DNA from: Anaerolineales bacterium
Lineage (GTDB): Bacteria; Chloroflexota; Anaerolineae; Anaerolineales; Villigracilaceae
Assembly: GCA_016934715.1 (NCBI GenBank)
Contig: JAFGSI010000004.1
Span: forward strand, 62,001 to 126,000
Length of the DNA stretch: 64,000 nucleotides
Direction: 5' to 3'
Part shown: piece after piece, positions 1 to 64,000 of the stretch
Numbering within the stretch: position 1 is the stretch's first letter
How the letters are laid out: every line of letters begins with the position of its first letter
Made by a program: the position numbers and the translations under genes
The notes under the pieces: generated by a model
Seen by the model: the letters and a program-made list of their open reading frames with translations, nothing else
Told to the model about the DNA's origin: nothing
The model's database searches: none

Positions 1-486
1 ATAGTTCTCCCGGCTGGCAAGGCCGCGCGCTGCGAACAGCTGGGTCAGTTCGCCGTTGACGATCGTCGCCAGGGTGTCGGCGAAGGATTTCATCAGCGGC
101 AGGTGGTCGGTCTCGGCGGCCAGCTTGGCGGCCCGGGCAAAGAGAAAATCGCCGGTCAGAACGGTGGCCGGCGGTGACCACTGGGCATTGATCGTCGGGA
201 TGCCGCGCCGCAGCAGGGCCCCGTCGATCAGGTCATCGTGGACCAGGGTGGCGGTATGGAGCAGTTCCACCGCTGCAGCCAGGGTGATCAGTTTGGGGTG
301 CGGCGCGGCCAGCATCCGACCGGTCAGCAGGCCCAGGGTCGGGCGGATGCGTTTGCCGCCCGAGGCGAGCAGGTGGTCCAGCGCAGCGCACAGGTCCGGA
401 TGGGCATCGCGGGCCTGGCAGTGAAGCAGCGCTTCGACCTCCTGGAGTTCTTCCTGAACGGGGGTGAAAAACCTTGTCGTGATCAA
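1..486 (-). CDS. Polyprenyl diphosphate synthase, 5' part (runs off the window)
   Basis: The 162 codons present read as the N-terminal half of a trans-polyprenyl (heptaprenyl/octaprenyl-type) diphosphate synthase, which makes the side chain of menaquinone. Family motifs are in order: GGKRIRP, the first aspartate-rich motif HDDLID that binds Mg-allylic substrate, and GDFLFA. The second DDxxD lies outside the window. The start is a TTG at 486 whose last two bases overlap the TGA stop of tatD (TTGA), with GGGAAGAG upstream, so translation is probably coupled to tatD. A quinone-chain enzyme fits the ETF:quinone oxidoreductase at 32-34 kb. Family is sure; chain length cannot be told. Confidence 0.9.
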   Translation of the reverse strand, partial: MITTRFFTPVQEELQEVEALLHCQARDAHPDLCAALDHLLASGGKRIRPTLGLLTGRMLAAPHPKLITLAAAVELLHTATLVHDDLIDGALLRRGIPTINAQWSPPATVLTGDFLFARAAKLAAETDHLPLMKSFADTLATIVNGELTQLFAARGLASRENY

Positions 487-1313
487 ACGATCTCTTCCCA
501 GTGGAAAAGTCTGGCGGCGTTGTCTGACGTGATCGCTGCGACCTCCTCCACACTGCGCCTGTGGATTTCGGCAATTGTATCAGCAATCCTGCTGACGAAT
601 GCTGGTTCGTTGCGCCGGCCGCGCTGCGGAACCGGGGTCAGGTAGGGCGCATCGGTCTCGATCAGCAGGCATTCGAGCGGCAGCCCGGCGACCAGGTCGC
701 GCCTGGTCTGGGCGTTCTTGTAGGTGATCGGCCCGGTGACGCCGATGAAGAAATGGAGGCCGATCGCTCGCCGGGCGGTTTCGGGCGAGCCCGAGAAGGA
801 GTGCAGCACCCCCGGCCTTTTTCGCAGCGGGCTCTTCTCCCGCTCGAGCCGGTTCGCCCATTCCTCCAGGAGGTGCAGGGCATCCTGGGAACAGGGGCCA
901 TCGCTGTGATCGCCCTGCTCGCGCAGGTGGATGACAACCGGCAGGTCCAGTTCGGCGGCCAGGTCAAGCTGCCGTTGCAGGACCTCCTGCTGGAGCGCAT
1001 GCGGGGCAACATCCCAGTAATAGTCCAGCCCGATCTCCCCGATGGCGACGACTTTGGGTTGGTGGGCAACTTCTTTCAACTGCGCAAGGCTTCCCCCCTG
1101 CCAGGTTTCTACTTCATTGGGATGGACCCCGGCCGCGGTGTACAGCCGCGGCTGGCTCCTGGCCAGTTCGACCGCCAACCGGCTGGAGGCAGCCGTCAAT
1201 CCCGGGATCAGGATACGGGACACACCGGCCCGGGCGGCACGTTCCAGCACCTCGGGCCGGTCGGCATCGAATTTGTGTAAATCCAGGTGGCAGTGGGTGT
1301 CGGTCAGTCTCAT
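483..1313 (-). CDS. tatD: TatD family metal-dependent hydrolase (DNase)
   Basis: 276 residues, the usual TatD length. The protein opens with TDTHCHLD (the HxH metal ligands), has GEIGLDYYWD (metal-bridging Glu), PVVIHLRE and GVLHSFSG (His ligands), and ends with ETDAPYLTP (Asp ligand): a complete amidohydrolase-type metal site. TatD proteins are cytoplasmic 3'-5' exonucleases linked to DNA repair and quality control; the substrate here is inferred from the family. It sits 34 bases after the phosphohexomutase and overlaps the next gene by four bases, so all three form one minus-strand unit. Confidence 0.95.
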   Translation of the reverse strand: MRLTDTHCHLDLHKFDADRPEVLERAARAGVSRILIPGLTAASSRLAVELARSQPRLYTAAGVHPNEVETWQGGSLAQLKEVAHQPKVVAIGEIGLDYYWDVAPHALQQEVLQRQLDLAAELDLPVVIHLREQGDHSDGPCSQDALHLLEEWANRLEREKSPLRKRPGVLHSFSGSPETARRAIGLHFFIGVTGPITYKNAQTRRDLVAGLPLECLLIETDAPYLTPVPQRGRRNEPAFVSRIADTIAEIHRRSVEEVAAITSDNAARLFHWEEIV

Positions 1314-1347
1314 CGGTTCCGGTGGGTACGAGTCGGGCGACCCTGGA

Positions 1348-2772
1348 TCACTTGAGACCCGCCACCTTCAGCCCGTCCTGCAGGATCGCCTGGACCCGGT
1401 CAGGATGGGTCGTCTCGCAGTAGACCCGTATGATCGGTTCGGTGCCCGAAAAGCGGATCAGCATCCAGCCGCCGTCCTCCAGCTTGAACTGGAAGCCGTC
1501 CACGGTGACCAGTTCGATGACCTTCAGGCCGCCGATGGTCTCCGGCCGGGCATCCAGGATCAGCTGCTCGCGATCCTTGCGGTTCCCGTCGAAGGGCCGA
1601 TCGACGCGGTCGTAGTAGTGCACCCCGCCGACTTTTTCGAAGAGGATCTCGAGCAGTTCGGTCGGTTTCTTGCCGGTGCGCACCATGAAGTCGAGCAGGT
1701 ACAGCCCGGCCAGGATGCCGTCCCGCTCAGGGACATTGCCGCGGAAAGCGTAGCCGCCCGATTCCTCGCCGCCGATCAGGGCGTCGGTCTCGGTCATCCT
1801 GGGGGCCACGTACTTGAAGCCCACCCCGGTCTCGTAGACCGGGACATCGTAGAGCCGTCCGAGTTTGTTCAGCATGGTTGTGGTTGAGAGGGTCTTGACG
1901 ATCGCCCCGCGCAGGCCGCGCACCTCGAGCAGGTAATAGGCCAGCAGGCCGTAGACCCGCAGCTGGTTGACGAACGCACCGTTCTCGTCGCCCACGCCGA
2001 CCCGGTCGGCGTCGCCGTCGAGGATCAGCAGCACATCGGCGTGATTGTCCACGGTGGCCTTCAGACCGACGTCAATGTTGGGCGGGATCGGTTCGGGGCG
2101 CTTCATGTCCGGAAAGGCCGGGTTGCGTTGGTTGTGGATCTCGATCACCCGGGTTTTGCCGCCGGCCAGCAGGCGCGGGAAGTAGCCTGCCCCGTTGCCC
2201 CACATGCAGTCGACCAGCACGGTCAGGCCGGCCTGCCTGATCGGCCCCAGGTCGATCAGTTTTTCGATGTGGGCGATATAATTCTCGGCGGCGTCGAATT
2301 TGACGATCCGGCCCTGTTGCTCGGCCTCGGTGAAGGGCATGCGTTTGACCGAATCGACCGAGTCCGGGATGGCGGCTTCGATCTGAATCAACCCATCGGG
2401 GTCGATCGCCCCGCCGGTCTCGTTGCGAACCTTGAAGCCGTTGTCGGCCGGCGGGTTGTGCGAGGCGGTGATGTTGATCCCGCCGCGGGCTTGCTTTTCG
2501 ACGATGGCGAAGGCGATCACCGGGGTCGGCGTAGCCGCGTCCGTCAGGTGGACCTTGAAGCCGTTCCCGGCCAGGACCTCGGCGGCTGCAGCAGCGAAAT
2601 CCTCCGAGCCGAAGCGCTTGTCGTAGCCGACCACCAGCCACTGGCCCTGGTTGCCCTGGGTGAGCATATACCTCGCGAAGCCTTGGGCGCAGCGCCGCAC
2701 GTTGTCAAAGGTGTAGTCCTCGGCGATCTTGCCTCGCCATCCGTCGGTGCCGAATTTTATTTTATGGCTCAT
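1348..2772 (-). CDS. Phosphoglucomutase/phosphomannomutase family protein
   Basis: 474 residues. It has the alpha-D-phosphohexomutase landmarks: KFGTDGWRG near the N-terminus, the phosphoserine loop TASHNP, the metal-binding loop DGDADR, the sugar loop GGEESGG and the C-terminal phosphate-binding loop RFSGTEP. It should interconvert hexose 1- and 6-phosphates for envelope polysaccharide or glycogen; the sugar preference cannot be read. There are three consecutive ATGs (2778, 2775, 2772). I chose the third because GGGAG then lies eight bases upstream. The reading frame stays open far upstream, but that part is the antisense of the TPR gene. A TGnTATAAT promoter and an inverted repeat lie just ahead. 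Confidence 0.93.
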
Positions 2773-2779
2773 CATCATC

Positions 2780-2807
2780 TCTCCCGTCGCAGTTGTCTGA
2801 CGGGAGA
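2780..2807 (-). promoter_or_regulatory. Inverted repeat over the predicted start of the phosphohexomutase transcript
   Basis: Nine-base arms TCTCCCGTC (2780-2788) and GACGGGAGA (2799-2807) are perfectly complementary with a 10-base centre. One arm contains the Shine-Dalgarno bases. The -10 box ends at 2809, so transcription should start near 2802, inside the upstream arm. A full RNA hairpin would then not form, and a DNA operator is the simpler reading. Function is inferred. Confidence 0.4.
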
Positions 2808-2808
2808 A

Positions 2809-2817
2809 ATTATAACA
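2809..2817 (-). promoter_or_regulatory. Extended -10 promoter of the phosphohexomutase-tatD unit
   Basis: On the minus strand the sequence reads TGTTATAAT, a perfect TGnTATAAT extended -10. No good -35 is visible, which is normal for extended -10 promoters. It lies 37 bases before the chosen ATG. Confidence 0.6.
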
Positions 2818-3006
2818 GACAGATGTCTTCGTCGGGCTGCCGGGAGGCAAGGCGGCGGCGAGGCTGCCATCACTGCCCACAGGCAATCCGCTCCTCAAGC
2901 CCGGGGCACACCCGGTCCGGCGCTCTTCGGGATCGTTTTCAATGCGATCAGGATCCGGCGCGCATCCACAGCCTGGTATCTTAATTTCGATTTTTCCGAT
3001 AAAATC

Positions 3007-5016
3007 ATGGAAGAGATCAAACAGACAATCAAGCATCAGATTCAGAGGTCCATGATGGCAGCCCGAAAAAATGTACACAATCCCATTGATCTTCCCCGAC
3101 GTCCTGAAGAATGGGTTGTCGCTGTTCGGCAGATGCGTTACTGGATCGAAAATGACGAGGGCAATATCGTTCGTCCGTTTTTGTGCCTGGGCATCAACCT
3201 GACCAGCGGCATGATCCTGTTCAGCGATATCGGGGAAGCACTCCCTGCCCCGGAGAAGGTCGGTGATCTGCTCGATAAGGCCATGCAAAAGCCTGCGCGC
3301 ATGACCCGTCAAAAACCCGGCCGACCAGAAGTGGTTCATTTTGAACAACCTGAATTCAACCGTGCTTTGACCGAAAAGCTCTCGGCTGTGGCCGTGGGGA
3401 GCGACCACCAGGCCGGGCATCCCATGGTCGATGAGGTGATCATGGAGCTGGAAGATACATTGCGCGGTGAGGAGCCATTGCCTGGCCTGCTTTCGATTGC
3501 CGGTGTCGAGCTGCAGTTGCTCGAGGATCTGTTTTCTGCCGCGGCATCCTTTTTCCGTGCCCAGCCCTGGATTTGTCTGGCGGACAGCCAACCTCTGGCG
3601 GTAGAATTCGTCGCGAGCGGTCGCACGATTTATATCCAATTGATGGGCAATGCTGGCGTGGATTATGGATTTGTGGTTTATCCTGCTTGGGAAGATCTGG
3701 TCCATGTCTACCAGGCGGTGGACCATCCCACGGAGAGAATTCCGAACGTTGGTTGGATCTCCTTCTCGTATGCAGAGGCCCATTACCTGCCATTTTCCGA
3801 CCTGGATGCCATTGAACAATACGACTGGGAGGTGGCGGGCAAGGGGGCATATCCCCTGCCCGTGGTCTATTATCCTGATCGTGTCGAACGTCCTGATGTT
3901 GAGATGCTTGGTACGTTTATTGAAGTGATGCGTGCGGTCATGGTTTTCCTGGAGCTCCACCTCCAGGAGGACGGAAGAGGAGGGTATCTGCCGGCAGAGG
4001 CGCAGGTCAGGGTGACCAGCCTCCATGGGGAGCGCGATTTGATGGTCCGTTTCCCCGCCGGCGAACTGCCGCTGGATCGGCAACCTCTGGGACCGGCCCT
4101 CTGCCTGGATGACCCGGACGAAGAGGATGAAGATCTTCCTGTTGTCGATCGCCGGGCGCTGGAGGGCGACATGGCTGCCATGCTTGGGGGGGGTGTCATG
4201 GGCTTCAAGGATCCGGATGTCCGGAAGGCGCAAGAGTTGATGTACCAGACATGGAATGAATACAACCCGGCCCGACGGATCGTGATGGCTCACCAGGCGC
4301 TTTCCATCTCGCCGGATTGTGCCGATGCGTATGTCCTGCTTGCGGAGGAAGAAGCCGATACCCTCCTGCGCGCCGCTGAGTTGTATCGCCAGGGCATGCA
4401 GGCTGGCGAACGCGCGCTGGGAAAAAAGATGTTCAAAGAAGCGCGTGGCCATTTCTGGGGCATTCTTGAAACACGCCCTTACATGCGCGCCCGTGCCGGC
4501 CTGGCCAATTGTCTTTGGGGGATGGGAAAGACAGAGGAAGCCAAAGAACATTATTCCGACATGCTGCGCCTCAACCCCAACGACAATCAGGGGATCCGTT
4601 ATACGCTGCTCAGCCTTCTTCTGGAGACGCGCTCCCAGGCTGAAGTGGATGCGCTCCTCGATGAATATGATGGCGACTACTCTCCCGACTGGCTGTATAC
4701 CCGGGCGTTGATCCTGTTTCGCCAGGAGGGAGGGGCGATCCGCGCCGGGCAGGCCTTAGACGCTGCCATCGAGCAGAATCGTTATGTGCTCTCTTACCTG
4801 GTTGGCGAAAAGCCGATACCGGTTCACCTCCCGGAGACGATCGAGGTGGGTGGGGAGACGGAAGCGATCGCTTATGCCAGTGGCCATTTGAATCACTGGC
4901 GGCGTACTCGTGGGGCCGTGGAATGGCTGCGCGAACGATTCGACCACCAAAAGGAAGGGGGGCCGGTGAGGCCCCGGCCCCAGAAGAGACGCCCGCGCCA
5001 TCCAAAAAAGAAGTGA
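3007..5016 (+). CDS. Tetratricopeptide-repeat protein with an N-terminal DUF6930/DUF7309-like region
   Basis: About 669 residues, no signal peptide and no membrane segment, so cytoplasmic. Residues about 15-380 contain two similar-looking halves with LPRRPEEW and [14 protein letters not shown]-type motifs that resemble uncharacterised domains I associate with DUF6930/DUF7309; this is from memory and not certain. Residues about 395-560 are tetratricopeptide-like helices, with [34 protein letters not shown] and [15 protein letters not shown]. The C-terminus is a basic Pro/Arg/Lys tail. The start is uncertain: ATG 3007 has no ribosome site, while ATG 3055 has AGAGG six bases upstream. Its base composition is less GC-rich than its neighbours. 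Function unknown; TPRs imply protein binding. Confidence 0.8.
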
Positions 5017-5061
5017 GCTTGGCGATCTTCGCCGCTGGATCCACCGGAGGGCTCCGGCCTG
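5017..5061. other. Short spacer between the TPR gene and the SDR remnant
   Basis: I see no gene and no convincing terminator hairpin here. The rest of the 407-base gap up to 5423 is taken by the decayed SDR fragment and the operator/promoter region. Confidence 0.5.
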
Positions 5062-5296
5062 TCATGGCTTCATTGTCGCTCGGGCCGAGGCGCGCTTCTT
5101 GACAGCTGATCTCCAGGCGCAGGGCTGGTAGGGGATCTCCCCGCCGCAGGTTTTTCGCAGACCTTCGGCCAGGACCTCCAAATCGGTCGGTGTGCAGATC
5201 GGCCAGGAACAGGTCCCGGCCGCGGCTGGCGCATTCGACGGCGAAGGCCTTTCCCGGCCCGCCGGTTGCACCGGTGATGCGAACGCGTGTCTGCAT
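5062..5296 (-). pseudogene. Decayed N-terminal fragment of a short-chain dehydrogenase
   Basis: From an ATG at 5296 (GGAGAAG just upstream) the frame reads a Rossmann start, VRITGATGGPGKAFAVECA, then SRGRDLFLADLHTD. The similarity then jumps to another frame (LEVLAEGLRKTCGGEIPYQPC) and jumps again near the end. TGATGG(I/L)GKAFA...RGxDLxLxDL is the nucleotide-binding start of an SDR, but only about 75 residues remain and no NNAG or YxxxK region follows. Two frameshifts plus loss of the C-terminal two thirds indicate a pseudogene. It lies upstream of, and opposite to, an intact SDR gene, so it may be the relic of a former divergent pair. Confidence 0.6.
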
Positions 5297-5346
5297 GGCT
5301 TCTCCCGAGTACTTGAAGTTCCCGGGAAAGGGAGCGTGAAACCGCG

Positions 5347-5389
5347 CGTTTGTCAAACGGTTGTTTGAAACAATTGTAAAAAACAATTG
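5347..5389. promoter_or_regulatory. Array of three perfect palindromes (candidate TetR operators)
   Basis: Three palindromes follow one another: CGTTTG-T-CAAACG (5347-5359, centre 5353), TTGTTT-G-AAACAA (5361-5373, centre 5367) and CAATTGT-N5-ACAATTG (5371-5389, centre 5380). Centres are 14 and 13 bases apart, and the last one covers the first half of the -35 box of the SDR-TetR unit. Steric repression of that promoter by the TetR protein encoded in the same unit is the natural reading; binding itself is inferred. Confidence 0.6.
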
Positions 5390-5415
5390 ACGGGATCGAA
5401 CAGGTAGACTATCCT
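5387..5415 (+). promoter_or_regulatory. Promoter of the SDR-TetR unit
   Basis: TTGACG (5387-5392), a 17-base spacer and TATCCT (5410-5415) match the housekeeping sigma pattern. The ATG of the SDR gene follows eight bases after the -10 box, with a run of C and no Shine-Dalgarno. The transcript should therefore be leaderless or nearly so. Confidence 0.6.
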
Positions 5416-5423
5416 TCCCCCCC

Positions 5424-6302
5424 ATGCACAAAACGAACAAGCACAGGACATTCGTGGTCACCGGGGCGACCTCCGGGATCGGCCTGGCCGTCGCTGAAGG
5501 ACTCGCCCGTCAGGGCGCCTTTTTGATCGGCGTCGGACGTGACGCCGGGCGGTGTGCCGAGGTCGAGCAGAGGTTGGGAGTCGCCCACCCCGGGGCGCGG
5601 GTCCGCTACCTGGTCGCCGACCTGGCGCTCCAGTCGCAGGTCCGGGCTTTGGCCTCTGCCGTGCGGGACGAGCTGGCTGCCTGCGGGGTCGAGTCCCTCG
5701 ACGGGCTGGTCAACAATGCCGCGACATTCACCTTCTATCAGACCCTGACCCCCGAAGGTTTCGAGATGCAGTGGGCGGTCAACCACCTGGCCCCCTTCCT
5801 GCTGACCCACGAACTCCTGGGGCTGCTGCAGGCCGCTCCAGCCGCCCGGGTGGTGACGGTCAGCTCGGGGTCGCACTACCACACCCGCCTGCGCTGGGGC
5901 GACATCCAGCTGCGCCGCTGGTACAACCCGCTGCTGGCTTACAAGCAGACCAAGTTGTGCAACGTCCTGTTCACGGCCGAGCTGCGCCGGCGGTTGGGGC
6001 GGGGCGGAACTGTGCGGGCCTTCGCGGCTGACCCCGGCCTGGTGCGGACGGAGATCGGCTTGAAGGGCAATCCGGGTCTGGCAGGCTGGATCTGGACCCG
6101 GCGGGCGGCTGCCGGGATCAGCGCCGGGGAGTCGGCTCGCGGGATCGTCTATCTGGCCAGCGAGCCGTCCATCCAGGAGGCCCCCGAACTCTACTGGAAG
6201 CACAGCCATCCCAAGGCTCCCAGCCCTTATGCCCTGGACCCTGCCGTTGCCCACCGCCTGTGGGAACTCTCGGCCCGGATGTGCGGGGTGGAGCCGCGAT
6301 GA
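5424..6302 (+). CDS. Short-chain dehydrogenase/reductase (retinol-dehydrogenase-like)
   Basis: 292 residues with the classical SDR landmarks: TGATSGIG for NAD(P) binding near residue 13, VNNAA near 95, a Ser in VTVSSGSHYH, and the catalytic YKQTK. Overall it resembles the retinol dehydrogenase/WWOX-like SDRs that reduce or oxidise hydrophobic alcohols and aldehydes; the real substrate is not readable. It overlaps the following TetR gene by four bases (ATGA), so the two are co-translated. The promoter region carries three palindromes, so expression is probably under the linked TetR regulator. No ribosome site precedes the ATG at 5424, which fits leaderless translation. Confidence 0.9.
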   Translation: MHKTNKHRTFVVTGATSGIGLAVAEGLARQGAFLIGVGRDAGRCAEVEQRLGVAHPGARVRYLVADLALQSQVRALASAVRDELAACGVESLDGLVNNAATFTFYQTLTPEGFEMQWAVNHLAPFLLTHELLGLLQAAPAARVVTVSSGSHYHTRLRWGDIQLRRWYNPLLAYKQTKLCNVLFTAELRRRLGRGGTVRAFAADPGLVRTEIGLKGNPGLAGWIWTRRAAAGISAGESARGIVYLASEPSIQEAPELYWKHSHPKAPSPYALDPAVAHRLWELSARMCGVEPR

Positions 6303-6891
6303 GCAAGCCTTCTCCCCGCCAGCGGATCCTGCCGGCTGTGGTGGTCTGCATTGCGAAGTACGGCATCGACAAGCTGACCACCCGCAAGATCGCCGAACAG
6401 GCCGGGACGAACGCCGCCTCGATCAACTACTATTTCCGCTCCAAGGACGAACTGCTGGCCGAAGCCCTGGCAAGGGCCATCCACCCAATGCTGGAAGAGG
6501 TCCTGGCGGCCATTGATGATCAGGAGCGGCCCTTCCAGGCCGTGCGGGAGGAGGTCTTCTTCTACCTGATCGACGGTGCGACGCGCTCCCCCGGGGGTCT
6601 CCACCGCCCACCTGTATGCTGCCGTGGTCGAGAAGCGCTATGACTCGCCCAGCGGACAGGCAATGCTGCGGGTCTTCGAGCGGCTGGTCGAGCGGGCGGT
6701 CCGGGAGGTGCCCGGCAAAGACCGCCGCGCGATCCACTTCCAATTGGCCCAGATCCTTTCGGCGATCATGTTCGCCATGCCGGCCCCCGGCTTCTTTCCG
6801 GTTCCGGAAGGAACCCGCTCGCCTGGCCCGGACCACTGCCGGACAATGGCCAAACAGTATGCCAGGAATTTCTTCGCTGCTCTGCAAATGA
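6299..6891 (+). pseudogene. TetR/AcrR family regulator, frameshifted
   Basis: The N-terminal DNA-binding domain is intact: residues 1-60 show KYGIDKLTTRKIAEQAGTNA followed by INYYFRSKDEL, the classic TetR helix-turn-helix. The frame is lost in the run CCCCCGGGGG at about 6587-6596. The +1 frame continues convincingly (VSTAHLYAAVVEKRYDSP) to about residue 200, then stays open into the antisense of the next gene. The third frame meets a TGA at 6889-6891, exactly before the convergent methyltransferase stop at 6894, so a second shift near the end is possible. One extra base in the homopolymer would explain the first break: either a sequencing error or a real inactivation. It should repress the SDR unit through the upstream palindromes. 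Confidence 0.7.
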
Positions 6892-6893
6892 AG

Positions 6894-8078
6894 TTATCTT
6901 CCTGCCTGTCCCCGTCCCAATCTGACCCTGACTCCCCCATTGACCAGTTCCAGCGAGGTGTCCCATTCCATCCCCATCTGCCCGAACAGGTGCGGTTGGC
7001 TGCACAGGACCGCGACCTGCCAACCGGGGCACTCCCGGCGCAGCACAGCACCGAAGCGGGCGTACAGGTCGCGCAGGTCCCGGCCGACGCTGACCCGCAG
7101 CCCATACGGGGGGTTGGTCACAACCCATCCGGGTCCGGGCGGGGCCTGCAGGTCCGAGATGGCCTGGCAGGCGAACTGGATGTGCTCCGCCACCCCGGCG
7201 CGCTCGGCATTGGCGCGTGCCATCTCGATGGCACCGGCGTCGCGATCCGCGGCGATGATGGATGGCTGCCGCTGGTGAACCGCGGGCGAGGGCCCGACCA
7301 GGGATTTCCAGGTGGCCTCTTCAAACCCGGGCCAATCCATGAATGCAAAGTGCCGGTTCTTTCCGGGAGCAATGCCGAATGCCAGCAGGGCAGCCTCGAT
7401 CGGGATGGTCCCGGATCCGCAGAAGGGGTCGATCAGCGGGGAGGTCCGATCCCAGCCAGAGGCCAGCAGCATCCCGGCCGCCAGAGTCTCGCGCAGCGGG
7501 GCTTTGGCCACGGCCTGGCGGTAACCGCGCCGGTGGAGCAGTTCGCCTGACGAGTCGACGCTGATCGTGCATGCATCGTCTACCAGCCGGACCAGGATCA
7601 ACTGCGGCGGGTTGGCGGCCTCCTCGGCTCCTGGTTTGTGCAGTGGCAGGGGTTGGTCCAGCCGGGCGGCAATGGCCCTGGCCACCGTCCGGGCGACGGC
7701 GTCGGAGTGGTAAAGCTTCGACCTGTGGCAGGTGACGCGCAGTGCGACCGGCTGTCCGGCAAGCAGGAAGCGTTCCCAGGGCAGGCGGGCGGCTTTTTGT
7801 TCGAGTTCGGGGAAACTGCGGCTCAGGAAGGCCATTCCCAGGCGGGCCAGGACGCGACCGGCGGTGCGCAGGTGCAGGTTGGCGCGATACAGGGCGGTGA
7901 GGTCGCCGTCGAACCCCACACCGCCAGGCTCGACAGTGCCGGAGTCTCCCGCGATCCCGCGGGGAGCGCCAGGGTTTTCTGGGCGGTTTTCATCGGGGGA
8001 AAGCAGACCCAACCCCTGCAGCTCCATGGTGGTGTATGGTTCCAGCCCTGGCGCGCAGGCGGCGAAATAGCGGTTCAA
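6894..8078 (-). CDS. THUMP-domain class I rRNA methyltransferase (RlmL N-terminal-like, COG0116)
   Basis: 394 residues. The N-terminal part begins YFAACAPGLE and contains a THUMP/ferredoxin-like RNA-binding region to about residue 170. The C-terminal half is a Rossmann methyltransferase with LIDPFCGSGTIPIEAAL (SAM loop) and the amino-methylating motif NPPYG. Proteins of this build make N2-methylguanine in 23S rRNA (RlmL/YcbY N-half) or in tRNA (TrmN); which one cannot be told. The start is TTG 8078, overlapping the TGA of the upstream radical SAM gene (TTGA) with GGAAAGG ahead, so the two genes are coupled. Confidence 0.9.
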   Translation of the reverse strand: MNRYFAACAPGLEPYTTMELQGLGLLSPDENRPENPGAPRGIAGDSGTVEPGGVGFDGDLTALYRANLHLRTAGRVLARLGMAFLSRSFPELEQKAARLPWERFLLAGQPVALRVTCHRSKLYHSDAVARTVARAIAARLDQPLPLHKPGAEEAANPPQLILVRLVDDACTISVDSSGELLHRRGYRQAVAKAPLRETLAAGMLLASGWDRTSPLIDPFCGSGTIPIEAALLAFGIAPGKNRHFAFMDWPGFEEATWKSLVGPSPAVHQRQPSIIAADRDAGAIEMARANAERAGVAEHIQFACQAISDLQAPPGPGWVVTNPPYGLRVSVGRDLRDLYARFGAVLRRECPGWQVAVLCSQPHLFGQMGMEWDTSLELVNGGVRVRLGRGQAGR

Positions 8079-9877
8079 GGTCTGCCTTTCCCGGATGGGG
8101 AAATACGGGGCGGCCTGTCGGTCACGATCGTCTTCTGGCGTTCCTTGCGGCGGGGATCCTTCTCGACGAACAGCGCCTCTCCGCTGAAGGGGTCGGTCTC
8201 GGTATAGTACATCAAGGTGGCGTAGGTCGAGGGGGTCGGGGTGAAGACCTGGACCTGCTCGGGGTGGATCTTCAACTTCTGGCTGGCGAATTGTTTCACC
8301 CGCTGCATGTCGTACTCGCTGCAGCCAGGGTGGGCGGCGATCAGGTAGTAGGTCAGAAACTGCTGGCGCCCGACCTGCTGGCTCAGCTGGTCGAAGCGGC
8401 GCTTGAACTCGAGCAGCGAGCCCGTCCCGGGCTTGCCCATCACGGCCAGGACGGGTTCCTCGGTGTGCTCCGGGGCGACCTTCATCTGCCCGGAGACATG
8501 GTGGGCCACCACCTGGCGCAGGTAATCGTCGCCGTGGGCCCGGTCGCACAGGATCATGTCGTAACGGATGCCCGAGGCGACGAAGACCTTCTTGACCCCC
8601 GGGATGCGCCGCACCTGGCGCAGCAGGTCGATCTGCGGCTGGTGGTCGATCTTCAGCAACGGGCAAATGGCGGGATACAGGCAGCGTTTGTGGCTGCAGG
8701 CGCCCCTGGACAGTTTGACCTCGCATTCGAAACCGTACATGTTGGCGGTCGGGCCGCCCAGGTCGTGGATGTACCCCTTGAACCCGGGGTGGCGGGTCAG
8801 CGCCTCGGCCTCGGCGAGGATCGACTCCGGGCTGCGCCAGCGCACCGTGCGGCCTTCGTGGACGGCGATGGCACAGAAGTTGCACTCGCCGTAGCAGCCG
8901 CGGTGGGTCGGGATCGAAAAGCCGATCGTATCCAGGGCCCGCACCGGGCCCTGGGCCTCATAATAAGGATGCTGGGCGCGCTCGAAGTCGAGGGCGTAAA
9001 CGGCGTCCAGTTCGGCCTGGGTCTCGGTCGCCGCGGGCGGGTTCTGCACCAGCCAGCGGTCGCCATGTTTCTGGCACAGTCCCTGGCCGCGGAGCGGGTC
9101 GTTGTTCTGATAGAAGGTATGGAACATTTCGATGAAGGCCTGTTTGTCTCTGGCGACCGTCTCGTAGGACGGCAGTTCCAGGTAGCCGGTGCGCTTCTCT
9201 TTGGCGATATAGCACAGGCCGCGCAGGTCGTGCGGGTCGCGGCCGTCGCGCAGGCAGGCAGCCAGTTCGAGGACCGCCTGCTCGGCCATGCCGTACAGGA
9301 GGTAGTCGGCCTTGGCATCGAACAGGACCGAGCGGCGCAGGGCGTCGTCCCAATAGTCGTAGTGGGCCACGCGCCGCAGGCTGGCCTCGATCCCGCCCAG
9401 GAGGATGGGCGGTGGGTTGTTAGGCACCCCGGGATCCAGCGCGCTTGCTTGTGAGATCTGGGGGGACTCTGTGTGCCCGGGGGGGCATCGCTTCGCCTGC
9501 CTGGTGTAGCGCCGGATCAGGTTGGTGTAGACGATCGTCGCCCGGTCGGGGCGCCGGTTGTTGACCCCGCCGGGGGTGTAGTCGTCGCTGCGGCGCTTCT
9601 TCTTCAAGGCGGTGTAGTTGGCGACCATCGAATCAACGCTGCCGGCGGTCACACCCCAGAACAGGCGCGGCCGGCCCAGCCGGCCAATGTCGTCCGTGCC
9701 GGACACGTCGGGCTGCGCGATGATCCCTACCCGGTAGCCTGCCCGGGCCAGCAGCTTGCCGATCACCGCCGCGCCGATGTACGGGCTGTCGATGTAGGAA
9801 TCGCCGCTCACCAGGATGACATCCAGTGCATCCCAGCCCATGCGTTTCACTTCCTCGAGAGTCGTCGGCAGGAACAT
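8075..9877 (-). CDS. YgiQ family radical SAM protein
   Basis: 600 residues. The N-terminus FLPTTLEEVKRMGWD plus DVILVSGDSYIDSP is the YgiQ signature. The radical SAM cluster motif CYGECNFC (CxxxCxxC) lies near residue 325, and a second cysteine-rich stretch SHKRCLYPAICP near 390 is also typical. The reaction of this family is unknown to me. ATG 9877 has no Shine-Dalgarno; a TATAAT on the minus strand ends seven bases before it, so the message is probably leaderless. The gene shares that -10 element with the divergent cysteine desulfurase. An Fe-S radical enzyme facing a sulfur-donor gene is sensible context. Confidence 0.9.
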   Translation of the reverse strand: MFLPTTLEEVKRMGWDALDVILVSGDSYIDSPYIGAAVIGKLLARAGYRVGIIAQPDVSGTDDIGRLGRPRLFWGVTAGSVDSMVANYTALKKKRRSDDYTPGGVNNRRPDRATIVYTNLIRRYTRQAKRCPPGHTESPQISQASALDPGVPNNPPPILLGGIEASLRRVAHYDYWDDALRRSVLFDAKADYLLYGMAEQAVLELAACLRDGRDPHDLRGLCYIAKEKRTGYLELPSYETVARDKQAFIEMFHTFYQNNDPLRGQGLCQKHGDRWLVQNPPAATETQAELDAVYALDFERAQHPYYEAQGPVRALDTIGFSIPTHRGCYGECNFCAIAVHEGRTVRWRSPESILAEAEALTRHPGFKGYIHDLGGPTANMYGFECEVKLSRGACSHKRCLYPAICPLLKIDHQPQIDLLRQVRRIPGVKKVFVASGIRYDMILCDRAHGDDYLRQVVAHHVSGQMKVAPEHTEEPVLAVMGKPGTGSLLEFKRRFDQLSQQVGRQQFLTYYLIAAHPGCSEYDMQRVKQFASQKLKIHPEQVQVFTPTPSTYATLMYYTETDPFSGEALFVEKDPRRKERQKTIVTDRPPRISPSGKGRP

Positions 9878-9884
9878 CAGGTCG

Positions 9885-9892
9885 ATTATAAT
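9885..9892. promoter_or_regulatory. Symmetric -10 element serving both divergent genes
   Basis: ATTATAAT is its own reverse complement, so it gives TATAAT on both strands (plus 9887-9892, minus 9890-9885). The plus ATG (9902) lies nine bases beyond it and the minus ATG (9877) seven bases beyond it. Neither gene has room for a ribosome site. I see no -35 box on either side. This is the layout expected of a bidirectional promoter producing two leaderless mRNAs. Confidence 0.6.
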
Positions 9893-9901
9893 CGGATTAT
9901 T

Positions 9902-11059
9902 ATGGATAAGATTTACCTTGATTACGCTGCCACCACCCCGGTCGATGGCCGGGTGCTCCTGGCCATGCAGCCCTATTTCAACGAGCGCTTCGGCAATCCA
10001 GCCTCGGTGCACCGCTACGGCCAGCAGGCCGAGGCCGCCGTGAACGCCGCCCGCGAGACCCTGGCTGCCCTGTTGGGCTGCCAGCCGTCTGAGATCGTCT
10101 TTACTTCCTGCGGCAGCGAGTCCGACAACCTGGCCCTGCGCGGCACTGCCCTGGCGATGCGCCAGCGGAACGGGGCGAACTGGATTCTGACCTCCCGGAC
10201 CGAGCATCATGCCGTCAGCCGGACGGCCGAGGACCTGGAGCGGCACTACGGCTTCCAGGTGGCCTGGCTGGAGGCTGACCAACACGGCCTGGTCCGCCCG
10301 GAGACGGTCGCCGGGGCGATTGGTGCGAAGACTGCCCTGGTCTCGATCATGTACGCCAACAACGAGATCGGCACGATCAACCCGATCCAGGAGATCGCCG
10401 GGATCTGCCGCGGGCAGAGCGTACCCTTCCACACCGACGCGGTCCAGGCGGCGGCCTACCTGCCGATCGCGGTCGCAGACCTGGGGGTCGACTTGATGTC
10501 GCTCGGGGCGCACAAGTTCTACGGCCCCAAGGGCGTCGGGGCGCTCTACGTCCGGTCTGGGACGCCGATCCTTGCGCACCTGACCGGCGGTGGGCAGGAG
10601 GACGGCCTGCGGGCCGGGACCACCAACGTGCCCTATGTCGTCGCCCTGGCGGAGGCCCTGCGGCTGACGGTCGAAGAGCGCCAGGAACGCAGCGCCCACG
10701 TCCGGCCGCTGCGCGATCACATGATCGGGAGGCTGCTCGAGGAGATCCCCGAGACGCGCCTGACCGGCCATCCCGAGCAGCGCCTGCCCAACCATGCCTC
10801 CTTTGTCTTCAAGGGCGTCGACGGCAACCTGCTCCTGACCCTGCTCGACGCGGCTGGTTTCGCCTGTTCGTCCGGTTCGGCCTGCAAGACCGGTGATCCC
10901 GAGCCGAGCGAGGTCATGGCGGCCCTGGGCCTCCCGCGGGAATGGGGCCTTGGTTCGCTGCGGGTCACGCTGGGGAGCGGTACAACCCCGGAACACGTCG
11001 AGGCCTTCCTGGGGGTTCTGCCGGGGCTGGTGGAGAAGGCGAGGAGATTGAACAGGTGA
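9902..11059 (+). CDS. Cysteine desulfurase (NifS/IscS family)
   Basis: 385 residues. The PLP enzyme moves sulfur from cysteine to a protein persulfide. Motifs: YLDYAATTPV at the N-terminus, TEHHAV (His contacting PLP), HTDAVQ, the PLP lysine in SLGAHKFYGPKG (about residue 203), RAGTTN, and the active-site cysteine loop FACSSGSACKTG (Cys about 321). It is four bases upstream of mnmA, the enzyme that consumes its sulfur for tRNA 2-thiouridine, so a dedicated sulfur relay is likely; general Fe-S supply is also possible. The frame is open upstream, but the ATG at 9902 is fixed by homology and by the -10 box just before it. Confidence 0.96.
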   Translation: MDKIYLDYAATTPVDGRVLLAMQPYFNERFGNPASVHRYGQQAEAAVNAARETLAALLGCQPSEIVFTSCGSESDNLALRGTALAMRQRNGANWILTSRTEHHAVSRTAEDLERHYGFQVAWLEADQHGLVRPETVAGAIGAKTALVSIMYANNEIGTINPIQEIAGICRGQSVPFHTDAVQAAAYLPIAVADLGVDLMSLGAHKFYGPKGVGALYVRSGTPILAHLTGGGQEDGLRAGTTNVPYVVALAEALRLTVEERQERSAHVRPLRDHMIGRLLEEIPETRLTGHPEQRLPNHASFVFKGVDGNLLLTLLDAAGFACSSGSACKTGDPEPSEVMAALGLPREWGLGSLRVTLGSGTTPEHVEAFLGVLPGLVEKARRLNR

Positions 11060-11063
11060 AGCC

Positions 11064-12125
11064 ATGAAGGTGGTTGTTGCCATGTCGGGAGGGGTCGACT
11101 CATCCGTCGCCGCTGCCCTGCTCAAGAAGCAGGGCCACGAGGTGACCGGGGTGATGCTGCGCCTGTGGTCCGAGCCGGGCAGGGAGGCCTCCAACCGCTG
11201 CTGTACGCCCGACTCGGTCGCCCTGGCGCGCCGCGTGGCGGCCAGACTCGACATCCCCTTCTACGTGGTCGATGCCAGGGAGATCTTTCGCCGCACCGTC
11301 GTACAGGCCTTCCTCGACGGATACGCTGCTGCCCGGACCCCCAACCCGTGCCTGACCTGCAACCGGCTCATCCGCTGGGGCTTCCTGCTCGAGCACGCCC
11401 TGGCGCTCGGGGCGGAGAAAATAGCGACCGGGCACTATGCGCGGCTGGTCGAGGCTGGCAGCAAAATGAAGTTGCTGCGGGCCGTCGATCAAACGAAAGA
11501 CCAGTCGTATGTGCTGCACATCCTGACCCAGGAGCAGCTCTCCCGCTCGCTCTTCCCGATCGGCGAATACCCCAAGGCGCAGATCCGCCAGTTCGCTGAA
11601 ACCTTCGACCTGCCGGTGGCCAGGCGCCCCGACAGCCAGGACCTGTGCTTCCTGGCCGGGGAGGATTATCGCCATTTTTTACAGCGCAATGCGCCCCAGA
11701 TCAGCCAGCCGGGAAAAATCGTCAGCCGGGAGGGCGAGGTCCTGGGGTGGCACCAGGGACTGGCTGGCTACACCATCGGCCAACGCAAGGGCCTGGGACT
11801 CTCCACGCCCGAGCCGCGTTACGTCCTGGCCAAGGAGGCCTCCAGCAACACCCTGGTCGTCGGCCTGGAAGCGGAACTCGGCGCTTCCGAGTTGACCGCG
11901 GTGGACATCCACTGGATCTCCGGTCTGGCACCGGCGGCTGCGATCCGGGCCCAGGTCAAGACCCGCTACACGGCCGGGCAGGCCCCGGCCGAGGTCGTGC
12001 CGCTGGAACAGGGGATCCGGGCCCGGGTCCGGTTCGAGGCACCGCAGCGCGACCTGACTCCCGGGCAGGCGGCCGTCTTCTATGACGGTGACCTGGTTCT
12101 TGGCGGCGGTCTGATCGCCCGCTAG
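11064..12125 (+). CDS. mnmA: tRNA-specific 2-thiouridylase MnmA
   Basis: 353 residues, full length. The PP-loop ATP motif AMSGGVDSSVAA is at residues 6-17, GVMLRLW follows, the first catalytic cysteine is in NPCLTCNR (about residue 95) and the second in SQDLCFLAG (about residue 195). The C-terminal beta-barrel with GQRKGLG is present. It thiolates U34 of Lys, Glu and Gln tRNAs using a persulfide, here probably from the desulfurase encoded just upstream (four-base gap, GGTGAAG ribosome site). Confidence 0.97.
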   Translation: MKVVVAMSGGVDSSVAAALLKKQGHEVTGVMLRLWSEPGREASNRCCTPDSVALARRVAARLDIPFYVVDAREIFRRTVVQAFLDGYAAARTPNPCLTCNRLIRWGFLLEHALALGAEKIATGHYARLVEAGSKMKLLRAVDQTKDQSYVLHILTQEQLSRSLFPIGEYPKAQIRQFAETFDLPVARRPDSQDLCFLAGEDYRHFLQRNAPQISQPGKIVSREGEVLGWHQGLAGYTIGQRKGLGLSTPEPRYVLAKEASSNTLVVGLEAELGASELTAVDIHWISGLAPAAAIRAQVKTRYTAGQAPAEVVPLEQGIRARVRFEAPQRDLTPGQAAVFYDGDLVLGGGLIAR

Positions 12126-12198
12126 CTGGGCATCGCCTGTCTGGAACAGCATTGGATCGTTCTCTTCACTACAGGAAGCTCACCTTTTTGGAGATCGT

Positions 12199-12468
12199 AT
12201 GACCCTGCCAGCCTTGCTCTTCGGAATCCTGCTCTCCAGCGCCTATGGCACCGCCTTCCATTTTTGGAAAGGCGGCAGCCTGCGTCGACTGTTCATTTAC
12301 GTGATCCTGGCCTGGGTGGGATTCTGGCTCGGGCACCTGATCGCCGAGATGGCCGGCTGGCATTTTGCCGCCGTCGGCCCGCTGAATGCCGGCCTGGCTA
12401 CACTGGGCAGCGTGATCCTGTTGTTCGTCGGTGAATGGCTCGGCCGGGTGGAAATCACCAGGAATTGA
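12199..12468 (+). CDS. Small three-helix membrane protein of unknown function
   Basis: 89 residues, almost entirely three hydrophobic segments (about 2-18, 29-50 and 62-82) joined by short polar turns. It has a charged pair HLIAEMAGWH between helices two and three. GGAG sits five bases before the ATG. It follows mnmA by 73 bases and ends just before a bidirectional terminator, so it is likely the last gene of the desulfurase-mnmA unit. I recognise no family. Confidence 0.7.
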   Translation: MTLPALLFGILLSSAYGTAFHFWKGGSLRRLFIYVILAWVGFWLGHLIAEMAGWHFAAVGPLNAGLATLGSVILLFVGEWLGRVEITRN

Positions 12469-12486
12469 CACCTGTGGGTGATAAAA

Positions 12487-12513
12487 AAATCCCTCCCGTT
12501 GGGGGAGGGATTT
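12487..12513. terminator. Bidirectional intrinsic terminator between the membrane protein and the cold-shock gene
   Basis: Arms AAATCCCTCCC (12487-12497) and GGGAGGGATTT (12503-12513) pair perfectly around a five-base loop. On the minus strand the stem is followed by a long T run (from 12489 downward), so it works best for the cold-shock gene. On the plus strand only TTT follows. Confidence 0.85.
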
Positions 12514-12530
12514 CGTATTCGCATCCAGGG

Positions 12531-12740
12531 TTATCCAACGGTGACGTTGGCTGCCTGAGGGCCTTTGGGTCCTTCTGCGATCTCGAACTCGACCTGCTGG
12601 CCTTCGTTGAGGGTCTTGAAGCCCTCACTCTGAATTGCGCTGTAGTGAACGAAGACGTCCGGGCCGCCTTCACGCTCGATGAAACCATAGCCCTTCGACG
12701 CATTGAACCATTTGACGGTTCCAACTACACGTTCTGCCAT
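12531..12740 (-). CDS. Cold-shock protein (CspA family)
   Basis: 69 residues, one CSD beta-barrel. RNP1 is KGYGFI and RNP2 is VFVHYSAI, and the N-terminus [13 protein letters not shown] is diagnostic. It binds single-stranded RNA or DNA and prevents mRNA structure in the cold or during growth shifts. AAGGAGAAG lies just before the ATG. The promoter is about 165 bases upstream, leaving a long leader, as in temperature-controlled csp genes. Confidence 0.97.
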
Positions 12741-12903
12741 TTTAATACTTCTCCTTACTTGAACGAAAAGAATAGGATGACGGTGATCGGTGTTCCATGC
12801 GGTCGAGGAAATGCGGCGATGTGTTCTAATAGAAAGCCCGGCCCAGTGGATCGCTTTCAGGCCGGTTCTCTACCAGTTCCAGCACGAACACTTACCACCA
12901 ACA
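12741..12903 (-). promoter_or_regulatory. Long 5' leader of the cold-shock mRNA
   Basis: The distance from the predicted transcription start (about 12903) to the ATG is about 163 bases and contains no plausible gene. Long leaders that refold with temperature are common for csp genes. I cannot define a cold box here, so the regulatory role is inferred from length and position only. Confidence 0.4.
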
Positions 12904-12909
12904 CCCTTG

Positions 12910-12939
12910 AGTGTATCACGGGGATAAAAAATCCGTCAA
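12910..12939 (-). promoter_or_regulatory. Promoter of the cold-shock gene
   Basis: On the minus strand: TTGACG (12939-12934), an 18-base spacer ending in TGA, then TACACT (12915-12910). It combines a good -35 with an extended -10. Confidence 0.6.
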
Positions 12940-13101
12940 GGACTTAAGGAAACTTTCTTCAACCGTAAACAAGCCTCCCGCAACGATCTCCACCGGTTGT
13001 TCGGAGGGCTCCCGGCTGTCCAGTTTTCCCCACCGGCGGGGATTCGGGCCTGGTGGAGCAGGTGCGCCCATGGGGAGCCCGAAGAGCGACAACTCTTTTC
13101 A

Positions 13102-13110
13102 TGATAAGAT
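13102..13110 (+). promoter_or_regulatory. Extended -10 promoter of the S9 peptidase gene
   Basis: TGATAAGAT fits TGnTAtaaT with one mismatch. It gives a leader of about 20 bases that includes the GAAAGGA ribosome site. The stretch 12940-13101 holds nothing else that I recognise. Confidence 0.45.
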
Positions 13111-13136
13111 TGGTTCATTCGCGAAAGGACCATCCC

Positions 13137-15047
13137 ATGCAGCCTCGAATCGAATCTTTTCTGTCCGCCCGCCTGCACCTTTCCCCGCAGATTGCTGGCG
13201 ACCGGATCTATTTCGTCAGCAATCTCTCCGGGCATCTGAGCCTGTACGCCATGTACTACGGCGGATCGATGCCTGAACCGCTTCTGCCCGCCCACATCGC
13301 CATGCAGAATCCCGATCTGGTCGGCGGCTACTCCTTCTACGTCTTTCCGCTGCTGGACAGGATCCTGGTCATGCTCGATCGCGACGGCGACGAGAACTAC
13401 CAGCCGATGCTGCTCCCGATCGAGGGCGGGTTCCCCGAGCCGGCCTTCGACAACTTCTTCGAATCCCATCGTGTCCACCTGACCGATTGCGACATCGAGA
13501 AGAACATCGTCTACTTCAATGCCGAGCGGCGCGACAGGGGCCTCAACGAGGCCTACCGCGCAGATCTGCGGTCAGGCACACTGGAGAAGCTGGACGAGTC
13601 CGAATGGGGAGCCTGGCCGGGTGGAGCCAGCCCGGACCACAAGCGCCTGCTCCTGGCGGACGGCTACTCGCTGGGCGATTCGGTCCTCACCCTGCTGGCG
13701 GAGGGGCACAAGACCGTCCTGTTCGGTAAGCCTCTTGACCAACGTGCCGAAGGGGAGGTCGTCCCGCCCAATGGATTGGGAGCGGCCGAATTCACCCCCT
13801 CCGGGACCGGAGTCCTGGTGACGAGCGCGGTCTTCGAAGACACCTACAGCCTGGGGCACCTCGACCTGGCTGCCCCGGGTGAACTTCAACCGGTGAAGCT
13901 GGAAGGGGTCGTGCACACCGGGTCCGGTGAGATGACCGGCCTGCGCCACCTGAAGGGCACCCACTATGCCCTCAGTTTCAACATCGACAGCTGCTCCTGG
14001 CTCTACGAGGCCTACTATAATGAAGACAAGCGCCTGATGTCCATCAAGCACGTCATTGCCGGTGACGGCGACCTCACCGACGGCGTGCTCGGGCACTGGC
14101 ACTACGACAGGGCGGGCGACCGCTTTGTATTCTCCTTCTCCACCGCCACCAGCCCGACCCAGCTCTACACGGTCGAGGACAAGGACCGCATGACCATTGT
14201 CATGCATACGGAGGAGAAGATCCTCGGCCTGCCGGAGGAAGCGCTCTCCCCGGGTGAGGACGCCTCGTTCACTTCCTTCGACGGGACCCGGATCTCGGCC
14301 CGTCTGTACCTGCCGGCGGAGGTGCTCGATTTTTCCGGCCCGCGCCCACTGGTCTACTACATCCACGGTGGGCCGCAGTCCCAGGAGCGCCCCGACTTTG
14401 CCTGGTTCTCGATGCCGCTGATCCAGTTCCTGACCCTGCGCGGTTTCGCCGTCTTCGTGCCCAATGTGCGCGGTTCGACCGGTTACGGGTTGAACTACAC
14501 CAAGCAGGTCGACCGCGATTGGGGTGGCCAGGATCGCCTCGACCATGTCCACGCCATGACCCGGGTTCTGCCGAAGGACAGACGCCTGGACCTCGAACGG
14601 GCTGCCGTGGTCGGACGTTCGTACGGCGGCTACATGACCCTGACCCTGGCCGGCCGCCATCCGGACCTGTGGACGGCCGCCTGTGACATGTTCGGCCCTT
14701 ACGATCTGGTCACCTTCAGCGAGCGCATCCCCGAGACCTGGAAGCCGTACTTCAAGCTGGTCCTCGGCGACCCTGCCACCGCCGAAGGCCGGGCCTTCCT
14801 GGTCGAGCGTTCGCCCAAGACCTATCTCGACGCCCTGGCCTGCCCGATGCTGGTCATCCAGGGCCGCAACGACCCGCGCGTCGTTGCCAAAGAGTCGGAG
14901 GAACTGGTGGCCGATCTGAAGAAGCAGGGTAAGGATATCGAACTGCTGGTCTTCGAGGACGAGGGTCATGACGTGCTCAAGCACGCCAACCGCGTCGCAT
15001 GCTACAATGCCATCACCGATTTCTTTGCCAGAACTCTCAAACCGTAA
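13137..15047 (+). CDS. S9 family serine peptidase (acylaminoacyl/prolyl oligopeptidase type)
   Basis: 636 residues. An N-terminal beta-propeller of about 380 residues is followed by an alpha/beta-hydrolase domain. The triad is visible: Ser in GRSYGGYM (about residue 496), Asp in QGRNDPRV (about 577) and His in EGHDV (about 610), with the oxyanion motif YIHGGPQSQ. It cleaves short peptides in the cytoplasm (no signal peptide). The ATG at 13137 follows GAAAGGA; upstream codons in the same frame lie before the promoter. Confidence 0.92.
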   Translation: MQPRIESFLSARLHLSPQIAGDRIYFVSNLSGHLSLYAMYYGGSMPEPLLPAHIAMQNPDLVGGYSFYVFPLLDRILVMLDRDGDENYQPMLLPIEGGFPEPAFDNFFESHRVHLTDCDIEKNIVYFNAERRDRGLNEAYRADLRSGTLEKLDESEWGAWPGGASPDHKRLLLADGYSLGDSVLTLLAEGHKTVLFGKPLDQRAEGEVVPPNGLGAAEFTPSGTGVLVTSAVFEDTYSLGHLDLAAPGELQPVKLEGVVHTGSGEMTGLRHLKGTHYALSFNIDSCSWLYEAYYNEDKRLMSIKHVIAGDGDLTDGVLGHWHYDRAGDRFVFSFSTATSPTQLYTVEDKDRMTIVMHTEEKILGLPEEALSPGEDASFTSFDGTRISARLYLPAEVLDFSGPRPLVYYIHGGPQSQERPDFAWFSMPLIQFLTLRGFAVFVPNVRGSTGYGLNYTKQVDRDWGGQDRLDHVHAMTRVLPKDRRLDLERAAVVGRSYGGYMTLTLAGRHPDLWTAACDMFGPYDLVTFSERIPETWKPYFKLVLGDPATAEGRAFLVERSPKTYLDALACPMLVIQGRNDPRVVAKESEELVADLKKQGKDIELLVFEDEGHDVLKHANRVACYNAITDFFARTLKP

Positions 15048-15105
15048 GAGCCGGCCTCGCCCCCACGCGAGGATGCACGGGCCCGCTCCTGCAACTGGAT
15101 GAACC

Positions 15106-15987
15106 ATGCCCTGGAATCTGACCTCCACCCACGCCCGCGCCGGTGACCTGGCCCAACTGGTCGGCCTGCGCCACAAGCACTTCATCATCACCCTGGTCTG
15201 CGGGGGCGACCTGCACACCCATCGCGGCATCCTGAAACATGATGACCTGATCGGCCTGCCGTGGGGCAGCCAGGTCTTCAGCCACCAGGGCAGCCCATTC
15301 TTCCTGCTCCAGCCCTCGCTGGCGGATGTGCTGACCAACCTGCCGCGCAACACCCAGATCATGTACCCCAAGGACATTGGTTTCATCCTGTCGACGATGT
15401 CGGTCGGGCCCGGACAGCGGGTTCTGGAGGCCGGGACCGGCTCGGGGTCGATGACGGTCGCGCTGGCCTTTGCCGTCGGCCCCGAAGGCCGGGTCATCTC
15501 CTATGAGCGGCGTCCTGAATTCCAGACCCTGGCGCACAAGAACCTGAGCCGCCTGGGGCTGGAGGGACGGGTCGACTTCAAGCTGGGCGACGCCGCCGAC
15601 GGCTTCACCGAAACAGACGTCGACGCCTTCTTCCTTGACGTGGCCAATCCGTGGGATTATGTCACCCAGGTGCGGGCGGCACTCAAGCCGGGCGGCTTCT
15701 TCGCCAACCTGGTGCCGACCTTCAACCAGGTCGAGACCCTGCTGCACGCCCTGCGGCGGGAGAACTTCGCCTTCGTGGAGGTCTGCGAGTTGCTGCTGCG
15801 CTACTACAAGCCCGAACCGTCGCGCCTGCGGCCCACCGACCGCATGGTGGCCCATACCGGGTTCCTGACCTTCGCCCGCCGCATCGAGCCGAGCAACGAC
15901 GAACGCGCCCGCGACCTGCTCAAGGAGGCCGGCATGATCGGCCTGGACGACCGGGCTGCGGAGTCCGGTCCGGAAGGGGAAGCCTGA
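15106..15987 (+). CDS. trmI: tRNA (adenine-58-N1)-methyltransferase TrmI
   Basis: 293 residues. The N-terminal small beta domain is followed by a Rossmann methyltransferase. IMYPKDIGFIL, then VLEAGTGSGSMTVAL (SAM loop) and DVANPWDY are characteristic of the TrmI/TRM61 family, which acts as a tetramer to make m1A58 in the T-loop. It follows the S9 peptidase by 58 bases in the same direction. There is no strong ribosome site (GGATG just upstream). Confidence 0.93.
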   Translation: MPWNLTSTHARAGDLAQLVGLRHKHFIITLVCGGDLHTHRGILKHDDLIGLPWGSQVFSHQGSPFFLLQPSLADVLTNLPRNTQIMYPKDIGFILSTMSVGPGQRVLEAGTGSGSMTVALAFAVGPEGRVISYERRPEFQTLAHKNLSRLGLEGRVDFKLGDAADGFTETDVDAFFLDVANPWDYVTQVRAALKPGGFFANLVPTFNQVETLLHALRRENFAFVEVCELLLRYYKPEPSRLRPTDRMVAHTGFLTFARRIEPSNDERARDLLKEAGMIGLDDRAAESGPEGEA

Positions 15988-16278
15988 CAGGGCACGGCCA
16001 GGATTTCACCAAAGAGCAGCCCATGAAACGATTCCTCCCGCGCATCTTCGTTCCCCTGATCGCCCAGACCACCGGGGAGTGCGGGAACCGGGCCAGGCGC
16101 AAGGATCTCTGGATGCCCCTCGGGGCGCCAGCTTTAACCACCTCGCCGGGTTTTTCGGCCTGGTCAAGAGTCGGATCGATCCGGCCGGTTCGTACACCCG
16201 CCGCAAGACCTTCCCGGCAGCGCTCCACGCATGCATGGAATTGACCGGGTTCCGACCCCGGTCATCAAAGGAGGCTCT

Positions 16279-16824
16279 ATGTTTCGAAGACGTCCCCCTG
16301 GCCGCCCCCTGCGTCCCGGGATGGCGCCCCAGGCTCATCCGCTGCTGCGGCGGGCCAACGACCTGATGGCCGCTGGGAATTATGCCGAAGCGGCCCAGGC
16401 CTTTGAACAGCTGGCCAACGGGGCCCTGTCGCGCGGCATTCCACGTGCCCCGCAGTTGTTCCTGCAGGCCGGGCGCTGCCGGGTCCTGGCCGGGCAGGCT
16501 CCGGTCGGGATGGCCCATCTCGAGCAGGGTCTGCGCCTGTTCGCCGGCCAGGGTCGTTTGCCCGAGTTGCACCGCGCCGGGGCCCGGGTGGTCGCTGAAT
16601 TGAACCAGCGCGGCCTGGCGGAGGAGGCGGCCCGCATCGAAGCCCTGCTCAAGGGGGTCCTGCCGGCCGAATTCATCCCTACCGGCCCTGGCCCGGCGAA
16701 GAAGGCGGTCCTGCCGACCAGCTGCCCTGGCTGTGGGGGTCCGATCCGTTCCGACGAGGTCGAGTGGATCGACACAACCACCGCCGAATGCCCATTCTGC
16801 GGTTCGGCTGTGCGGGTGGAATGA
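16279..16824 (+). CDS. Tetratricopeptide-like protein with C-terminal zinc ribbon
   Basis: 181 residues. About 120 residues of paired helices (LMAAGNYAEAAQAFEQLA, FLQAGRCRVLAGQ, HRAGARVVAELNQRG) look like a short TPR array. The C-terminus is a treble zinc ribbon, CPGCGGPI about residue 148 and CPFCGSAV about 172. AAAGGAGG lies just before ATG 16279. The basic N-terminus (FRRRPPGRPLRPG) is unusual. No function is known to me; a scaffolding or nucleic-acid contact role would be a guess. Confidence 0.8.
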   Translation: MFRRRPPGRPLRPGMAPQAHPLLRRANDLMAAGNYAEAAQAFEQLANGALSRGIPRAPQLFLQAGRCRVLAGQAPVGMAHLEQGLRLFAGQGRLPELHRAGARVVAELNQRGLAEEAARIEALLKGVLPAEFIPTGPGPAKKAVLPTSCPGCGGPIRSDEVEWIDTTTAECPFCGSAVRVE

Positions 16825-16893
16825 TCTTCCACGAAACAGGCAAGACGCGCATCGTGGCGATCGTCTCTCGGCCGTGGGCCTTTGTAGGGTTTG

Positions 16894-17505
16894 ATGATTC
16901 CCCTGACAGAAACTGACATTGCTGAGCGATTGGGCCGTGCCTACCAGCCCGGTGTGATCGCCTCCACCGACGGTTATGCGGGGGGGCTCGACCCCGACCG
17001 TTTGACCTGCGCGGCTGTGCTGTTGCCGCTGACCTGCCAGGCGGGGGAATGGTACCTGGTTTTCACCCGCCGCACGGATACCGTTGAGCATCACAAGGGC
17101 CAGGTCTCCTTCCCGGGTGGGGCCTGCGACAGGGATGAGTTCCTGCCGGAGGCGACTTCCCTGCGGGAGGCCGAGGAGGAGATCGGCCTGCGGCCGGAGG
17201 ATGTGACCCTGCTCGGACGCCTGAACAGCCTGGTCACGATCACCGGCTTCCGGGTCACGCCGGTGGTGGGGGTCATCCCCTGGCCGTACCAATTCACTCC
17301 CGAGCCGGCCGAAGTGGCGCGTGTCTTTCGCATCCCGCTGTCCTGGCTGGCTGATCCCGCGAACTGGGACGAACGGCCGTTCACGCCCGACGGGATGGTC
17401 CGCCCACTGCCGGTGATCCGTTACCATCGCTACGCCGGCGAGGTCTTGTGGGGGGCCAGTGCCCGCATTACCCACGATTTCCTGACGGCCCTGGCCCTGA
17501 AGTAA
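16894..17505 (+). CDS. Nudix hydrolase, CoA pyrophosphatase type (NudL-like)
   Basis: 203 residues. The UPF0035/CoA motif (HHKGQVSFPGG) directly precedes a good Nudix box: GG, then PEATSLREAEEEIGL. This pairing is specific to enzymes that cleave CoA and acyl-CoA to 4'-phosphopantetheine and 3',5'-ADP. I start at ATG 16894 with AGGG upstream; a TTG directly before it is possible. A CoA-turnover enzyme suits a genome with heavy acyl-CoA traffic. Confidence 0.9.
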   Translation: MIPLTETDIAERLGRAYQPGVIASTDGYAGGLDPDRLTCAAVLLPLTCQAGEWYLVFTRRTDTVEHHKGQVSFPGGACDRDEFLPEATSLREAEEEIGLRPEDVTLLGRLNSLVTITGFRVTPVVGVIPWPYQFTPEPAEVARVFRIPLSWLADPANWDERPFTPDGMVRPLPVIRYHRYAGEVLWGASARITHDFLTALALK

Positions 17506-17526
17506 GCGCAGGCCGTCGAAAACGAA

Positions 17527-17555
17527 CCCTCCCCAGAGATATTCTCCGGGGAGGG
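17527..17555. terminator. Hairpin between the convergent Nudix and L25 genes
   Basis: CCCTCCCC (17527-17534) pairs with GGGGAGGG (17548-17555). The loop itself contains GAGA/TCTC, extending the stem. T runs on either side are short, so it is a probable bidirectional terminator rather than a textbook one. Confidence 0.65.
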
Positions 17556-17590
17556 CTTCAACTTCGTCAGCAGGTCGGATTTGGGCGGTC

Positions 17591-18262
17591 TTACCCGTCG
17601 CCTTCGCCCGCCTCGTCTTCCTTCTTGCCCTTCTCGATCACGTCGGGCTCGGCACCTTCCTCGACCAACTCTTCTGCGACCTTCTCGACCTCTTCTTCGA
17701 CGGCTTCTTCCTTGGCCAGCGTGGCCAGGACAAGCATCTCGTCAGCGGAGGAGATCATCTCAACCCTGTCCGGCAGGACAAGGTCGCGCACGTAGATGCC
17801 ATCGCCGATGTTTGCCAGGCTGGAAATGTCGACCGTGAAGCGTTCGGGCAGGTCCTGCGGGAAGCTTTCCACTTCCAGTTCGGTCAGGCCGGTGACCAGG
17901 ACGGCATTCAGTTCCTTGACCGCCGGGGCAGTCCCGTGGAGTTGGACGCCGACGTTGGTGCGGATCTTCTCGGTCATTGAGACGGCCTGGAAGTCGAGGT
18001 GGATCATGATGCCCTTGATGGCGTCACGCTGCCTCTCGCGGATCAGGGTGGGGTACTCGGTCCCATCGACTTCGACGGTCACCAGGCTGGAGGCGGTGGT
18101 GTAGCGCAGAGCCATTTCGGTGTCGTGGGAGTTGAGCGAGATCGCCAGCGGCTCCAGTTTGTACCCGTAAAGGACTGCCGGCAGTTCGCCCGCCCGGCGC
18201 AGGGCCTTGACCTGTTTACCGACCACGCTGCGGCGGGTGGCTTTCAAAACAACTTTCTCCAT
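17591..18262 (-). CDS. rplY: 50S ribosomal protein L25/general stress protein Ctc
   Basis: 223 residues: the two-domain TL5/Ctc form. The N-terminal L25 fold starts LKATRRSVVGKQVKALRRAG and binds 5S rRNA. The C-terminal TL5 domain has HLDFQAVS and VDISSL. The tail from about residue 185 is strongly acidic (EEAVEEEVEKVAEELVEEG), typical of long forms. GAGGAAGG precedes the ATG. A strong promoter with a symmetrical element lies about 90 bases upstream. Confidence 0.95.
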   Translation of the reverse strand: MEKVVLKATRRSVVGKQVKALRRAGELPAVLYGYKLEPLAISLNSHDTEMALRYTTASSLVTVEVDGTEYPTLIRERQRDAIKGIMIHLDFQAVSMTEKIRTNVGVQLHGTAPAVKELNAVLVTGLTELEVESFPQDLPERFTVDISSLANIGDGIYVRDLVLPDRVEMISSADEMLVLATLAKEEAVEEEVEKVAEELVEEGAEPDVIEKGKKEDEAGEGDG

Positions 18263-18347
18263 CTTTACCTTCCTCGAGCGCCTCTCACCTTTCTTGATAA
18301 AGGGTTACCTTCGCTCTGTGAATGAGTTCCTCCGGCCGATTTGCCGG

Positions 18348-18372
18348 AAGCGGGCCGAATTGTAGCCCGCTT
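18348..18372. promoter_or_regulatory. Inverted repeat flanking the -10 box of rplY
   Basis: AAGCGGGC (18348-18355) and GCCCGCTT (18365-18372) are perfect inverted repeats. Their nine-base centre contains the minus-strand TACAAT box. A protein bound here would block RNA polymerase. Which regulator uses it is not visible. Confidence 0.5.
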
Positions 18373-18387
18373 GGGGGGTTAAGTCAA
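18359..18387 (-). promoter_or_regulatory. Promoter of rplY
   Basis: On the minus strand: TTGACT (18387-18382), a 17-base spacer and TACAAT (18364-18359). It is one of the best sigma-70-type matches in the window and gives a leader of about 90 bases. Confidence 0.75.
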
Positions 18388-18745
18388 GATGAAATTTCCC
18401 CCCGGGATCGGGGAACAAGTTGTTGGAGAAAACCCGGCTCGTACTATTGAAGACGTCAACGCAGAATTAATCCGTCTGGGAACCACACGGCGGCATCTTC
18501 GAACAGGATCCTTTGAGGGCCCTGCGTAAATAGCCGCACCGAAATCGTTGCTGCGACTGGTTGCGCGGCACCTTCGGCTCCGCGATTTCTGCAGGAACCA
18601 GGAAGTTATGCAGATCAGGATTGCTGCTCTCCGTCGGGGGCAGCTGGTTCGCGTCCAGCTGCCATCCAACCTCAGGCTCACCTTACCGGACACCCTCCGC
18701 ATGCGCACGCTGCCACTGGGCGTCGTGGGGTCCCACAGCTTGTTG
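18388..18745. other. Non-coding stretch upstream of the B12-binding subunit
   Basis: No frame in these roughly 360 bases gives a recognisable protein. The region is less GC-rich than the flanks. I looked for a cobalamin riboswitch because a B12 enzyme follows: isolated GGGAA and GCCACTG strings occur, but the B12 box and the ordered core do not. I cannot assign it. Confidence 0.5.
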
Positions 18746-18751
18746 TATAAT
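18746..18751 (+). promoter_or_regulatory. -10 box ahead of the acyl-CoA mutase small subunit
   Basis: A perfect TATAAT preceded by TTG, 30 bases before the ATG, with GGAGGAAAT as ribosome site. No -35 box is evident. Confidence 0.5.
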
Positions 18752-18781
18752 GCAGGCGTGATCCCCGCCCTGGAGGAAATC

Positions 18782-19186
18782 ATGAGCAAACGCCCGATCC
18801 GTGTTCTCGTTGCCAAGCCGGGCCTGGACGGCCACGACCGGGGCGCCAAGGTTGTGGCCCGGGCCCTGCGCGACGCCGGCATGGAGGTCATCTATACCGG
18901 CCTGCGCCAGACCCCCGAGATGATTGCTGAGGCGGCCCTGCAGGAGGACGTCGACATGGTTGGCCTGTCGGTCCTCTCTGGCGCCCACATGACCCTTGTG
19001 CCGCGGATCCTCGAACTGCTCCGCGCGAATGGTCAGGGGGGTGTCCGGGTCTTCGTCGGGGGGATCGTCCCGGATGAGGACGTACCGCGCCTGAAGGAAC
19101 TCGGCGTGACCGGGGTCTACGGCCCCGGGGCCTCGACCGAGACGATCGTCGCCGACATCCGCCTGGCCCTCGCGCCCGGGACATAG
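18782..19186 (+). CDS. B12-binding small subunit of a CoA-carbonyl mutase
   Basis: 134 residues, the length of IcmB/HcmB-type small subunits. The cobalamin motifs are complete: D16-x-H18-x-x-G21 (in PGLDGHDRG, where His becomes the lower cobalt ligand), then GLSVLSGAH (SxL) and [10 protein letters not shown] (GG). It carries only this domain, so it must pair with a separate catalytic subunit. The one in the window is at 30280-31959, which lacks a B12 domain. The meaB GTPase follows after eight bases. ATG 18782 is supported by GGAGGAAAT; an in-frame GTG 24 bases upstream would swallow the ribosome site. Confidence 0.93.
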
Positions 19187-19194
19187 GGCGGCCC

Positions 19195-20196
19195 ATGTCT
19201 TTGGTCGAATCGATCCTGTCCGGTGACCGTCTGGCCCTGGCGCGCCTGCTGACCCGGGTCGAGAACGATGACCCGGGTGGTCGCCGCGCTCTGGATGAAC
19301 TCTTCCCCCATACCGGCAGGGCCCACCTGGTCGGCGTCACCGGCGCCCCCGGGACCGGCAAATCGTCGCTCGTCAACCAGCTGGCCCTGCACTACCGGGC
19401 GCGGCCGGAGGCCGGGAGGGTAGCGATCGTCGCCGTTGACCCCTCCAGCCCGTTCACCGGTGGGGCCCTGCTCGGCGACCGGGTGCGGATGCGCGACCTG
19501 GCTGGCGACCCGGGCATCTTCATCCGATCGATGGCCTCGCGCGGCTCGCTGGGCGGGCTGGCCGGAGCCACTGCCGCCGTGGTCCAGGTCTTCGACGCAG
19601 CCGGCTTTGACCTGGTCCTGATCGAGACCGTCGGGGCGGGGCAGGCCGAGGTGGAGATCGCCCGCCTGGCGCACACCACGCTGGTGGTCGAGGCTCCAGG
19701 CCTGGGCGACGACATCCAGGCCATCAAGGCCGGCATCCTCGAGGTCGCCGACATCCTGGTGGTCAACAAGGCTGACCTGCCCGGGGCGGAAAGCGCCGAA
19801 CGGGCTCTCAAGGGGATGCTCGAACTGGCCCACCCGGTTGCCAGGGTCTTCCGCCACCACGGCCAGGAGATGGCCATCGCTGAGGCACCTCCGTCCGAGG
19901 CGCCGCTGTGGATCCCGCCGGTCCAGCGGACGGTGGCCACGGACGGCAGCGGGGTGGCCGAACTGCTGCAGGTGGTGGCTGCCCACGCCCGGCACCTGCG
20001 CCAGAGTGGAGAATGGGGCCGTCGCGAGCGGGCCCGCCTGGAGGTCGAACTCGAGGCCCTGCTCACCGCCGCGCTGGTCGGGCAATTCCGGGCCGGGCTC
20101 ACGGAGGGGCAGTTGGCCGCGATCGTCGAGCGCCTGGTCGCGCGGAGCCTCTCTCCGTGGGAGGCGGTCCGCCAGCTGCTGGACGGCAGGCCCTGA
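19195..20196 (+). CDS. meaB: MeaB/ArgK family GTPase chaperone of the B12 mutase
   Basis: 333 residues. The G3E GTPase motifs are ordered: Walker A GAPGTGKS (residues 50-57), VDPSSPFTGGALLGDRVRM (switch region typical of MeaB), ETVGAGQ(A)E (G3), and NKAD (G4). MeaB loads adenosylcobalamin onto acyl-CoA mutases and ejects damaged cofactor. Linkage to the small subunit (eight-base gap) ties both to the mutase in the beta-oxidation operon. Confidence 0.95.
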   Translation: MSLVESILSGDRLALARLLTRVENDDPGGRRALDELFPHTGRAHLVGVTGAPGTGKSSLVNQLALHYRARPEAGRVAIVAVDPSSPFTGGALLGDRVRMRDLAGDPGIFIRSMASRGSLGGLAGATAAVVQVFDAAGFDLVLIETVGAGQAEVEIARLAHTTLVVEAPGLGDDIQAIKAGILEVADILVVNKADLPGAESAERALKGMLELAHPVARVFRHHGQEMAIAEAPPSEAPLWIPPVQRTVATDGSGVAELLQVVAAHARHLRQSGEWGRRERARLEVELEALLTAALVGQFRAGLTEGQLAAIVERLVARSLSPWEAVRQLLDGRP

Positions 20197-20272
20197 CACG
20201 CTGCGCATGACCTGGGCGAGCTTTCCTGCTCTGAAGGCAAGAGGGCTTTTGGGTCATCCAGACAAGCGCTCC

Positions 20273-20632
20273 TTATTCTCCCGGCCGCAGCAGATCCCCA
20301 TGCTCTTTCAACGATTGATAAAAGCTGAGCGGGCCCTGGATGGTTTCCAGGACCTCGGCGGACACCTGTTCCCTGTCGATGAGACCCGTTACGATCGCAT
20401 AGGCAAGCAGGATTGCATCGTCACCGCCATCGTAACGCTTGAAGAGTTCTCTCGAAGGCCCCATTTCATACAGGTGGATGCGGTGACTTAATTCGCCGCT
20501 GCTGATCTCTCCATTGCGCCATTCCGCAAAGCTTTCGTCGCGCTTTGTCAACTCACGGTGCCATTCGCGCGCGTAGGCATCCCTCACGTGTGCACGCAGC
20601 GAGCGTTGGACGGCCTTGGAATACTTGTCCAT
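20273..20632 (-). CDS. Uncharacterised small soluble protein
   Basis: 119 residues, mostly helical and highly charged (MDKYSKAVQRSLRAHVRDAYARE, then FAEWRNGEISSGELSHRIH). No signal peptide, membrane segment or cysteine. GAGGGAAC precedes the ATG. It stands alone between meaB and a CPBP protease, on the opposite strand to meaB. I recognise no family. Confidence 0.7.
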   Translation of the reverse strand: MDKYSKAVQRSLRAHVRDAYAREWHRELTKRDESFAEWRNGEISSGELSHRIHLYEMGPSRELFKRYDGGDDAILLAYAIVTGLIDREQVSAEVLETIQGPLSFYQSLKEHGDLLRPGE

Positions 20633-20879
20633 GCTGTTCCCTCGAAAAAAAGAACTGTGCTCTCCGCGACAGCCGAGTCAAGTTAAGGCTGAATTCGCCA
20701 ATGATGACTTTTCCTACGATCGAGCCATTTGCGCACACAAATTCTCGACCTGGACCCCGCTTTGCCCTGCCATGCGGTCAGCAGGGACAACCGGTTTCAT
20801 CAATCAGCTTCTCTGGAGCCAACCGGTGAGAGGCCTGACCCACAGCGCTCCGAAGTACTGCTGTCCGCCCGCCTCGATC

Positions 20880-21590
20880 TTAAGGGACCAACCCCAGAAA
20901 GATCAGAACCAGGGCAACTGTGTCGTAGACACCATGCGCGATCACGGGAAGCCAGATGTTGCGCCGTCCCGCCAGGTACAGACCTGCCATCCCACAGCCG
21001 AAAAGAAAGGTTTCGAAAATGCCCGGGATGCCTTGATAGGCATGTCCGAGGCCAAACAGGGCAGAGCTGCCAATCAGCCCCATGATCCAACCGGCCTGAC
21101 GGACCTTGAACAGGTCCGCGACCCGGTTGAGCAAGTACCCGCGATAGACCAGCTCTTCCCCAAACGCGCCGATCGTCCATGAGGTGGTCAGCCAGAGGAT
21201 CAACTGCGGGACACTCTCGTGCAGCGCTGCAAACTGGCCCAGGTCCAACGGCCGGTGGGTTAACCGGGACAGTCCGGGGACGATCAGCCCGATCGAAACG
21301 GCCTGGCAGACCAGTCCCACGACCGCCCCGGCGCCGATCGCGCCCAGCCAGCTGGTCGGCCGGTTCAGCCCAAGCTGTCGCCAGCCGTTCCGGCGCAGCC
21401 AGAGTGAGAGCCAGCCGATGAAAAACAAGTAGGCGAGTGCTGCTGAGGTCCAGCCGATGGCCTGAAATATCTGAAGGGTCACGACCAGGATCAATTCGAT
21501 CGTGATGACCAGCCGATTCTTCAGAAGCGCTTCAGCACGGTCGCGCCCATGGCGATGTGCGCTTTTTATTTTCGCCTCGTTCCTCCACAT
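20880..21590 (-). CDS. CPBP family intramembrane metalloprotease (Abi/CAAX-like)
   Basis: 236 residues with about seven hydrophobic segments. The three CPBP motifs are present: GEELVYRG (EExxxR), ALFGLGHAYQG (FxxxH) and PVIAHGVYD (HxxxB). Such proteases cut within the membrane; some act on prenylated proteins or in bacteriocin immunity. The target here is unknown. I begin at ATG 21590, where the first membrane segment follows a basic N-terminus; the open frame further upstream looks non-coding. Confidence 0.85.
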   Translation of the reverse strand: MWRNEAKIKSAHRHGRDRAEALLKNRLVITIELILVVTLQIFQAIGWTSAALAYLFFIGWLSLWLRRNGWRQLGLNRPTSWLGAIGAGAVVGLVCQAVSIGLIVPGLSRLTHRPLDLGQFAALHESVPQLILWLTTSWTIGAFGEELVYRGYLLNRVADLFKVRQAGWIMGLIGSSALFGLGHAYQGIPGIFETFLFGCGMAGLYLAGRRNIWLPVIAHGVYDTVALVLIFLGLVP

Positions 21591-21766
21591 CCTCGGTTCT
21601 TGAAAGAGTGCTTGCGGTCCAGCCGCGGAGCGAAGCCGTGACACCGGATGAGGGGAGTATCGCCCCTTTCTGCGGCTACACATGGAATAGCGTTGCTGCA
21701 GCGCATGGCGGTCGGTCGGGAGCCCACCGGCTGTTGAAGGCCGGGGCAATGCTGGCGAGAACCTGT

Positions 21767-22021
21767 CTATAACCTTCGCAGGGCACGCAGGAGAACGAGC
21801 AGGATGACCGCGCCGATGAAGGCGGTGAGAATGTCGCCGAGAAACCCTCCTCCAAGGCTGATGTTGAGGAGCCCGAAGAGCCATCCGCCAATGATCGCTC
21901 CGAGGATCCCGACAACGATCGCGCCTACGAGGCCTACTTTGATGCCTTTGATCACTGCATCGGCGAGAAGACCTGCGATGCCACCCACAATGATCCAGAG
22001 CACCAGTTGATCGAGAGTCAT
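21767..22021 (-). CDS. GlsB/YeaQ/YmgE family small stress membrane protein
   Basis: 84 residues, nearly all glycine-rich hydrophobic helices (IIVGGIAGLLADAV, GAIVVGILGAIIGGW, ILTAFIGAVILLVLLRAL). This is the transglycosylase-associated GlsB/YeaQ pattern seen in stress operons. AAGGAGG sits before the ATG. Its exact role is unknown. Confidence 0.9.
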   Translation of the reverse strand: MTLDQLVLWIIVGGIAGLLADAVIKGIKVGLVGAIVVGILGAIIGGWLFGLLNISLGGGFLGDILTAFIGAVILLVLLRALRRL

Positions 22022-22252
22022 TTTAACCTCCTTGTGTTGAACAGCGTACGCCGGACCTGGCCTGGGTGTGCCAGGCTGCCCAAGGATTGTATTATGGAAA
22101 TCGTTGCACTACGGCATCTGGGAGGAGAACTGCCTCTTTCCACACCTTTCGCGTTCTGATGAGAACTGTTCTTCCAGAATAAAGGTCCGCCAAAGACAGC
22201 AGGACGAATATTCTGCCCGGGGGCCTCCGAGCATGCCGATCTGCTGGCCAGA

Positions 22253-23395
22253 TCACCTGCCCAGGATCTGGCGGGCGATGACCAGGTGCTGGATCTCGTT
22301 GGTCCCCTCGCCGATGGCGCACAGGCGCTGATCGCGATACATGCGCTCGACGGCATAATCCTGCAGGTAGCCGTAGCCGCCGTGGATCTGGATCGCCTTG
22401 TAACACACCCGCTCGGAGACTTCGGTGGCGAACAGCTTGGCCATCGCCGCTTCCTTGATGAAGCGCTGGCCGCGGCTCCTGAGATCGGCCGCCCGCGCGA
22501 TCATCAGCCGGGCGGCGTCGATGTCGGTGGCCATCTCGGCCAGCATCCACTGGATGGCCTGGAAATCCGCGATCGGCTGATCGAACTGGACCCGCTCCTG
22601 GGAGTAGGCCAGGGCCCGCTCATAGGCCCCCCGGGCCAGCCCGAGGGCCATGGCGGCGATCGCCACCCGCCCGGCGTCCAGCGTCACCAGGAACTGCTTG
22701 AAGCCCTGGTTCTCCTGGCCCAGCAAATTGGCGGCCGGAATGCGGCAGTCTTCAAAGAACAGTTCTGTCGTGGCGGTGCCCTTGAGGCCCATCTTCTTCT
22801 CCTCGTGCCCGACCCGGAAGCCCGGAGTGCCCTTCTCGAGGATGAAGGCCGAAATGCCGCGGGTCCCTTTCTGCGGGTCGGTCTTGGCGGTGACCACCAG
22901 CACGTCGGCGACCGTACCGTTGGTGATAAAGATCTTCTCGCCGTTGAGGACCCACTCGTCGCCGTCGCGCAGCGCCCGGGTGCGGGTTGCCCCGGCGTCC
23001 GAGCCGGCCTGGGGTTCGGTCAGGCCGAAGGCGCCGATCTTCTCGCCGCGCGCCAGCGGGATCAGGTACTTCTGTTTCTGGGCCTCGCTGCCGAACAGAG
23101 CGATCGGCTCGCAGCACAGCGAGCTGTGCGCGTCGAGGATCAGGGCGACAGACCCCGAGACCCGGGCGATCTCCTCCAGGACGATGATCAGGCTGTTGTA
23201 GTCGGACCCGGCTCCTCCGTACTGCTCGGAGAAGGGAATCCCCAGCAGCCCGAGCGCGGCCATCTTCTGGAAGATGTCGTGCGGGAAGGCGTCCATGGCG
23301 TCGATCTCGGCCGCTCGCGGGGCGATCTCGTTCTCGGCGAATTCGTGCACCGTCTGGCGGATCAGGGCTTGTTCTTCGGTCATTGGAAATGTCAT
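22253..23395 (-). CDS. Acyl-CoA dehydrogenase (last gene of the beta-oxidation operon)
   Basis: 380 residues. FAD-dependent alpha,beta-dehydrogenation of an acyl-CoA. FGLTEPQAGSDA and WVLNGEKIFITN are the ACAD signatures; the catalytic Glu is in IGEGTNEIQ near the C-terminus, the short/branched-chain position. Electrons go to EtfAB encoded six kilobases upstream. I chose ATG 23395, seven bases after AGGAG; ATG 23401 is too close to it. A 130-base gap separates it from the CoA-transferase, larger than elsewhere in the operon. Confidence 0.95.
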   Translation of the reverse strand: MTFPMTEEQALIRQTVHEFAENEIAPRAAEIDAMDAFPHDIFQKMAALGLLGIPFSEQYGGAGSDYNSLIIVLEEIARVSGSVALILDAHSSLCCEPIALFGSEAQKQKYLIPLARGEKIGAFGLTEPQAGSDAGATRTRALRDGDEWVLNGEKIFITNGTVADVLVVTAKTDPQKGTRGISAFILEKGTPGFRVGHEEKKMGLKGTATTELFFEDCRIPAANLLGQENQGFKQFLVTLDAGRVAIAAMALGLARGAYERALAYSQERVQFDQPIADFQAIQWMLAEMATDIDAARLMIARAADLRSRGQRFIKEAAMAKLFATEVSERVCYKAIQIHGGYGYLQDYAVERMYRDQRLCAIGEGTNEIQHLVIARQILGR

Positions 23396-23525
23396 TTTCA
23401 TGCTCCTGGTTTCCACGCGAGCCGATGTGCAGGACGGCCGTCATCACCGAGCACATCCGGGGCATCGTGTGGGCTTCGTGTTTTTGGGGGGGCATCCACT
23501 CCCGGGACTGTCCTCCGCTCGCGTC

Positions 23526-24302
23526 TTATTTGCCGATCACCATTCCCTGCGGGTCGATCTGGCGCAGGATGCGCAGCTGCTCGTCGCTCGGCTCGGGGCT
23601 GACGGTCAGCGCGTCGGCGACCGGGATCTCGAACTGGCTGGCCTCCTGGACCTGCTCGACGGTCACACCGGGGTGCAGGCTGAGCAGCTTCATGCGCCTG
23701 GTCTGCTCGTCAAAGCCGTACATGCCCAATTGGGTGATCACCCGGTAGGGCCCGCTGCCGGATGGCAGTCCGGCGCGCTCACGGGCCCCAGGCCCGGACA
23801 GGTAGCCGGGGGTGGTGAGGAAGTCAAGCTGGTCGACGAAGGTCCGGGTGGACTGCTTGCGCATCAGGTAGATCGTTCGCCAGACCAGCGAGCCGACATC
23901 ACAGCCGCCGCCGCTGCCGGGCAGGCGCGATCTGGGATGGTGCCAGTCGCCGATGACGGTCGTGTTGACATTGCCGTAGCGGTCCATCGCCGCCCCGCCC
24001 AGGAAGCCGTAGTCGACGTAGCCGGCCTGGGAGGCCGACATGACATCGTGCATGCTTGAGGCGGCCGAGGCCCGCCAGTAGGTGCGCGAGTCGCCGACCG
24101 AGATCGGCAGGGCCGGGACCTGGGGGCCGATCCCGCCGGCCTCGAAGATGATCAGCAGCCCCGGGGCATGGGTGCGCTGGGCCAGCATCGCGGCCACGAT
24201 CGGGAAGCCCGTGCCGACGAAGGCCGAACTGCCGTCCTCCAGCAGGCTGGCGGCCACGCAGGCCAGCAGTTCGGTCAGCCTGTAGCGCGGGGATTCGTTC
24301 AT
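23526..24302 (-). CDS. Family I CoA-transferase, beta subunit (glutaconate CoA-transferase/IpdB-like)
   Basis: 258 residues. GTGFPIVAAMLAQRTHAP and the loop IIFEAGGIG place the Glu of that loop where the catalytic Glu of glutaconate CoA-transferase lies, so an active transferase is likely, rather than only an IpdB-type ring hydrolase. VDYGFLGGAAMDRYGNVNTT is also typical of the family. It overlaps the alpha gene by four bases (ATGA). In this operon it could activate a short or branched fatty acid from acetyl- or succinyl-CoA; the substrate is inferred. Confidence 0.85.
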   Translation of the reverse strand: MNESPRYRLTELLACVAASLLEDGSSAFVGTGFPIVAAMLAQRTHAPGLLIIFEAGGIGPQVPALPISVGDSRTYWRASAASSMHDVMSASQAGYVDYGFLGGAAMDRYGNVNTTVIGDWHHPRSRLPGSGGGCDVGSLVWRTIYLMRKQSTRTFVDQLDFLTTPGYLSGPGARERAGLPSGSGPYRVITQLGMYGFDEQTRRMKLLSLHPGVTVEQVQEASQFEIPVADALTVSPEPSDEQLRILRQIDPQGMVIGK

Positions 24303-25306
24303 GCGGTGCCTCCTTCTGCCTTGGGCCGCAGATCCATCAGGCGCTCGAGTTGTTTTCGGCGCTCCTGCCCGCCGATCTTCTCCAGGTAGGCCTCGAAGTC
24401 GGGCACGCCGAAGACATACTCGTCGAGATAGGCCCGGGTGCCGGCGTCGGTCTTCGAGACTTCCATCCAGTGGGCGATGTGCTCCTCGTCGAAGTAGTAC
24501 TGGGTCGGCATCTCGGTCGGGTGGGCCCCGAAGGGCACCTCGATCACCGCGTCGGGCAGGTAGAAGGGGATCGCCGTGCGCCAGGGCTGGCGCTCGATCT
24601 CCTCGTGGTCGACGAGCTTCTCGGTCGTGATGATCAGCCGGCGGCTGGCTCGGGCCAGTTCAAAGTCCTCGACCAGGATGCCATCGATCTGGGCGTTGCC
24701 GTACTTGTCGCAGCGGTGGACGTGGAAGAGGGTCACATCGGGATAGCAGGCCGGGAGCAGGCAGAGCGGTTTGCCGCTCCAGGGGTCGTCGATCACCCTG
24801 GCCGAGGAATGCGTGAGGGTCTCGGTGCCCAGCATCGTTCGGACGGGCATGAACGGCACGCCCATGGCGGCGGCCAGGAAGCGCCACTGGTAGCCGGCAT
24901 TGCTGATCTCGCCGGTCACCTGCACCCGGCCCGACTCGACCGCCCGCCGCCCGCAGGCTGACAGGCCGCGCAGCTCGTGGCCGAAGGCGTAAGCCACTTC
25001 CACCCGGCTGACGCAGCCGCCGCCGATCAGCAGGTCGATGTCGTGGACGGCAGTCTTGCCGATCATGGTCAGGTCGCGCACCTGCTGGCGGATGATCTCG
25101 TAGATCAGGGCCATCGGGATGCGGATGTGCCCGAATCCGCCGATGGCCAGGAGGCTGCCCGGCTTCACGTACTCTCGGACGGCGGCGCTCACGGTTGTAC
25201 GTTTGTCGATCATCTGGCGCGGCTTGTTTTCGCGCACCCACTGGCGGTTCTCATCGGGGTCGTGCCAGCCAATGAGTTCGCCGAGGAATTCGACGGGATC
25301 GCTCAT
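24299..25306 (-). CDS. Family I CoA-transferase, alpha subunit (IpdA/GctA-like)
   Basis: 335 residues. IGGFGHIRIPMALIYEIIRQ is the CoA-transferase alpha glycine motif, and HVHRCDKYGNAQIDG is also characteristic. Length and the long C-terminal part (LPDAVIEVPFGAHPTEMP, then YFDEEHI) match the IpdA/GctA group. AAAGGAGAAAG precedes ATG 25306. It forms the heteromer with the overlapping downstream beta gene. Confidence 0.87.
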   Translation of the reverse strand: MSDPVEFLGELIGWHDPDENRQWVRENKPRQMIDKRTTVSAAVREYVKPGSLLAIGGFGHIRIPMALIYEIIRQQVRDLTMIGKTAVHDIDLLIGGGCVSRVEVAYAFGHELRGLSACGRRAVESGRVQVTGEISNAGYQWRFLAAAMGVPFMPVRTMLGTETLTHSSARVIDDPWSGKPLCLLPACYPDVTLFHVHRCDKYGNAQIDGILVEDFELARASRRLIITTEKLVDHEEIERQPWRTAIPFYLPDAVIEVPFGAHPTEMPTQYYFDEEHIAHWMEVSKTDAGTRAYLDEYVFGVPDFEAYLEKIGGQERRKQLERLMDLRPKAEGGTA

Positions 25307-25386
25307 CACTTTCTCCTTTGGCCTGGAAGTGCGCGAAGCGGGCACCCGGTTTCGGGAAATTCGCGCCTCTTCACTGCTGGCCCGAC

Positions 25387-25932
25387 TTACTTCTCCAGCA
25401 AATTGAAGTAGATGTCGGTTGGCTTGAGCTTGGCGTTGCGCAGGAAGCGGCCCTTGACCGGTCTGCCGATCCAGTCGATGCTGGCCGCCTGCGGGTCGAC
25501 GCCAATCAGGCGCCCCAGGAACAGGGTGTCGCAGGCCTCGAATTCGACCTGGATCAGGACGAAGGGGCATTCCGGCAGGAAGGCCTCCGAGCCGAAGTGG
25601 CAGACGGTGAAGGCGTGGATCTTGCCCTCGGGCGTGATCTCGACCCAGGCGGTCTCGTTCCCGGAATACATGTCGTGGCCGCGCGGGGTGGCGTAGGTAT
25701 AGCCGCTTTGCGGTTCGCGGCAGGCGATGAAGCGCCCGTTGGTCAGGGCGGCGAAGAAGGGCGAGTCCTGGCCGTACGAGTAGTTGTACTCGATCGCGTA
25801 CGGCTGTTTGATCACCAGCGGGGCCATCTGCTTGAGGCTCGAAAGGTCCTCTCCCGCCGGGAACGGCAGGTTGAAAACGACCGTCCCCTCCAGGTTGTCG
25901 TCTATTCTCTTCGGGAATTTTTCGTCAGTCAT
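25387..25932 (-). CDS. DUF35-type OB-fold protein, partner of the thiolase-like gene
   Basis: 181 residues. The order SPFFAALTNGRF, TPRG, then an OB-fold (WVEITPEGKIHAFTV) fits the DUF35 CoA-binding partners of SCP2-type thiolases. The usual rubredoxin-like zinc ribbon (CxxC...CxxC) is degraded: only FIAC keeps a cysteine and the later positions read GYTYATPRGHDMY. DUF35 proteins hand acyl-CoA to the thiolase partner. It lies 10 bases after that gene, so they should form a complex. Confidence 0.82.
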   Translation of the reverse strand: MTDEKFPKRIDDNLEGTVVFNLPFPAGEDLSSLKQMAPLVIKQPYAIEYNYSYGQDSPFFAALTNGRFIACREPQSGYTYATPRGHDMYSGNETAWVEITPEGKIHAFTVCHFGSEAFLPECPFVLIQVEFEACDTLFLGRLIGVDPQAASIDWIGRPVKGRFLRNAKLKPTDIYFNLLEK

Positions 25933-25942
25933 GGCAGGCCTC

Positions 25943-27301
25943 CTAGGCTTCCTTTTCCAGGATGCTGACCGTCACGTATGTGCCGGTGCCAGCGTGTGAG
26001 TGGATCGCGCCCCGTCTGGCATTCGGGACCTGCAGGGCCGGGTCGCCGAAGTGCTTCTCGATCGAGCCTTCCAGCTGCCAGAAGGCGAAAACGCCCTGCA
26101 TCAGGCCGGTCGCACCGACCGGGTGCCCGCAGGCGATCAGCCCGCCGGAGGGGTTGATCGGGCAGGCCGGTTTCTCGGGCAGCTTCAGGCCATAGTCCAG
26201 GCCGGGCATGAAGGTTTTCCCGCTGGCCGCGAAGGCGCCGCCCTCGCCGTAGCGGCACAGGCCCATGTCCTCGTAGGTCTGGATCTCGGACGAGGTGTAG
26301 GCATCGTGCAATTCGACGAAGTCGATCTCGTGCAGCGGGTCGTGGATGCCGGCGTTCTTGTAGGCCTCCCGCGAGGCCATCCGCCCGGCGCGGAAGGAAT
26401 GCACGCCCGGATAGCGGAAGCCCTTCGCCCACAGGTTCGTGTAATAGGCCCGGGCGTCAGCATCCATTTCGTTGGGCAGGGCGTTGTATTTGTAGAAGTC
26501 TTCGAGGGACTGGTGCGGGCGGTCGGCCATGCGCATGGCGTCGGTGCCGCGCCCGATCCCGCCGACCTTCACCCGCGCCAGGCTGCGGCCGGCCGCCTTC
26601 TCGAGCTTGGCCAGACCGTCCTCCGAGCAGAGGATCACCGCCGCAGCGCCGTCGCTCATCACACAGATGTCGAGGCGGGTCAGCGGCCAGGCGACCATCG
26701 GCGCGGCGCGCACGTCTGCGATCGTCAGACGCTGGCGTTTCTGGGCATAGGGGTTGTGGTAGGCGTTGATGTGGTTCTTGACCGAGACGTGGGCCAACTG
26801 CTCGACGGTGGTGCCGAACTCGGCCATGTGCCGGGTGACCATCATGGCATAGTAGCCGGAGTAGAACCCGCCGACCGGGTAGTCGAAGGAGACGTCCGAG
26901 GCCAGGGCGATGAACTCGTTGCCCTTCCAGGTCTCGACGTGGCTCATCTGCTCGAAGCCGTAGGCCAGACAGACATCCATGTAGCCTGAAGCGATCGCCT
27001 TCCAGGCCTCCTGGAAGCAGATCCCGCCGGTGGCCCCACCGCCCTCGACCCGGTGGGACGGCTTGGGGCACATCCCCAGGTAATCCTGGGCCATGATCCC
27101 GGCCATCAGCTGGCGGGTGAAGTGGTCCGAGAAATACGAGGCCACTGTGCCGTCCACCAGTTCGAAGAACCGGGGATGCTCGACTCCCAGGTCGGCGAGG
27201 GCATAATCATAGGCCTCCTTCACCAGGCCGACGAAGGTCTTGTCGGGGCGGGCCTTGGTGAACTTGGAGACCCCTCCCGAAACAACATAGACTGGTCGCA
27301 T
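25943..27301 (-). CDS. SCP2-thiolase-like enzyme lacking the usual nucleophilic cysteine
   Basis: 452 residues. The fold markers are those of SCP-x/DUF35-linked thiolases: VELHDAYTSSE for the His loop and GGLIACGHPVGATG for the GHP loop. At the nucleophile loop, where active thiolases read (E)xxCA(S/T)GG, this protein reads VEGGGATGG, so glycine replaces cysteine. Related proteins without this cysteine, such as Ltp2, work as retro-aldolases with a DUF35 partner. The partner gene here is 10 bases downstream. Retro-aldol or other C-C cleavage of a CoA ester is thus as likely as thiolysis. Confidence 0.85.
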   Translation of the reverse strand: MRPVYVVSGGVSKFTKARPDKTFVGLVKEAYDYALADLGVEHPRFFELVDGTVASYFSDHFTRQLMAGIMAQDYLGMCPKPSHRVEGGGATGGICFQEAWKAIASGYMDVCLAYGFEQMSHVETWKGNEFIALASDVSFDYPVGGFYSGYYAMMVTRHMAEFGTTVEQLAHVSVKNHINAYHNPYAQKRQRLTIADVRAAPMVAWPLTRLDICVMSDGAAAVILCSEDGLAKLEKAAGRSLARVKVGGIGRGTDAMRMADRPHQSLEDFYKYNALPNEMDADARAYYTNLWAKGFRYPGVHSFRAGRMASREAYKNAGIHDPLHEIDFVELHDAYTSSEIQTYEDMGLCRYGEGGAFAASGKTFMPGLDYGLKLPEKPACPINPSGGLIACGHPVGATGLMQGVFAFWQLEGSIEKHFGDPALQVPNARRGAIHSHAGTGTYVTVSILEKEA

Positions 27302-27335
27302 AGAATTCTCTCCTTGGGAATTTGTGAACCGCTCT

Positions 27336-28493
27336 TTACGAGGAACTTTTCAGAATGTCTCTGGCGATGATCATGCGCTGGATCTCGCTGGTCCCCTCGT
27401 AGATCGAGGTGACCCGGACGTCGCGGGCGTAGCGCTCGAGCGGGAACTCGCGCGAGTAGCCGTACCCGCCCATCATCTGCAGGGCCGCATAGCAGGCCCG
27501 GTTGGCGGCCTCGGTGGCGTACAGCTTGGCCATCGAGGCCTCCCGGGTGAAGGTCCTGCCCTGCTCCTGGCGGAAGGCGGCGTTCATCAACAGCAGCCGG
27601 GCGGCCTCCAGCTCGGTGTAGGCGTCGGCGATCATCCACTGGACGGCCTGGAACTCGCTGATCCGGCGTCCGAACTGGACCCGTTCCCGGGCGTAGCGGG
27701 TGGCATAGTCCATGGCGGCCAGGCCGACGCCCAGGGCCAGGGAGCCGATCCCGATCCGGCCGGCAGCCAGCTCACCGACGGCGATCCGATACCCGTCGTG
27801 GAGCTTGCCCATCAGGGCCCCGCGGGGGATCCGGCAGTCCTCGAAACGTACTTCGTGGGTGGCGGCGGCGTGCTGGCCCATCTTCTGCTCGGCGCGGCCG
27901 ATCACCAGGCCGGGGGTCCCGGCCTCGACCAGGAAGCAGCTGATGCCCCTGCCCTTGGCTGCCTGCGGGTCGGTCACCGCCCAGACGGCGAAGATGCCGG
28001 CGTAGGGGGCGCTGGTGACGAACATCTTCGCCCCGTTCAGGACCCAGGACTCACCCTCCGCCTCCGCCCGGGTGGTCATGCTGGCCGCGTCAGACCCCGC
28101 CCCGGCCTCGGTCAGGGCGAAGCCCCCGGCGGCGTATTCCCCCGAACAGATGCGCGGGATGTAGGCCTGGCGCTGCTCGGGGGAGCCGATCGCCTGGATC
28201 ACCTCGGCGACCATGTTGCTGACCGACACGGTGACCGCCGTGGCAGCGCAGGCCCGGGCGATCTCGGTGATCGCCACGCTGAAGGCCACCGCCCCGATCT
28301 GGGCACCACCGTATTCCAGGCGCACGTTCAAACCCATGAAGCCCAGATCGGCCATTTTCTTCAGGTTGGCCAGGAAGGCTCCCCGGTCGTCCTCCCGGTC
28401 CATACGGGCGGCGACCGGCTCGAGTTCCGCCTGGGCAAATTCCCGGGCGGTCTCCTGGATGATCTTCTGTTCTGCGCTCAGTTCCAGGTTCAT
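27336..28493 (-). CDS. Acyl-CoA dehydrogenase (operon member 2)
   Basis: 385 residues with FALTEAGAGSDA, WVLNGAKMFVTS and the catalytic Glu in IYEGTSEIQ. Full-length short-chain type. It lies 43 bases after etfA, its likely electron acceptor gene. Compared with the other two copies in the operon it has a distinct substrate region (GFMGLNVRLEYGGAQIG), so it probably handles a different acyl chain, perhaps isobutyryl- against butyryl-CoA; this is inference. Confidence 0.95.
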   Translation of the reverse strand: MNLELSAEQKIIQETAREFAQAELEPVAARMDREDDRGAFLANLKKMADLGFMGLNVRLEYGGAQIGAVAFSVAITEIARACAATAVTVSVSNMVAEVIQAIGSPEQRQAYIPRICSGEYAAGGFALTEAGAGSDAASMTTRAEAEGESWVLNGAKMFVTSAPYAGIFAVWAVTDPQAAKGRGISCFLVEAGTPGLVIGRAEQKMGQHAAATHEVRFEDCRIPRGALMGKLHDGYRIAVGELAAGRIGIGSLALGVGLAAMDYATRYARERVQFGRRISEFQAVQWMIADAYTELEAARLLLMNAAFRQEQGRTFTREASMAKLYATEAANRACYAALQMMGGYGYSREFPLERYARDVRVTSIYEGTSEIQRMIIARDILKSSS

Positions 28494-28536
28494 GGCCGTA
28501 CTCCGTGAGACTCTCGCCGGACGGGCTGCGGCGTTC

Positions 28537-29445
28537 CTACCTGGCGATGCGGGCGGTCAGGGCGGGGACGAACTGCAGCACGTCGGCCACCACCAGCACG
28601 TCGGCGACCTCCCCGATCGGGGCATCGCGGTCCTTGTTGATCGCCACCACGAAGTCCGATTTCTTCATCCCCGCCAGGTGGTGGATCGCCCCGGAGATGC
28701 CGCAGGCGACGTACAGCCGGGGGGCCACGACCTGCCCGGTCGTGCCGACCTGGTGGCTGTGCTCGACCCAGCCGGCATCGACCACCGGGCGGGTGGCACC
28801 CAGTTCGCCGCCCAGGGCCCGGGCCAGGGCCTCGATCAGCGCGACGTTGTCCTGCTTGCCGACGCCGCGCCCGACGCTGACGATCACCTCGGCCCTGGCC
28901 AGGTCGACGGCCTTCTTTCCGACGGCTTCGTAGCCGGCGAAATGCGTCCGCCCGGCCGGGACGGGGAGCGCCAGCCGTTCGAGGCGGGGTGTGCCCTGCG
29001 GGCTGCCCTTGGGGTTGAAGGCCCCGGCCTGGATCGTCAGCACGGCCGGCGACGATGTGGGCTTCACGGTCCGGCGCAGCTTGGCGTTGAAACAGGGCAG
29101 TTCGAAGCCGCCCGCGACCACGTCGACGACCTCCGAGAGCTGGGCAACTCTCAGGGCGGCCGCCAGGCGCGGCGCCAGATCCCAGCCGTAGGACGAGTGG
29201 GCCAGGACGATGTAGTCGGGTTTTTCCCTGGCGACCACCTCGAGGATCAGTTGCTTGTGCAGGTCGGGATCGTACTCACCGGCCTCGGCCAGATAGACCC
29301 GGCCGTCGAAATCAGGTGCCAGGGCTTCGCCGGCGGACAGGAAGGCGACCGGTTCGGCAGCCAGGCGTTCGGCGAAGGCCAGCAGTTCATAGGTCGACTC
29401 GAGCAGTTTCCCCTGACGGGTTTCGCAGATCAACAGTGTTTTCAT
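28537..29445 (-). CDS. etfA: Electron transfer flavoprotein alpha subunit
   Basis: 302 residues. The C-terminal FAD domain is clear: GRGVGK, then GATRPVVDAGW, GTTGQVVAPRLYVACGISGAI and INKDRDAPI. The N-terminal half pairs with EtfB. It accepts electrons from the acyl-CoA dehydrogenases. GGAGG ribosome site; nine bases after etfB. Confidence 0.97.
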   Translation of the reverse strand: MKTLLICETRQGKLLESTYELLAFAERLAAEPVAFLSAGEALAPDFDGRVYLAEAGEYDPDLHKQLILEVVAREKPDYIVLAHSSYGWDLAPRLAAALRVAQLSEVVDVVAGGFELPCFNAKLRRTVKPTSSPAVLTIQAGAFNPKGSPQGTPRLERLALPVPAGRTHFAGYEAVGKKAVDLARAEVIVSVGRGVGKQDNVALIEALARALGGELGATRPVVDAGWVEHSHQVGTTGQVVAPRLYVACGISGAIHHLAGMKKSDFVVAINKDRDAPIGEVADVLVVADVLQFVPALTARIAR

Positions 29446-29454
29446 TTCAGCCTC

Positions 29455-30237
29455 CTACCCCTGGCGCAGCACGGTGGTCTTTTCTTTCAGGACGGCCAGC
29501 AGCCTATCGGCCAGATCGTCGATCTCGCCTTCCAGCACCAGGCCGCCTTCTTTCCTGGCAGGCGGGTACATCTTCTCGGTGGCGGTCAGGGCCTGCTCCA
29601 AAAGCAGGTCGGCGGCCGGGACGACCAGCAGTTCCTTCTGGCGGGCTTTCATGATATTGGGCAGGGTCGGGTAGCGCGGTGTGTTCAGGCCAAGCTGGCA
29701 GGTGACCACGGCCGGCAGGTCGAACTGGACGGCTGCCTTCAGGCCGCCCTCCAGCTCGCGCGACACGCTGACCGACGTGCCCTTCAATGCGAAGTCGATC
29801 ACCGTGGTGACGCAGACCATCCCGAGCAGTTCGGCCAGCAGGACTCCCACCTGGGCCGAGCCGCGGTCCTGGGACTGCAGGCCGGTGAAGACCAGATCGT
29901 ACGCCTGGCCTCTGGCATAGGCGGCGATCAGGCCGGCGATCTGCCAGGGTTCCTTCTGGGCGCTGGCCTCGTCCTGGATGTGGACGGCCCGGTCGCAGCC
30001 CATTGCCAGGGCCTTCTTCAGCGCCTCGGTTACCCGCCCCGGGCCGAGCGAGAGCACAGTCACATCCACGTCGGTGCCCAGCTGCTCCTTGGTCTGGACC
30101 GCCTGCTCGACGGCGAATTCATCGTATTCGTTCATGCGGAAGGCCAGGTCCTGTTCCTCGATCCAGGTCCCGTCGCGGTTGACCTTGAACCTGGATTCCA
30201 TGTCAGGCACCTGCTTGATACACACAAGGATTTTCAT
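29455..30237 (-). CDS. etfB: Electron transfer flavoprotein beta subunit
   Basis: 260 residues. ILVCIKQVPD at the N-terminus, NEYDEFAVEQAV, and DLVFTGLQSQD followed by GSAQVGVLLAELLG are EtfB signatures. The AMP site region is present. Together with EtfA it links three acyl-CoA dehydrogenases in this operon to the membrane oxidoreductase encoded upstream. Confidence 0.97.
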   Translation of the reverse strand: MKILVCIKQVPDMESRFKVNRDGTWIEEQDLAFRMNEYDEFAVEQAVQTKEQLGTDVDVTVLSLGPGRVTEALKKALAMGCDRAVHIQDEASAQKEPWQIAGLIAAYARGQAYDLVFTGLQSQDRGSAQVGVLLAELLGMVCVTTVIDFALKGTSVSVSRELEGGLKAAVQFDLPAVVTCQLGLNTPRYPTLPNIMKARQKELLVVPAADLLLEQALTATEKMYPPARKEGGLVLEGEIDDLADRLLAVLKEKTTVLRQG

Positions 30238-30279
30238 GACGTGCCTCCTTTTGAGGGTTGTGGTCGGAGCGCCTGGCGG

Positions 30280-31959
<1,680 letters not shown>

Positions 31960-32061
31960 GTGGGTCTCCTGATCGCAATACGGATAAAATGCTCTCTCAG
32001 CGCGGAAGGTCGGGCTGCCCGTCGTTCAGGCGGCAGGCGTTGGAGAGCAGGCTGAACGATC

Positions 32062-34050
32062 TCACTCCGGCTGGATCCTTTCCACCAGGATCTCTGCCAG
32101 GTCACGGACCTGGAGCCGGCCTTCGTGGCCCCCGGTCTTGATCCCGTCCTCGAACATGGTCAGGCAGAAGGGGCAGTTGGAGACCAGCAGCGGGGCGCCT
32201 GTTTCCACGGCCATGGCGACCCGGGTCACGTTGATCCGCCGGCCGCGGGTCTCCTCGGCCAGGACCCGGCCCCCGCCGCCCCCGCAGCAGAAGGTCTCGT
32301 TGCCCGACTTCTGCATCTCCTGCAGCTGCCCGCCGGCGGCCTTCAGGACCGCCCGCGGCTCCTGCAGGATATCGGCGTAGCGGGCCAGGGTGCACGAGTC
32401 ATGGTAAGTGCATGCGAAGGCCTGCGGCGCGACCTTCAGGCGGCCCTCCCGGAGCAGGCGTTCGAGAAAGACGGTGTAGTGTTCGACCGGAAGGTCCAGC
32501 CCCAGGTCGCGGTAGTCGACGCCAAGGGTGTTGAAGCAGTGCGGGCAGGTGGTGACGATGCGCTGGACCCCGGCCGCCCGGATGCGCGCAATGTTCTCGA
32601 CAGCCTTCCCCTGGTACAGGTACTCGTTGCCGAGCTTGCGCAGCGGCTCGCCGCAGCATTTCTCGTCTTTGCCGAGGAAGCCGATCCGGACCCCGGCCGA
32701 GGCGCACAGGCGGACGAAGCTGTGGGCAACCTGCTGGTTGCGCCTGTCGAAGGAGGCGTAGCACCCGGCAAAGTAGAGCACCTCGGCCGTCCCGCCCTCG
32801 TCCAGCCGCTCGATCGGCAGGCCCTCGGCCCAGTCGCCGCGCCTGGCGTAGGCCAGCCCAAAGGGGTTGCTGTTGACCTCCAGGTTGTTGACCGCTGTCA
32901 TGACCTCCTCGCCCGGGAAGGCGCCCTGCATCAGGACCAGGCTGCGGCGCATCTCGAGGATCTTGTTGACGTGCTCGATCTCGGCCGGGCAGATCTCCTG
33001 GCAGGCCCGGCAGGTGGTGCAGTCCCACAGGGCCTCGGTCGTGACGGTCTCGATCAGGTTGGCAGGAGCGCGGGCGAAGGCTATCTCGCCGACCTGCTGG
33101 ACGATGCGCATGGGCGAGAGCGGTTTGTCGGTCTGCCAGGCCGGGCAGCGGTCCTGGCAGCGCTTGCAGGCCATGCAGGCATCGGCGTCGAAGATGTCCT
33201 TCCAGGCCAGGTCGCTGACCGCCTCGGCTCCGTAGCGCTCGATCTTCTCGTCCTCCAGGTTGAGGGTGGCGATGGCGCCCCTGGGGCGCAGGTCGGCGAA
33301 GAGCGAGTTGGCCGGGGTGGTGAACAGGTGACGCAGCTTGATGAAGGGGATCAGCCCGATCACGCCCATTGCCAGGAAGAAATGGACCCACCACAGGATC
33401 TGGTGCAGGCTTCCCAGGGCGGCCGCCTCCATCCCGAGCATCGGCTGGGCGGCCAGCAGGCCGACCGGCGAGAACCAGGCCAGGGCGGGGTCGGTCTGGA
33501 TTTCGGTGGCGGCCATGCGGGCGCCCTCGATGAAGAAGCCGGTCACCAGGATCGCCGCCAGGGAGAGATGGGCGAGGTAGTCGTCGACGATGATCTTGAG
33601 GCCCCTGGGCCGGTAGAGGAAACGCCGCACGGCCAGGCCGAGCAGCATCCCGATGGCGATCAGGCCGGCCAGGTCAAGGGCCAGCGAGAAGATCTTGTAG
33701 AATGTGCCCCGCAGGAAGACCAGGTCGAAGAGCGGCTCGGTGAAGTCGACCTGCAGCATGACCAGCAGGGTGCCGAGGAAGAGGGTCAGGAAGCCCCAGA
33801 AGAAGAAGGCGTGGGTGATGCCCGGGGCCGGGACGCGCAGGACCCGCAGCTGGCCGAACAGGTTGCGCGTGCCTCGCCAGATCCGTTCGAACAGCCGGTC
33901 GCGGCGCGCAAGCGCCGTTCCCTGGCGGTAGACCCGCAGCCGGCGATAGAAGCCGTAGGCGCAGACCGCTACAGCCAGGAAGGCGAACAGGTACATGGGC
34001 AGCGCCGCCCCATGCCCGACGTTCCAGTAGATCTCTCGGGTTGCATCCAT
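32062..34050 (-). CDS. Membrane Fe-S ETF:(methyl)menaquinone oxidoreductase (EMO/DUF224, HdrD-like)
   Basis: 662 residues. The N-terminal third has about five or six membrane helices of the nitrate reductase gamma/cytochrome b type with several histidines. Then come two 4Fe-4S motifs, CMACKRCQDRCP (residues 292-302) and CTTCRACQEICP (344-354), and two CCG domains with KCCGEP and FCCGGGGG. This build equals the EtfAB:quinone oxidoreductases of syntrophic butyrate oxidisers. Neighbouring etfAB and acyl-CoA dehydrogenase genes support that role: EtfAB electrons pass to the quinone pool. The residue-level haem ligands were not assigned. Confidence 0.9.
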   Translation of the reverse strand: MDATREIYWNVGHGAALPMYLFAFLAVAVCAYGFYRRLRVYRQGTALARRDRLFERIWRGTRNLFGQLRVLRVPAPGITHAFFFWGFLTLFLGTLLVMLQVDFTEPLFDLVFLRGTFYKIFSLALDLAGLIAIGMLLGLAVRRFLYRPRGLKIIVDDYLAHLSLAAILVTGFFIEGARMAATEIQTDPALAWFSPVGLLAAQPMLGMEAAALGSLHQILWWVHFFLAMGVIGLIPFIKLRHLFTTPANSLFADLRPRGAIATLNLEDEKIERYGAEAVSDLAWKDIFDADACMACKRCQDRCPAWQTDKPLSPMRIVQQVGEIAFARAPANLIETVTTEALWDCTTCRACQEICPAEIEHVNKILEMRRSLVLMQGAFPGEEVMTAVNNLEVNSNPFGLAYARRGDWAEGLPIERLDEGGTAEVLYFAGCYASFDRRNQQVAHSFVRLCASAGVRIGFLGKDEKCCGEPLRKLGNEYLYQGKAVENIARIRAAGVQRIVTTCPHCFNTLGVDYRDLGLDLPVEHYTVFLERLLREGRLKVAPQAFACTYHDSCTLARYADILQEPRAVLKAAGGQLQEMQKSGNETFCCGGGGGRVLAEETRGRRINVTRVAMAVETGAPLLVSNCPFCLTMFEDGIKTGGHEGRLQVRDLAEILVERIQPE

Positions 34051-34063
34051 GGCAGACTCCTGT

Positions 34064-35203
34064 TCAACTGGTCAGCATCTTGGCGATGACCACCCGCTGG
34101 ATCTCGTTGGTGCCCTCGTAGATCTCGGTGATCCGGGCGTCACGGTACATGCGTTCGACCTCGTAGTCGTTGATGTAGCCGTTGCCGCCGTGGATCTGGA
34201 TGGCCTGGTGGGTGACGAAGGTGGCGGTCTCACTGGCGTGCAGCTTGCACATGGCCGATTCCATGGCGTAGGGTTTCTTGCTCTCCTTGAGCCAGGCAGC
34301 CCGGTAGGTCAGCAGGCGGCTGCTCTCGATGGCGGTGTACATGTCGGCCAGCTTGAACTGGATGGCCTGCATTTCGCTGATCGGCTGGCCGAACTGCCTG
34401 CGCTCGCGGGCATAGCTCAGGCTGCGCTCGAGGGCCCCTTCGGCGATCCCCAGGGCCTGGGCGGCCACACCGATCCGGCCGCCGTTCAAGGTCTCCATGG
34501 CGATCTTGAAGCCCTGGCCTTCGCTGCCGAGCAGGTTCCCGGCCGGAACGCGCACGTTGTCCAGGGAGAAGGCGGTCGTATAGGTGCCGCGGATGCCGAG
34601 CTTGTTCTCATTGCGCTGGACGACCACGCCCTCGGAGGCCAGGTCGACGATGAAGGCCGAGATGCCCTTGTGGCGCAGACCCCTGTCGTGGCTGGCCATG
34701 ACGATCCCGGTCCCCAGGTAGCCGCCGTTGGTGATCATGATCTTGCTGCCGTTGAGCACGAAAGCGTCCCCTTCCTGGCGGTAGGTGGTGGCTATCCCCG
34801 CGACGTCGCTGCCGGCGTCCGGCTCGGTCAGCAGCAGGCAGCCGATCTTCTCGCCGCGGGTCAGGGGCGGCAGGTGCTGCTGTTTCTGTTCCTGGCTGCC
34901 GAACTGGAGGATCGGGTCGCAGCACAGCGAGGTGTGGGCCGAGATCAGGATGCCGGTCGACCCGCAGGCCTTGGAGACCTCCTCGACCGCGAGCACGTAG
35001 GACAGGATGTCCAGACCCGCGCCGCCATAGGTCTCGGGCAGGTAACTGCCCAGCAGGCCCATGGCGCCGATCTTGGCGACCAGTTCGTCGGGGATGGCAT
35101 GGTTCTCATCGATCTGCCTGGCGATCGGTTTGATCTCATTGGTGACGAAATCGCGTACGCTGTCCTGCAACACCCTGTGATCCTGGCTCAGTTCGAATTC
35201 CAT
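34064..35203 (-). CDS. Acyl-CoA dehydrogenase (operon member 3, butyryl-CoA type)
   Basis: 379 residues. LLLTEPDAGSDV and FVLNGSKIMITN, with the catalytic Glu in IYEGTNEIQ. It most resembles bacterial short-chain/butyryl-CoA dehydrogenases of the crotonase-HBD-thiolase type operons and sits directly after the enoyl-CoA hydratase gene, so butyryl-CoA to crotonyl-CoA is the likely step. Confidence 0.95.
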   Translation of the reverse strand: MEFELSQDHRVLQDSVRDFVTNEIKPIARQIDENHAIPDELVAKIGAMGLLGSYLPETYGGAGLDILSYVLAVEEVSKACGSTGILISAHTSLCCDPILQFGSQEQKQQHLPPLTRGEKIGCLLLTEPDAGSDVAGIATTYRQEGDAFVLNGSKIMITNGGYLGTGIVMASHDRGLRHKGISAFIVDLASEGVVVQRNENKLGIRGTYTTAFSLDNVRVPAGNLLGSEGQGFKIAMETLNGGRIGVAAQALGIAEGALERSLSYARERRQFGQPISEMQAIQFKLADMYTAIESSRLLTYRAAWLKESKKPYAMESAMCKLHASETATFVTHQAIQIHGGNGYINDYEVERMYRDARITEIYEGTNEIQRVVIAKMLTS

Positions 35204-35249
35204 GGTGCTCTCTCTCCTTGGGGATGATCCGGGTTGGGAAAGCGGCCGC

Positions 35250-36032
35250 TCACTTGTCCTTGAACCCGGCTGCTCGTTTTTCGATGAAGGCCTGCATGCC
35301 TTCCCTCTGGTCCTCGGTGGCGAAGAGCAGGCCGAACAGGGCGGCCTCGTAGCGGAAGCCGTCCTCCTTGGACATGTTCAGGCCGGTGACGATGGCGGCC
35401 TTGGCGCGCCCCACCGCCAGGCTCCCGTTGCGGGCGATCCTGCCGGCGATCTCCCTGACGGCCGGCATCAGTTCGTCGGGCGGAAAGACCGCATTGACGA
35501 TGCCCCATTCACGGGCCTGCTCGGCGCTGACCTGCTTGCCGCTGTAGACCAGCTCCCTGGCCCGGTTGGGGCCGATCAGGCGGGCCAGGTTCTGGGTTCC
35601 GCCGAAGCCGGGCATGATCCCCAGGGTGACCTCCGGCAGGCCGAGGCGGGCCTTCTCGGAGGCATAGATGAAGTCGCAGGCCAGGGCCAGTTCCAGCCCA
35701 CCCCCCAGGGCATAGCCGTTGACCGCCGCGAGGACCGGTTTGCTCATCTTCTCGACGAACAGGATCATCTGCTGGCCGCGGCGGGCGAAGGCCTGCCCGG
35801 CGGGCGGGTCCATGCTGACCATTTCTTTGATGTCCCCGCCGGCCACGAAGGCCTTTTCCCCGGCCCCGGTGAGGATCACCACTTTGACCTGCGGGTCGAT
35901 CTCCAGGGCCTGCAGGGCCGCTTCGATCGCTTCGACGACCTTCGTGTTCAGGGCGTTGAGGCTCTCGGGGCGGTTGATCGTCAGGACGCCGATGCCCTCG
36001 GCGACTTCGGTGAGGACGAGTTTCGCATCCAT
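35250..36032 (-). CDS. Enoyl-CoA hydratase (crotonase)
   Basis: 260 residues, full length. The two catalytic glutamates are in the expected places: AVNGYALGGGLELALACD with the oxyanion glycines, and GLPEVTLGIMPGFGGTQ. It hydrates crotonyl-CoA to 3-hydroxybutyryl-CoA, the substrate of the dehydrogenase encoded nine bases upstream. The CoA motif AGGDIKEM is intact. Confidence 0.96.
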   Translation of the reverse strand: MDAKLVLTEVAEGIGVLTINRPESLNALNTKVVEAIEAALQALEIDPQVKVVILTGAGEKAFVAGGDIKEMVSMDPPAGQAFARRGQQMILFVEKMSKPVLAAVNGYALGGGLELALACDFIYASEKARLGLPEVTLGIMPGFGGTQNLARLIGPNRARELVYSGKQVSAEQAREWGIVNAVFPPDELMPAVREIAGRIARNGSLAVGRAKAAIVTGLNMSKEDGFRYEAALFGLLFATEDQREGMQAFIEKRAAGFKDK

Positions 36033-36041
36033 GGCTGTCTC

Positions 36042-36887
36042 CTAATAGGGATAGAATCCCCGGCCGGACTTCCGGCCCAGATAGCCGGCGTCGACCATCC
36101 GGACCAGCAGCGGGCAGGGACGGAACTTGGGATCGCCGAAGCCCTCGTGCAGCACGTTGAGGATCGCCAGGACGGTATCGAGGCCGATCAGGTCGGCCAG
36201 GGCCAGCGGGCCCAGCGGGTGGTTGGTGCCAAGCTTCATTCCTTTGTCGATGTCTTCGGCGCTGGCGATGCCCTCGTGCAGGGCGAAGATCGCCTCATTG
36301 ATCATCGGCATCAGGATGCGGTTGACGATGAAACCGGGATAATCCTGGGCGACGGCCATTTCCTTTTCGAGGCTGGTGATCAGGCCGGCAACGGTCTGGA
36401 AGGTCTCGTCGCTGGTGGCCAGGCCGCGGATCACTTCGACCAGTTGCATGACCGGCACCGGGTTCATGAAGTGCATCCCGATGACCCTGTCCGGCCGTCC
36501 GGTCACGGCGGCCAGGCGGGTGATCGAGATCGACGAGGTGTTGGAGGCCAGGATGGCCTCCGGCTTGACGATCCCGTCGAGCAGGCGGAAGAGATCGAAT
36601 TTCAGGCTTTCCTTTTCACTGGCGGCCTCGACCACCAGGTCGCAATCGGAGAACTCCCCGGGGGCCGCGAGGACCCTGATCCGTTCCAGGATCGCCGGGA
36701 TGCTGCCGGCTTCGAGGATCCCCTTCTCGGCCTGACGGCCGAGGTTCTTTTCGATGGTCTGGCGCGCTTTTTCCACCTGGGCCGGGACAACGTCGTACAA
36801 CCGCACCGGGTAGCCATGCTGGGCGAACACGTGGGCGATGCCGTTGCCCATCTGGCCGGCGCCCAAAACGCCGATGACTTTGGACAT
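36042..36887 (-). CDS. 3-hydroxybutyryl-CoA dehydrogenase
   Basis: 281 residues, the usual HBD length. GVLGAGQMGNGIAHVFAQ is the NAD loop, SNTSSISITRLA and GMHFMNPVPVM (catalytic His) are diagnostic, and GFIVNRILMPMINEA opens the C-terminal dimer domain. It oxidises 3-hydroxybutyryl-CoA to acetoacetyl-CoA. I start at ATG 36887 with AAGGAGGAG upstream. Confidence 0.96.
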   Translation of the reverse strand: MSKVIGVLGAGQMGNGIAHVFAQHGYPVRLYDVVPAQVEKARQTIEKNLGRQAEKGILEAGSIPAILERIRVLAAPGEFSDCDLVVEAASEKESLKFDLFRLLDGIVKPEAILASNTSSISITRLAAVTGRPDRVIGMHFMNPVPVMQLVEVIRGLATSDETFQTVAGLITSLEKEMAVAQDYPGFIVNRILMPMINEAIFALHEGIASAEDIDKGMKLGTNHPLGPLALADLIGLDTVLAILNVLHEGFGDPKFRPCPLLVRMVDAGYLGRKSGRGFYPY

Positions 36888-36970
36888 CTGCTCCTCCTTG
36901 GTCATGGGAACTGTCCCTGAGTGCAGCGTGCGGATTTCCAGGTATGGAAATCCGCACGATGGGTTGCGGG

Positions 36971-38149
36971 TCAGGCCCTCTCGAATATCGCTGCGACCGC
37001 CTCGCCGCCGCCGATGCATAAGGCGACCAGGCCGTAGCGCGCTTGCTTCCTGTACAACTCCCGGATCAAGGTCGCGGCCAGGCGGGCGCCGCTGGCCCCG
37101 ATCGGATGCCCGATGGCCACCGCCCCGCCGTTGACGTTGACCCGCGCCGGGTCGAGTTCCAGTTCCTTCAGCCCGATCAGGACGACGGCGGCGAATGCCT
37201 CGTTGATCTCGAACAGGTCGATTTCGGCCAGGCGCAGGCCGGCTTTCTGGCAGACCGCCCGGATCGCCCCCACCGGCGCGTCGGGGAACTGATCGGGCGG
37301 CAGGCTGTGGGTGGCATAGGCCACCAGCCGGGCGCGCGGCTGCAGGTGGTGCTCCTTCAGGGCGGCCTCGCCGGCCAGCAGGGTCATCCCGGCGCCATCG
37401 TTGATCGTCGAGGCGTTGCCGGCCGTGATGGTCCCGGTCTCGCGGAAGACCGGGCGCAGTTTCTTTAATTTCTCGAAGTCGACCTTGAAGGGTTCCTCAT
37501 CATCCACCACAAGGATCTCCTCCCCCTTGCGACCGCGCTTGACCACCGGGACGATCTCATCCTTGAAGATGCCTTCCTGGACGGCCTTCTGGGCCAGCTG
37601 GTAGGAGCGGATGGCATACTCATCCTGGGCCTCACGGCTGAGGCCGTGGTGCTCGGCCCGCAGGTCGGCCAGTTCACCCATGTGCCTGCCGCTGTAGGGG
37701 TCCTGCAGGCCGTCGTAGACCATCATGTCGATCAGTTCCCCATGGCCCATCCGGTAGCCGTAGCGAGCCTTGGGCAGGATGAACGGCGCCAGCGACATGT
37801 TCTCCATCCCGCCGGCCAGGACGATCCTGGAATCGCCCAGGACGATCGAGCCGCCTGCCAGCAGGATCGCTTTCAGGCCGCTGCCGCACACTTTGTTGAT
37901 GGTCATGGCATGGGTATGATCCGCCAGGCCTGCGTGGCGCATGGCCTGCCTGGCGGGGGCCTGCCCCACTCCCCCGGTCAGGACCTGGCCGATGATCACT
38001 TCGTCGACTGCCTGCGGGTCGAGCCCGGCCTGCGCGACCAGCGCCCGGATGACGGTTTCCCCCAGATGCGGCGCGGGTACGTCTGCCAGAGAGCCGCCAA
38101 AGGAACCAAACGGCGTTCTCAACGATCCTACGACATAGACCTCGTTCAT
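36971..38149 (-). CDS. Acetyl-CoA C-acetyltransferase (thiolase II), first gene of the operon
   Basis: 392 residues. All catalytic motifs are intact: the acyl cysteine in NKVCGSGLKA (about residue 88), NEAFA, GHPIGASGAR and the second cysteine in ALCIGGGEA. It splits acetoacetyl-CoA into two acetyl-CoA. It contrasts with the cysteine-less thiolase-like protein ten kilobases downstream. GGAGG ribosome site; promoter about 140 bases upstream. Confidence 0.97.
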   Translation of the reverse strand: MNEVYVVGSLRTPFGSFGGSLADVPAPHLGETVIRALVAQAGLDPQAVDEVIIGQVLTGGVGQAPARQAMRHAGLADHTHAMTINKVCGSGLKAILLAGGSIVLGDSRIVLAGGMENMSLAPFILPKARYGYRMGHGELIDMMVYDGLQDPYSGRHMGELADLRAEHHGLSREAQDEYAIRSYQLAQKAVQEGIFKDEIVPVVKRGRKGEEILVVDDEEPFKVDFEKLKKLRPVFRETGTITAGNASTINDGAGMTLLAGEAALKEHHLQPRARLVAYATHSLPPDQFPDAPVGAIRAVCQKAGLRLAEIDLFEINEAFAAVVLIGLKELELDPARVNVNGGAVAIGHPIGASGARLAATLIRELYRKQARYGLVALCIGGGEAVAAIFERA

Positions 38150-38284
38150 TTCACTGCCTCCGTCCGGTTGGCGTTCCGTGGGGGGTGTGGTGAAGTGCCG
38201 GGCTTGCTTCGGAAGAGAAACCCCGCTGCGATGTCAGCTAGGATGGTGTTGGATTGGGTCAGGACACCTCTTCTTGCACCGCCT

Positions 38285-38293
38285 ATTTTAGCA
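38285..38293 (-). promoter_or_regulatory. Extended -10 promoter of the 14-gene beta-oxidation operon
   Basis: Minus strand TGCTAAAAT, an extended -10 (TGnTAAAAT). It lies 136 bases before the thiolase ATG in the only sizeable gap between the GH3 gene and the operon. No clear -35. I did not find a convincing operator for a fatty-acid regulator in the leader. Confidence 0.5.
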
Positions 38294-38367
38294 TACTCTC
38301 GGATTTGGCAGTTGCGTTTCATGATCCGCGGGCCGGCGTTCGAGGACCGCCCGGGCGTTGATGGGGA

Positions 38368-40527
38368 TCATGCCCGTCGGGCTTTCCCGGTGACCTCGAA
38401 TGCGACGCTGACCGGTTCCGCCGCCCCCAGGGCGACCCCGCGTTTCCCCGGCGAGCAGCCGCCGACGGTCAGGCGGAAGGTGCCCGGCTCGAGGCGGGTC
38501 CGGCCCTCATCGTCGATCAGGGACATCATCCCGGGCGTGAGGATCATCTCGACGGTCCGGAGCTCACCTGGCTCGAGGGCGATCCGCTGAAAGCCGATCA
38601 ACTTGTGCTGCGGCACGACCGCCGAGGCCTGCAGGTCCGCAAGGTAGAACTGGACGACCTCCTCCCCGGCGCGCTCCCCGGTGTTGCTTACGGTCAGGCG
38701 GAAGGCCTGGGAGCTCCCGGCCTGGATCTCCTGCCCGGCAGGTTCCAGGTCCCGGTAGGCGAAGGTCGTGTAGCTCAGCCCGAAGCCGAAGGGATAGAGG
38801 GGCTCCCCGGTCATGTAGCGGTAGGTCCGCCCGGTCATGCTGTAGTCCTCGAAGGGCGGCAGCTGGTCGAGCGACTGCGGGAAGGTGAGCGGCAGCCTGC
38901 CCGAGGGGACCCGGTCGCCGAACAGGACCTCGGCCAGGGCGTTGCCGCCCTCCTGGCCCGGGTAGCCGACCCACAGGATCGCCTGGGCCAACCCGGCGAC
39001 CTCGCCCAGCGCCAGCGGCGAGCCGCTGAAGAGCACCAGCACGATCCGGGCGCCGCCGGCTGCCAGGGCTTTGAGATACTCGACCTGGACCTGCGGCAGG
39101 GTGATGTCCTCCCGGTCGCCGCTGAGGGGCGTGAGCAGGGAGTCGCCCTCCTCGCTCTCCAGCAGCGGCGAGAGGCCCATGCAGGCGATCGTCACGTCGG
39201 CGGCTGCCCCGTCGCCCAGGGACCAGTCGACCGGGTTCAGGTTGGGGTGGATCAGCTGGCAGCCCATCCGGTAGGACAGGCGGGTGTCCTCAGGCGTCCG
39301 TCCGGTCAGGCCCTCCAGGGCGGTGACCATGTTCTCGTTGAAGCCGCAGTAGTTGGCCAGCAGGACGTCGAGGCTGGCGGCGTTCGGCCCGGTGATGTAG
39401 AGCAGGTCTGCCTCGGGCCGGATCGGCAGGAGCCCGTCGTTCTTGAGCAGGACGAAGGAACGGGCGGCAGCCTCCCGGGCCAGCTGGCGGTGCTCGGGCG
39501 AGCCGATCACCTCGGGCGGGATGCTCGCATACGGGACCCGCTCGGGCGGGTCGAACATCCCCAGGCGCAGGCGGGTCCGCAGCAGGCGGGTGAGTGACCG
39601 GTCGAGGTCGGCCTCGCCGATCAGGCCCAGGTCGAGGGCGTTCTGCAGGATCTCCTGCGTGTAGGTGCAGCCGCAGTTCAGGTCGCAGCCGTGGGTCAGG
39701 GCTGCCGCGGCGGCCTGCTCGGGCGAGTCGACCAGTTTGTGCTCGGCGTGGATGTCGCGGATCGCCCAGCAGTCCGAGACGACATGGCCGTCGAAGTTCC
39801 ACGCGCCGCGCAGGATCTCGACCAGCAGGGTCTGGCTGGCGCAGGCCGCCTCACCGTTGACCCGGTTGTAGGCCCCCATGACCGCCTCGACCCTGGCCTC
39901 GCAGACCAGCTTCTGGAAGGCTGGCAGGTAGGTGTCATACAGGTCGCGCCTGGAGACGATCGCGTTGAAGCGGTGGCGTTCCCGCTCCGGCCCGGAATGG
40001 ACGGCGAAGTGCTTGGCGCAGGCGGCCACCTTGAGATAGCGCGGGTCGTCCCCCTGCATGCCGCGTACGAAGGCCGCGCCCAGCTCGCCGGTCAGGAACG
40101 GGTCCTCGCCCCAGGTCTCCTGGCCGCGGCCCCAGCGCGGGTCGCGGAAGATGTTGATGTTCGGCGACCAGTAGGTCAGGCCCTGCATGAGGCCGGTCTG
40201 GCCCTTGCGGCGCAGGGTTTCGTGGTAGCGGGCGCGGGCCTCGTCGGCGATGGCCGCTCCAACCCGGTGGATGAGACCTGGATCCCAGGTGGCGGCCATG
40301 CCGATCGCCTGCGGGAAGACGGTTGCCCGCCCACCGGCCAGGCCGTGCAGGCCCTCGCTCCAGTAGTTGTAAGCCGGGATATCCAGGCGCGGCACGCCCC
40401 GGGCGGGGTGGATCATCAGGCCGATCTTCTCGTCGAGCGTCAGCCGGTCGAGCAGGTCGGCGATCCGGGCATCGGGCGGCAGGTCGGGGTTGCGGAAGGC
40501 GGCGGGGGCAGGGGAGGTCTTTTGCAT
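38368..40527 (-). CDS. Glycoside hydrolase family 3 (beta-glucosidase/beta-xylosidase type)
   Basis: 719 residues, no signal peptide, so intracellular. The GH3 N-terminal barrel shows TYWSPNINIFRDPRWGRG, CAKHFAVHSGPE and the nucleophile Asp in HVVSDCWAI (about residue 250). The C-terminal sandwich and fibronectin-like domain (RLTVSNTGERAGEEVVQFYL) are complete. KHFAVHSGPE is commoner in the xylosidase branch. It hydrolyses imported oligosaccharides; the sugar is not certain. It is the gene directly before the beta-oxidation operon but is separated by 218 bases and a promoter. Confidence 0.93.
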   Translation of the reverse strand: MQKTSPAPAAFRNPDLPPDARIADLLDRLTLDEKIGLMIHPARGVPRLDIPAYNYWSEGLHGLAGGRATVFPQAIGMAATWDPGLIHRVGAAIADEARARYHETLRRKGQTGLMQGLTYWSPNINIFRDPRWGRGQETWGEDPFLTGELGAAFVRGMQGDDPRYLKVAACAKHFAVHSGPERERHRFNAIVSRRDLYDTYLPAFQKLVCEARVEAVMGAYNRVNGEAACASQTLLVEILRGAWNFDGHVVSDCWAIRDIHAEHKLVDSPEQAAAAALTHGCDLNCGCTYTQEILQNALDLGLIGEADLDRSLTRLLRTRLRLGMFDPPERVPYASIPPEVIGSPEHRQLAREAAARSFVLLKNDGLLPIRPEADLLYITGPNAASLDVLLANYCGFNENMVTALEGLTGRTPEDTRLSYRMGCQLIHPNLNPVDWSLGDGAAADVTIACMGLSPLLESEEGDSLLTPLSGDREDITLPQVQVEYLKALAAGGARIVLVLFSGSPLALGEVAGLAQAILWVGYPGQEGGNALAEVLFGDRVPSGRLPLTFPQSLDQLPPFEDYSMTGRTYRYMTGEPLYPFGFGLSYTTFAYRDLEPAGQEIQAGSSQAFRLTVSNTGERAGEEVVQFYLADLQASAVVPQHKLIGFQRIALEPGELRTVEMILTPGMMSLIDDEGRTRLEPGTFRLTVGGCSPGKRGVALGAAEPVSVAFEVTGKARRA

Positions 40528-40611
40528 GGGAGCTCCTCAAGGATCGGGGAGGAAAACGGACCGGAACCGGGGGGATCGTTTCGGTCAGATATTATCACGA
40601 ATCTACCAGAG

Positions 40612-41373
40612 TTAAAGGAAGACCGTGAAGATGGTGATGTTCATGACCAGGTTGAAGGCTGCGTGGGCGGCGACGGCCGGCCAGAGCGACCCGCTGCGCT
40701 GGCGCAGCAGGCTGAAGACCCAGCTCAGCCAGGCCATCAGCAGGAACCACAATATCCCGGAGAGGGCGGAAAAGCGGACCCCGCCCGCCTCGAGCAGCAG
40801 GCCGTGGTGGAAAAGATGGATCCCGGCGAAGGCCAGGGCGCTGACCAGGACACCTGCCCGCTGGCCCCACTTCTCCTCCACCGAGACGTGGACCAGGCCG
40901 CGGAAGAAGAACTCCTCCCCGAGCGGGCTGAAGAGGATCGCCGGCAGGGTGTAGATCAGGAATAAGGCATAGGCAGGCAGTTCCAGCATTGTTGCGTCGA
41001 TGCGCCAGGAAGCCAGCACGCTGACGTACCAGTTGTCCGGCCCCTTGCCGAAGAGCAACAGGCCCAGCCCGAAGACGACCAGGGCGGCGGCCCAGCCGGC
41101 AAGCAGGCCCCACAGCAGCCAGAGCGGGCGCTTGGGCTTGCGGATCCCGGCGGCCTGCCGGCCTTCCTGGGTGAAGAAGATGAACGGCAGGAACCACATC
41201 AGCAGAAAGGTGACCATCACCAGCAGGGCCGCGCCCTCCGGCCCCCACAGGCCGTAGACCCGCAGCCCGCCCAGGGCCAGGAACAGGACCAGGGTCAGGA
41301 CCCAGGCCCGGCGGAAGATCCGCTCCCAGACGGGGGTCAGCAGTTGGATTTTTTTCGCAGGTTTCTTTCTCAT
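40612..41373 (-). CDS. CPBP family intramembrane metalloprotease (second copy)
   Basis: 253 residues with about seven membrane helices. Motifs: SPLGEEFFFRG (EExxxR), ALAFAGIHLFHHG (FxxxH) and AVAAHAAFN (HxxxN). It is not closely similar to the copy at 20880. The start is ATG 41373 after GGAGG; a TTG 12 bases earlier is less likely. It lies 84 bases before the GH3 gene on the other side of transcription order, so there is no strong functional link. Confidence 0.88.
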   Translation of the reverse strand: MRKKPAKKIQLLTPVWERIFRRAWVLTLVLFLALGGLRVYGLWGPEGAALLVMVTFLLMWFLPFIFFTQEGRQAAGIRKPKRPLWLLWGLLAGWAAALVVFGLGLLLFGKGPDNWYVSVLASWRIDATMLELPAYALFLIYTLPAILFSPLGEEFFFRGLVHVSVEEKWGQRAGVLVSALAFAGIHLFHHGLLLEAGGVRFSALSGILWFLLMAWLSWVFSLLRQRSGSLWPAVAAHAAFNLVMNITIFTVFL

Positions 41374-41422
41374 ATGCCCCTCCAAGAATGATCTGGATTT
41401 GACCGCCCGACCGTCGGCGGTG

Positions 41423-41791
41423 TCATGCTGCGGCAGCAGCCTTTACATAGGCGAGGATCACTGCCATTGTAACCAGGATGATGGTTAGCGTATACACGAT
41501 CAATACGGATGAGACCGGGGTTTTCCCGGCGCGTTTGTTCCTCCTCGCGCTCCAGATGATCAAGGCGATTGCCAGGCCCACCGGCAACAGGCAGGCGGGC
41601 AGGCCGCAAAAATCCAGCGAGATCTCTTTGAAGATGTTGTAGGTCAGGCCGGTCTGCATGTACGCCAGCGGAGGACAGAGCAGCAGGAGCCCGATGCCGC
41701 CGACCAGGCCAGCTCTGGCGGCTTTGGCTTCCTTTCTCTCCGGGCTTTCCGTCTGTGACGGGTCTTCATCCTGTTCATCCATCGTGTACAT
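41423..41791 (-). CDS. Small membrane protein of unknown function
   Basis: 122 residues. An acidic, lysine-rich N-terminus (EQDEDPSQTESPERKEAKA) is followed by three hydrophobic segments (about 29-46, 62-82 and 93-115) and a polyalanine end. GGGAGAAC is just before ATG 41791. It resembles DUF4190-like small membrane proteins in layout only; I make no functional call. Confidence 0.65.
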   Translation of the reverse strand: MYTMDEQDEDPSQTESPERKEAKAARAGLVGGIGLLLLCPPLAYMQTGLTYNIFKEISLDFCGLPACLLPVGLAIALIIWSARRNKRAGKTPVSSVLIVYTLTIILVTMAVILAYVKAAAAA

Positions 41792-41808
41792 GTTCGTTCT
41801 CCCGCGAA

Positions 41809-42693
41809 TTATCCGACTTCGACCGCCCGGTTGTCGGCGAATTCGGCCAGGAAGTGCTCCGGGATGCGGATCGGCCGGCCGGTCTCGATGTCGACCCAGA
41901 CGAATTGCGAGCGCCCCTGGACGAGCAGCTCTCCATCCCCCGCCCGGCGCAGGCGGTAATGGCGCAGGGCGCTGCTCAGGCGCTCGTCCGAAAACCAGGT
42001 GGCGATCTCGAGTTCATCCCCCAGGACGGCTGGCTGGCGATACTCGATCCGGTGTCCCCGGGCGACGATGCCGAAGCCGGCCGCGCGCATGCGTTCCATT
42101 GTCCAGCCGTGGGCGTCGCAGACGTGCGTGCTGGCGTCCTCCATGTACGCCAGGTAGGCGGCGTTGTTGACGTGCCACAGCATGTCGACGTCGCGCCATG
42201 CGACCTGCCGGCGGAGGCTGAAGACCTGCGGCGGCGGGGCGGGTGGCGTCGGGAAGCGCTCGCGCCGGGGCGCCTCGGCGGGCAGGCCCTCGGGGAAGAA
42301 GGCCAGGCGCAGTTCATCCGGGATCGTCGCCGGGCGCAGGGTCCTGGCGTTCAGGTAGACCCAGTCGGTCGTGGCCCGGGCAGCCACCTGGCCGGATCTG
42401 AGATGGCGGAAGACGTACGCCCTCCGGGAGCGGCACTGGCGCAGGTCCAGCACGTGGGTCTCGATCTCGACCTCGTCCTGGTAGGACAGTGGGAGCAGGT
42501 ATGCGATCTCGGTCTCGCGCACCAGCCACAGGTGGCCGATGGCGTCGTAGCGGGAGAAGTCGTAGCCAACCGCCGCCGAGGCCTCGAAGGCGGCCTCCTG
42601 CATCCAGCGCAGGTAGTTGGTGTTGTTGAGATGCCCATAGGCGTCGCATTCGTAGTAGCGAACCTGGAAGGTCTTCTGATGGATGCTGGGCAT
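41809..42693 (-). CDS. Acyl-CoA thioesterase with two hotdog domains
   Basis: 294 residues built from two hotdog units. The first has RYYECDAYGHLNNTNYLRWMQEA and the second WRDVDMLWHVNNAAYLAYMEDA. Each has the Asp/His-Asn pattern of 4-hydroxybenzoyl-CoA thioesterase and FatA/FatB-like enzymes. It would release free acids from CoA or ACP. GGGAGG precedes ATG 42693. It may serve as a valve for the acyl-CoA pool made by the nearby operon, which is inference. Confidence 0.87.
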   Translation of the reverse strand: MPSIHQKTFQVRYYECDAYGHLNNTNYLRWMQEAAFEASAAVGYDFSRYDAIGHLWLVRETEIAYLLPLSYQDEVEIETHVLDLRQCRSRRAYVFRHLRSGQVAARATTDWVYLNARTLRPATIPDELRLAFFPEGLPAEAPRRERFPTPPAPPPQVFSLRRQVAWRDVDMLWHVNNAAYLAYMEDASTHVCDAHGWTMERMRAAGFGIVARGHRIEYRQPAVLGDELEIATWFSDERLSSALRHYRLRRAGDGELLVQGRSQFVWVDIETGRPIRIPEHFLAEFADNRAVEVG

Positions 42694-42742
42694 GCCGGCC
42701 TCCCTGTTGCAGTGGTGATCCATGGATCGGGCGTTGCGCTTT

Positions 42743-43321
42743 TCAGACTTTCCGGCACAGCAGCAGCCCTTTGCCGAGCGGGAGGACCAGGGCGTCCACC
42801 CGCCCGTCGTGCAGGGCTCGTTCGAGCATCGGCTGGAGGGCTTCGGCATGGCTGATGGCGTTGTCGGCCACCAGCAGCCCGCCGGGTACCAGGGCAGGGA
42901 TGACCAGCGCGTAGCACTCGGCGTAGAATTCCTTCTCGGCGTCCAGGAAGCACAAGGCGATCTCTTTGATCTCCGGCAGATGCTGGCGGGCGTCCGCCTG
43001 GACAAGCGTCACGGCTGCCTCGACCCCTGCCAGGTGGAAGGTCTCGCCTGCCAGGGCCGCCTTTTCCTCCAGGATCTCGAAGGTGGTGATCGGGCGCCCG
43101 GCCCGGGTCAGCCAGAGGGTTGAGTAGCCGGCACTGGTGCCGATCTCGACGATCCGTCCGGCAGGGGCTGTGGCGGCCAGCAGGGCCAGGAAGCGGCCGG
43201 TCTCAGGCGGGATCTGGCGCAGGCGCTGCAGGTGGGGGGTTCCATCGCGGCGGTCGTGGGCGTCGATCGCCTCCAGGCGGCGCATCTGGGTCTGGATCGC
43301 GGGCGGGATATCGTGGAACAT
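42743..43321 (-). CDS. O-methyltransferase (catechol/caffeoyl-CoA type)
   Basis: 192 residues. [14 protein letters not shown] is the SAM loop, [11 protein letters not shown] follows, and [15 protein letters not shown] and [12 protein letters not shown] hold the metal ligands (Asp, and Asp-Asn) of the cation-dependent O-methyltransferase family. The substrate is unknown. AAGGAGG lies seven bases before ATG 43321. It is 49 bases upstream of the thioesterase and 11 bases after the Nudix gene. Confidence 0.87.
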
Positions 43322-43332
43322 CGACTGCCTCC

Positions 43333-43770
43333 TTATCGTTCCGGGACCTGCCCGTTTTTGGTCTTGCCGGCTGGGTGGCATTTGCCGTCCAGCAGGTTCT
43401 GGAAGGGCAGGAAGCGCGGATCCGGCAGCGTCTGCCAGTCAAACCAGCCGACCGCGCTCATTTCGTAGGCGGCCTGGATGACCGGTTCTCCGGACACATA
43501 CTGCGCCTCCATCCAGATCGTGATGTAGTGCTTCCCGAGTCCGGTGAAGACATCGTTGGTGATCGCCCGGAAGCGCACCTCGCCAATCTCCAGCCCGGTT
43601 TCTTCCCTCGCCTCCCGGACGGCGCATTCTTCGGGCGATTCCCCGAAATCCAGGTGCCCGCCGGGAGTGGACCAGCTTCCCGCCCCATGGACGTTCCTGC
43701 GCCGGAGCAGGAGCACCTGCCCGTCTTTCTCGATGAGGACCCCGACACCCACGCGTGGTTCTTCTGGCAT
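43333..43770 (-). CDS. Nudix hydrolase (MutT-like)
   Basis: 145 residues. A full Nudix box: GGHLDFGES, then [16 protein letters not shown]. The N-terminal [20 protein letters not shown] and late [12 protein letters not shown] resemble the ADP-ribose/nucleotide branch with substrate not predictable. The start is ATG 43770; the frame stays open upstream but without protein-like content. Confidence 0.88.
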
Positions 43771-44331
43771 GCTGGTTCTCTTTCCCGGAGCTGACCGAAT
43801 TCCTGCCGGTGCAACTCTGAATTCTTTGGATCCCCTTCTTTGCGATGAAGCCATTTCGCGATGCTTCTGGTGAGGTGGAAGGCATGCCGCCCGGGGATTT
43901 CCCTGCCGGATGCTGGCTGCATTCTTTACGGGTGAAGGTCTTGGATGGCAGGATCAGGATCGCATCGGCTTCCCGGTTTCTTCGAGCCGGCCTGGCATCT
44001 CGGGCCAAGCCTCAGCCACAGCGTACACCTGTGTGCCAAAGGCTGGCTTGTTCTGCCACGCCATCCTGCCGAGCGGAGCGCCGCCAGGCCTTTCGCAGGA
44101 CCGGCGGGCCGGATGGTCCGCCAGGGCCCACTGGAACACGGATCTGCATCCCTGGCTTTTTGCTCTTCCCAGCCGCTCCCGCCTCCAGGATCGGATTCTC
44201 TTCAGGCTCGCGTTGGCGGGGAGGGCAGGTGGCGACCATGAATATTATGGCACAAAATGGGCCCTGTGGCAGCGGAGATTCTACTTCCTTGCCTGGCGCC
44301 GCGAACCCCTTCCGGGTCAGGAATGAAGCGT
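43771..44331. other. Gene-free stretch between divergent genes
   Basis: About 560 bases between the Nudix gene (minus) and the spermidine-synthase-like gene (plus). Several open frames cross it, but none has a recognisable motif or a good ribosome site. I see no RNA gene. The only signal I can support is the TATAAT at its right end. Confidence 0.5.
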
Positions 44332-44337
44332 TATAAT
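44332..44337 (+). promoter_or_regulatory. -10 box of the spermidine-synthase-like gene (leaderless layout)
   Basis: TATAAT ends six bases before ATG 44344, so transcription should begin at or next to the A of the start codon. An in-frame ATG at 44323 lies upstream of the box and would be excluded. Confidence 0.55.
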
Positions 44338-44343
44338 GCCCCC

Positions 44344-45894
44344 ATGCGCCGCTACCTGTACTTCACCGTCTTCGTCTCCGGCATGACCACCCTGGCCGGG
44401 GAGTTTGCCGCCTCGCGTCTGCTGGGCAACGTCTTCGGGACCTCCAACCTGGTCTGGGCGGCCATCATCGGCCTGATCCTGGTCTACCTGACGGTTGGCT
44501 ACTTCCTCGGCGGGCGCTGGGCCGACAGATCGCCCCACGCCCGGACCCTGTTCGCCATCCTGGCCTGGGGGGCCTTCAGCCTGGGGGTGGTACCCTACGT
44601 CGCCGGGCCGGTGCTGCGGGCCGCAGCCAGCGCCTTCGACACGCTGCGGGTCGGGGTCCTGGCCGGGGCCTTCGCCGCCGTGCTGGTCCTGTTCACCATC
44701 CCGATCACCCTGCTGGGGATGATCTCGCCCTTCGCCATCCGTCTTTCGATGGAGGACCCTGGCAAGGCCGGCAACGTGGCCGGGACGATCTACGGCATCT
44801 CGACCATCGGCTCGTTCATCGGCACCTTCCTGCCGACCCTGATCCTGATCCCGACCATCGGCACCACCCGCACCTTCCTGGTCTTCAGCCTGCTGCTGCT
44901 GTGCGTGGCCATTGCCGGGCTGCGGATGAGCGTCGGCGTTCGGAAGGCCCTGCCCTACCTGTGGATGGTCCTGGCCCTGGCCCTGCTGGCCGTCTTCGGC
45001 GGGCGGGGGAGCATCAAGGCCACCAGCGGCCAGATCTACGAGACCGAGTCGGCCTACAACTACATCCAGGTGCTCGAGTACAACGGGACCCGCTACCTGC
45101 GCCTGAACGAGGGCCAGGGGATCCACTCCCAGTACCATCCCGAGATGCTCAACTACGGCGGGCCCTGGCAGCAGTTCCTGGTCGGCCCGTTCTTCTACGC
45201 CGGCCGCACACCCGAGCAGGTGGAGCGCATCGCCGTGGTCGGCCTGGCCGCCGGGACGACCGCCCGCCAGGCGGAGGCCGTCTTTCCCAACGTGGTCATC
45301 GATGGCTGGGAAATCGACCCGGCCATCGTGGCCGTCGGGCGCGCGTACTTTGCCATGAACCTGGCCAATCTGAACGTCTATGTCCAGGACGGGCGCTGGG
45401 GCCTCGAGCAGAGCCCGGCGGTCTACGACCTGATCATCGTCGATGCCTACCGCCCCCCCTACATCCCGCCTCACCTGACCACCCGGGAGTTCTTCCAGAT
45501 CGCCGCCGACCGCCTGCAGCCGGACGGCGTCCTGGCGATCAATATCGGCCGGGCCCCTGGCGACCGGCGCCTGATCGACGGCCTGGCCACCACCATCGGG
45601 ACGATCTTCCCATCGATCTACGTGATGGACATCCCCGGGACCTTCAACTCGATCCTGTACGCCACCCTGCAGCCGACCGACGCCGGGGATCTGCAGAAGA
45701 ACCTGTTCGCCCTGCTCGCCCGCGGCGATGTTGACCCGCTGCTGCTCGAGTCGCTGTGGGTCAGCTGGGAGAACCTGCAGCCCGCCCCGCAGCAGACGGT
45801 CGTCTTCACCGACGACCTGTCCCCGATCGAGTGGCTGACCAACAACCTGATCCTCAACTTCCTGCTCGAAGGCGGCGCCGATACGCTGCAGTAG
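44344..45894 (+). CDS. Membrane-bound spermidine synthase-like protein
   Basis: 516 residues. The N-terminal half (to about 215) has seven or so membrane helices of the fused spermidine-synthase/MFS-like type (GTSNLVWAAIIGLILVYLTVG, ARTLFAILAWGAF). The C-terminal half is a Rossmann aminopropyltransferase-like domain: VVGLAAGTTARQAEAVFP, WEIDPAIVAVGR, and DLIIVDAYRPPYIP in place of the usual D-AYD. True polyamine synthesis is uncertain; many such fusions are uncharacterised. Next gene after 47 bases. Confidence 0.85.
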   Translation: MRRYLYFTVFVSGMTTLAGEFAASRLLGNVFGTSNLVWAAIIGLILVYLTVGYFLGGRWADRSPHARTLFAILAWGAFSLGVVPYVAGPVLRAAASAFDTLRVGVLAGAFAAVLVLFTIPITLLGMISPFAIRLSMEDPGKAGNVAGTIYGISTIGSFIGTFLPTLILIPTIGTTRTFLVFSLLLLCVAIAGLRMSVGVRKALPYLWMVLALALLAVFGGRGSIKATSGQIYETESAYNYIQVLEYNGTRYLRLNEGQGIHSQYHPEMLNYGGPWQQFLVGPFFYAGRTPEQVERIAVVGLAAGTTARQAEAVFPNVVIDGWEIDPAIVAVGRAYFAMNLANLNVYVQDGRWGLEQSPAVYDLIIVDAYRPPYIPPHLTTREFFQIAADRLQPDGVLAINIGRAPGDRRLIDGLATTIGTIFPSIYVMDIPGTFNSILYATLQPTDAGDLQKNLFALLARGDVDPLLLESLWVSWENLQPAPQQTVVFTDDLSPIEWLTNNLILNFLLEGGADTLQ

Positions 45895-45941
45895 CAGGGT
45901 GCAGGTGCTGCAGCCGCCCAGACCTGCCCCATGGACCGATC

Positions 45942-46604
45942 ATGAAAATCCTCCAACCCATCCTCGCCTGGCTCGTGACCCTGCTGCTGCCCGTCTCGCT
46001 GGTCTTCCTGGCAGTGCGCCTGCTGCTCACCCCGACCTTCCTGTACATCGAATACAGCCTGCCGGGCTTTCCCCCCGACGAGTACGGCTTCACCACCGAA
46101 GACCGCCTGCAGATTGCCCCGCTGGCCCTGGAATACCTGCTCAACGACTCCGGCATCACTTTCCTGGGAGACCTGGAATTCCCGGACGGGGGCGAGCTGT
46201 TCAACCAGCGCGAGCTGAGTCACATGCTCGACGTCAAGAACGTGGTCAAGCCGGTGCTGCTGGTCGGGCACCTGGTCTGGGGGGTGGTGGCCGGCCTGGG
46301 TCTGTGGGCCTTCTTTGGCGGCTGGTGGCCCGGGTACGTGGGCGCCGTCCGGCGCGGCGGCTGGCTGACGGTCGGGTTGGTGGCGGTCCTCGCCCTCGCC
46401 GCGGCGGTCAGTTTCTGGCAGTTCTTCACCTTCTTCCACAGCCTGTTCTTCGAAGGCGATTCCTGGCTCTTCCTGTATTCGGATACGCTCATCCGGCTCT
46501 TCCCGCTGCGCTTCTGGCGGGACGCCTTCCTCGCCGTCGGCCTGACCAGCCTGGGCAGCGGCCTGGCGTTGGGGCTCTGGCTGCGGCCCCCGAAGGAGGA
46601 ATGA
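45942..46604 (+). CDS. DUF1461 (TIGR01906) integral membrane protein
   Basis: 220 residues. Four membrane segments and a large extracytoplasmic loop after the first, containing YGFTTEDRLQIAPLALEYLL and FNQRELSHMLDVKNVV, the signature of TIGR01906/DUF1461. HSLFFEGDSWLF before the last helices is also typical. Function is not known. It sits directly after the spermidine-synthase-like gene in the same direction. Confidence 0.85.
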   Translation: MKILQPILAWLVTLLLPVSLVFLAVRLLLTPTFLYIEYSLPGFPPDEYGFTTEDRLQIAPLALEYLLNDSGITFLGDLEFPDGGELFNQRELSHMLDVKNVVKPVLLVGHLVWGVVAGLGLWAFFGGWWPGYVGAVRRGGWLTVGLVAVLALAAAVSFWQFFTFFHSLFFEGDSWLFLYSDTLIRLFPLRFWRDAFLAVGLTSLGSGLALGLWLRPPKEE

Positions 46605-46819
46605 GATCGCCTGCTCCACCTTCCCGCTGAAGCACGGCTCGATCCTGCTTGCCGGTCACAATCGGGATGATCAGGTGGAAGTCCCCGGACTGGTGCTGGC
46701 CAACAAGGCTGGCATCCGATCTTCGTGCAAACCATTGTCCGCGGCATCCGGACCTGCCGGGCCCGGCGACAGGAGGCCAAATCTGAAACAGGGTGTTATG
46801 ACTCTATATCGCCGGGCGT

Positions 46820-46847
46820 TTGACGAACCCTCGCGGCGGTGTATAAT
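46820..46847 (+). promoter_or_regulatory. Promoter of the fabG-asp23-nusB-tatAC operon
   Basis: TTGACG (46820-46825), a 16-base spacer and a perfect TATAAT (46842-46847). The leader is about 14 bases and contains AGGAG (46857-46861) seven bases from the ATG. The remaining 215 bases back to the DUF1461 gene show nothing else. Confidence 0.8.
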
Positions 46848-46867
46848 ACCCTTTCTAGGAGTGCATC

Positions 46868-47623
46868 ATGTCTGACTTCCTATCGTTGCAAGACCGGGTG
46901 GCGGTCGTCACCGGAGGTGCCCAGGGCATCGGCCGGGCGATCGCCGAAAGGCTGGCCCGCCAGGGCGCGACCGTCGTCGTCGCCGATCTGCAGATCGAGA
47001 AGGCCGAGGCGGCCGCGGCCGAGATCGCGGCTGCCACCGGCCAGACGGTGACCGCCGCGGCGGTCAACGTGGCCGAGGCCGAGAGCGCCAGGGCCATGCT
47101 CGACGGCCTGGTCGAGAAGTACGGCCGGCTGGACATCCTGGTCAACAACGCCGGCATCACCCGGGACAACCTGATCATGCGTCTCAAGGAAGACGATTGG
47201 GACCTGGTCCTGGACATCAACCTGAAGGGCGCCTTCAACTGTTCCCAGGCGGCCGTGCGCACGATGATGCGCCAGCGCTACGGGCGGATCGTCAATGTAT
47301 CCTCGGTTTCAGGTGTCGTCGGCCAGGCCGGGCAGACCAATTACTCGTCTTCCAAGGCCGGCCTGATCGGCTTCAGCAAGGCCCTGGCCAAGGAGGTCGG
47401 TTCGCGCGGCATCACGGTCAACGCCGTGGCCCCGGGATTCATCGAGACCAGGCTGACCCACGAGCTGCCCCAGGAGCTCAAGGATTTCTCCATCAAGCTG
47501 ACCCCGCTGGGCCGCTTCGGCCAGCCGGAAGATATCGCCAATGCGGTGGCCTTCCTGGTCTCGGAAGAGGCTTCTTTCGTCACCGGCGTCGTCCTGCAGG
47601 TCGACGGCGGGATGGCGATGTAG
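46868..47623 (+). CDS. fabG: 3-oxoacyl-[ACP] reductase FabG (SDR)
   Basis: 251 residues. TGGAQGIG cofactor loop, NNAGITRD, the catalytic Ser in VNVSSVSGV and YSSSKAG (Tyr and Lys), and the C-terminal FVTGVVLQVDGGMAM typical of FabG. It should reduce 3-oxoacyl-ACP in fatty acid synthesis with NADPH. PHB-type acetoacetyl-CoA reduction is an alternative because no other fatty-synthesis gene is adjacent. Confidence 0.93.
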   Translation: MSDFLSLQDRVAVVTGGAQGIGRAIAERLARQGATVVVADLQIEKAEAAAAEIAAATGQTVTAAAVNVAEAESARAMLDGLVEKYGRLDILVNNAGITRDNLIMRLKEDDWDLVLDINLKGAFNCSQAAVRTMMRQRYGRIVNVSSVSGVVGQAGQTNYSSSKAGLIGFSKALAKEVGSRGITVNAVAPGFIETRLTHELPQELKDFSIKLTPLGRFGQPEDIANAVAFLVSEEASFVTGVVLQVDGGMAM

Positions 47624-47639
47624 TCGTTCGGGAGCACCC

Positions 47640-48005
47640 TTGTACTGGCTCTTGATCCTCGAGGTTATCCTGTTCGTGGTCGGGGCGTGGGCCTTCGTCA
47701 CCGCCAGGGTGCCGGGGCGGCTGCTCGGCCTGGCGGAGTACCGGATCGAAGGCCCGGCCATCCGGGGCATGGGGCTGCTCCTGCTCCTGCCCCTGGTCGC
47801 CGACTTCCTGCTCGGCCGGCTGGTGCCCCTGCTGGACGAGTCCGGGGTGCTGGCCGTCATGATCGGCCAGGCCCTGTTGGCCGGGATCGTGATCTCGATC
47901 GCCGTCACGATCATCCGCCGCAACCGGCGGCGGGCGAAGGCCCCGCAGGATGCTTTCGAGAAACGGATCCTTGAAGAGGTTGAAAGGTCGAAGGAGGTAG
48001 AATGA
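47640..48005 (+). CDS. Small membrane protein with basic C-terminus
   Basis: 121 residues from a TTG at 47640 (GGAG five bases upstream). Three hydrophobic segments (about 2-20, 43-60 and 66-88), then RRNRRRAKAPQ and a charged helix. Its stop overlaps the asp23 ATG (ATGA). Position between fabG and asp23 suggests an envelope-linked protein, but no family is recognised. Confidence 0.7.
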   Translation: MYWLLILEVILFVVGAWAFVTARVPGRLLGLAEYRIEGPAIRGMGLLLLLPLVADFLLGRLVPLLDESGVLAVMIGQALLAGIVISIAVTIIRRNRRRAKAPQDAFEKRILEEVERSKEVE

Positions 48006-48349
48006 CGAACACCTATCGTTCCCCCGGCAAGACCACCCTGACCCCTGACGTGCTGCTGACGATCGCCCGCATGGCGGCCCTCGGCGTGGAAGGCGTCCAG
48101 GAGATGGCCCCCGCCAGGGGCGGCGGCCGGCACATGATCGGGCGTGCCCAGGACGGGGTCCGGATCGCCGTCGAGGATAACCAGGTCTCGGTCGAGTTGT
48201 TCCTGGTGCTGAAGCATGACCACAACATTCGCGATGTCAGCCGGGACGTTCAGCGCCAGGTGGCGCGGGCCATCGCCGAAATGACCGGCATGGAGATTGG
48301 CCATGTCAACATTCACATTCAGGATATCGACTATCCCGAAGAGGCGTGA
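48002..48349 (+). CDS. Asp23/Gls24 family envelope stress protein
   Basis: 115 residues. LTPDVLLTIARMAALGVEGVQEM and VSVELFLVLKHDHNIRDVSRDVQRQV are the Asp23 core. These proteins lie along the inner membrane and are often encoded next to nusB in monoderm bacteria, as here. AAGGAGG ribosome site inside the preceding gene. Confidence 0.93.
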   Translation: MTNTYRSPGKTTLTPDVLLTIARMAALGVEGVQEMAPARGGGRHMIGRAQDGVRIAVEDNQVSVELFLVLKHDHNIRDVSRDVQRQVARAIAEMTGMEIGHVNIHIQDIDYPEEA

Positions 48350-48358
48350 ACCAGTTCT

Positions 48359-48799
48359 ATGAAAGCCCGGACCAGGGCGCGCGGCATCGCCCTGCAAGCA
48401 CTTTACGAAATTGACCTGGTCGACCACCCTCCGGTGGACGTTTTCACGCAGCGCCTGGAGGCGGAAGATCTGGGTGACGAACTGGCTGAGTTTGCCCGCC
48501 AGCTCCTGTTTGGGATCCTGCCGTTGCGGGAACAACTCGACCAGGTGATCGCCCGTTACGCCCCCGAATGGCCCCTCGACCAGATTGCCGCCATCGACCG
48601 CAACATCCTGCGCATGGCGGTCTGGGAGTTCGCAGTCCAGGGGGGGACGCCGGTCAAGGTGGCGATCAATGAGGCGGTCGAGCTGGCCAAGCAGTTCGGC
48701 TCCGACAGCGCGGCGCGCTTCGTCAACGGCGTGCTGGGCAGCCTGGCCCTGCACCAGAACGAGGTCGCCCAGCAGGTCCGCAAGAACCAGGCAAGCTGA
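48359..48799 (+). CDS. nusB: Transcription antitermination protein NusB
   Basis: 146 residues. ARGIALQALYEID at the N-terminus and IAAIDRNILRMAVWEF, then VAINEAVELAKQFGSDSAARFVNGVLG, are the NusB signatures. With NusE (S10) it binds BoxA RNA in rRNA antitermination. Nine bases after asp23. Confidence 0.96.
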   Translation: MKARTRARGIALQALYEIDLVDHPPVDVFTQRLEAEDLGDELAEFARQLLFGILPLREQLDQVIARYAPEWPLDQIAAIDRNILRMAVWEFAVQGGTPVKVAINEAVELAKQFGSDSAARFVNGVLGSLALHQNEVAQQVRKNQAS

Positions 48800-48804
48800 C
48801 CGGC

Positions 48805-49212
48805 ATGGAAATCTTTGGCATTGGCATCACCGAGATCCTCTTCATCCTGCTCCTGGCGCTGATCTTGCTTGGACCGCAGGATCTGCAGAAGTATGGCAGG
48901 TCCCTGGGGGAAGGGCTGCGCAAGCTGGTCAAGTCGGACACCTGGCGAACGATCACCCAGACCTCGCGTAAATTGAAAGACATCCCCACCGAGTTGATGC
49001 GCGAGGCCGGGGTGGACGAGATGCGCCGGGAAATCGAACAGACCATCGCGCCGCCGGGGATCCGCCAAGCCAGATTCGCGGCCGGGGCGCGACCGCCCGG
49101 GCCGGCCAGCGGCCCGTGGAGCGAATCCTGGGAGGTCGATCCTGACGAGCAGCCCGCCCAGGCGCCTCCGGACGGCAAGCCATCCACTTCCCGCCAGGAA
49201 CCCTCCGGGTAG
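48805..49212 (+). CDS. Twin-arginine translocase TatA/TatB
   Basis: 135 residues. One N-terminal membrane helix (IGITEILFILLLALILLGP), then an amphipathic helix with LQKYGRSLGEGLRKLVKS, then a Pro/Glu-rich tail. GPQDL and the longer tail favour TatB-like function, but one TatA-type protein may serve both roles. It lies six bases before tatC and forms the pore or docking partner for folded exported proteins. Confidence 0.9.
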   Translation: MEIFGIGITEILFILLLALILLGPQDLQKYGRSLGEGLRKLVKSDTWRTITQTSRKLKDIPTELMREAGVDEMRREIEQTIAPPGIRQARFAAGARPPGPASGPWSESWEVDPDEQPAQAPPDGKPSTSRQEPSG

Positions 49213-49218
49213 ACCTTC

Positions 49219-50106
49219 ATGCGACCATTTTTCGGCGGCCTCTGGCGGGTCATCACCTTCCCGCTGCGCGCCCTGTGGGCGCTGATCCGCCTGCCGTTTA
49301 CGGCCGGCAGGCGCCTGTACGACTTCATGACCGCCGAGCCCGAAGACCGCCCGTTGGGTGAGGCCTTTGCCTCGGCCGTCCAGCAGCCCTCCGGCCTGTG
49401 GGAGCACATCGATGTCCTGCGCAAACACCTCTGGCGCATCCTGATCGCCATCCTGATCGGGGTGGTCCTGTGCGGCACGTTCACCGCCCAGATCCTCGAC
49501 TACCTGTCCGCGCCGATCGGCGGGATCCAGAACCTGCAGGCCATTGACCCGACCGAGACGGTCGGCGTGTTCATGAAGGTCGCCCTGTGGGGCGGGTTCT
49601 CGCTGTCGGTCCCCTACATCGCCTTCGAACTGTGGCTCTTTGCCGCCCCGGGGCTCAGCGCCCGGGCCCGGCGCGGCGGCCTGGCGGCCATCCCGCTGAC
49701 GAGCGTCTTCTTCCTGGGCGGGATGTACTTCTCCTACCGCTTCCTGCTGCCGACCGCCCTGCCGTTCCTGCTTCATTTCCTGGAGATCCCGACCATCCCG
49801 CGGGTCTCCTCCTATATCAGTTTTGTGACCAACCTGCTCTTCTGGCTGGGGGTCGCCTTCGAGTTCCCGCTCCTGATCTACGTGCTGACCTACATGGGCC
49901 TGGTCAAACCGCGCATGCTGCTCAAGCAGTGGCGCGTGGCGATCGTGATCATCGCGGTGCTGGCGGCGGTCATCACACCCACCGTCGACCCGGTCAACAT
50001 GGCGCTGGTCATGGCGCCGATGTTCGTGCTCTACCTGGTCAGCATCGCCCTGAGTTCGGTGGCCATGGTCGGCCGGCGCCGGCGGGCCGGGTCCGGCGAA
50101 GGTTGA
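49219..50106 (+). CDS. tatC: Sec-independent protein translocase TatC
   Basis: 295 residues with six membrane helices. The N-terminal region before the first helix is long (about 70 residues) and ends in the conserved EHIDVLRKHLWRILI (usually H.(E)LR.R). FMKVALWGGFSLSVPYIAFELW, then PGLSARARR, is the TatC signature, as is LGVAFEFPLLIYVLTYMG. It is the receptor for twin-arginine signal peptides. Last gene of the operon. Confidence 0.95.
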   Translation: MRPFFGGLWRVITFPLRALWALIRLPFTAGRRLYDFMTAEPEDRPLGEAFASAVQQPSGLWEHIDVLRKHLWRILIAILIGVVLCGTFTAQILDYLSAPIGGIQNLQAIDPTETVGVFMKVALWGGFSLSVPYIAFELWLFAAPGLSARARRGGLAAIPLTSVFFLGGMYFSYRFLLPTALPFLLHFLEIPTIPRVSSYISFVTNLLFWLGVAFEFPLLIYVLTYMGLVKPRMLLKQWRVAIVIIAVLAAVITPTVDPVNMALVMAPMFVLYLVSIALSSVAMVGRRRRAGSGEG

Positions 50107-50285
50107 GCCGGCAGTGCTGGAGGCGCGATCTCTGCGGGGCGGGTTCTTGATCCGCGGCGTGCGATTCTCGAGGGGCCTGCTGCCGGGAGGCGCGACAGCC
50201 CCCCGCGTTCTTTTGGAAAAGCGCTGCAAACCCCGAACCAAGCGACCCTCCGGGCCCGTCCGCGGCGCCTTTTTCGCATGGTTCT

Positions 50286-50294
50286 TGGTAAAAT
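50286..50294 (+). promoter_or_regulatory. Extended -10 promoter of the multi-domain lipoprotein gene
   Basis: TGGTAAAAT fits TGnTAAAAT and lies 45 bases before the ATG, which has GGAGGGG as ribosome site. The 180 bases back to tatC show no gene and no clear terminator. Confidence 0.5.
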
Positions 50295-50339
50295 AGAACC
50301 TGAAGCCATCCCACCCCGAGACCCTCAACTGGAGGGGTT

Positions 50340-52799
50340 ATGAGAAACCGCCTGTTTACCAAGATCGCCGCCAGCCTGAGCCTGCTGCTCGTCTTCCTGA
50401 GCAGCTGCACATTCTCTCTGATCGACATCCCGGGTCTCTCGCCGGCCACGCCGACCTCGCCCTTCCCAATCCCGCCGACCGGCACCCCCCAGCCGATGGC
50501 TGAGATCACCTTCGACGTGACCCTGCCCCTGCCGCTCCTGCCGGGCGAGACCCTGGTCCTGAGCGTGCTGGACGAGGTCACCGGCCTGGGGCTCAACCCG
50601 GCCAACTACCCGATGTCCGGCCGCGACGCCGTTCACTACACCGTGACGGTGCCCTTTGCCCCGGGCAGCGTGGTCAAGTACCGCTACATGCGCACCGGCG
50701 GCCTGCCGGTCAGCGAGGACGATTCGGCCGACAGCGCCGTGCGCTACCGCCTGTATCATGTCACCGGGCCGGGGGCGGTCCAGGACGTGGTTTCGGGCTG
50801 GAGCGACAGCCCCTTCGCCGGTCCGACCGGGCGCATCTCGGGCCAGGTGGTTGATGCGGGCAGCGGCTCAGCGGTCCCCAATATCCTGGTGACCGCCGGC
50901 GGCCAGAGGACCCTGACCGATTCGACCGGCGCCTTCCTGCTGGAAGGCCTGCCGCCCGGCACCCACAACCTGGTGGCCTATGCCCTCGACGGCACCTACC
51001 TGACCTTCCAGCAGGGAGCCCGGGTGGAGGCCGGGCGGCGCACGCCGGTCAACGTCGCGCTGACCCACGCCACAATGGTCAACGTCATCTTCACCGTCGT
51101 CGTTCCGGCCAACACCATCACGGGCGTACCCGTGCGGCTGGCCGGCAACCTCTACGCGCTGGGCAACACCTTCGGCGACCTGGACGGTGGGATGAGCAGT
51201 GTGGCCAGCCGCATGCCGACCCTGACCCCGCTGGGCGACGGCCGTTACACCACCACCCTCAGCCTGCCGGCCGGGGCCGACATCCGTTACAAGTACACCC
51301 TCGGTGACGGTTTCTGGAACGCCGAGCACCGCGCCGACGGCGACTTCGTCGTCCGCCAGCTGATCGTCCCCCAGGGCCAGCCGACGCTGCTGGTCGAGGA
51401 TCTCGTCGAGACCTGGCAGGCCGGCAACTCGGCCCCGATCCTGTTCGAGGTCAGCGTCCCGGCCGAAACGCCGGTCGGCGACATCATCTCGATCCAGTTC
51501 AACCCTTACGGTTGGACCGAACCGGTCCCGATGTGGCCGATGGGCAACAACCGCTGGGCCTACCAGCTGTACAGCCCGCTCAACATGCTCGGGAGCTTCG
51601 AATACCGCTACTGCCGCAACGACCAGTGCGGGGTGGCTGACGATGTCGAGACCTCCGCCGGGCGGCGCGGCCGGTTGATCGCCACCTCGCTGACCGCCCA
51701 GGACCTGCAGGATACGGTCCGCGCCTGGACCTGGGTCCAGGCGCCTGCTGCGGGGCAGGTGGTTGGCGTCCCGGTGACGCCGCGCGCCCCCGGCTTCTGG
51801 GTCGGGATCGAATTCCTCGCGGACTATGACCCGACCTGGCAGGCCTGGATGACCCCGGCCCTGCAGAACGTGCGCGGCCTGAACGCCAACATGGTCGTGC
51901 TGGCTCCCTCGTGGACCGTCAGCCGGACGGCGCCCTTCACCTTTGCCCCGCTGCCCGGGAACGACCCGCTGTGGGCCGACACGCGCGAAACGGTCTCGCG
52001 CGCCCGGGCCCTCAACCTCAACGTGGCGCTCTTCCCGCAGCCCAACCTGCCGGCGGAGGCCGCCAACTGGTGGGCCACGGCCCCCCGCGATCCCGTCTGG
52101 TGGGAGACCTGGTTCGAGCGCTACCAGGCCTTTGTCCTGTATCACGCCGACCTGGCGACCGGCGCCGACGCCCAGGTCCTGATCCTGGGTGGTGATTGGC
52201 TGGCCCCGGCCCTGCCGGGTGGCCTGGTGGGCGGGGCCGCCTCAGGGGTCCCGGCCGACGCGGCGACGCGCTGGAGCAACCTCCTGATTGCCCTGCGCAG
52301 CCGCTTCGGGGGGCAGGTCTACTGGGCGGTGTCGTACCCCGGCGGGCTGGGGAGCGCCCCGGCCTTCCTGTCCGGCCTGGACGGAGTCTACGTGCTGTGG
52401 AACGCCCCCCTGGGGGCCAGCGCCGATGTGGTCAGCATGCAGGCCGAGGCCGGGCGCCTGATGGATGGCGACCTGCTGCCTTTCGCCGTGGCGCTGCAGA
52501 AGCCGCTGATCATCGCCGTGGCGGTTCCCTCGGCCAGCGGGGCGACCCAGGCCGGCCTGCCGGAGGCGGTGCTCTTCACCCCCGGCAGCACAGGCGCGGC
52601 GGTCGACCTGCAGGTCCAGCTGGATATGTACCAGGCCCTGCTGGGAGCGGTCAACGAGCGTCCCTGGCTGGGAGGCTTCGTCAGCCGCGGTTACTACCCG
52701 CCGGCGGTCCTGCAGGACGCCTCGGCCTCGATCCACGGCAAGCTGGCCGCCGACGTGCTGTGGTACTGGTACCCGCGCCTGCAGGGGCTGACGCCTTAA
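50340..52799 (+). CDS. Secreted multi-domain lipoprotein with C-terminal GH113-like barrel
   Basis: 819 residues. The signal ends in a lipobox, VFLSSC, so the protein is anchored outside the membrane. After a Pro/Thr linker come three or four beta-sandwich units that look like starch-binding (CBM20-like) domains, with repeated (I/V)KYRY-type strands, and a carboxypeptidase-regulatory-like domain (GRISGQVVDAGSGSAVPNILVTAG) near residues 160-235. Residues about 480-815 resemble a GH113-type TIM barrel (PGFWVGIEFLADYDPTW, NMVVLAPSWT, VLILGGDWLAPA, WLGGFVSRGYYPP). A polysaccharide-binding, perhaps mannan-degrading, surface enzyme is suggested; catalytic residues were not confirmed. Confidence 0.8.
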   Translation: MRNRLFTKIAASLSLLLVFLSSCTFSLIDIPGLSPATPTSPFPIPPTGTPQPMAEITFDVTLPLPLLPGETLVLSVLDEVTGLGLNPANYPMSGRDAVHYTVTVPFAPGSVVKYRYMRTGGLPVSEDDSADSAVRYRLYHVTGPGAVQDVVSGWSDSPFAGPTGRISGQVVDAGSGSAVPNILVTAGGQRTLTDSTGAFLLEGLPPGTHNLVAYALDGTYLTFQQGARVEAGRRTPVNVALTHATMVNVIFTVVVPANTITGVPVRLAGNLYALGNTFGDLDGGMSSVASRMPTLTPLGDGRYTTTLSLPAGADIRYKYTLGDGFWNAEHRADGDFVVRQLIVPQGQPTLLVEDLVETWQAGNSAPILFEVSVPAETPVGDIISIQFNPYGWTEPVPMWPMGNNRWAYQLYSPLNMLGSFEYRYCRNDQCGVADDVETSAGRRGRLIATSLTAQDLQDTVRAWTWVQAPAAGQVVGVPVTPRAPGFWVGIEFLADYDPTWQAWMTPALQNVRGLNANMVVLAPSWTVSRTAPFTFAPLPGNDPLWADTRETVSRARALNLNVALFPQPNLPAEAANWWATAPRDPVWWETWFERYQAFVLYHADLATGADAQVLILGGDWLAPALPGGLVGGAASGVPADAATRWSNLLIALRSRFGGQVYWAVSYPGGLGSAPAFLSGLDGVYVLWNAPLGASADVVSMQAEAGRLMDGDLLPFAVALQKPLIIAVAVPSASGATQAGLPEAVLFTPGSTGAAVDLQVQLDMYQALLGAVNERPWLGGFVSRGYYPPAVLQDASASIHGKLAADVLWYWYPRLQGLTP

Positions 52800-52846
52800 A
52801 AATAGACCTTGACCGCTGGAGGAATTCGGCACCGATTTCGCTGCTG

Positions 52847-52877
52847 GCCAGTGACCTTCTCAGGTCACTGGCTTTTT
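52847..52877 (+). terminator. Intrinsic terminator of the lipoprotein gene
   Basis: Ten-base perfect stem GCCAGTGACC/GGTCACTGGC around TTCTCA, followed by TTTTT. The 196 bases from here to the convergent kinase stop contain nothing recognisable. Confidence 0.92.
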
Positions 52878-53073
52878 GAATCGTTTTCATCGAGATCTGT
52901 GGGGGCTGGTGGTCTGGTGTCCTGAACCGTCAACGGTCCCGGCTTCTTGACCGGCAGTCAAACCTTTTCAGGCACGCTCGAAAGAGACGCGGCTTTTCCG
53001 AAGCGAAGGACGGCCGCTGGAATTTCCTGGGGCCGTCCTGGTCGGTCGATCCTTGCAGAGTTCTTGCGCTCCC

Positions 53074-54690
53074 TTAGCGCCTGCCGTAACAGGTTTCGAA
53101 GGATCCTGCCGGATCCCAGTAATCCCACGTACCTTCGAAAGCGATCGTTTCCCGCAGCAGAAGAACGCCATCGATCCAGACGGTGACCGTCCATTCCCCG
53201 GAGCGCAGCCCCATCGGCTCGGTCAGGGAGATCTCCTCGGTCCCCGAGGACGGATGGGGCCAGGTGCATTCGTAGCGCACCCATTCCATCCCGGCATAGG
53301 TCCAGACGCGCACGTAGCTGGCGCCGGCGGGAATATTCTGATAATTCCACCGAACATGGACCGCGGTGGTCCGTTCCGGGAAGGACGATCGGGCGTTGCT
53401 CCCAGTGCAGGGCACCAGGCAGGCCTCGAAACCGTGCATGCGGGCGATGCGCTCGCTGGTCGGCGAGGGCGCAATCCGGGTCAGTTCAGCCTGGAGGGTC
53501 TGGGCAGCCTGGGTATAGACCGATCCGGAATCCGGCTGCGGTGTATTCGCCGGGTGGATCTCGGTCGGGCGGACAGTGGGCGCGGATCCGGTCTCCGGTG
53601 AGGCCAGGGATCTCAGGCCGAAGACCATCCCGATGCAGAGCAGGATCCCCACGACCACCGCCCCGCCGGCGAGCATGAACGCTCCGCCGGGAAGCGATTG
53701 CTTCGATTGGGGTCCAGCAGAAGGCCCCTCTCCAGAGGGCGAAACCGGTCCCTGGCGGGTCTGGGCCTGCGGGCGCGTCGCCCGGGTTTCATCCTGGAGT
53801 ACAGTGGCCAGGGTCTCGGGTGCCTGCCCCGCGAGTGACCCGGGAAGGTCCTTCTGCGGGACCTCGACCAGGAGGGTTTGCAGGGCCCCGGCGAAGGTAC
53901 CCATGTCGGCATAGCGGTCCTCGATGTTCTTGGTCAACGCCTTGAGCAGGACCTTTTCAACCCTTTCGGGAAGGTCAGGAACATAGCGCCTGGGAGACGG
54001 GAGGGGCTCGGTGGCCTGTTTGAGCAGGATCGCCGCTGGCGTATCGGCCATGTAGGGCTTGCGGCCGGTGACCAGTTCGTAGAAGACCACCCCCAGCGAG
54101 TAGATATCCGACTGGGGGACCGCCTGCCCGGTCCACTGCTCGGGCGCCATGTACTCGGGCGTCCCCACCCCGACCCCGGTGCCGGTCACGGCGGTTGTTT
54201 CTTCGACCTGCAGGATCTTGGCGATCCCGAAGTCGCTCAACAGCGGCTCCCCGCCTTCGGTCACCAGGATGTTGGAGGGCTTGACGTCCCGATGGACGAT
54301 CCCCTGGGCATGGGCGTATCTCAGGGCGTGGGCTATGGGCAGGAGCAGCCGGGCGGCCTCCCCCCAGGCAAGCGGCTTGGGGATCCTCTTCAGGGTGCCC
54401 CCGGGCAGATAATCCATCACCAGGAACGGCGTGCCGTCCTGCTCCCCAAAATCATGAACATGGAGTATGTTGGGATGGGTCAGCCGGGCCAGGACCCTGG
54501 CCTCGACCGTGAAGCGCTTCAGGATCTGTCCCAGCACAGCCGGGCCGAACAGGTCGGTGCGGATCACCTTGACAGCTACATCCCGCTCCAGGCGCGTGTC
54601 GTAGGCCCTGTAGACGGTGGCCATTCCCCCCTCGCCCAGCTGCTCAAGGATGTGGTAGCGTCCCAGGGAGTGGCCGATCCGGTCGGGCAT
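53074..54690 (-). CDS. Membrane serine/threonine protein kinase (PknB type)
   Basis: 538 residues. Kinase domain at 1-280: LGEGGMATVYRA, Lys41 in VAVKVI, HRDVKPSN, DFGIAK and PEYMAPEQW, all active-type residues. A membrane helix lies at about 342-362 (FMLAGGAVVVGILLCIGMVFGL). Outside it is a Pro/Thr linker and a beta-rich domain with four cysteines (CLVPC and later CTWPHP, CYGRR). No PASTA repeats, so the sensed signal differs from classic PknB. The kinase is convergent with the lipoprotein gene and downstream of dedA. Confidence 0.93.
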   Translation of the reverse strand: MPDRIGHSLGRYHILEQLGEGGMATVYRAYDTRLERDVAVKVIRTDLFGPAVLGQILKRFTVEARVLARLTHPNILHVHDFGEQDGTPFLVMDYLPGGTLKRIPKPLAWGEAARLLLPIAHALRYAHAQGIVHRDVKPSNILVTEGGEPLLSDFGIAKILQVEETTAVTGTGVGVGTPEYMAPEQWTGQAVPQSDIYSLGVVFYELVTGRKPYMADTPAAILLKQATEPLPSPRRYVPDLPERVEKVLLKALTKNIEDRYADMGTFAGALQTLLVEVPQKDLPGSLAGQAPETLATVLQDETRATRPQAQTRQGPVSPSGEGPSAGPQSKQSLPGGAFMLAGGAVVVGILLCIGMVFGLRSLASPETGSAPTVRPTEIHPANTPQPDSGSVYTQAAQTLQAELTRIAPSPTSERIARMHGFEACLVPCTGSNARSSFPERTTAVHVRWNYQNIPAGASYVRVWTYAGMEWVRYECTWPHPSSGTEEISLTEPMGLRSGEWTVTVWIDGVLLLRETIAFEGTWDYWDPAGSFETCYGRR

Positions 54691-54746
54691 GCTTTTTGGG
54701 TTCCCTTTCTCTCCTGGCGCTGGCCGGGCTCAGGGCCCCGGCTTGT

Positions 54747-55406
54747 TCACGAATCCTTACCAGCCTGCTTCTCCCTGCGCGCCTTGAGCCACTCGATCCC
54801 GATCGGAACGACCGAGATCAGGATGATGGCCACGATGACCAGTTCGAAGTGTTTCTGGACGAATTCCAGGTTGCCGAAGAAGTGGCCCAGGAACAGGAAG
54901 ATGGTCACCCAGGTGAAGCCGCCGATGACATTCCACGAGAGGAAGTAGCCGTAGGACATCTTGCCGACCCCGGCCACGAAGGGAGCGAAGGTGCGGATGA
55001 TCGGCACGAAGCGGGCCAGGAAGATGGTCTTGCCGCCGTGCTTCTCGAAGAAGGCATGCGTGCGGTCCATGTACTCCTTCTTGACCCACTTGACCTCGCC
55101 GGTGTAAGCCCGGGCCCCGACGGCATGCCCGATCCAGTAGTTGACCGTGTCGCCGGCGATGGCGGCCACCAGCACCAGGCCCCACAGCAGGAAGATGTTG
55201 AGCGGCGGGGCGTCGCCGGCGGTGAAGGTCCCGGCGGCGAAGAGCAGCGAGTCGCCGGGCAGGAAGGGGGTCACCACGAAGCCGGTCTCCATGAAGATGA
55301 CGAAGAACAGCAGCCCGTAGGTCCAGCCGCCGTACTGTGCGATGATGTCACTCAGGTAGACGTCGATGTGCAGGAAGATGTCGATCAGTTTGAGCAGGAA
55401 TTCCAT
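54747..55406 (-). CDS. DedA family membrane protein (undecaprenyl phosphate/lipid scramblase-like)
   Basis: 219 residues. VTPFLPGDSLLFAAG and GDTVNYWIG, then FARFVPIIRTFAPFVAGVGKMSY, are the DedA signature, including the conserved Arg pair. DedA proteins recycle carrier lipids. The start is ATG 55406 with AGAGGAC upstream. A TATAAT 77 bases upstream gives it its own likely promoter within the string of minus-strand genes. Confidence 0.93.
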   Translation of the reverse strand: MEFLLKLIDIFLHIDVYLSDIIAQYGGWTYGLLFFVIFMETGFVVTPFLPGDSLLFAAGTFTAGDAPPLNIFLLWGLVLVAAIAGDTVNYWIGHAVGARAYTGEVKWVKKEYMDRTHAFFEKHGGKTIFLARFVPIIRTFAPFVAGVGKMSYGYFLSWNVIGGFTWVTIFLFLGHFFGNLEFVQKHFELVIVAIILISVVPIGIEWLKARREKQAGKDS

Positions 55407-55482
55407 GAACGTCCTCTTGTCGGGAGAAGAGCACGCTCCGCCCTGGCGGGCGGGGCGCTCTTGCGAGATTTCAAACCCGGCG

Positions 55483-55488
55483 ATTATA
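55483..55488 (-). promoter_or_regulatory. -10 box of the dedA gene
   Basis: Minus strand TATAAT, 77 bases before the dedA ATG, overlapping the last codons of the PrsW gene. No -35 box is evident. Confidence 0.4.
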
Positions 55489-56785
55489 ACGCAGTTTGGG
55501 ATTCTGGCCCGGGTTCGCCCGCCAGGCGGGCCGGCTGGCGCAGGCGCCAGTTGGCCAGCGGCAGGATGGTCAGGCTGAGCAGGAACAGCAGCCCCAGCAT
55601 TCCCAGCCCGAACAGCACCGCCAGCAGGCTGAGGCCGAGATGGGTCATGGTCGCATCCAGTGTCACCGTCAGCGCCCCGTAGACCGCCGTCAGGGCCGAG
55701 CCGTTCCACAGCCCGTGCAGGCCCAGGCTGGCTGCCAGGGCCAGGGCCAGCCGTCCGTAGCGCTTCTCCAGGCGGGCCGAGGCGTAGCCCCAGCCCATGA
55801 TCGCGCTGGCGGTGATATGCATCAGCGAACTGGCCCCCCGCACGGCCAGGCCGACCCCCAGCATCCCGGCCGTTCCGCTGGCGTACGACAGCCCTTCGAG
55901 CAGGCCGAAGCCGGCCCCGCACAGCGCTCCCAGGGCAAAGCCTTCGGCCGGGGAGCGCAGCCGCCGCCCAAGGAACAATACGACCAGCGGCTTGGCCAGT
56001 TCCTCGATCAACGGGCCGATCCCGGCCAGGAAGGTCAGCGCTGCCAGGAAGACCAGCGGGTCGGCCAGGTAGGGGGCCAGGATCTCCAGCAGGGCCTCGG
56101 TGCTCTGGGCGGTCTCGATCTGGGCCTGGACCCGGCGGAAGGCGTCCATCAGTTCGGGCCGGACCAGCAGGGCGAACCCGCCGGCGAGGGCGATGGCCCC
56201 GTATTCGCCGGCCAGGGCCAGCAGCGGCCCGCCGACCATCCCGAAGCCGAGGGCCGACCAGGCCCGCCGCCAGGAGCCGGCCGGCAGACCGCCGATCCCG
56301 ATCCAGGCCAGCCCGGCCACCGGCAGGGCGGCGCCAAGCAGGAAGAATGGGATCCCGATCACCCAGCCGAGATCGAACAGCAGGTCCAGACCTCCGGCGA
56401 TGGTCAGGATCCCGATCCAGGCGATCCCCACCACGGCCACCTGCCAGAGGCGGATCACCGGGATGGCTGCCGGGTGGACCTCCAGCCCGCGCTGGCGGCG
56501 CAGGCTGTAGACCAGCACCGGCGCCAGCAGGCCGGCACAGAAGGCCATGCTGACGGCCTCCAGGATCACGGCCGCGAAGGCGGTCGAGGTCAGCTGCCCG
56601 GCGGTGAGGTAGGAGAATCCGTTGAAGATGAACAGGTAGGCCGCCCGCCCGAGCAGGCCGAGCATGCCCAGCAGGCTGAGGACCAGCAGCAGGGTCGTCC
56701 GGCGCCGGTCACGGGAGTCGGGCGCCGGGGCGTTTCCGGGGGGAAGCTGTTCTCCCGCGGAGGTCTCGGCGAAGGGGATGTCCAT
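55484..56785 (-). CDS. PrsW family intramembrane metalloprotease
   Basis: 433 residues and about ten membrane helices. The PrsW/CPBP-clan motifs are PLIEELAKPL (EExxK), FGLLEGLSYAS, SLMHITASAIMG and LHGLWNG. PrsW-type proteases cut anti-sigma factors or other membrane substrates; no sigma gene is nearby, so its target is unknown. Ten bases after the DsbA-cyclophilin gene. I chose ATG 56785 over a TTG directly ahead. Confidence 0.88.
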   Translation of the reverse strand: MDIPFAETSAGEQLPPGNAPAPDSRDRRRTTLLLVLSLLGMLGLLGRAAYLFIFNGFSYLTAGQLTSTAFAAVILEAVSMAFCAGLLAPVLVYSLRRQRGLEVHPAAIPVIRLWQVAVVGIAWIGILTIAGGLDLLFDLGWVIGIPFFLLGAALPVAGLAWIGIGGLPAGSWRRAWSALGFGMVGGPLLALAGEYGAIALAGGFALLVRPELMDAFRRVQAQIETAQSTEALLEILAPYLADPLVFLAALTFLAGIGPLIEELAKPLVVLFLGRRLRSPAEGFALGALCGAGFGLLEGLSYASGTAGMLGVGLAVRGASSLMHITASAIMGWGYASARLEKRYGRLALALAASLGLHGLWNGSALTAVYGALTVTLDATMTHLGLSLLAVLFGLGMLGLLFLLSLTILPLANWRLRQPARLAGEPGPESQTAL

Positions 56786-56795
56786 CAATATCTCT

Positions 56796-58019
56796 CTATC
56801 GTTCTTCGATGGTCACGCTCAGGATGGCGTCCTCGGGCGGCTGGTAGGGGCCCCCGGGCTGCGGGTCGCGAGCGTTCATCCCGGCCAGCAGGTCCAGGCC
56901 GGCCAGCACCTCTCCGAAGATCGGGTACAGGCTGTCCAGCTGGGGGGCCGGGGCGAGGGTGATGAAGAACTGGCTGCCTCCCGTTCCGGGTCCGGCGTTG
57001 ACCATTGCCACCTGGCCGGGGCGGTCAAAGCGCAGCAGCGGGCTGATCTCGTCGGGGATGAAGTAGCCGGGATTGCCCATCCCTGACCCCGACGGGTCGC
57101 CGGTCTGGACCAGCAGGCCGGGCAGAACCCGGTGGAAGGGCACGTCATTATACCAGCCGCTGCGGGCCAGGAAAACGAAGTTGGCAACCGTGGTGGGGAC
57201 CTTGTCGACAAACAACTGGATGACCACCTCGCCGCGCGTGGTCTGCAGCCGCGCCAGGTACTGGCGCAGCGGGTCGACGCTCATCGGCGGGCAGGCGCTG
57301 AGGCGGCGCGGCTGCAGCAGGCTCAACCCGACCATCGCCTCCAGGCTGGCGTAGTCGATCAGCCCGGTGTAGGGGGCGGTGCTGTTGATGAACAGCAGCG
57401 GCAGCGACGGCGACTGGACCCCGGCGGCGAACTGGACCGCCGCCTCGACCCTGGCAGCGACCGTCTCGCCGGCCAGGTCGGATTCGAAGCGGGCCGGGTC
57501 CAGGCCCAACCCGGCGGCCGCCTCCACCAGCCAGCGGTGAAAGGCCTCCGGCTCCAGCCCGGTCCATTCGTTCTGGCGGGCGTAGAGCAGGTCGTGCATC
57601 TCCCAGAAATGGTCCTGCAGGTCGGCGGCTTCGGCCGCCCCGACGGCCAGGGCCGACTTGTCGAAGGCTGCCGGGACGGGGAAGTGGCGGTAGACCAGGC
57701 GGACCTGCTCGGGGTGGGTACTGCGGAGGACCTGCAGTTCGATGGCCAGCACGGCGCAGCCCAGGCACTGGTAATCACCGAAGGCCAGGATGGTGACGGG
57801 GGCCTCCGCCGGGCCGTCGGCGTGGTCGTCAGGGTTGATCGTGGCCGCCAGGGGGACCGGGTCGGTCACCGGCGGGTTGATCACCGTGCAGGGCAGGCTG
57901 GTGTGCAGGGCGTCGCGGGGGGTCGCCAGGGGGGCCTCCGTTTGCGGGGTCGGCGTGGCGGTCCCGCAGGCGGCCAGCAGCAGCAGCAGCAGGGGGGCGT
58001 TTTTGCGCATCCGGGTCAC
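56796..58019 (-). CDS. Secreted lipoprotein fusing a DsbA-like thioredoxin domain to a cyclophilin
   Basis: 407 residues. The signal ends in the lipobox LAAC. Residues about 60-240 form a DsbA/thioredoxin fold with the redox pair CLGC in FGDYQCLGCAVL and YRHFPVP. Residues about 250-405 form a cyclophilin peptidyl-prolyl isomerase: FVFLARSGWYNDVPFHRVLPGLLVQTGDP and GSQFFITLAPAPQLD. One protein can therefore both oxidise or shuffle disulfides and isomerise prolines outside the membrane. Start is GTG 58019, overlapping the previous stop (GTGA); ATG 58010 is the alternative. It sits between a HExxH protein and PrsW. Confidence 0.88.
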   Translation of the reverse strand: MTRMRKNAPLLLLLLAACGTATPTPQTEAPLATPRDALHTSLPCTVINPPVTDPVPLAATINPDDHADGPAEAPVTILAFGDYQCLGCAVLAIELQVLRSTHPEQVRLVYRHFPVPAAFDKSALAVGAAEAADLQDHFWEMHDLLYARQNEWTGLEPEAFHRWLVEAAAGLGLDPARFESDLAGETVAARVEAAVQFAAGVQSPSLPLLFINSTAPYTGLIDYASLEAMVGLSLLQPRRLSACPPMSVDPLRQYLARLQTTRGEVVIQLFVDKVPTTVANFVFLARSGWYNDVPFHRVLPGLLVQTGDPSGSGMGNPGYFIPDEISPLLRFDRPGQVAMVNAGPGTGGSQFFITLAPAPQLDSLYPIFGEVLAGLDLLAGMNARDPQPGGPYQPPEDAILSVTIEER

Positions 58020-59290
58020 CGGGCCAGGACCGCCTGCAGATCGTCGAAGGAATCCATGGCGGCGATGGTCTTGAGGAAATCGGTCAGCGAATCCGACTGC
58101 TCGCGCAGGACCCGCACCGCCGGTCCGACCGGGTCCTCGCCGGCCGCCCCGCCCGGGTAGGAGGCGTAGGCGCCGTGGAAGGCGAAGTAGGCCTGGTTGA
58201 GCCTGCGGATCGGGTAGCCGTGCTCCCAGAAGACCAGGCGGCGGGCCTCCATGTAGGCCTCGGCCTCGGCGATCCGGCCCTCGGCCAGCAGGCTGTCGAC
58301 GCGCACGCGGGTCAGGTACATCTGGGCCCGGAAGTCGAACGGCGGGCGGGGGGCACCCTCCGGCCAGCGCGGGCTGGAGGGCAGGCTGGTCTGGGCCAGC
58401 GAGTCGTAGGCAGCCAGCAGCTCGGGGTAGTAGCGCCCCAGGAGCAGCCGGGCGATCTCGCTCCCGGCGATCGAGGCGGTCGTCTCGTTCATGGTGCGCA
58501 GTTCGGGGGTCGTATTGTAGTTGGCGCCCAGCGGGCGCAGGGTCAGCCAGTTGTGGATCCACTCGTGGGCGATGACCTCGGCCAGCCAGCTGAGCGAGGT
58601 GGTGCGCATGATCATCGTCGGGTAGGAACCCAGCCCACCGATCGGCACGACCAGCGACGAGACGTCGAGGGCTGAGTCGATCTGGGCCTCAATGGACGCC
58701 TGGCGGTCGACGGTCAGGTCGGGGTCAAGCGAGACGGCCAGCTCCTGCTGGATGCGCTCGCGCGGCGAAACGACCAGGTGGTAGGGCAGCGGGCTGATGT
58801 GGAACAGGACCGGTGGGATCGGCTGGCCGCCGAGGGTCAGTTCCAGGTCGGCCAGCAGCGTGCTGACCTGCTGTTCGAGGATCGCCTCGGCCAGCGGGGC
58901 CAGCTGGGCCTGGCGGGCGTAGAGCCCGTCCAGGTCGGACCGCAGGTCGCGGGAGGCGCTCTCGGGGTCGGCTACGGCTGGATCGGAGTAGACCAGGCCG
59001 AGGCTGTACTCGTTTGCCAGGATCTGGTCGATCAACTGCAGGTAGTCGACCACGATCCGGTGGCGGGAGTCCTCGGCGAAGTAGAAGGGCGTGCCGAGAG
59101 CGGCCTGGCCCAGTTTGCCGGCGAAGGCTTCCATCGTCCAGGTCGGGTAGTCGAATTCGACCGCCCGGGTGAAAACCCGCACCTGATCCCTGAGCTCGGT
59201 CGGGGGCAGGGGAGCCGCGCCGCCCAGCAGGGTCAGCAACAGGAGCAGGGCCAGGAGGGCTTCGTACAGGCGCCGCAGGTGGGTGGACAT
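58016..59290 (-). CDS. Exported HExxH zinc-protease-like protein
   Basis: 424 residues with an N-terminal signal or anchor (ALLALLLLLTLLGG). Residues about 238-250 read EVIAHEWIHNWL, an HExxH zinc site, and ELRTMNETTASIAG lies about 20 residues further on, where a gluzincin places its third ligand Glu. Beyond that I recognise no family. The start codon lies six bases after a TATAAT box, with no ribosome site, so it is probably translated from a leaderless message. It heads the minus-strand group running down to the kinase. Confidence 0.8.
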   Translation of the reverse strand: MSTHLRRLYEALLALLLLLTLLGGAAPLPPTELRDQVRVFTRAVEFDYPTWTMEAFAGKLGQAALGTPFYFAEDSRHRIVVDYLQLIDQILANEYSLGLVYSDPAVADPESASRDLRSDLDGLYARQAQLAPLAEAILEQQVSTLLADLELTLGGQPIPPVLFHISPLPYHLVVSPRERIQQELAVSLDPDLTVDRQASIEAQIDSALDVSSLVVPIGGLGSYPTMIMRTTSLSWLAEVIAHEWIHNWLTLRPLGANYNTTPELRTMNETTASIAGSEIARLLLGRYYPELLAAYDSLAQTSLPSSPRWPEGAPRPPFDFRAQMYLTRVRVDSLLAEGRIAEAEAYMEARRLVFWEHGYPIRRLNQAYFAFHGAYASYPGGAAGEDPVGPAVRVLREQSDSLTDFLKTIAAMDSFDDLQAVLAR

Positions 59291-59296
59291 GCTGGG

Positions 59297-59302
59297 ATTA
59301 TA
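59297..59302 (-). promoter_or_regulatory. -10 box of the HExxH gene (leaderless layout)
   Basis: Minus strand TATAAT followed by CCCAGC and the ATG at 59290, so the predicted transcription start coincides with the start codon. Confidence 0.55.
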
Positions 59303-59400
59303 ACCAGATTCTGCCCGGCGGGCGGTGCGGGTCGGGGTGCGCTGCCGGGGGGGGGCGGCATGCGGGCGCAGGGGAATTGCGAGCAGCTCCGGTCAACTGC

Positions 59401-59429
59401 TTGTCTGTTGCATGAACTCATTGTAGAAT
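59401..59429 (+). promoter_or_regulatory. Promoter of the nuclease-sortase gene
   Basis: TTGTCT (59401-59406), 17-base spacer, TAGAAT (59424-59429). The leader is about 55 bases, with GGGGAGG before the ATG. Confidence 0.55.
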
Positions 59430-59491
59430 GAAGTGAATCGGAGATCGTCCCTGGAGATGGCCGGGGTGGATCTGTTCTGGGGAGGCGGACG

Positions 59492-62400
59492 ATGAAGACG
59501 ATGAACCGTTGGCTCTCGGGGGGGATGATTTTTGTCCTTGTGGTTGGCCTGGCTTTCGTTCCAGGAGGAAGTGTCCAGGCGGCGGGCACGATCAGCCTGG
59601 CGACGCTGGGAGCCGCCTACGCCCAGGATTTCGATACCCTGGCGATCACGGGGACGGCGAATGCCATCGACGACCTGAACAATGGCTGGTATCTGACCGA
59701 GACCGGGGGCGGCGCCAGGGACAATGAATTGTATGCTGCCGGCACTGGTTCAAGCAATACCGGTGACACCTACAGTTTTGGCGCATCCGGGAACACCGAA
59801 CGTGCCCTGGGCGGGCTTCTCAGCGGCACTCTGAATCCCGTCTTCGGTGCCAGTTTCACCAACAACACCGGGGCGACGATCACCTCGCTGGATGTGGCCT
59901 ACACCGGCGAGATGTGGCGCCTGGGAACTGCCGACCGCACGGACCGCATCGACTTCCAGTGGAGCGCCAATGCCACCAGCCTGACGAGCGGCGCCTGGAC
60001 CGACTTTGACTCGCTGGACTTCAGCACGCCCGACAGCAGCGGGGTGGTGGGGGCCAGGAACGGGAACAGCGCTGCTTACCAGACCGCGATCAGTGCTACC
60101 ATCAGCGGGTTGAGCATCGCCAGCGGGGCCACCTTCTGGATCCGCTGGACCGATACCAACGCATCCGGCGCCGACGATGGCCTGGCGGTCGACGCTTTTT
60201 CCCTTACCCCGCAGAGCAGCGGTGTGGTCACTCTCTCGATCGATGATGTCTCGGCGAACGAGGGGGATGGCGGCTCGACGACCTTTGCCTTTTCGGTCAG
60301 CCTGTCCTCGCCCGCCCCGGCCGGGGGGGTGACCTTCGATCTTGCCACCCAGGACAACACCGCCCAGGCACCCGCTGACTACAGCGCTGTTTCCCTGACC
60401 GGCCAGGCCATCCCGGCCGGGAGCTCGACCTATGCCTTCCACGTCACCGTCCTCGGTGACACGACCTACGAGAACGACGAAACGTTTTTCGTCAACGTCA
60501 CCAACGTGGTCGGGGCGAATCCCGCCGACGCCCAGGGCCTGGGCACGATCCTCAATGATGACGTGGTCCCGATCCACGCGGTCCAGGGCGGCGGGCATCT
60601 CTCGCCCCTGGTGGGCAACGTGGTGACCATCGAAGGCATCGTCACTGCCCTGCGCACGGCCGGCTCGACGCGCGGGCTCTATGTCCAGGAACGGGATGCT
60701 GCCGTGGACGCCGACCCGGCCACCTCCGAGGGCATCTTTGTCTTCACCGGCTCTACTTCCAACCCGGCCCTCCTGGCCGCGGTCGGGGACCGGGTGCGGG
60801 TGACCGGCGCGGTGTCGGAATACCGTTCGGGGGGCGGCGCGAGCGCCAGCCTGACGTTGACCGAACTGGTCTCGCCGACCGTGGTCGTGCTTTCGAGCGG
60901 CAATCCCCTGCCGGCGGCGACCGTGATCGGCGCCGGCGGGCGCCTGCCCCCGCAGGCCGTCATCGATGACGACGCCACCGGCAGCGTCGAGCTCAGCGGG
61001 ACCTTCGACCCGGCCTCTGATGGCATCGACTTCTATGAAAGCCTGGAAGGGATGCTGGTGCAGGTCAACCATGCGGTCGTTGTCGGCCGCTATACGGACT
61101 TCAGCAGCAACCATGAGATCGCGGTGATCGGTGACAACGGCGCCTCGGCCGGTCTGCGCACGGGCCGCGGCGGGGTGGTGATCGGCGATTCTTACGCGGA
61201 TTTTAACCCCGAGCGCATCCTCCTCAACGACTGGATCGCCGGCGGGCCGACCCTCCCGGCCGTCGACGTGGGGGATGCCTTCCCCGGCGCCATCATCGGC
61301 GTGATCGATTACAGTTTTAACAACTTCAAGCTGCAGGTCATCAGCATGCCAGGCCCCGTCGATGGTGGGCTGGCCCGCGAAGTGGCGGCCGCTCCAGGCC
61401 CCGACGAGCTTTCCGTGGCCACCTTCAACGTTGAGAACCTGGCGCCGACCGACCCGGCCTCCAAATTCGCCACCCTGGCGGACCTGATCGTCAATCACCT
61501 GCAGTCGCCCGACATCCTGGTGGTCGAGGAGGTCCAGGACAACAACGGCACGCTCAATGACGCCATCGTGGCCGCCGATCTCACCTGGGCGACGCTGATT
61601 GCCGCCATCCAGGCCGCCGGCGGACCGACCTACGAATACCGCCAGATCGACCCGGTCGATGACCAGGATGGTGGCGCGCCGGGAGGGAATATCCGGGTTG
61701 GCTTCCTGTTCCGCACCGATCGGGGCCTGGCCTTTGTCGACCGGCCCGGGGCGGGGTCGACGACGGCGAACGCCGTCGTCGCCGGGGCGAGCGGGCCCGC
61801 ACTGCTCTTCAGCCCGGGCCGCATCCACCCGACCAGTACGGCTTTCGATGCCAGCCGCAAGCCGCTGGCCGCGGAGTTCACCTTCCGCGGCCAGACGCTC
61901 TTCGTCATCGCCAACCACTTCAATTCCAAGGGCGGCGACGACCCGCTCTACGGCCGCTATCAGCCGCCCGTGCTGTATTCCGAGACCCAGCGCCTCCTGC
62001 AGGCGGCCGAGGTGCGGGCCTTCGTCCAGGACATCCTGGCGCTCGACCCGAATGCCTATGTGATCGTGGCCGGCGACCTGAACGATTTTCCGTTCTCTCC
62101 CCCGCTGACCCTGCTCGAGAGCGCGCCGCTGCACACCCTGATCGAGACCCTGCCGGCCGCGGAACAGTACACCTACGTATACGAGGGCAACTCGCAGGCG
62201 CTCGATCACACCCTGTTGAGCGCTGCGCTCTTCGCCTTGCCTTTCGAATACGACGTGGTCCACGTCAATTCGGAGTTCGCCGTTCAGGCCAGTGACCACG
62301 AACCACAGGTGACCCGCATCCGCCTGGATACGGCGCCCACCATTCTGTTCGGCGCCAATACCGTCCCGGCCAACGGTGCGGTCCTGACGGCCGGCCCGAC

Positions 62401-63274
62401 CCAGATCACGGTCGAGTTCAGCAAGGATGTTCAGGCGGGGGGTGGGCCGGACGCGGCCGATGCGGTTGTCAATTACCTCCTGGTCGCCGAAGCCCCGCGG
62501 GTCGGATTCCAGACCTCCTCCTGCGCGGTCGGCATGGGGGTGGGCGACAGCGGGATCGCGATCCAGAGCGCGAGCTACGCCGGCGGCGGGGCGGGTCCGT
62601 TCATCGCCACCCTGAACATCAACAATGGCATCCCGCTCCCGGCCGGGAACTACCTCCTGCTGGTCTGCGGGACGACCTCGGTCCGTGACCTGTTCGGCAG
62701 CCCGCTCAACGGCGGGGCCGACTCCGCCATACCCTTCCGAGTCTCGGCCGGCGCGGCAGGCGACGCCGGTGTTCTTCCGGCGACCGGCTTCGCCCCGGGG
62801 GTGGTCACCACTTTGCCTGAGCAGTCCCTGGCCTACGCGACGAGCGACCTGCGGCTGGAGATCCCGCGCCTGGGGCTGGAGATGGACATCGTCGGGGTGC
62901 CGCAGGTGAACGGTGGGTGGGACGTGACCTGGCTGAACCGGGATGCCGGCTGGCTGCAGGGGACGGCCTTCCCGACCTGGGCGGGCAACTCGGTGATCAC
63001 CGGGCACGTCTGGGACGCCTGGAACCAGCCGGGTCCGTTCGTGGACCTGCACACGCTGTGGTACGGCGACCGGGTGGTGATCCACGCCTGGGGCCAGGAG
63101 TACGTCTACGCGGTGCGCTCGGTGCGCCAGGTGCAGCCGGGCGACACGGCCGCCATCACCCGCCATGAAGACTATCCCTGGCTGACGCTGGTCACCTGCA
63201 AGGGGTTTGACCCGGCCAGCAATTCCTACCGCTACCGGGTGGTGGTCCGGGCGGTACAGGTGGAGATCCGCTGA
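59492..63274 (+). CDS. Secreted nuclease with internal LPATG motif and C-terminal sortase domain
   Basis: 1260 residues. Signal peptide to about 31 (VQAAG). A beta-sandwich follows (35-245), then a Calx-beta domain (247-355, with ENDETFFVNV), an OB-fold/lamin-like part (360-490) and an ExeM/NucH-type endonuclease-phosphatase domain (about 635-940) with FNVEN, the catalytic Glu in VVEEVQD, GDLNDFP and the SDH motif. A Big5-like domain reaches about 1080. LPATG is at 1095-1099. Directly after it comes a sortase fold: catalytic His 1172 (ITGHVW), Cys 1236 (TLVTCKGF) and Arg at 1247-1253. There is no C-terminal membrane helix. It degrades extracellular nucleic acid; the sortase probably acts on the protein's own LPATG. 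Confidence 0.88.
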   Translation: MKTMNRWLSGGMIFVLVVGLAFVPGGSVQAAGTISLATLGAAYAQDFDTLAITGTANAIDDLNNGWYLTETGGGARDNELYAAGTGSSNTGDTYSFGASGNTERALGGLLSGTLNPVFGASFTNNTGATITSLDVAYTGEMWRLGTADRTDRIDFQWSANATSLTSGAWTDFDSLDFSTPDSSGVVGARNGNSAAYQTAISATISGLSIASGATFWIRWTDTNASGADDGLAVDAFSLTPQSSGVVTLSIDDVSANEGDGGSTTFAFSVSLSSPAPAGGVTFDLATQDNTAQAPADYSAVSLTGQAIPAGSSTYAFHVTVLGDTTYENDETFFVNVTNVVGANPADAQGLGTILNDDVVPIHAVQGGGHLSPLVGNVVTIEGIVTALRTAGSTRGLYVQERDAAVDADPATSEGIFVFTGSTSNPALLAAVGDRVRVTGAVSEYRSGGGASASLTLTELVSPTVVVLSSGNPLPAATVIGAGGRLPPQAVIDDDATGSVELSGTFDPASDGIDFYESLEGMLVQVNHAVVVGRYTDFSSNHEIAVIGDNGASAGLRTGRGGVVIGDSYADFNPERILLNDWIAGGPTLPAVDVGDAFPGAIIGVIDYSFNNFKLQVISMPGPVDGGLAREVAAAPGPDELSVATFNVENLAPTDPASKFATLADLIVNHLQSPDILVVEEVQDNNGTLNDAIVAADLTWATLIAAIQAAGGPTYEYRQIDPVDDQDGGAPGGNIRVGFLFRTDRGLAFVDRPGAGSTTANAVVAGASGPALLFSPGRIHPTSTAFDASRKPLAAEFTFRGQTLFVIANHFNSKGGDDPLYGRYQPPVLYSETQRLLQAAEVRAFVQDILALDPNAYVIVAGDLNDFPFSPPLTLLESAPLHTLIETLPAAEQYTYVYEGNSQALDHTLLSAALFALPFEYDVVHVNSEFAVQASDHEPQVTRIRLDTAPTILFGANTVPANGAVLTAGPTQITVEFSKDVQAGGGPDAADAVVNYLLVAEAPRVGFQTSSCAVGMGVGDSGIAIQSASYAGGGAGPFIATLNINNGIPLPAGNYLLLVCGTTSVRDLFGSPLNGGADSAIPFRVSAGAAGDAGVLPATGFAPGVVTTLPEQSLAYATSDLRLEIPRLGLEMDIVGVPQVNGGWDVTWLNRDAGWLQGTAFPTWAGNSVITGHVWDAWNQPGPFVDLHTLWYGDRVVIHAWGQEYVYAVRSVRQVQPGDTAAITRHEDYPWLTLVTCKGFDPASNSYRYRVVVRAVQVEIR

Positions 63275-63275
63275 A

Positions 63276-63318
63276 ATCGACTTCTCCCGGAGACGGTCCG
63301 TCTCCGGGAGAAGTCGAT
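63276..63318. terminator. Perfect 43-base palindrome between convergent stop codons
   Basis: Arms of 21 bases (63276-63296 and 63298-63318) are exact reverse complements around a single T. The stop codons of the two convergent genes lie one base before it and directly after it. No T run follows on either strand. Read as a bidirectional terminator of the hairpin-only kind. Confidence 0.75.
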
Positions 63319-64000
63319 CTACAGGCACTGCGCCAAGCGCTGCAAGCCCTCTTCGACTTGCTCTTCCTCGTAGAAGGCGAAGCTCAGGCGCATGTACTCG
63401 CCCAGCCCGCCGCGGCTCGAGAAGAGTTTCCCGGGACGGAGATCGACCCTCCGCGCCCGGGCCCGCTCCCGCAGGGCGGAGGTGTCGACGCCCGGCAGGC
63501 GGGCCCAGAAGAAGTAGCCGCCCTCGGGCAGGGCGTACTCGGCCCCGGGCAGGGCTCGGCGCAGGGTGGCATCCATGAACCTCAGGCGTTCCCGGTAGAT
63601 GGCCTGCAACTTGTTGATATGGGCCTCCAGCCCGCCGCTCGCGATGACCTCGCCCACGACCGCCGACGTGAACGGGCTCAGCCCGCCGCCGCTGTCGAGC
63701 AGGCCGCAGCCGGCCAGCTGCTGGATCAGACCCGGGTTTGCCTGGAGCCAGCCCAGGCGCAGCCCGGGGGCCAGGATCTTGGAGAAGGAGTTGAGGGCCA
63801 CGACGTTCGCCTCTTGCGCATAGGCAGAAAAGGAAGCCGGCGGCTGGCGGGTGGTGCCCAGGAAGTGATAGACCTCGTCGGCCACCAGCAGGAAGTCGTG
63901 GTCATGCGCCAGTTCGACCAGGCGCTCCCGCCGCACGGCGGGCAGTGTCCGCCCGGACGGGTTCTGGAAGCTGGGGATCGTGTAGACCAGCGCCGGGTGG
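63319..64000 (-). CDS. PLP-dependent aminotransferase, class I/II (3' part)
   Basis: The 227 codons present are the C-terminal part of a fold-type I aminotransferase; the start is beyond the window edge. YTIPSFQNPSG and LVADEVYHFL (Asp to the PLP nitrogen) precede the PLP lysine in SFSKILAPGLRLGW. The end has YALPEGGYFFWARLP and the substrate Arg in MRLSFAF. The layout is that of the MocR/LysN/ARO8 group of 2-aminoadipate-like aminotransferases. A MocR regulator cannot be excluded because the N-terminus is missing. Confidence 0.9.
   Translation of the reverse strand, partial: HPALVYTIPSFQNPSGRTLPAVRRERLVELAHDHDFLLVADEVYHFLGTTRQPPASFSAYAQEANVVALNSFSKILAPGLRLGWLQANPGLIQQLAGCGLLDSGGGLSPFTSAVVGEVIASGGLEAHINKLQAIYRERLRFMDATLRRALPGAEYALPEGGYFFWARLPGVDTSALRERARARRVDLRPGKLFSSRGGLGEYMRLSFAFYEEEQVEEGLQRLAQCL

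Follow-up and report, generated by a model that had tools for sequence, protein, structure and literature searches.

The last ~166 residues of a nuclease encoded by an Anaerolineales bacterium are a portable C-terminal module, in which an LPxTGF motif and a linker of ~27 residues lead into a class-C-like sortase. Anaerolineales are common, hard-to-culture, filamentous bacteria, and known sortases turn over many times and are shared between separate substrates. Many surface proteins of the order that are otherwise unrelated terminate in this two-part tail, so bacteria that carry it probably use disposable, built-in anchoring and not the usual shared sortase. Neither sortases nor LPxTG signals are new, and self-cleaving fusions have been engineered. 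A search of an open-access library found no description of a natural cargo-LPxTGF-sortase fusion, of which a sequence-only reading of this DNA knew no characterised example, although such an absence is weak evidence. If true, a natural and widespread cis sortase would bring a new logic of surface attachment, an entry to envelope decoration in Anaerolineales and a source of ready-made self-ligating tags.

Layout of the sortase-tailed nuclease

The analysed stretch of DNA (the window) comprises 64,000 nt of contig JAFGSI010000004.1 (positions 62,001 to 126,000, forward strand) in assembly GCA_016934715.1 of an Anaerolineales bacterium (Chloroflexota; Villigracilaceae). An open reading frame at 59492..63274 on the + strand, stop included, encodes 1260 aa and has a GGGGAGG ribosome-binding site just upstream of its ATG; all features of the protein given below are on this strand. 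By its sequence, the N-terminus is signal-peptide-like (MKTMNRWLSGGMIFVLVVGLAFVPGGSVQA, residues 1-31, 59492..59584), and a Calx-beta domain is found at residues 243-340 (60218..60511; Pfam PF03160, E 6.7e-10). An ExeM/NucH-like extracellular nuclease region at residues 380-928 (60629..62275) is indicated by NF033681, PF03372 and active-site motifs. The NCBIfam ExeM/NucH model NF033681 is covered at 509 of 546 positions but scores below its cut-off (146.7 vs 300 bits), while the EEP catalytic domain (643-936; PF03372, E 2.6e-12, above cut-off) lies mostly within the region and the EEP-type motifs are intact (FNVEN 645, EEVQ 679, NHFNS 808, GDLND 861 and SDHEP 934). Residues ~945-1085 (62324..62746) have no Pfam match and are a putative Ig-like (Big_5-type) spacer, judged from a similar stretch (YRLLVCGTTSI.DL.GN.LN.G..) found upstream of the module in several other copies. 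On the - strand of the window, 56796-58562 encodes a lipoprotein-like protein in which a DsbA-like thioredoxin (CLGC) and a cyclophilin prolyl isomerase are joined, the upstream end of this frame overlapping the next gene, and 58016-59290 encodes a secreted-looking protein of 424 aa with a metallopeptidase-like HEWIHN and no Pfam match.

The module begins with LPATGF (residues 1095-1100, 62774..62791), assigned as the sorting motif from its conservation in 101 copies and with an expected scissile bond T1098-G1099; LPATG is the sole LPxTG-like pentapeptide of the 1260-aa protein. An alignment of the copies delimits the linker (residues 1101-1121, 62792..62854), with conserved AP, T1106, L1108 and Y1115. 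The sortase domain (residues 1122-1256, 62855..63259) is supported by Pfam PF04203 (sortase superfamily, peptidase C60; E 5.7e-22, 78.2 bits vs a curated cut-off of 26.6), AF2 and Foldseek, and contains the catalytic His1172 (63005..63007), Cys1236 in TLVTC (63197..63199) and Arg1249 (63236..63238). The chain stops at the last strand of the sortase, and no hydrophobic segment is found within or behind the module. The sequence-only reading, which placed a nuclease, LPATG at 1095-1099 and a sortase with His, Cys and Arg in one chain, with neither a hydrophobic tail nor a membrane helix on the sortase, was thus correct in coordinates, strand, residue numbers and the missing membrane segments. As in a classical LPXTG sorting signal (Gram_pos_anchor, PF00746), the motif lies near the C-terminus of a secreted protein, and adhesin-like proteins and nucleases carry both kinds of tail. 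However, the module has a whole sortase in place of the hydrophobic stretch and basic tail, and the F after LPxTG is fixed.

YhcR of Bacillus subtilis is also a nuclease. Displayed at the surface, it bears a sorting motif for the sortase YhcS (PMC3222306), but YhcR and YhcS are two separate genes and the tail is classical, whereas the window protein is a single chain. ExeM of Shewanella oneidensis, from the same nuclease family, likewise has a C-terminal processing signal, in this case a GlyGly-CTERM tail, for which a putative rhombosortase would act in trans (PMC6085458), in contrast to LPxTGF and an own sortase in the window protein. Hence, C-terminal processing appears to be common for this type of cargo.

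Distribution, cargos and conservation

With the last 167 residues as query, strong full-length matches from LPATG onward occur within the GTDB family and order to which the window belongs. For most other sortases of the phylum, the alignment starts only at about query residue 24, behind the motif. Matches at E<=1e-20 are present in 161 of 251 Anaerolineales genomes; by our reading of the match table, roughly 125 of these have the true module and the others have weaker sortases. The order-wide search finds four copies in the window's own genome, and several per genome are seen in a set of 21 genomes. The named module-bearing assemblies are nearly all Anaerolineales MAGs (Chloroflexota), and one Herpetosiphon-labelled and one Acidithiobacillus-labelled assembly are probably misassigned bins. 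A chimera or annotation error is ruled out as the source of the fusion, given that the same architecture recurs in assemblies of many independent studies.

Complete module proteins range from ~520 to ~3790 aa, two entries of <400 aa probably being broken frames, and a sortase family search of the 21 genomes finds open frames as long as 3798 aa that have a sortase at the C-terminus. By hydropathy only, 51 of 61 complete module proteins have an N-terminal hydrophobic segment, while for the module 3 of 103 proteins show any hydrophobic segment. The cargos are unrelated to each other (DUF11, SdrD_B, SpaA, GramPos_pilinBB, subtilases, beta-helices, beta-propellers, Ig folds and Ice_binding) and mostly adhesin-like, with domains typical of surface proteins; an EEP nuclease is the cargo in two module proteins. 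Isopeptide-bond domains are reported to include the SpaA and DUF7933 families (PMC12617251). The enzyme-substrate fusion first noted here is therefore real but not peculiar to one nuclease, which is one of many cargos of a widespread tail.

Such cargos also bear on an unlikely reading in which the sortase of one protein cuts the LPxTGF of another and links subunits into pilus-like polymers, with the fusion only guaranteeing stoichiometry. The many pilin-like and adhesin-like cargos (SpaA, SdrD_B, GramPos_pilinBB, DUF11), the several copies in one genome and the nearest solved relatives, which are class C pilin polymerases, would all suit this between-molecule action. A nuclease, however, would be an odd fibre subunit, and both the fixed length of the linker and a joint loss of LPxT and the catalytic Arg beside an intact neighbour (both below) speak against it, the latter being easier to explain in cis.

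The motif recurs at this position in ~120 other copies, far exceeding chance occurrence. Conservation was scored on 121 distinct copies, of which 101 are <80% identical (non-redundant); three copies that a frameshift check found degraded or broken (L198, L047 and L049) were left out of the evidence. Among the 101 copies, the motif columns are L in 80% (I in 9%), P in 98%, a variable x, T in 95% (S in 3%), G in 98% and F in 98%, followed by A (81%), P (91%), T1106 (90%) and Y1115 (95%), while the ten positions upstream of L1095 are gap-rich and unconserved. The catalytic His and Cys are present in 101/101 and Arg in 99/101, with Trp in a clade without LPxT, and the G1099-P1125 spacing is 25-28 residues in 95/101. 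The sequence-only reading had made its case depend on LPATG being kept among homologues. It is not refuted on this count, since conservation of the motif equals that of the catalytic triad, although the conserved form is LPxTGF, F included, and not the LPATG originally proposed as sorting motif. One genome (G474) holds diverged copies that share 29-38% identity with other copies, the window's included, and still have LPxTGF, and in a 22-sequence alignment that spans both groups only 18 residues are invariant, among them P, T, G, F, His, Cys and Arg. A coevolution scan of motif against sortase columns gave no significant pair. One copy, L089, has SVATGF, with LP lost and the triad retained, and GF.P is still conserved in copies without LPxT, so part of the conservation around the motif is structural.

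Fold, ancestry and candidate substrates

The AF2 model of the sortase domain has a pLDDT of 90.6, and its best Foldseek PDB matches are class C sortases at a TM of about 0.6-0.7. The nearest relatives in fold and sequence, Actinomyces oris SrtC-1 (2xwg) and Clostridium perfringens SrtC (7d6t), share with the module the His/Cys/Arg and an N-terminal segment before the first strand. However, a class C sortase is a standalone enzyme of the membrane with other proteins as its substrates, whereas the module lacks a membrane segment and has its motif in the same chain. The NCBIfam class C model NF033745 reaches 47.4 bits against a cut-off of 160, and the class D, E, F and GN models are likewise below cut-off. 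Hence, the domain is filed only as class-C-like.

In the window copy the LPATG block has a pLDDT of 79, the following block 82 and the stretch after those 64; in a diverged copy the N-terminal blocks reach 86, 91 and 94. By these values, the LPATG segment would have an ordered position against the sortase domain, although it could be ordered yet lie outside the active site. In class C sortases, N-terminal lids plug the active site. LPATGF might by analogy be a lid, or pseudosubstrate, that controls an enzyme with its real substrates elsewhere, and the class C likeness, the order in the AF2 models and the retention of GFAP even in copies without LPxT all point that way. We consider this improbable, as a lid has no need of a T-G motif, yet few positions are as conserved as T and G, and no matching trans substrate was found. 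The pattern PxTGFAP gave 67 matches in 41 genomes, 37 of them inside modules; 29 of the 30 others were inspected and are short or unlikely frames, with no plausible secreted gene and no anchor tail.

In a FastTree phylogeny of sortase domains (midpoint root), all 53 motif-bearing tips fall inside one 57-tip clade (support 0.84), and the motif-bearing sortases therefore have one origin. The four tips without the motif in this clade are L089 and three orthologues (L086, L096 and L101) in which LPxT is replaced by GG[FL]G and the catalytic Arg by Trp, while GFAP, His and Cys are kept. The adjacent paralogue in each of these genomes has both LPxT and Arg intact. This is suggestive of substrate and enzyme having decayed together, in what counts as one evolutionary event.

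At least one sortase match is found in 21/21 genomes, most of which have a standalone sortase of ~300 aa, and this would suit a reading in which the module is a recognition or retention domain only and cleavage of LPxTG falls to a standalone membrane sortase of the same genome. That reading is very improbable, given that the catalytic triad is conserved across ~120 copies, the catalytic Arg is lost only where LPxT is lost, and the standalone sortases pair with a different motif. Classical pairs in the same order and genus consist of a [LI]PxTG[AVG] substrate with a TM segment and RR beside a standalone membrane sortase (L178-L184); the substrates of these loci carry LPxTG or IPVTG with the TM-RR tail. 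Two separate sorting systems, differing in the residue after the motif, thus coexist in the order. Gram_pos_anchor has few matches in 21 relatives, mostly below cut-off, and none above cut-off in the window's own genome, where a degenerate LPxTG DNA pattern matches as often as its reversed control.

Proposed cis sorting and related systems

We regard it as fairly probable that the module sorts in cis, its own sortase cleaving LPxT-G and handing the cargo to an acceptor; here we infer cleavage, cis action, transfer, acceptor and single use. Self-sorting is the best fit to the single clade, the lack of PxTGFAP outside sortase proteins and the co-loss of motif and Arg. The module would stand in for the usual hydrophobic cell-wall sorting signal. 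After export by the signal peptide, the class-C-like sortase would fold once outside the membrane, its own LPxTGF packing as a segment on the domain. In sortase chemistry, attack of the Cys on T-G yields a thioester with the cargo. Cys1236 would thus attack T1098-G1099 in cis, and the thioester would be resolved by an acceptor amine, either of the envelope or of a neighbouring subunit (candidates are peptidoglycan, a surface layer or another subunit), leaving the cargo covalently attached. The sortase, now starting GFAPG, would stay behind, so that each would be used only once. Reversal would presumably be easy until the acceptor amine arrives, because the leaving amine (GFAP...) remains tethered to the enzyme, although a fixed GFAP docking site could keep it away. 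That surface display throughout Anaerolineales works in this way, each substrate bringing a single-use sortase that is consumed stoichiometrically as proteins self-anchor or self-ligate, we would put narrowly on the probable side.

The predicted order of the LPxTG block, the fixed linker length and the intact triad count in favour of cis sorting, as does, by analogy, the self-cleavage of an engineered sortase-LPETG fusion (BISOP; PMC2901362); further engineered self-cleaving fusions are described (PMC10334657, PMC10726597). These also combine a sortase and its own LPxTG in one chain, but they are man-made for purification, and the BISOP order is sortase-LPETG-cargo whereas that of the module is cargo-LPxTG-sortase. 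Counting against cis sorting are that the module has no membrane anchor to keep a slow reaction at the surface, that the co-loss is a single event, that L089 keeps its triad beside SVATGF, that part of the conservation, as GF.P shows, is structural and that the coevolution scan was null.

The same lack of a membrane segment in module and tail would fit a self-cleaving release tail, in which hydrolysis of the acyl-enzyme sets the cargo free in the medium, where a secreted nuclease would act in solution. We think this improbable, since the cargos are mostly adhesin-like and release needs no cleavage when nothing holds the precursor in the membrane.

Other sortase-tailed arrangements also occur. 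Clusters of ~7 sortase-tailed proteins each, without LPxTGF, are found on two contigs (L203-L227; G327 contig C134 and G350 contig C221), and some of these proteins have IPNTGS or IPITGS ~82 residues upstream of the sortase domain. At one locus (L182, G019:C29), the motif unit LPSTGFRHGEVTQLPKQPA is tandemly duplicated upstream of the sortase.
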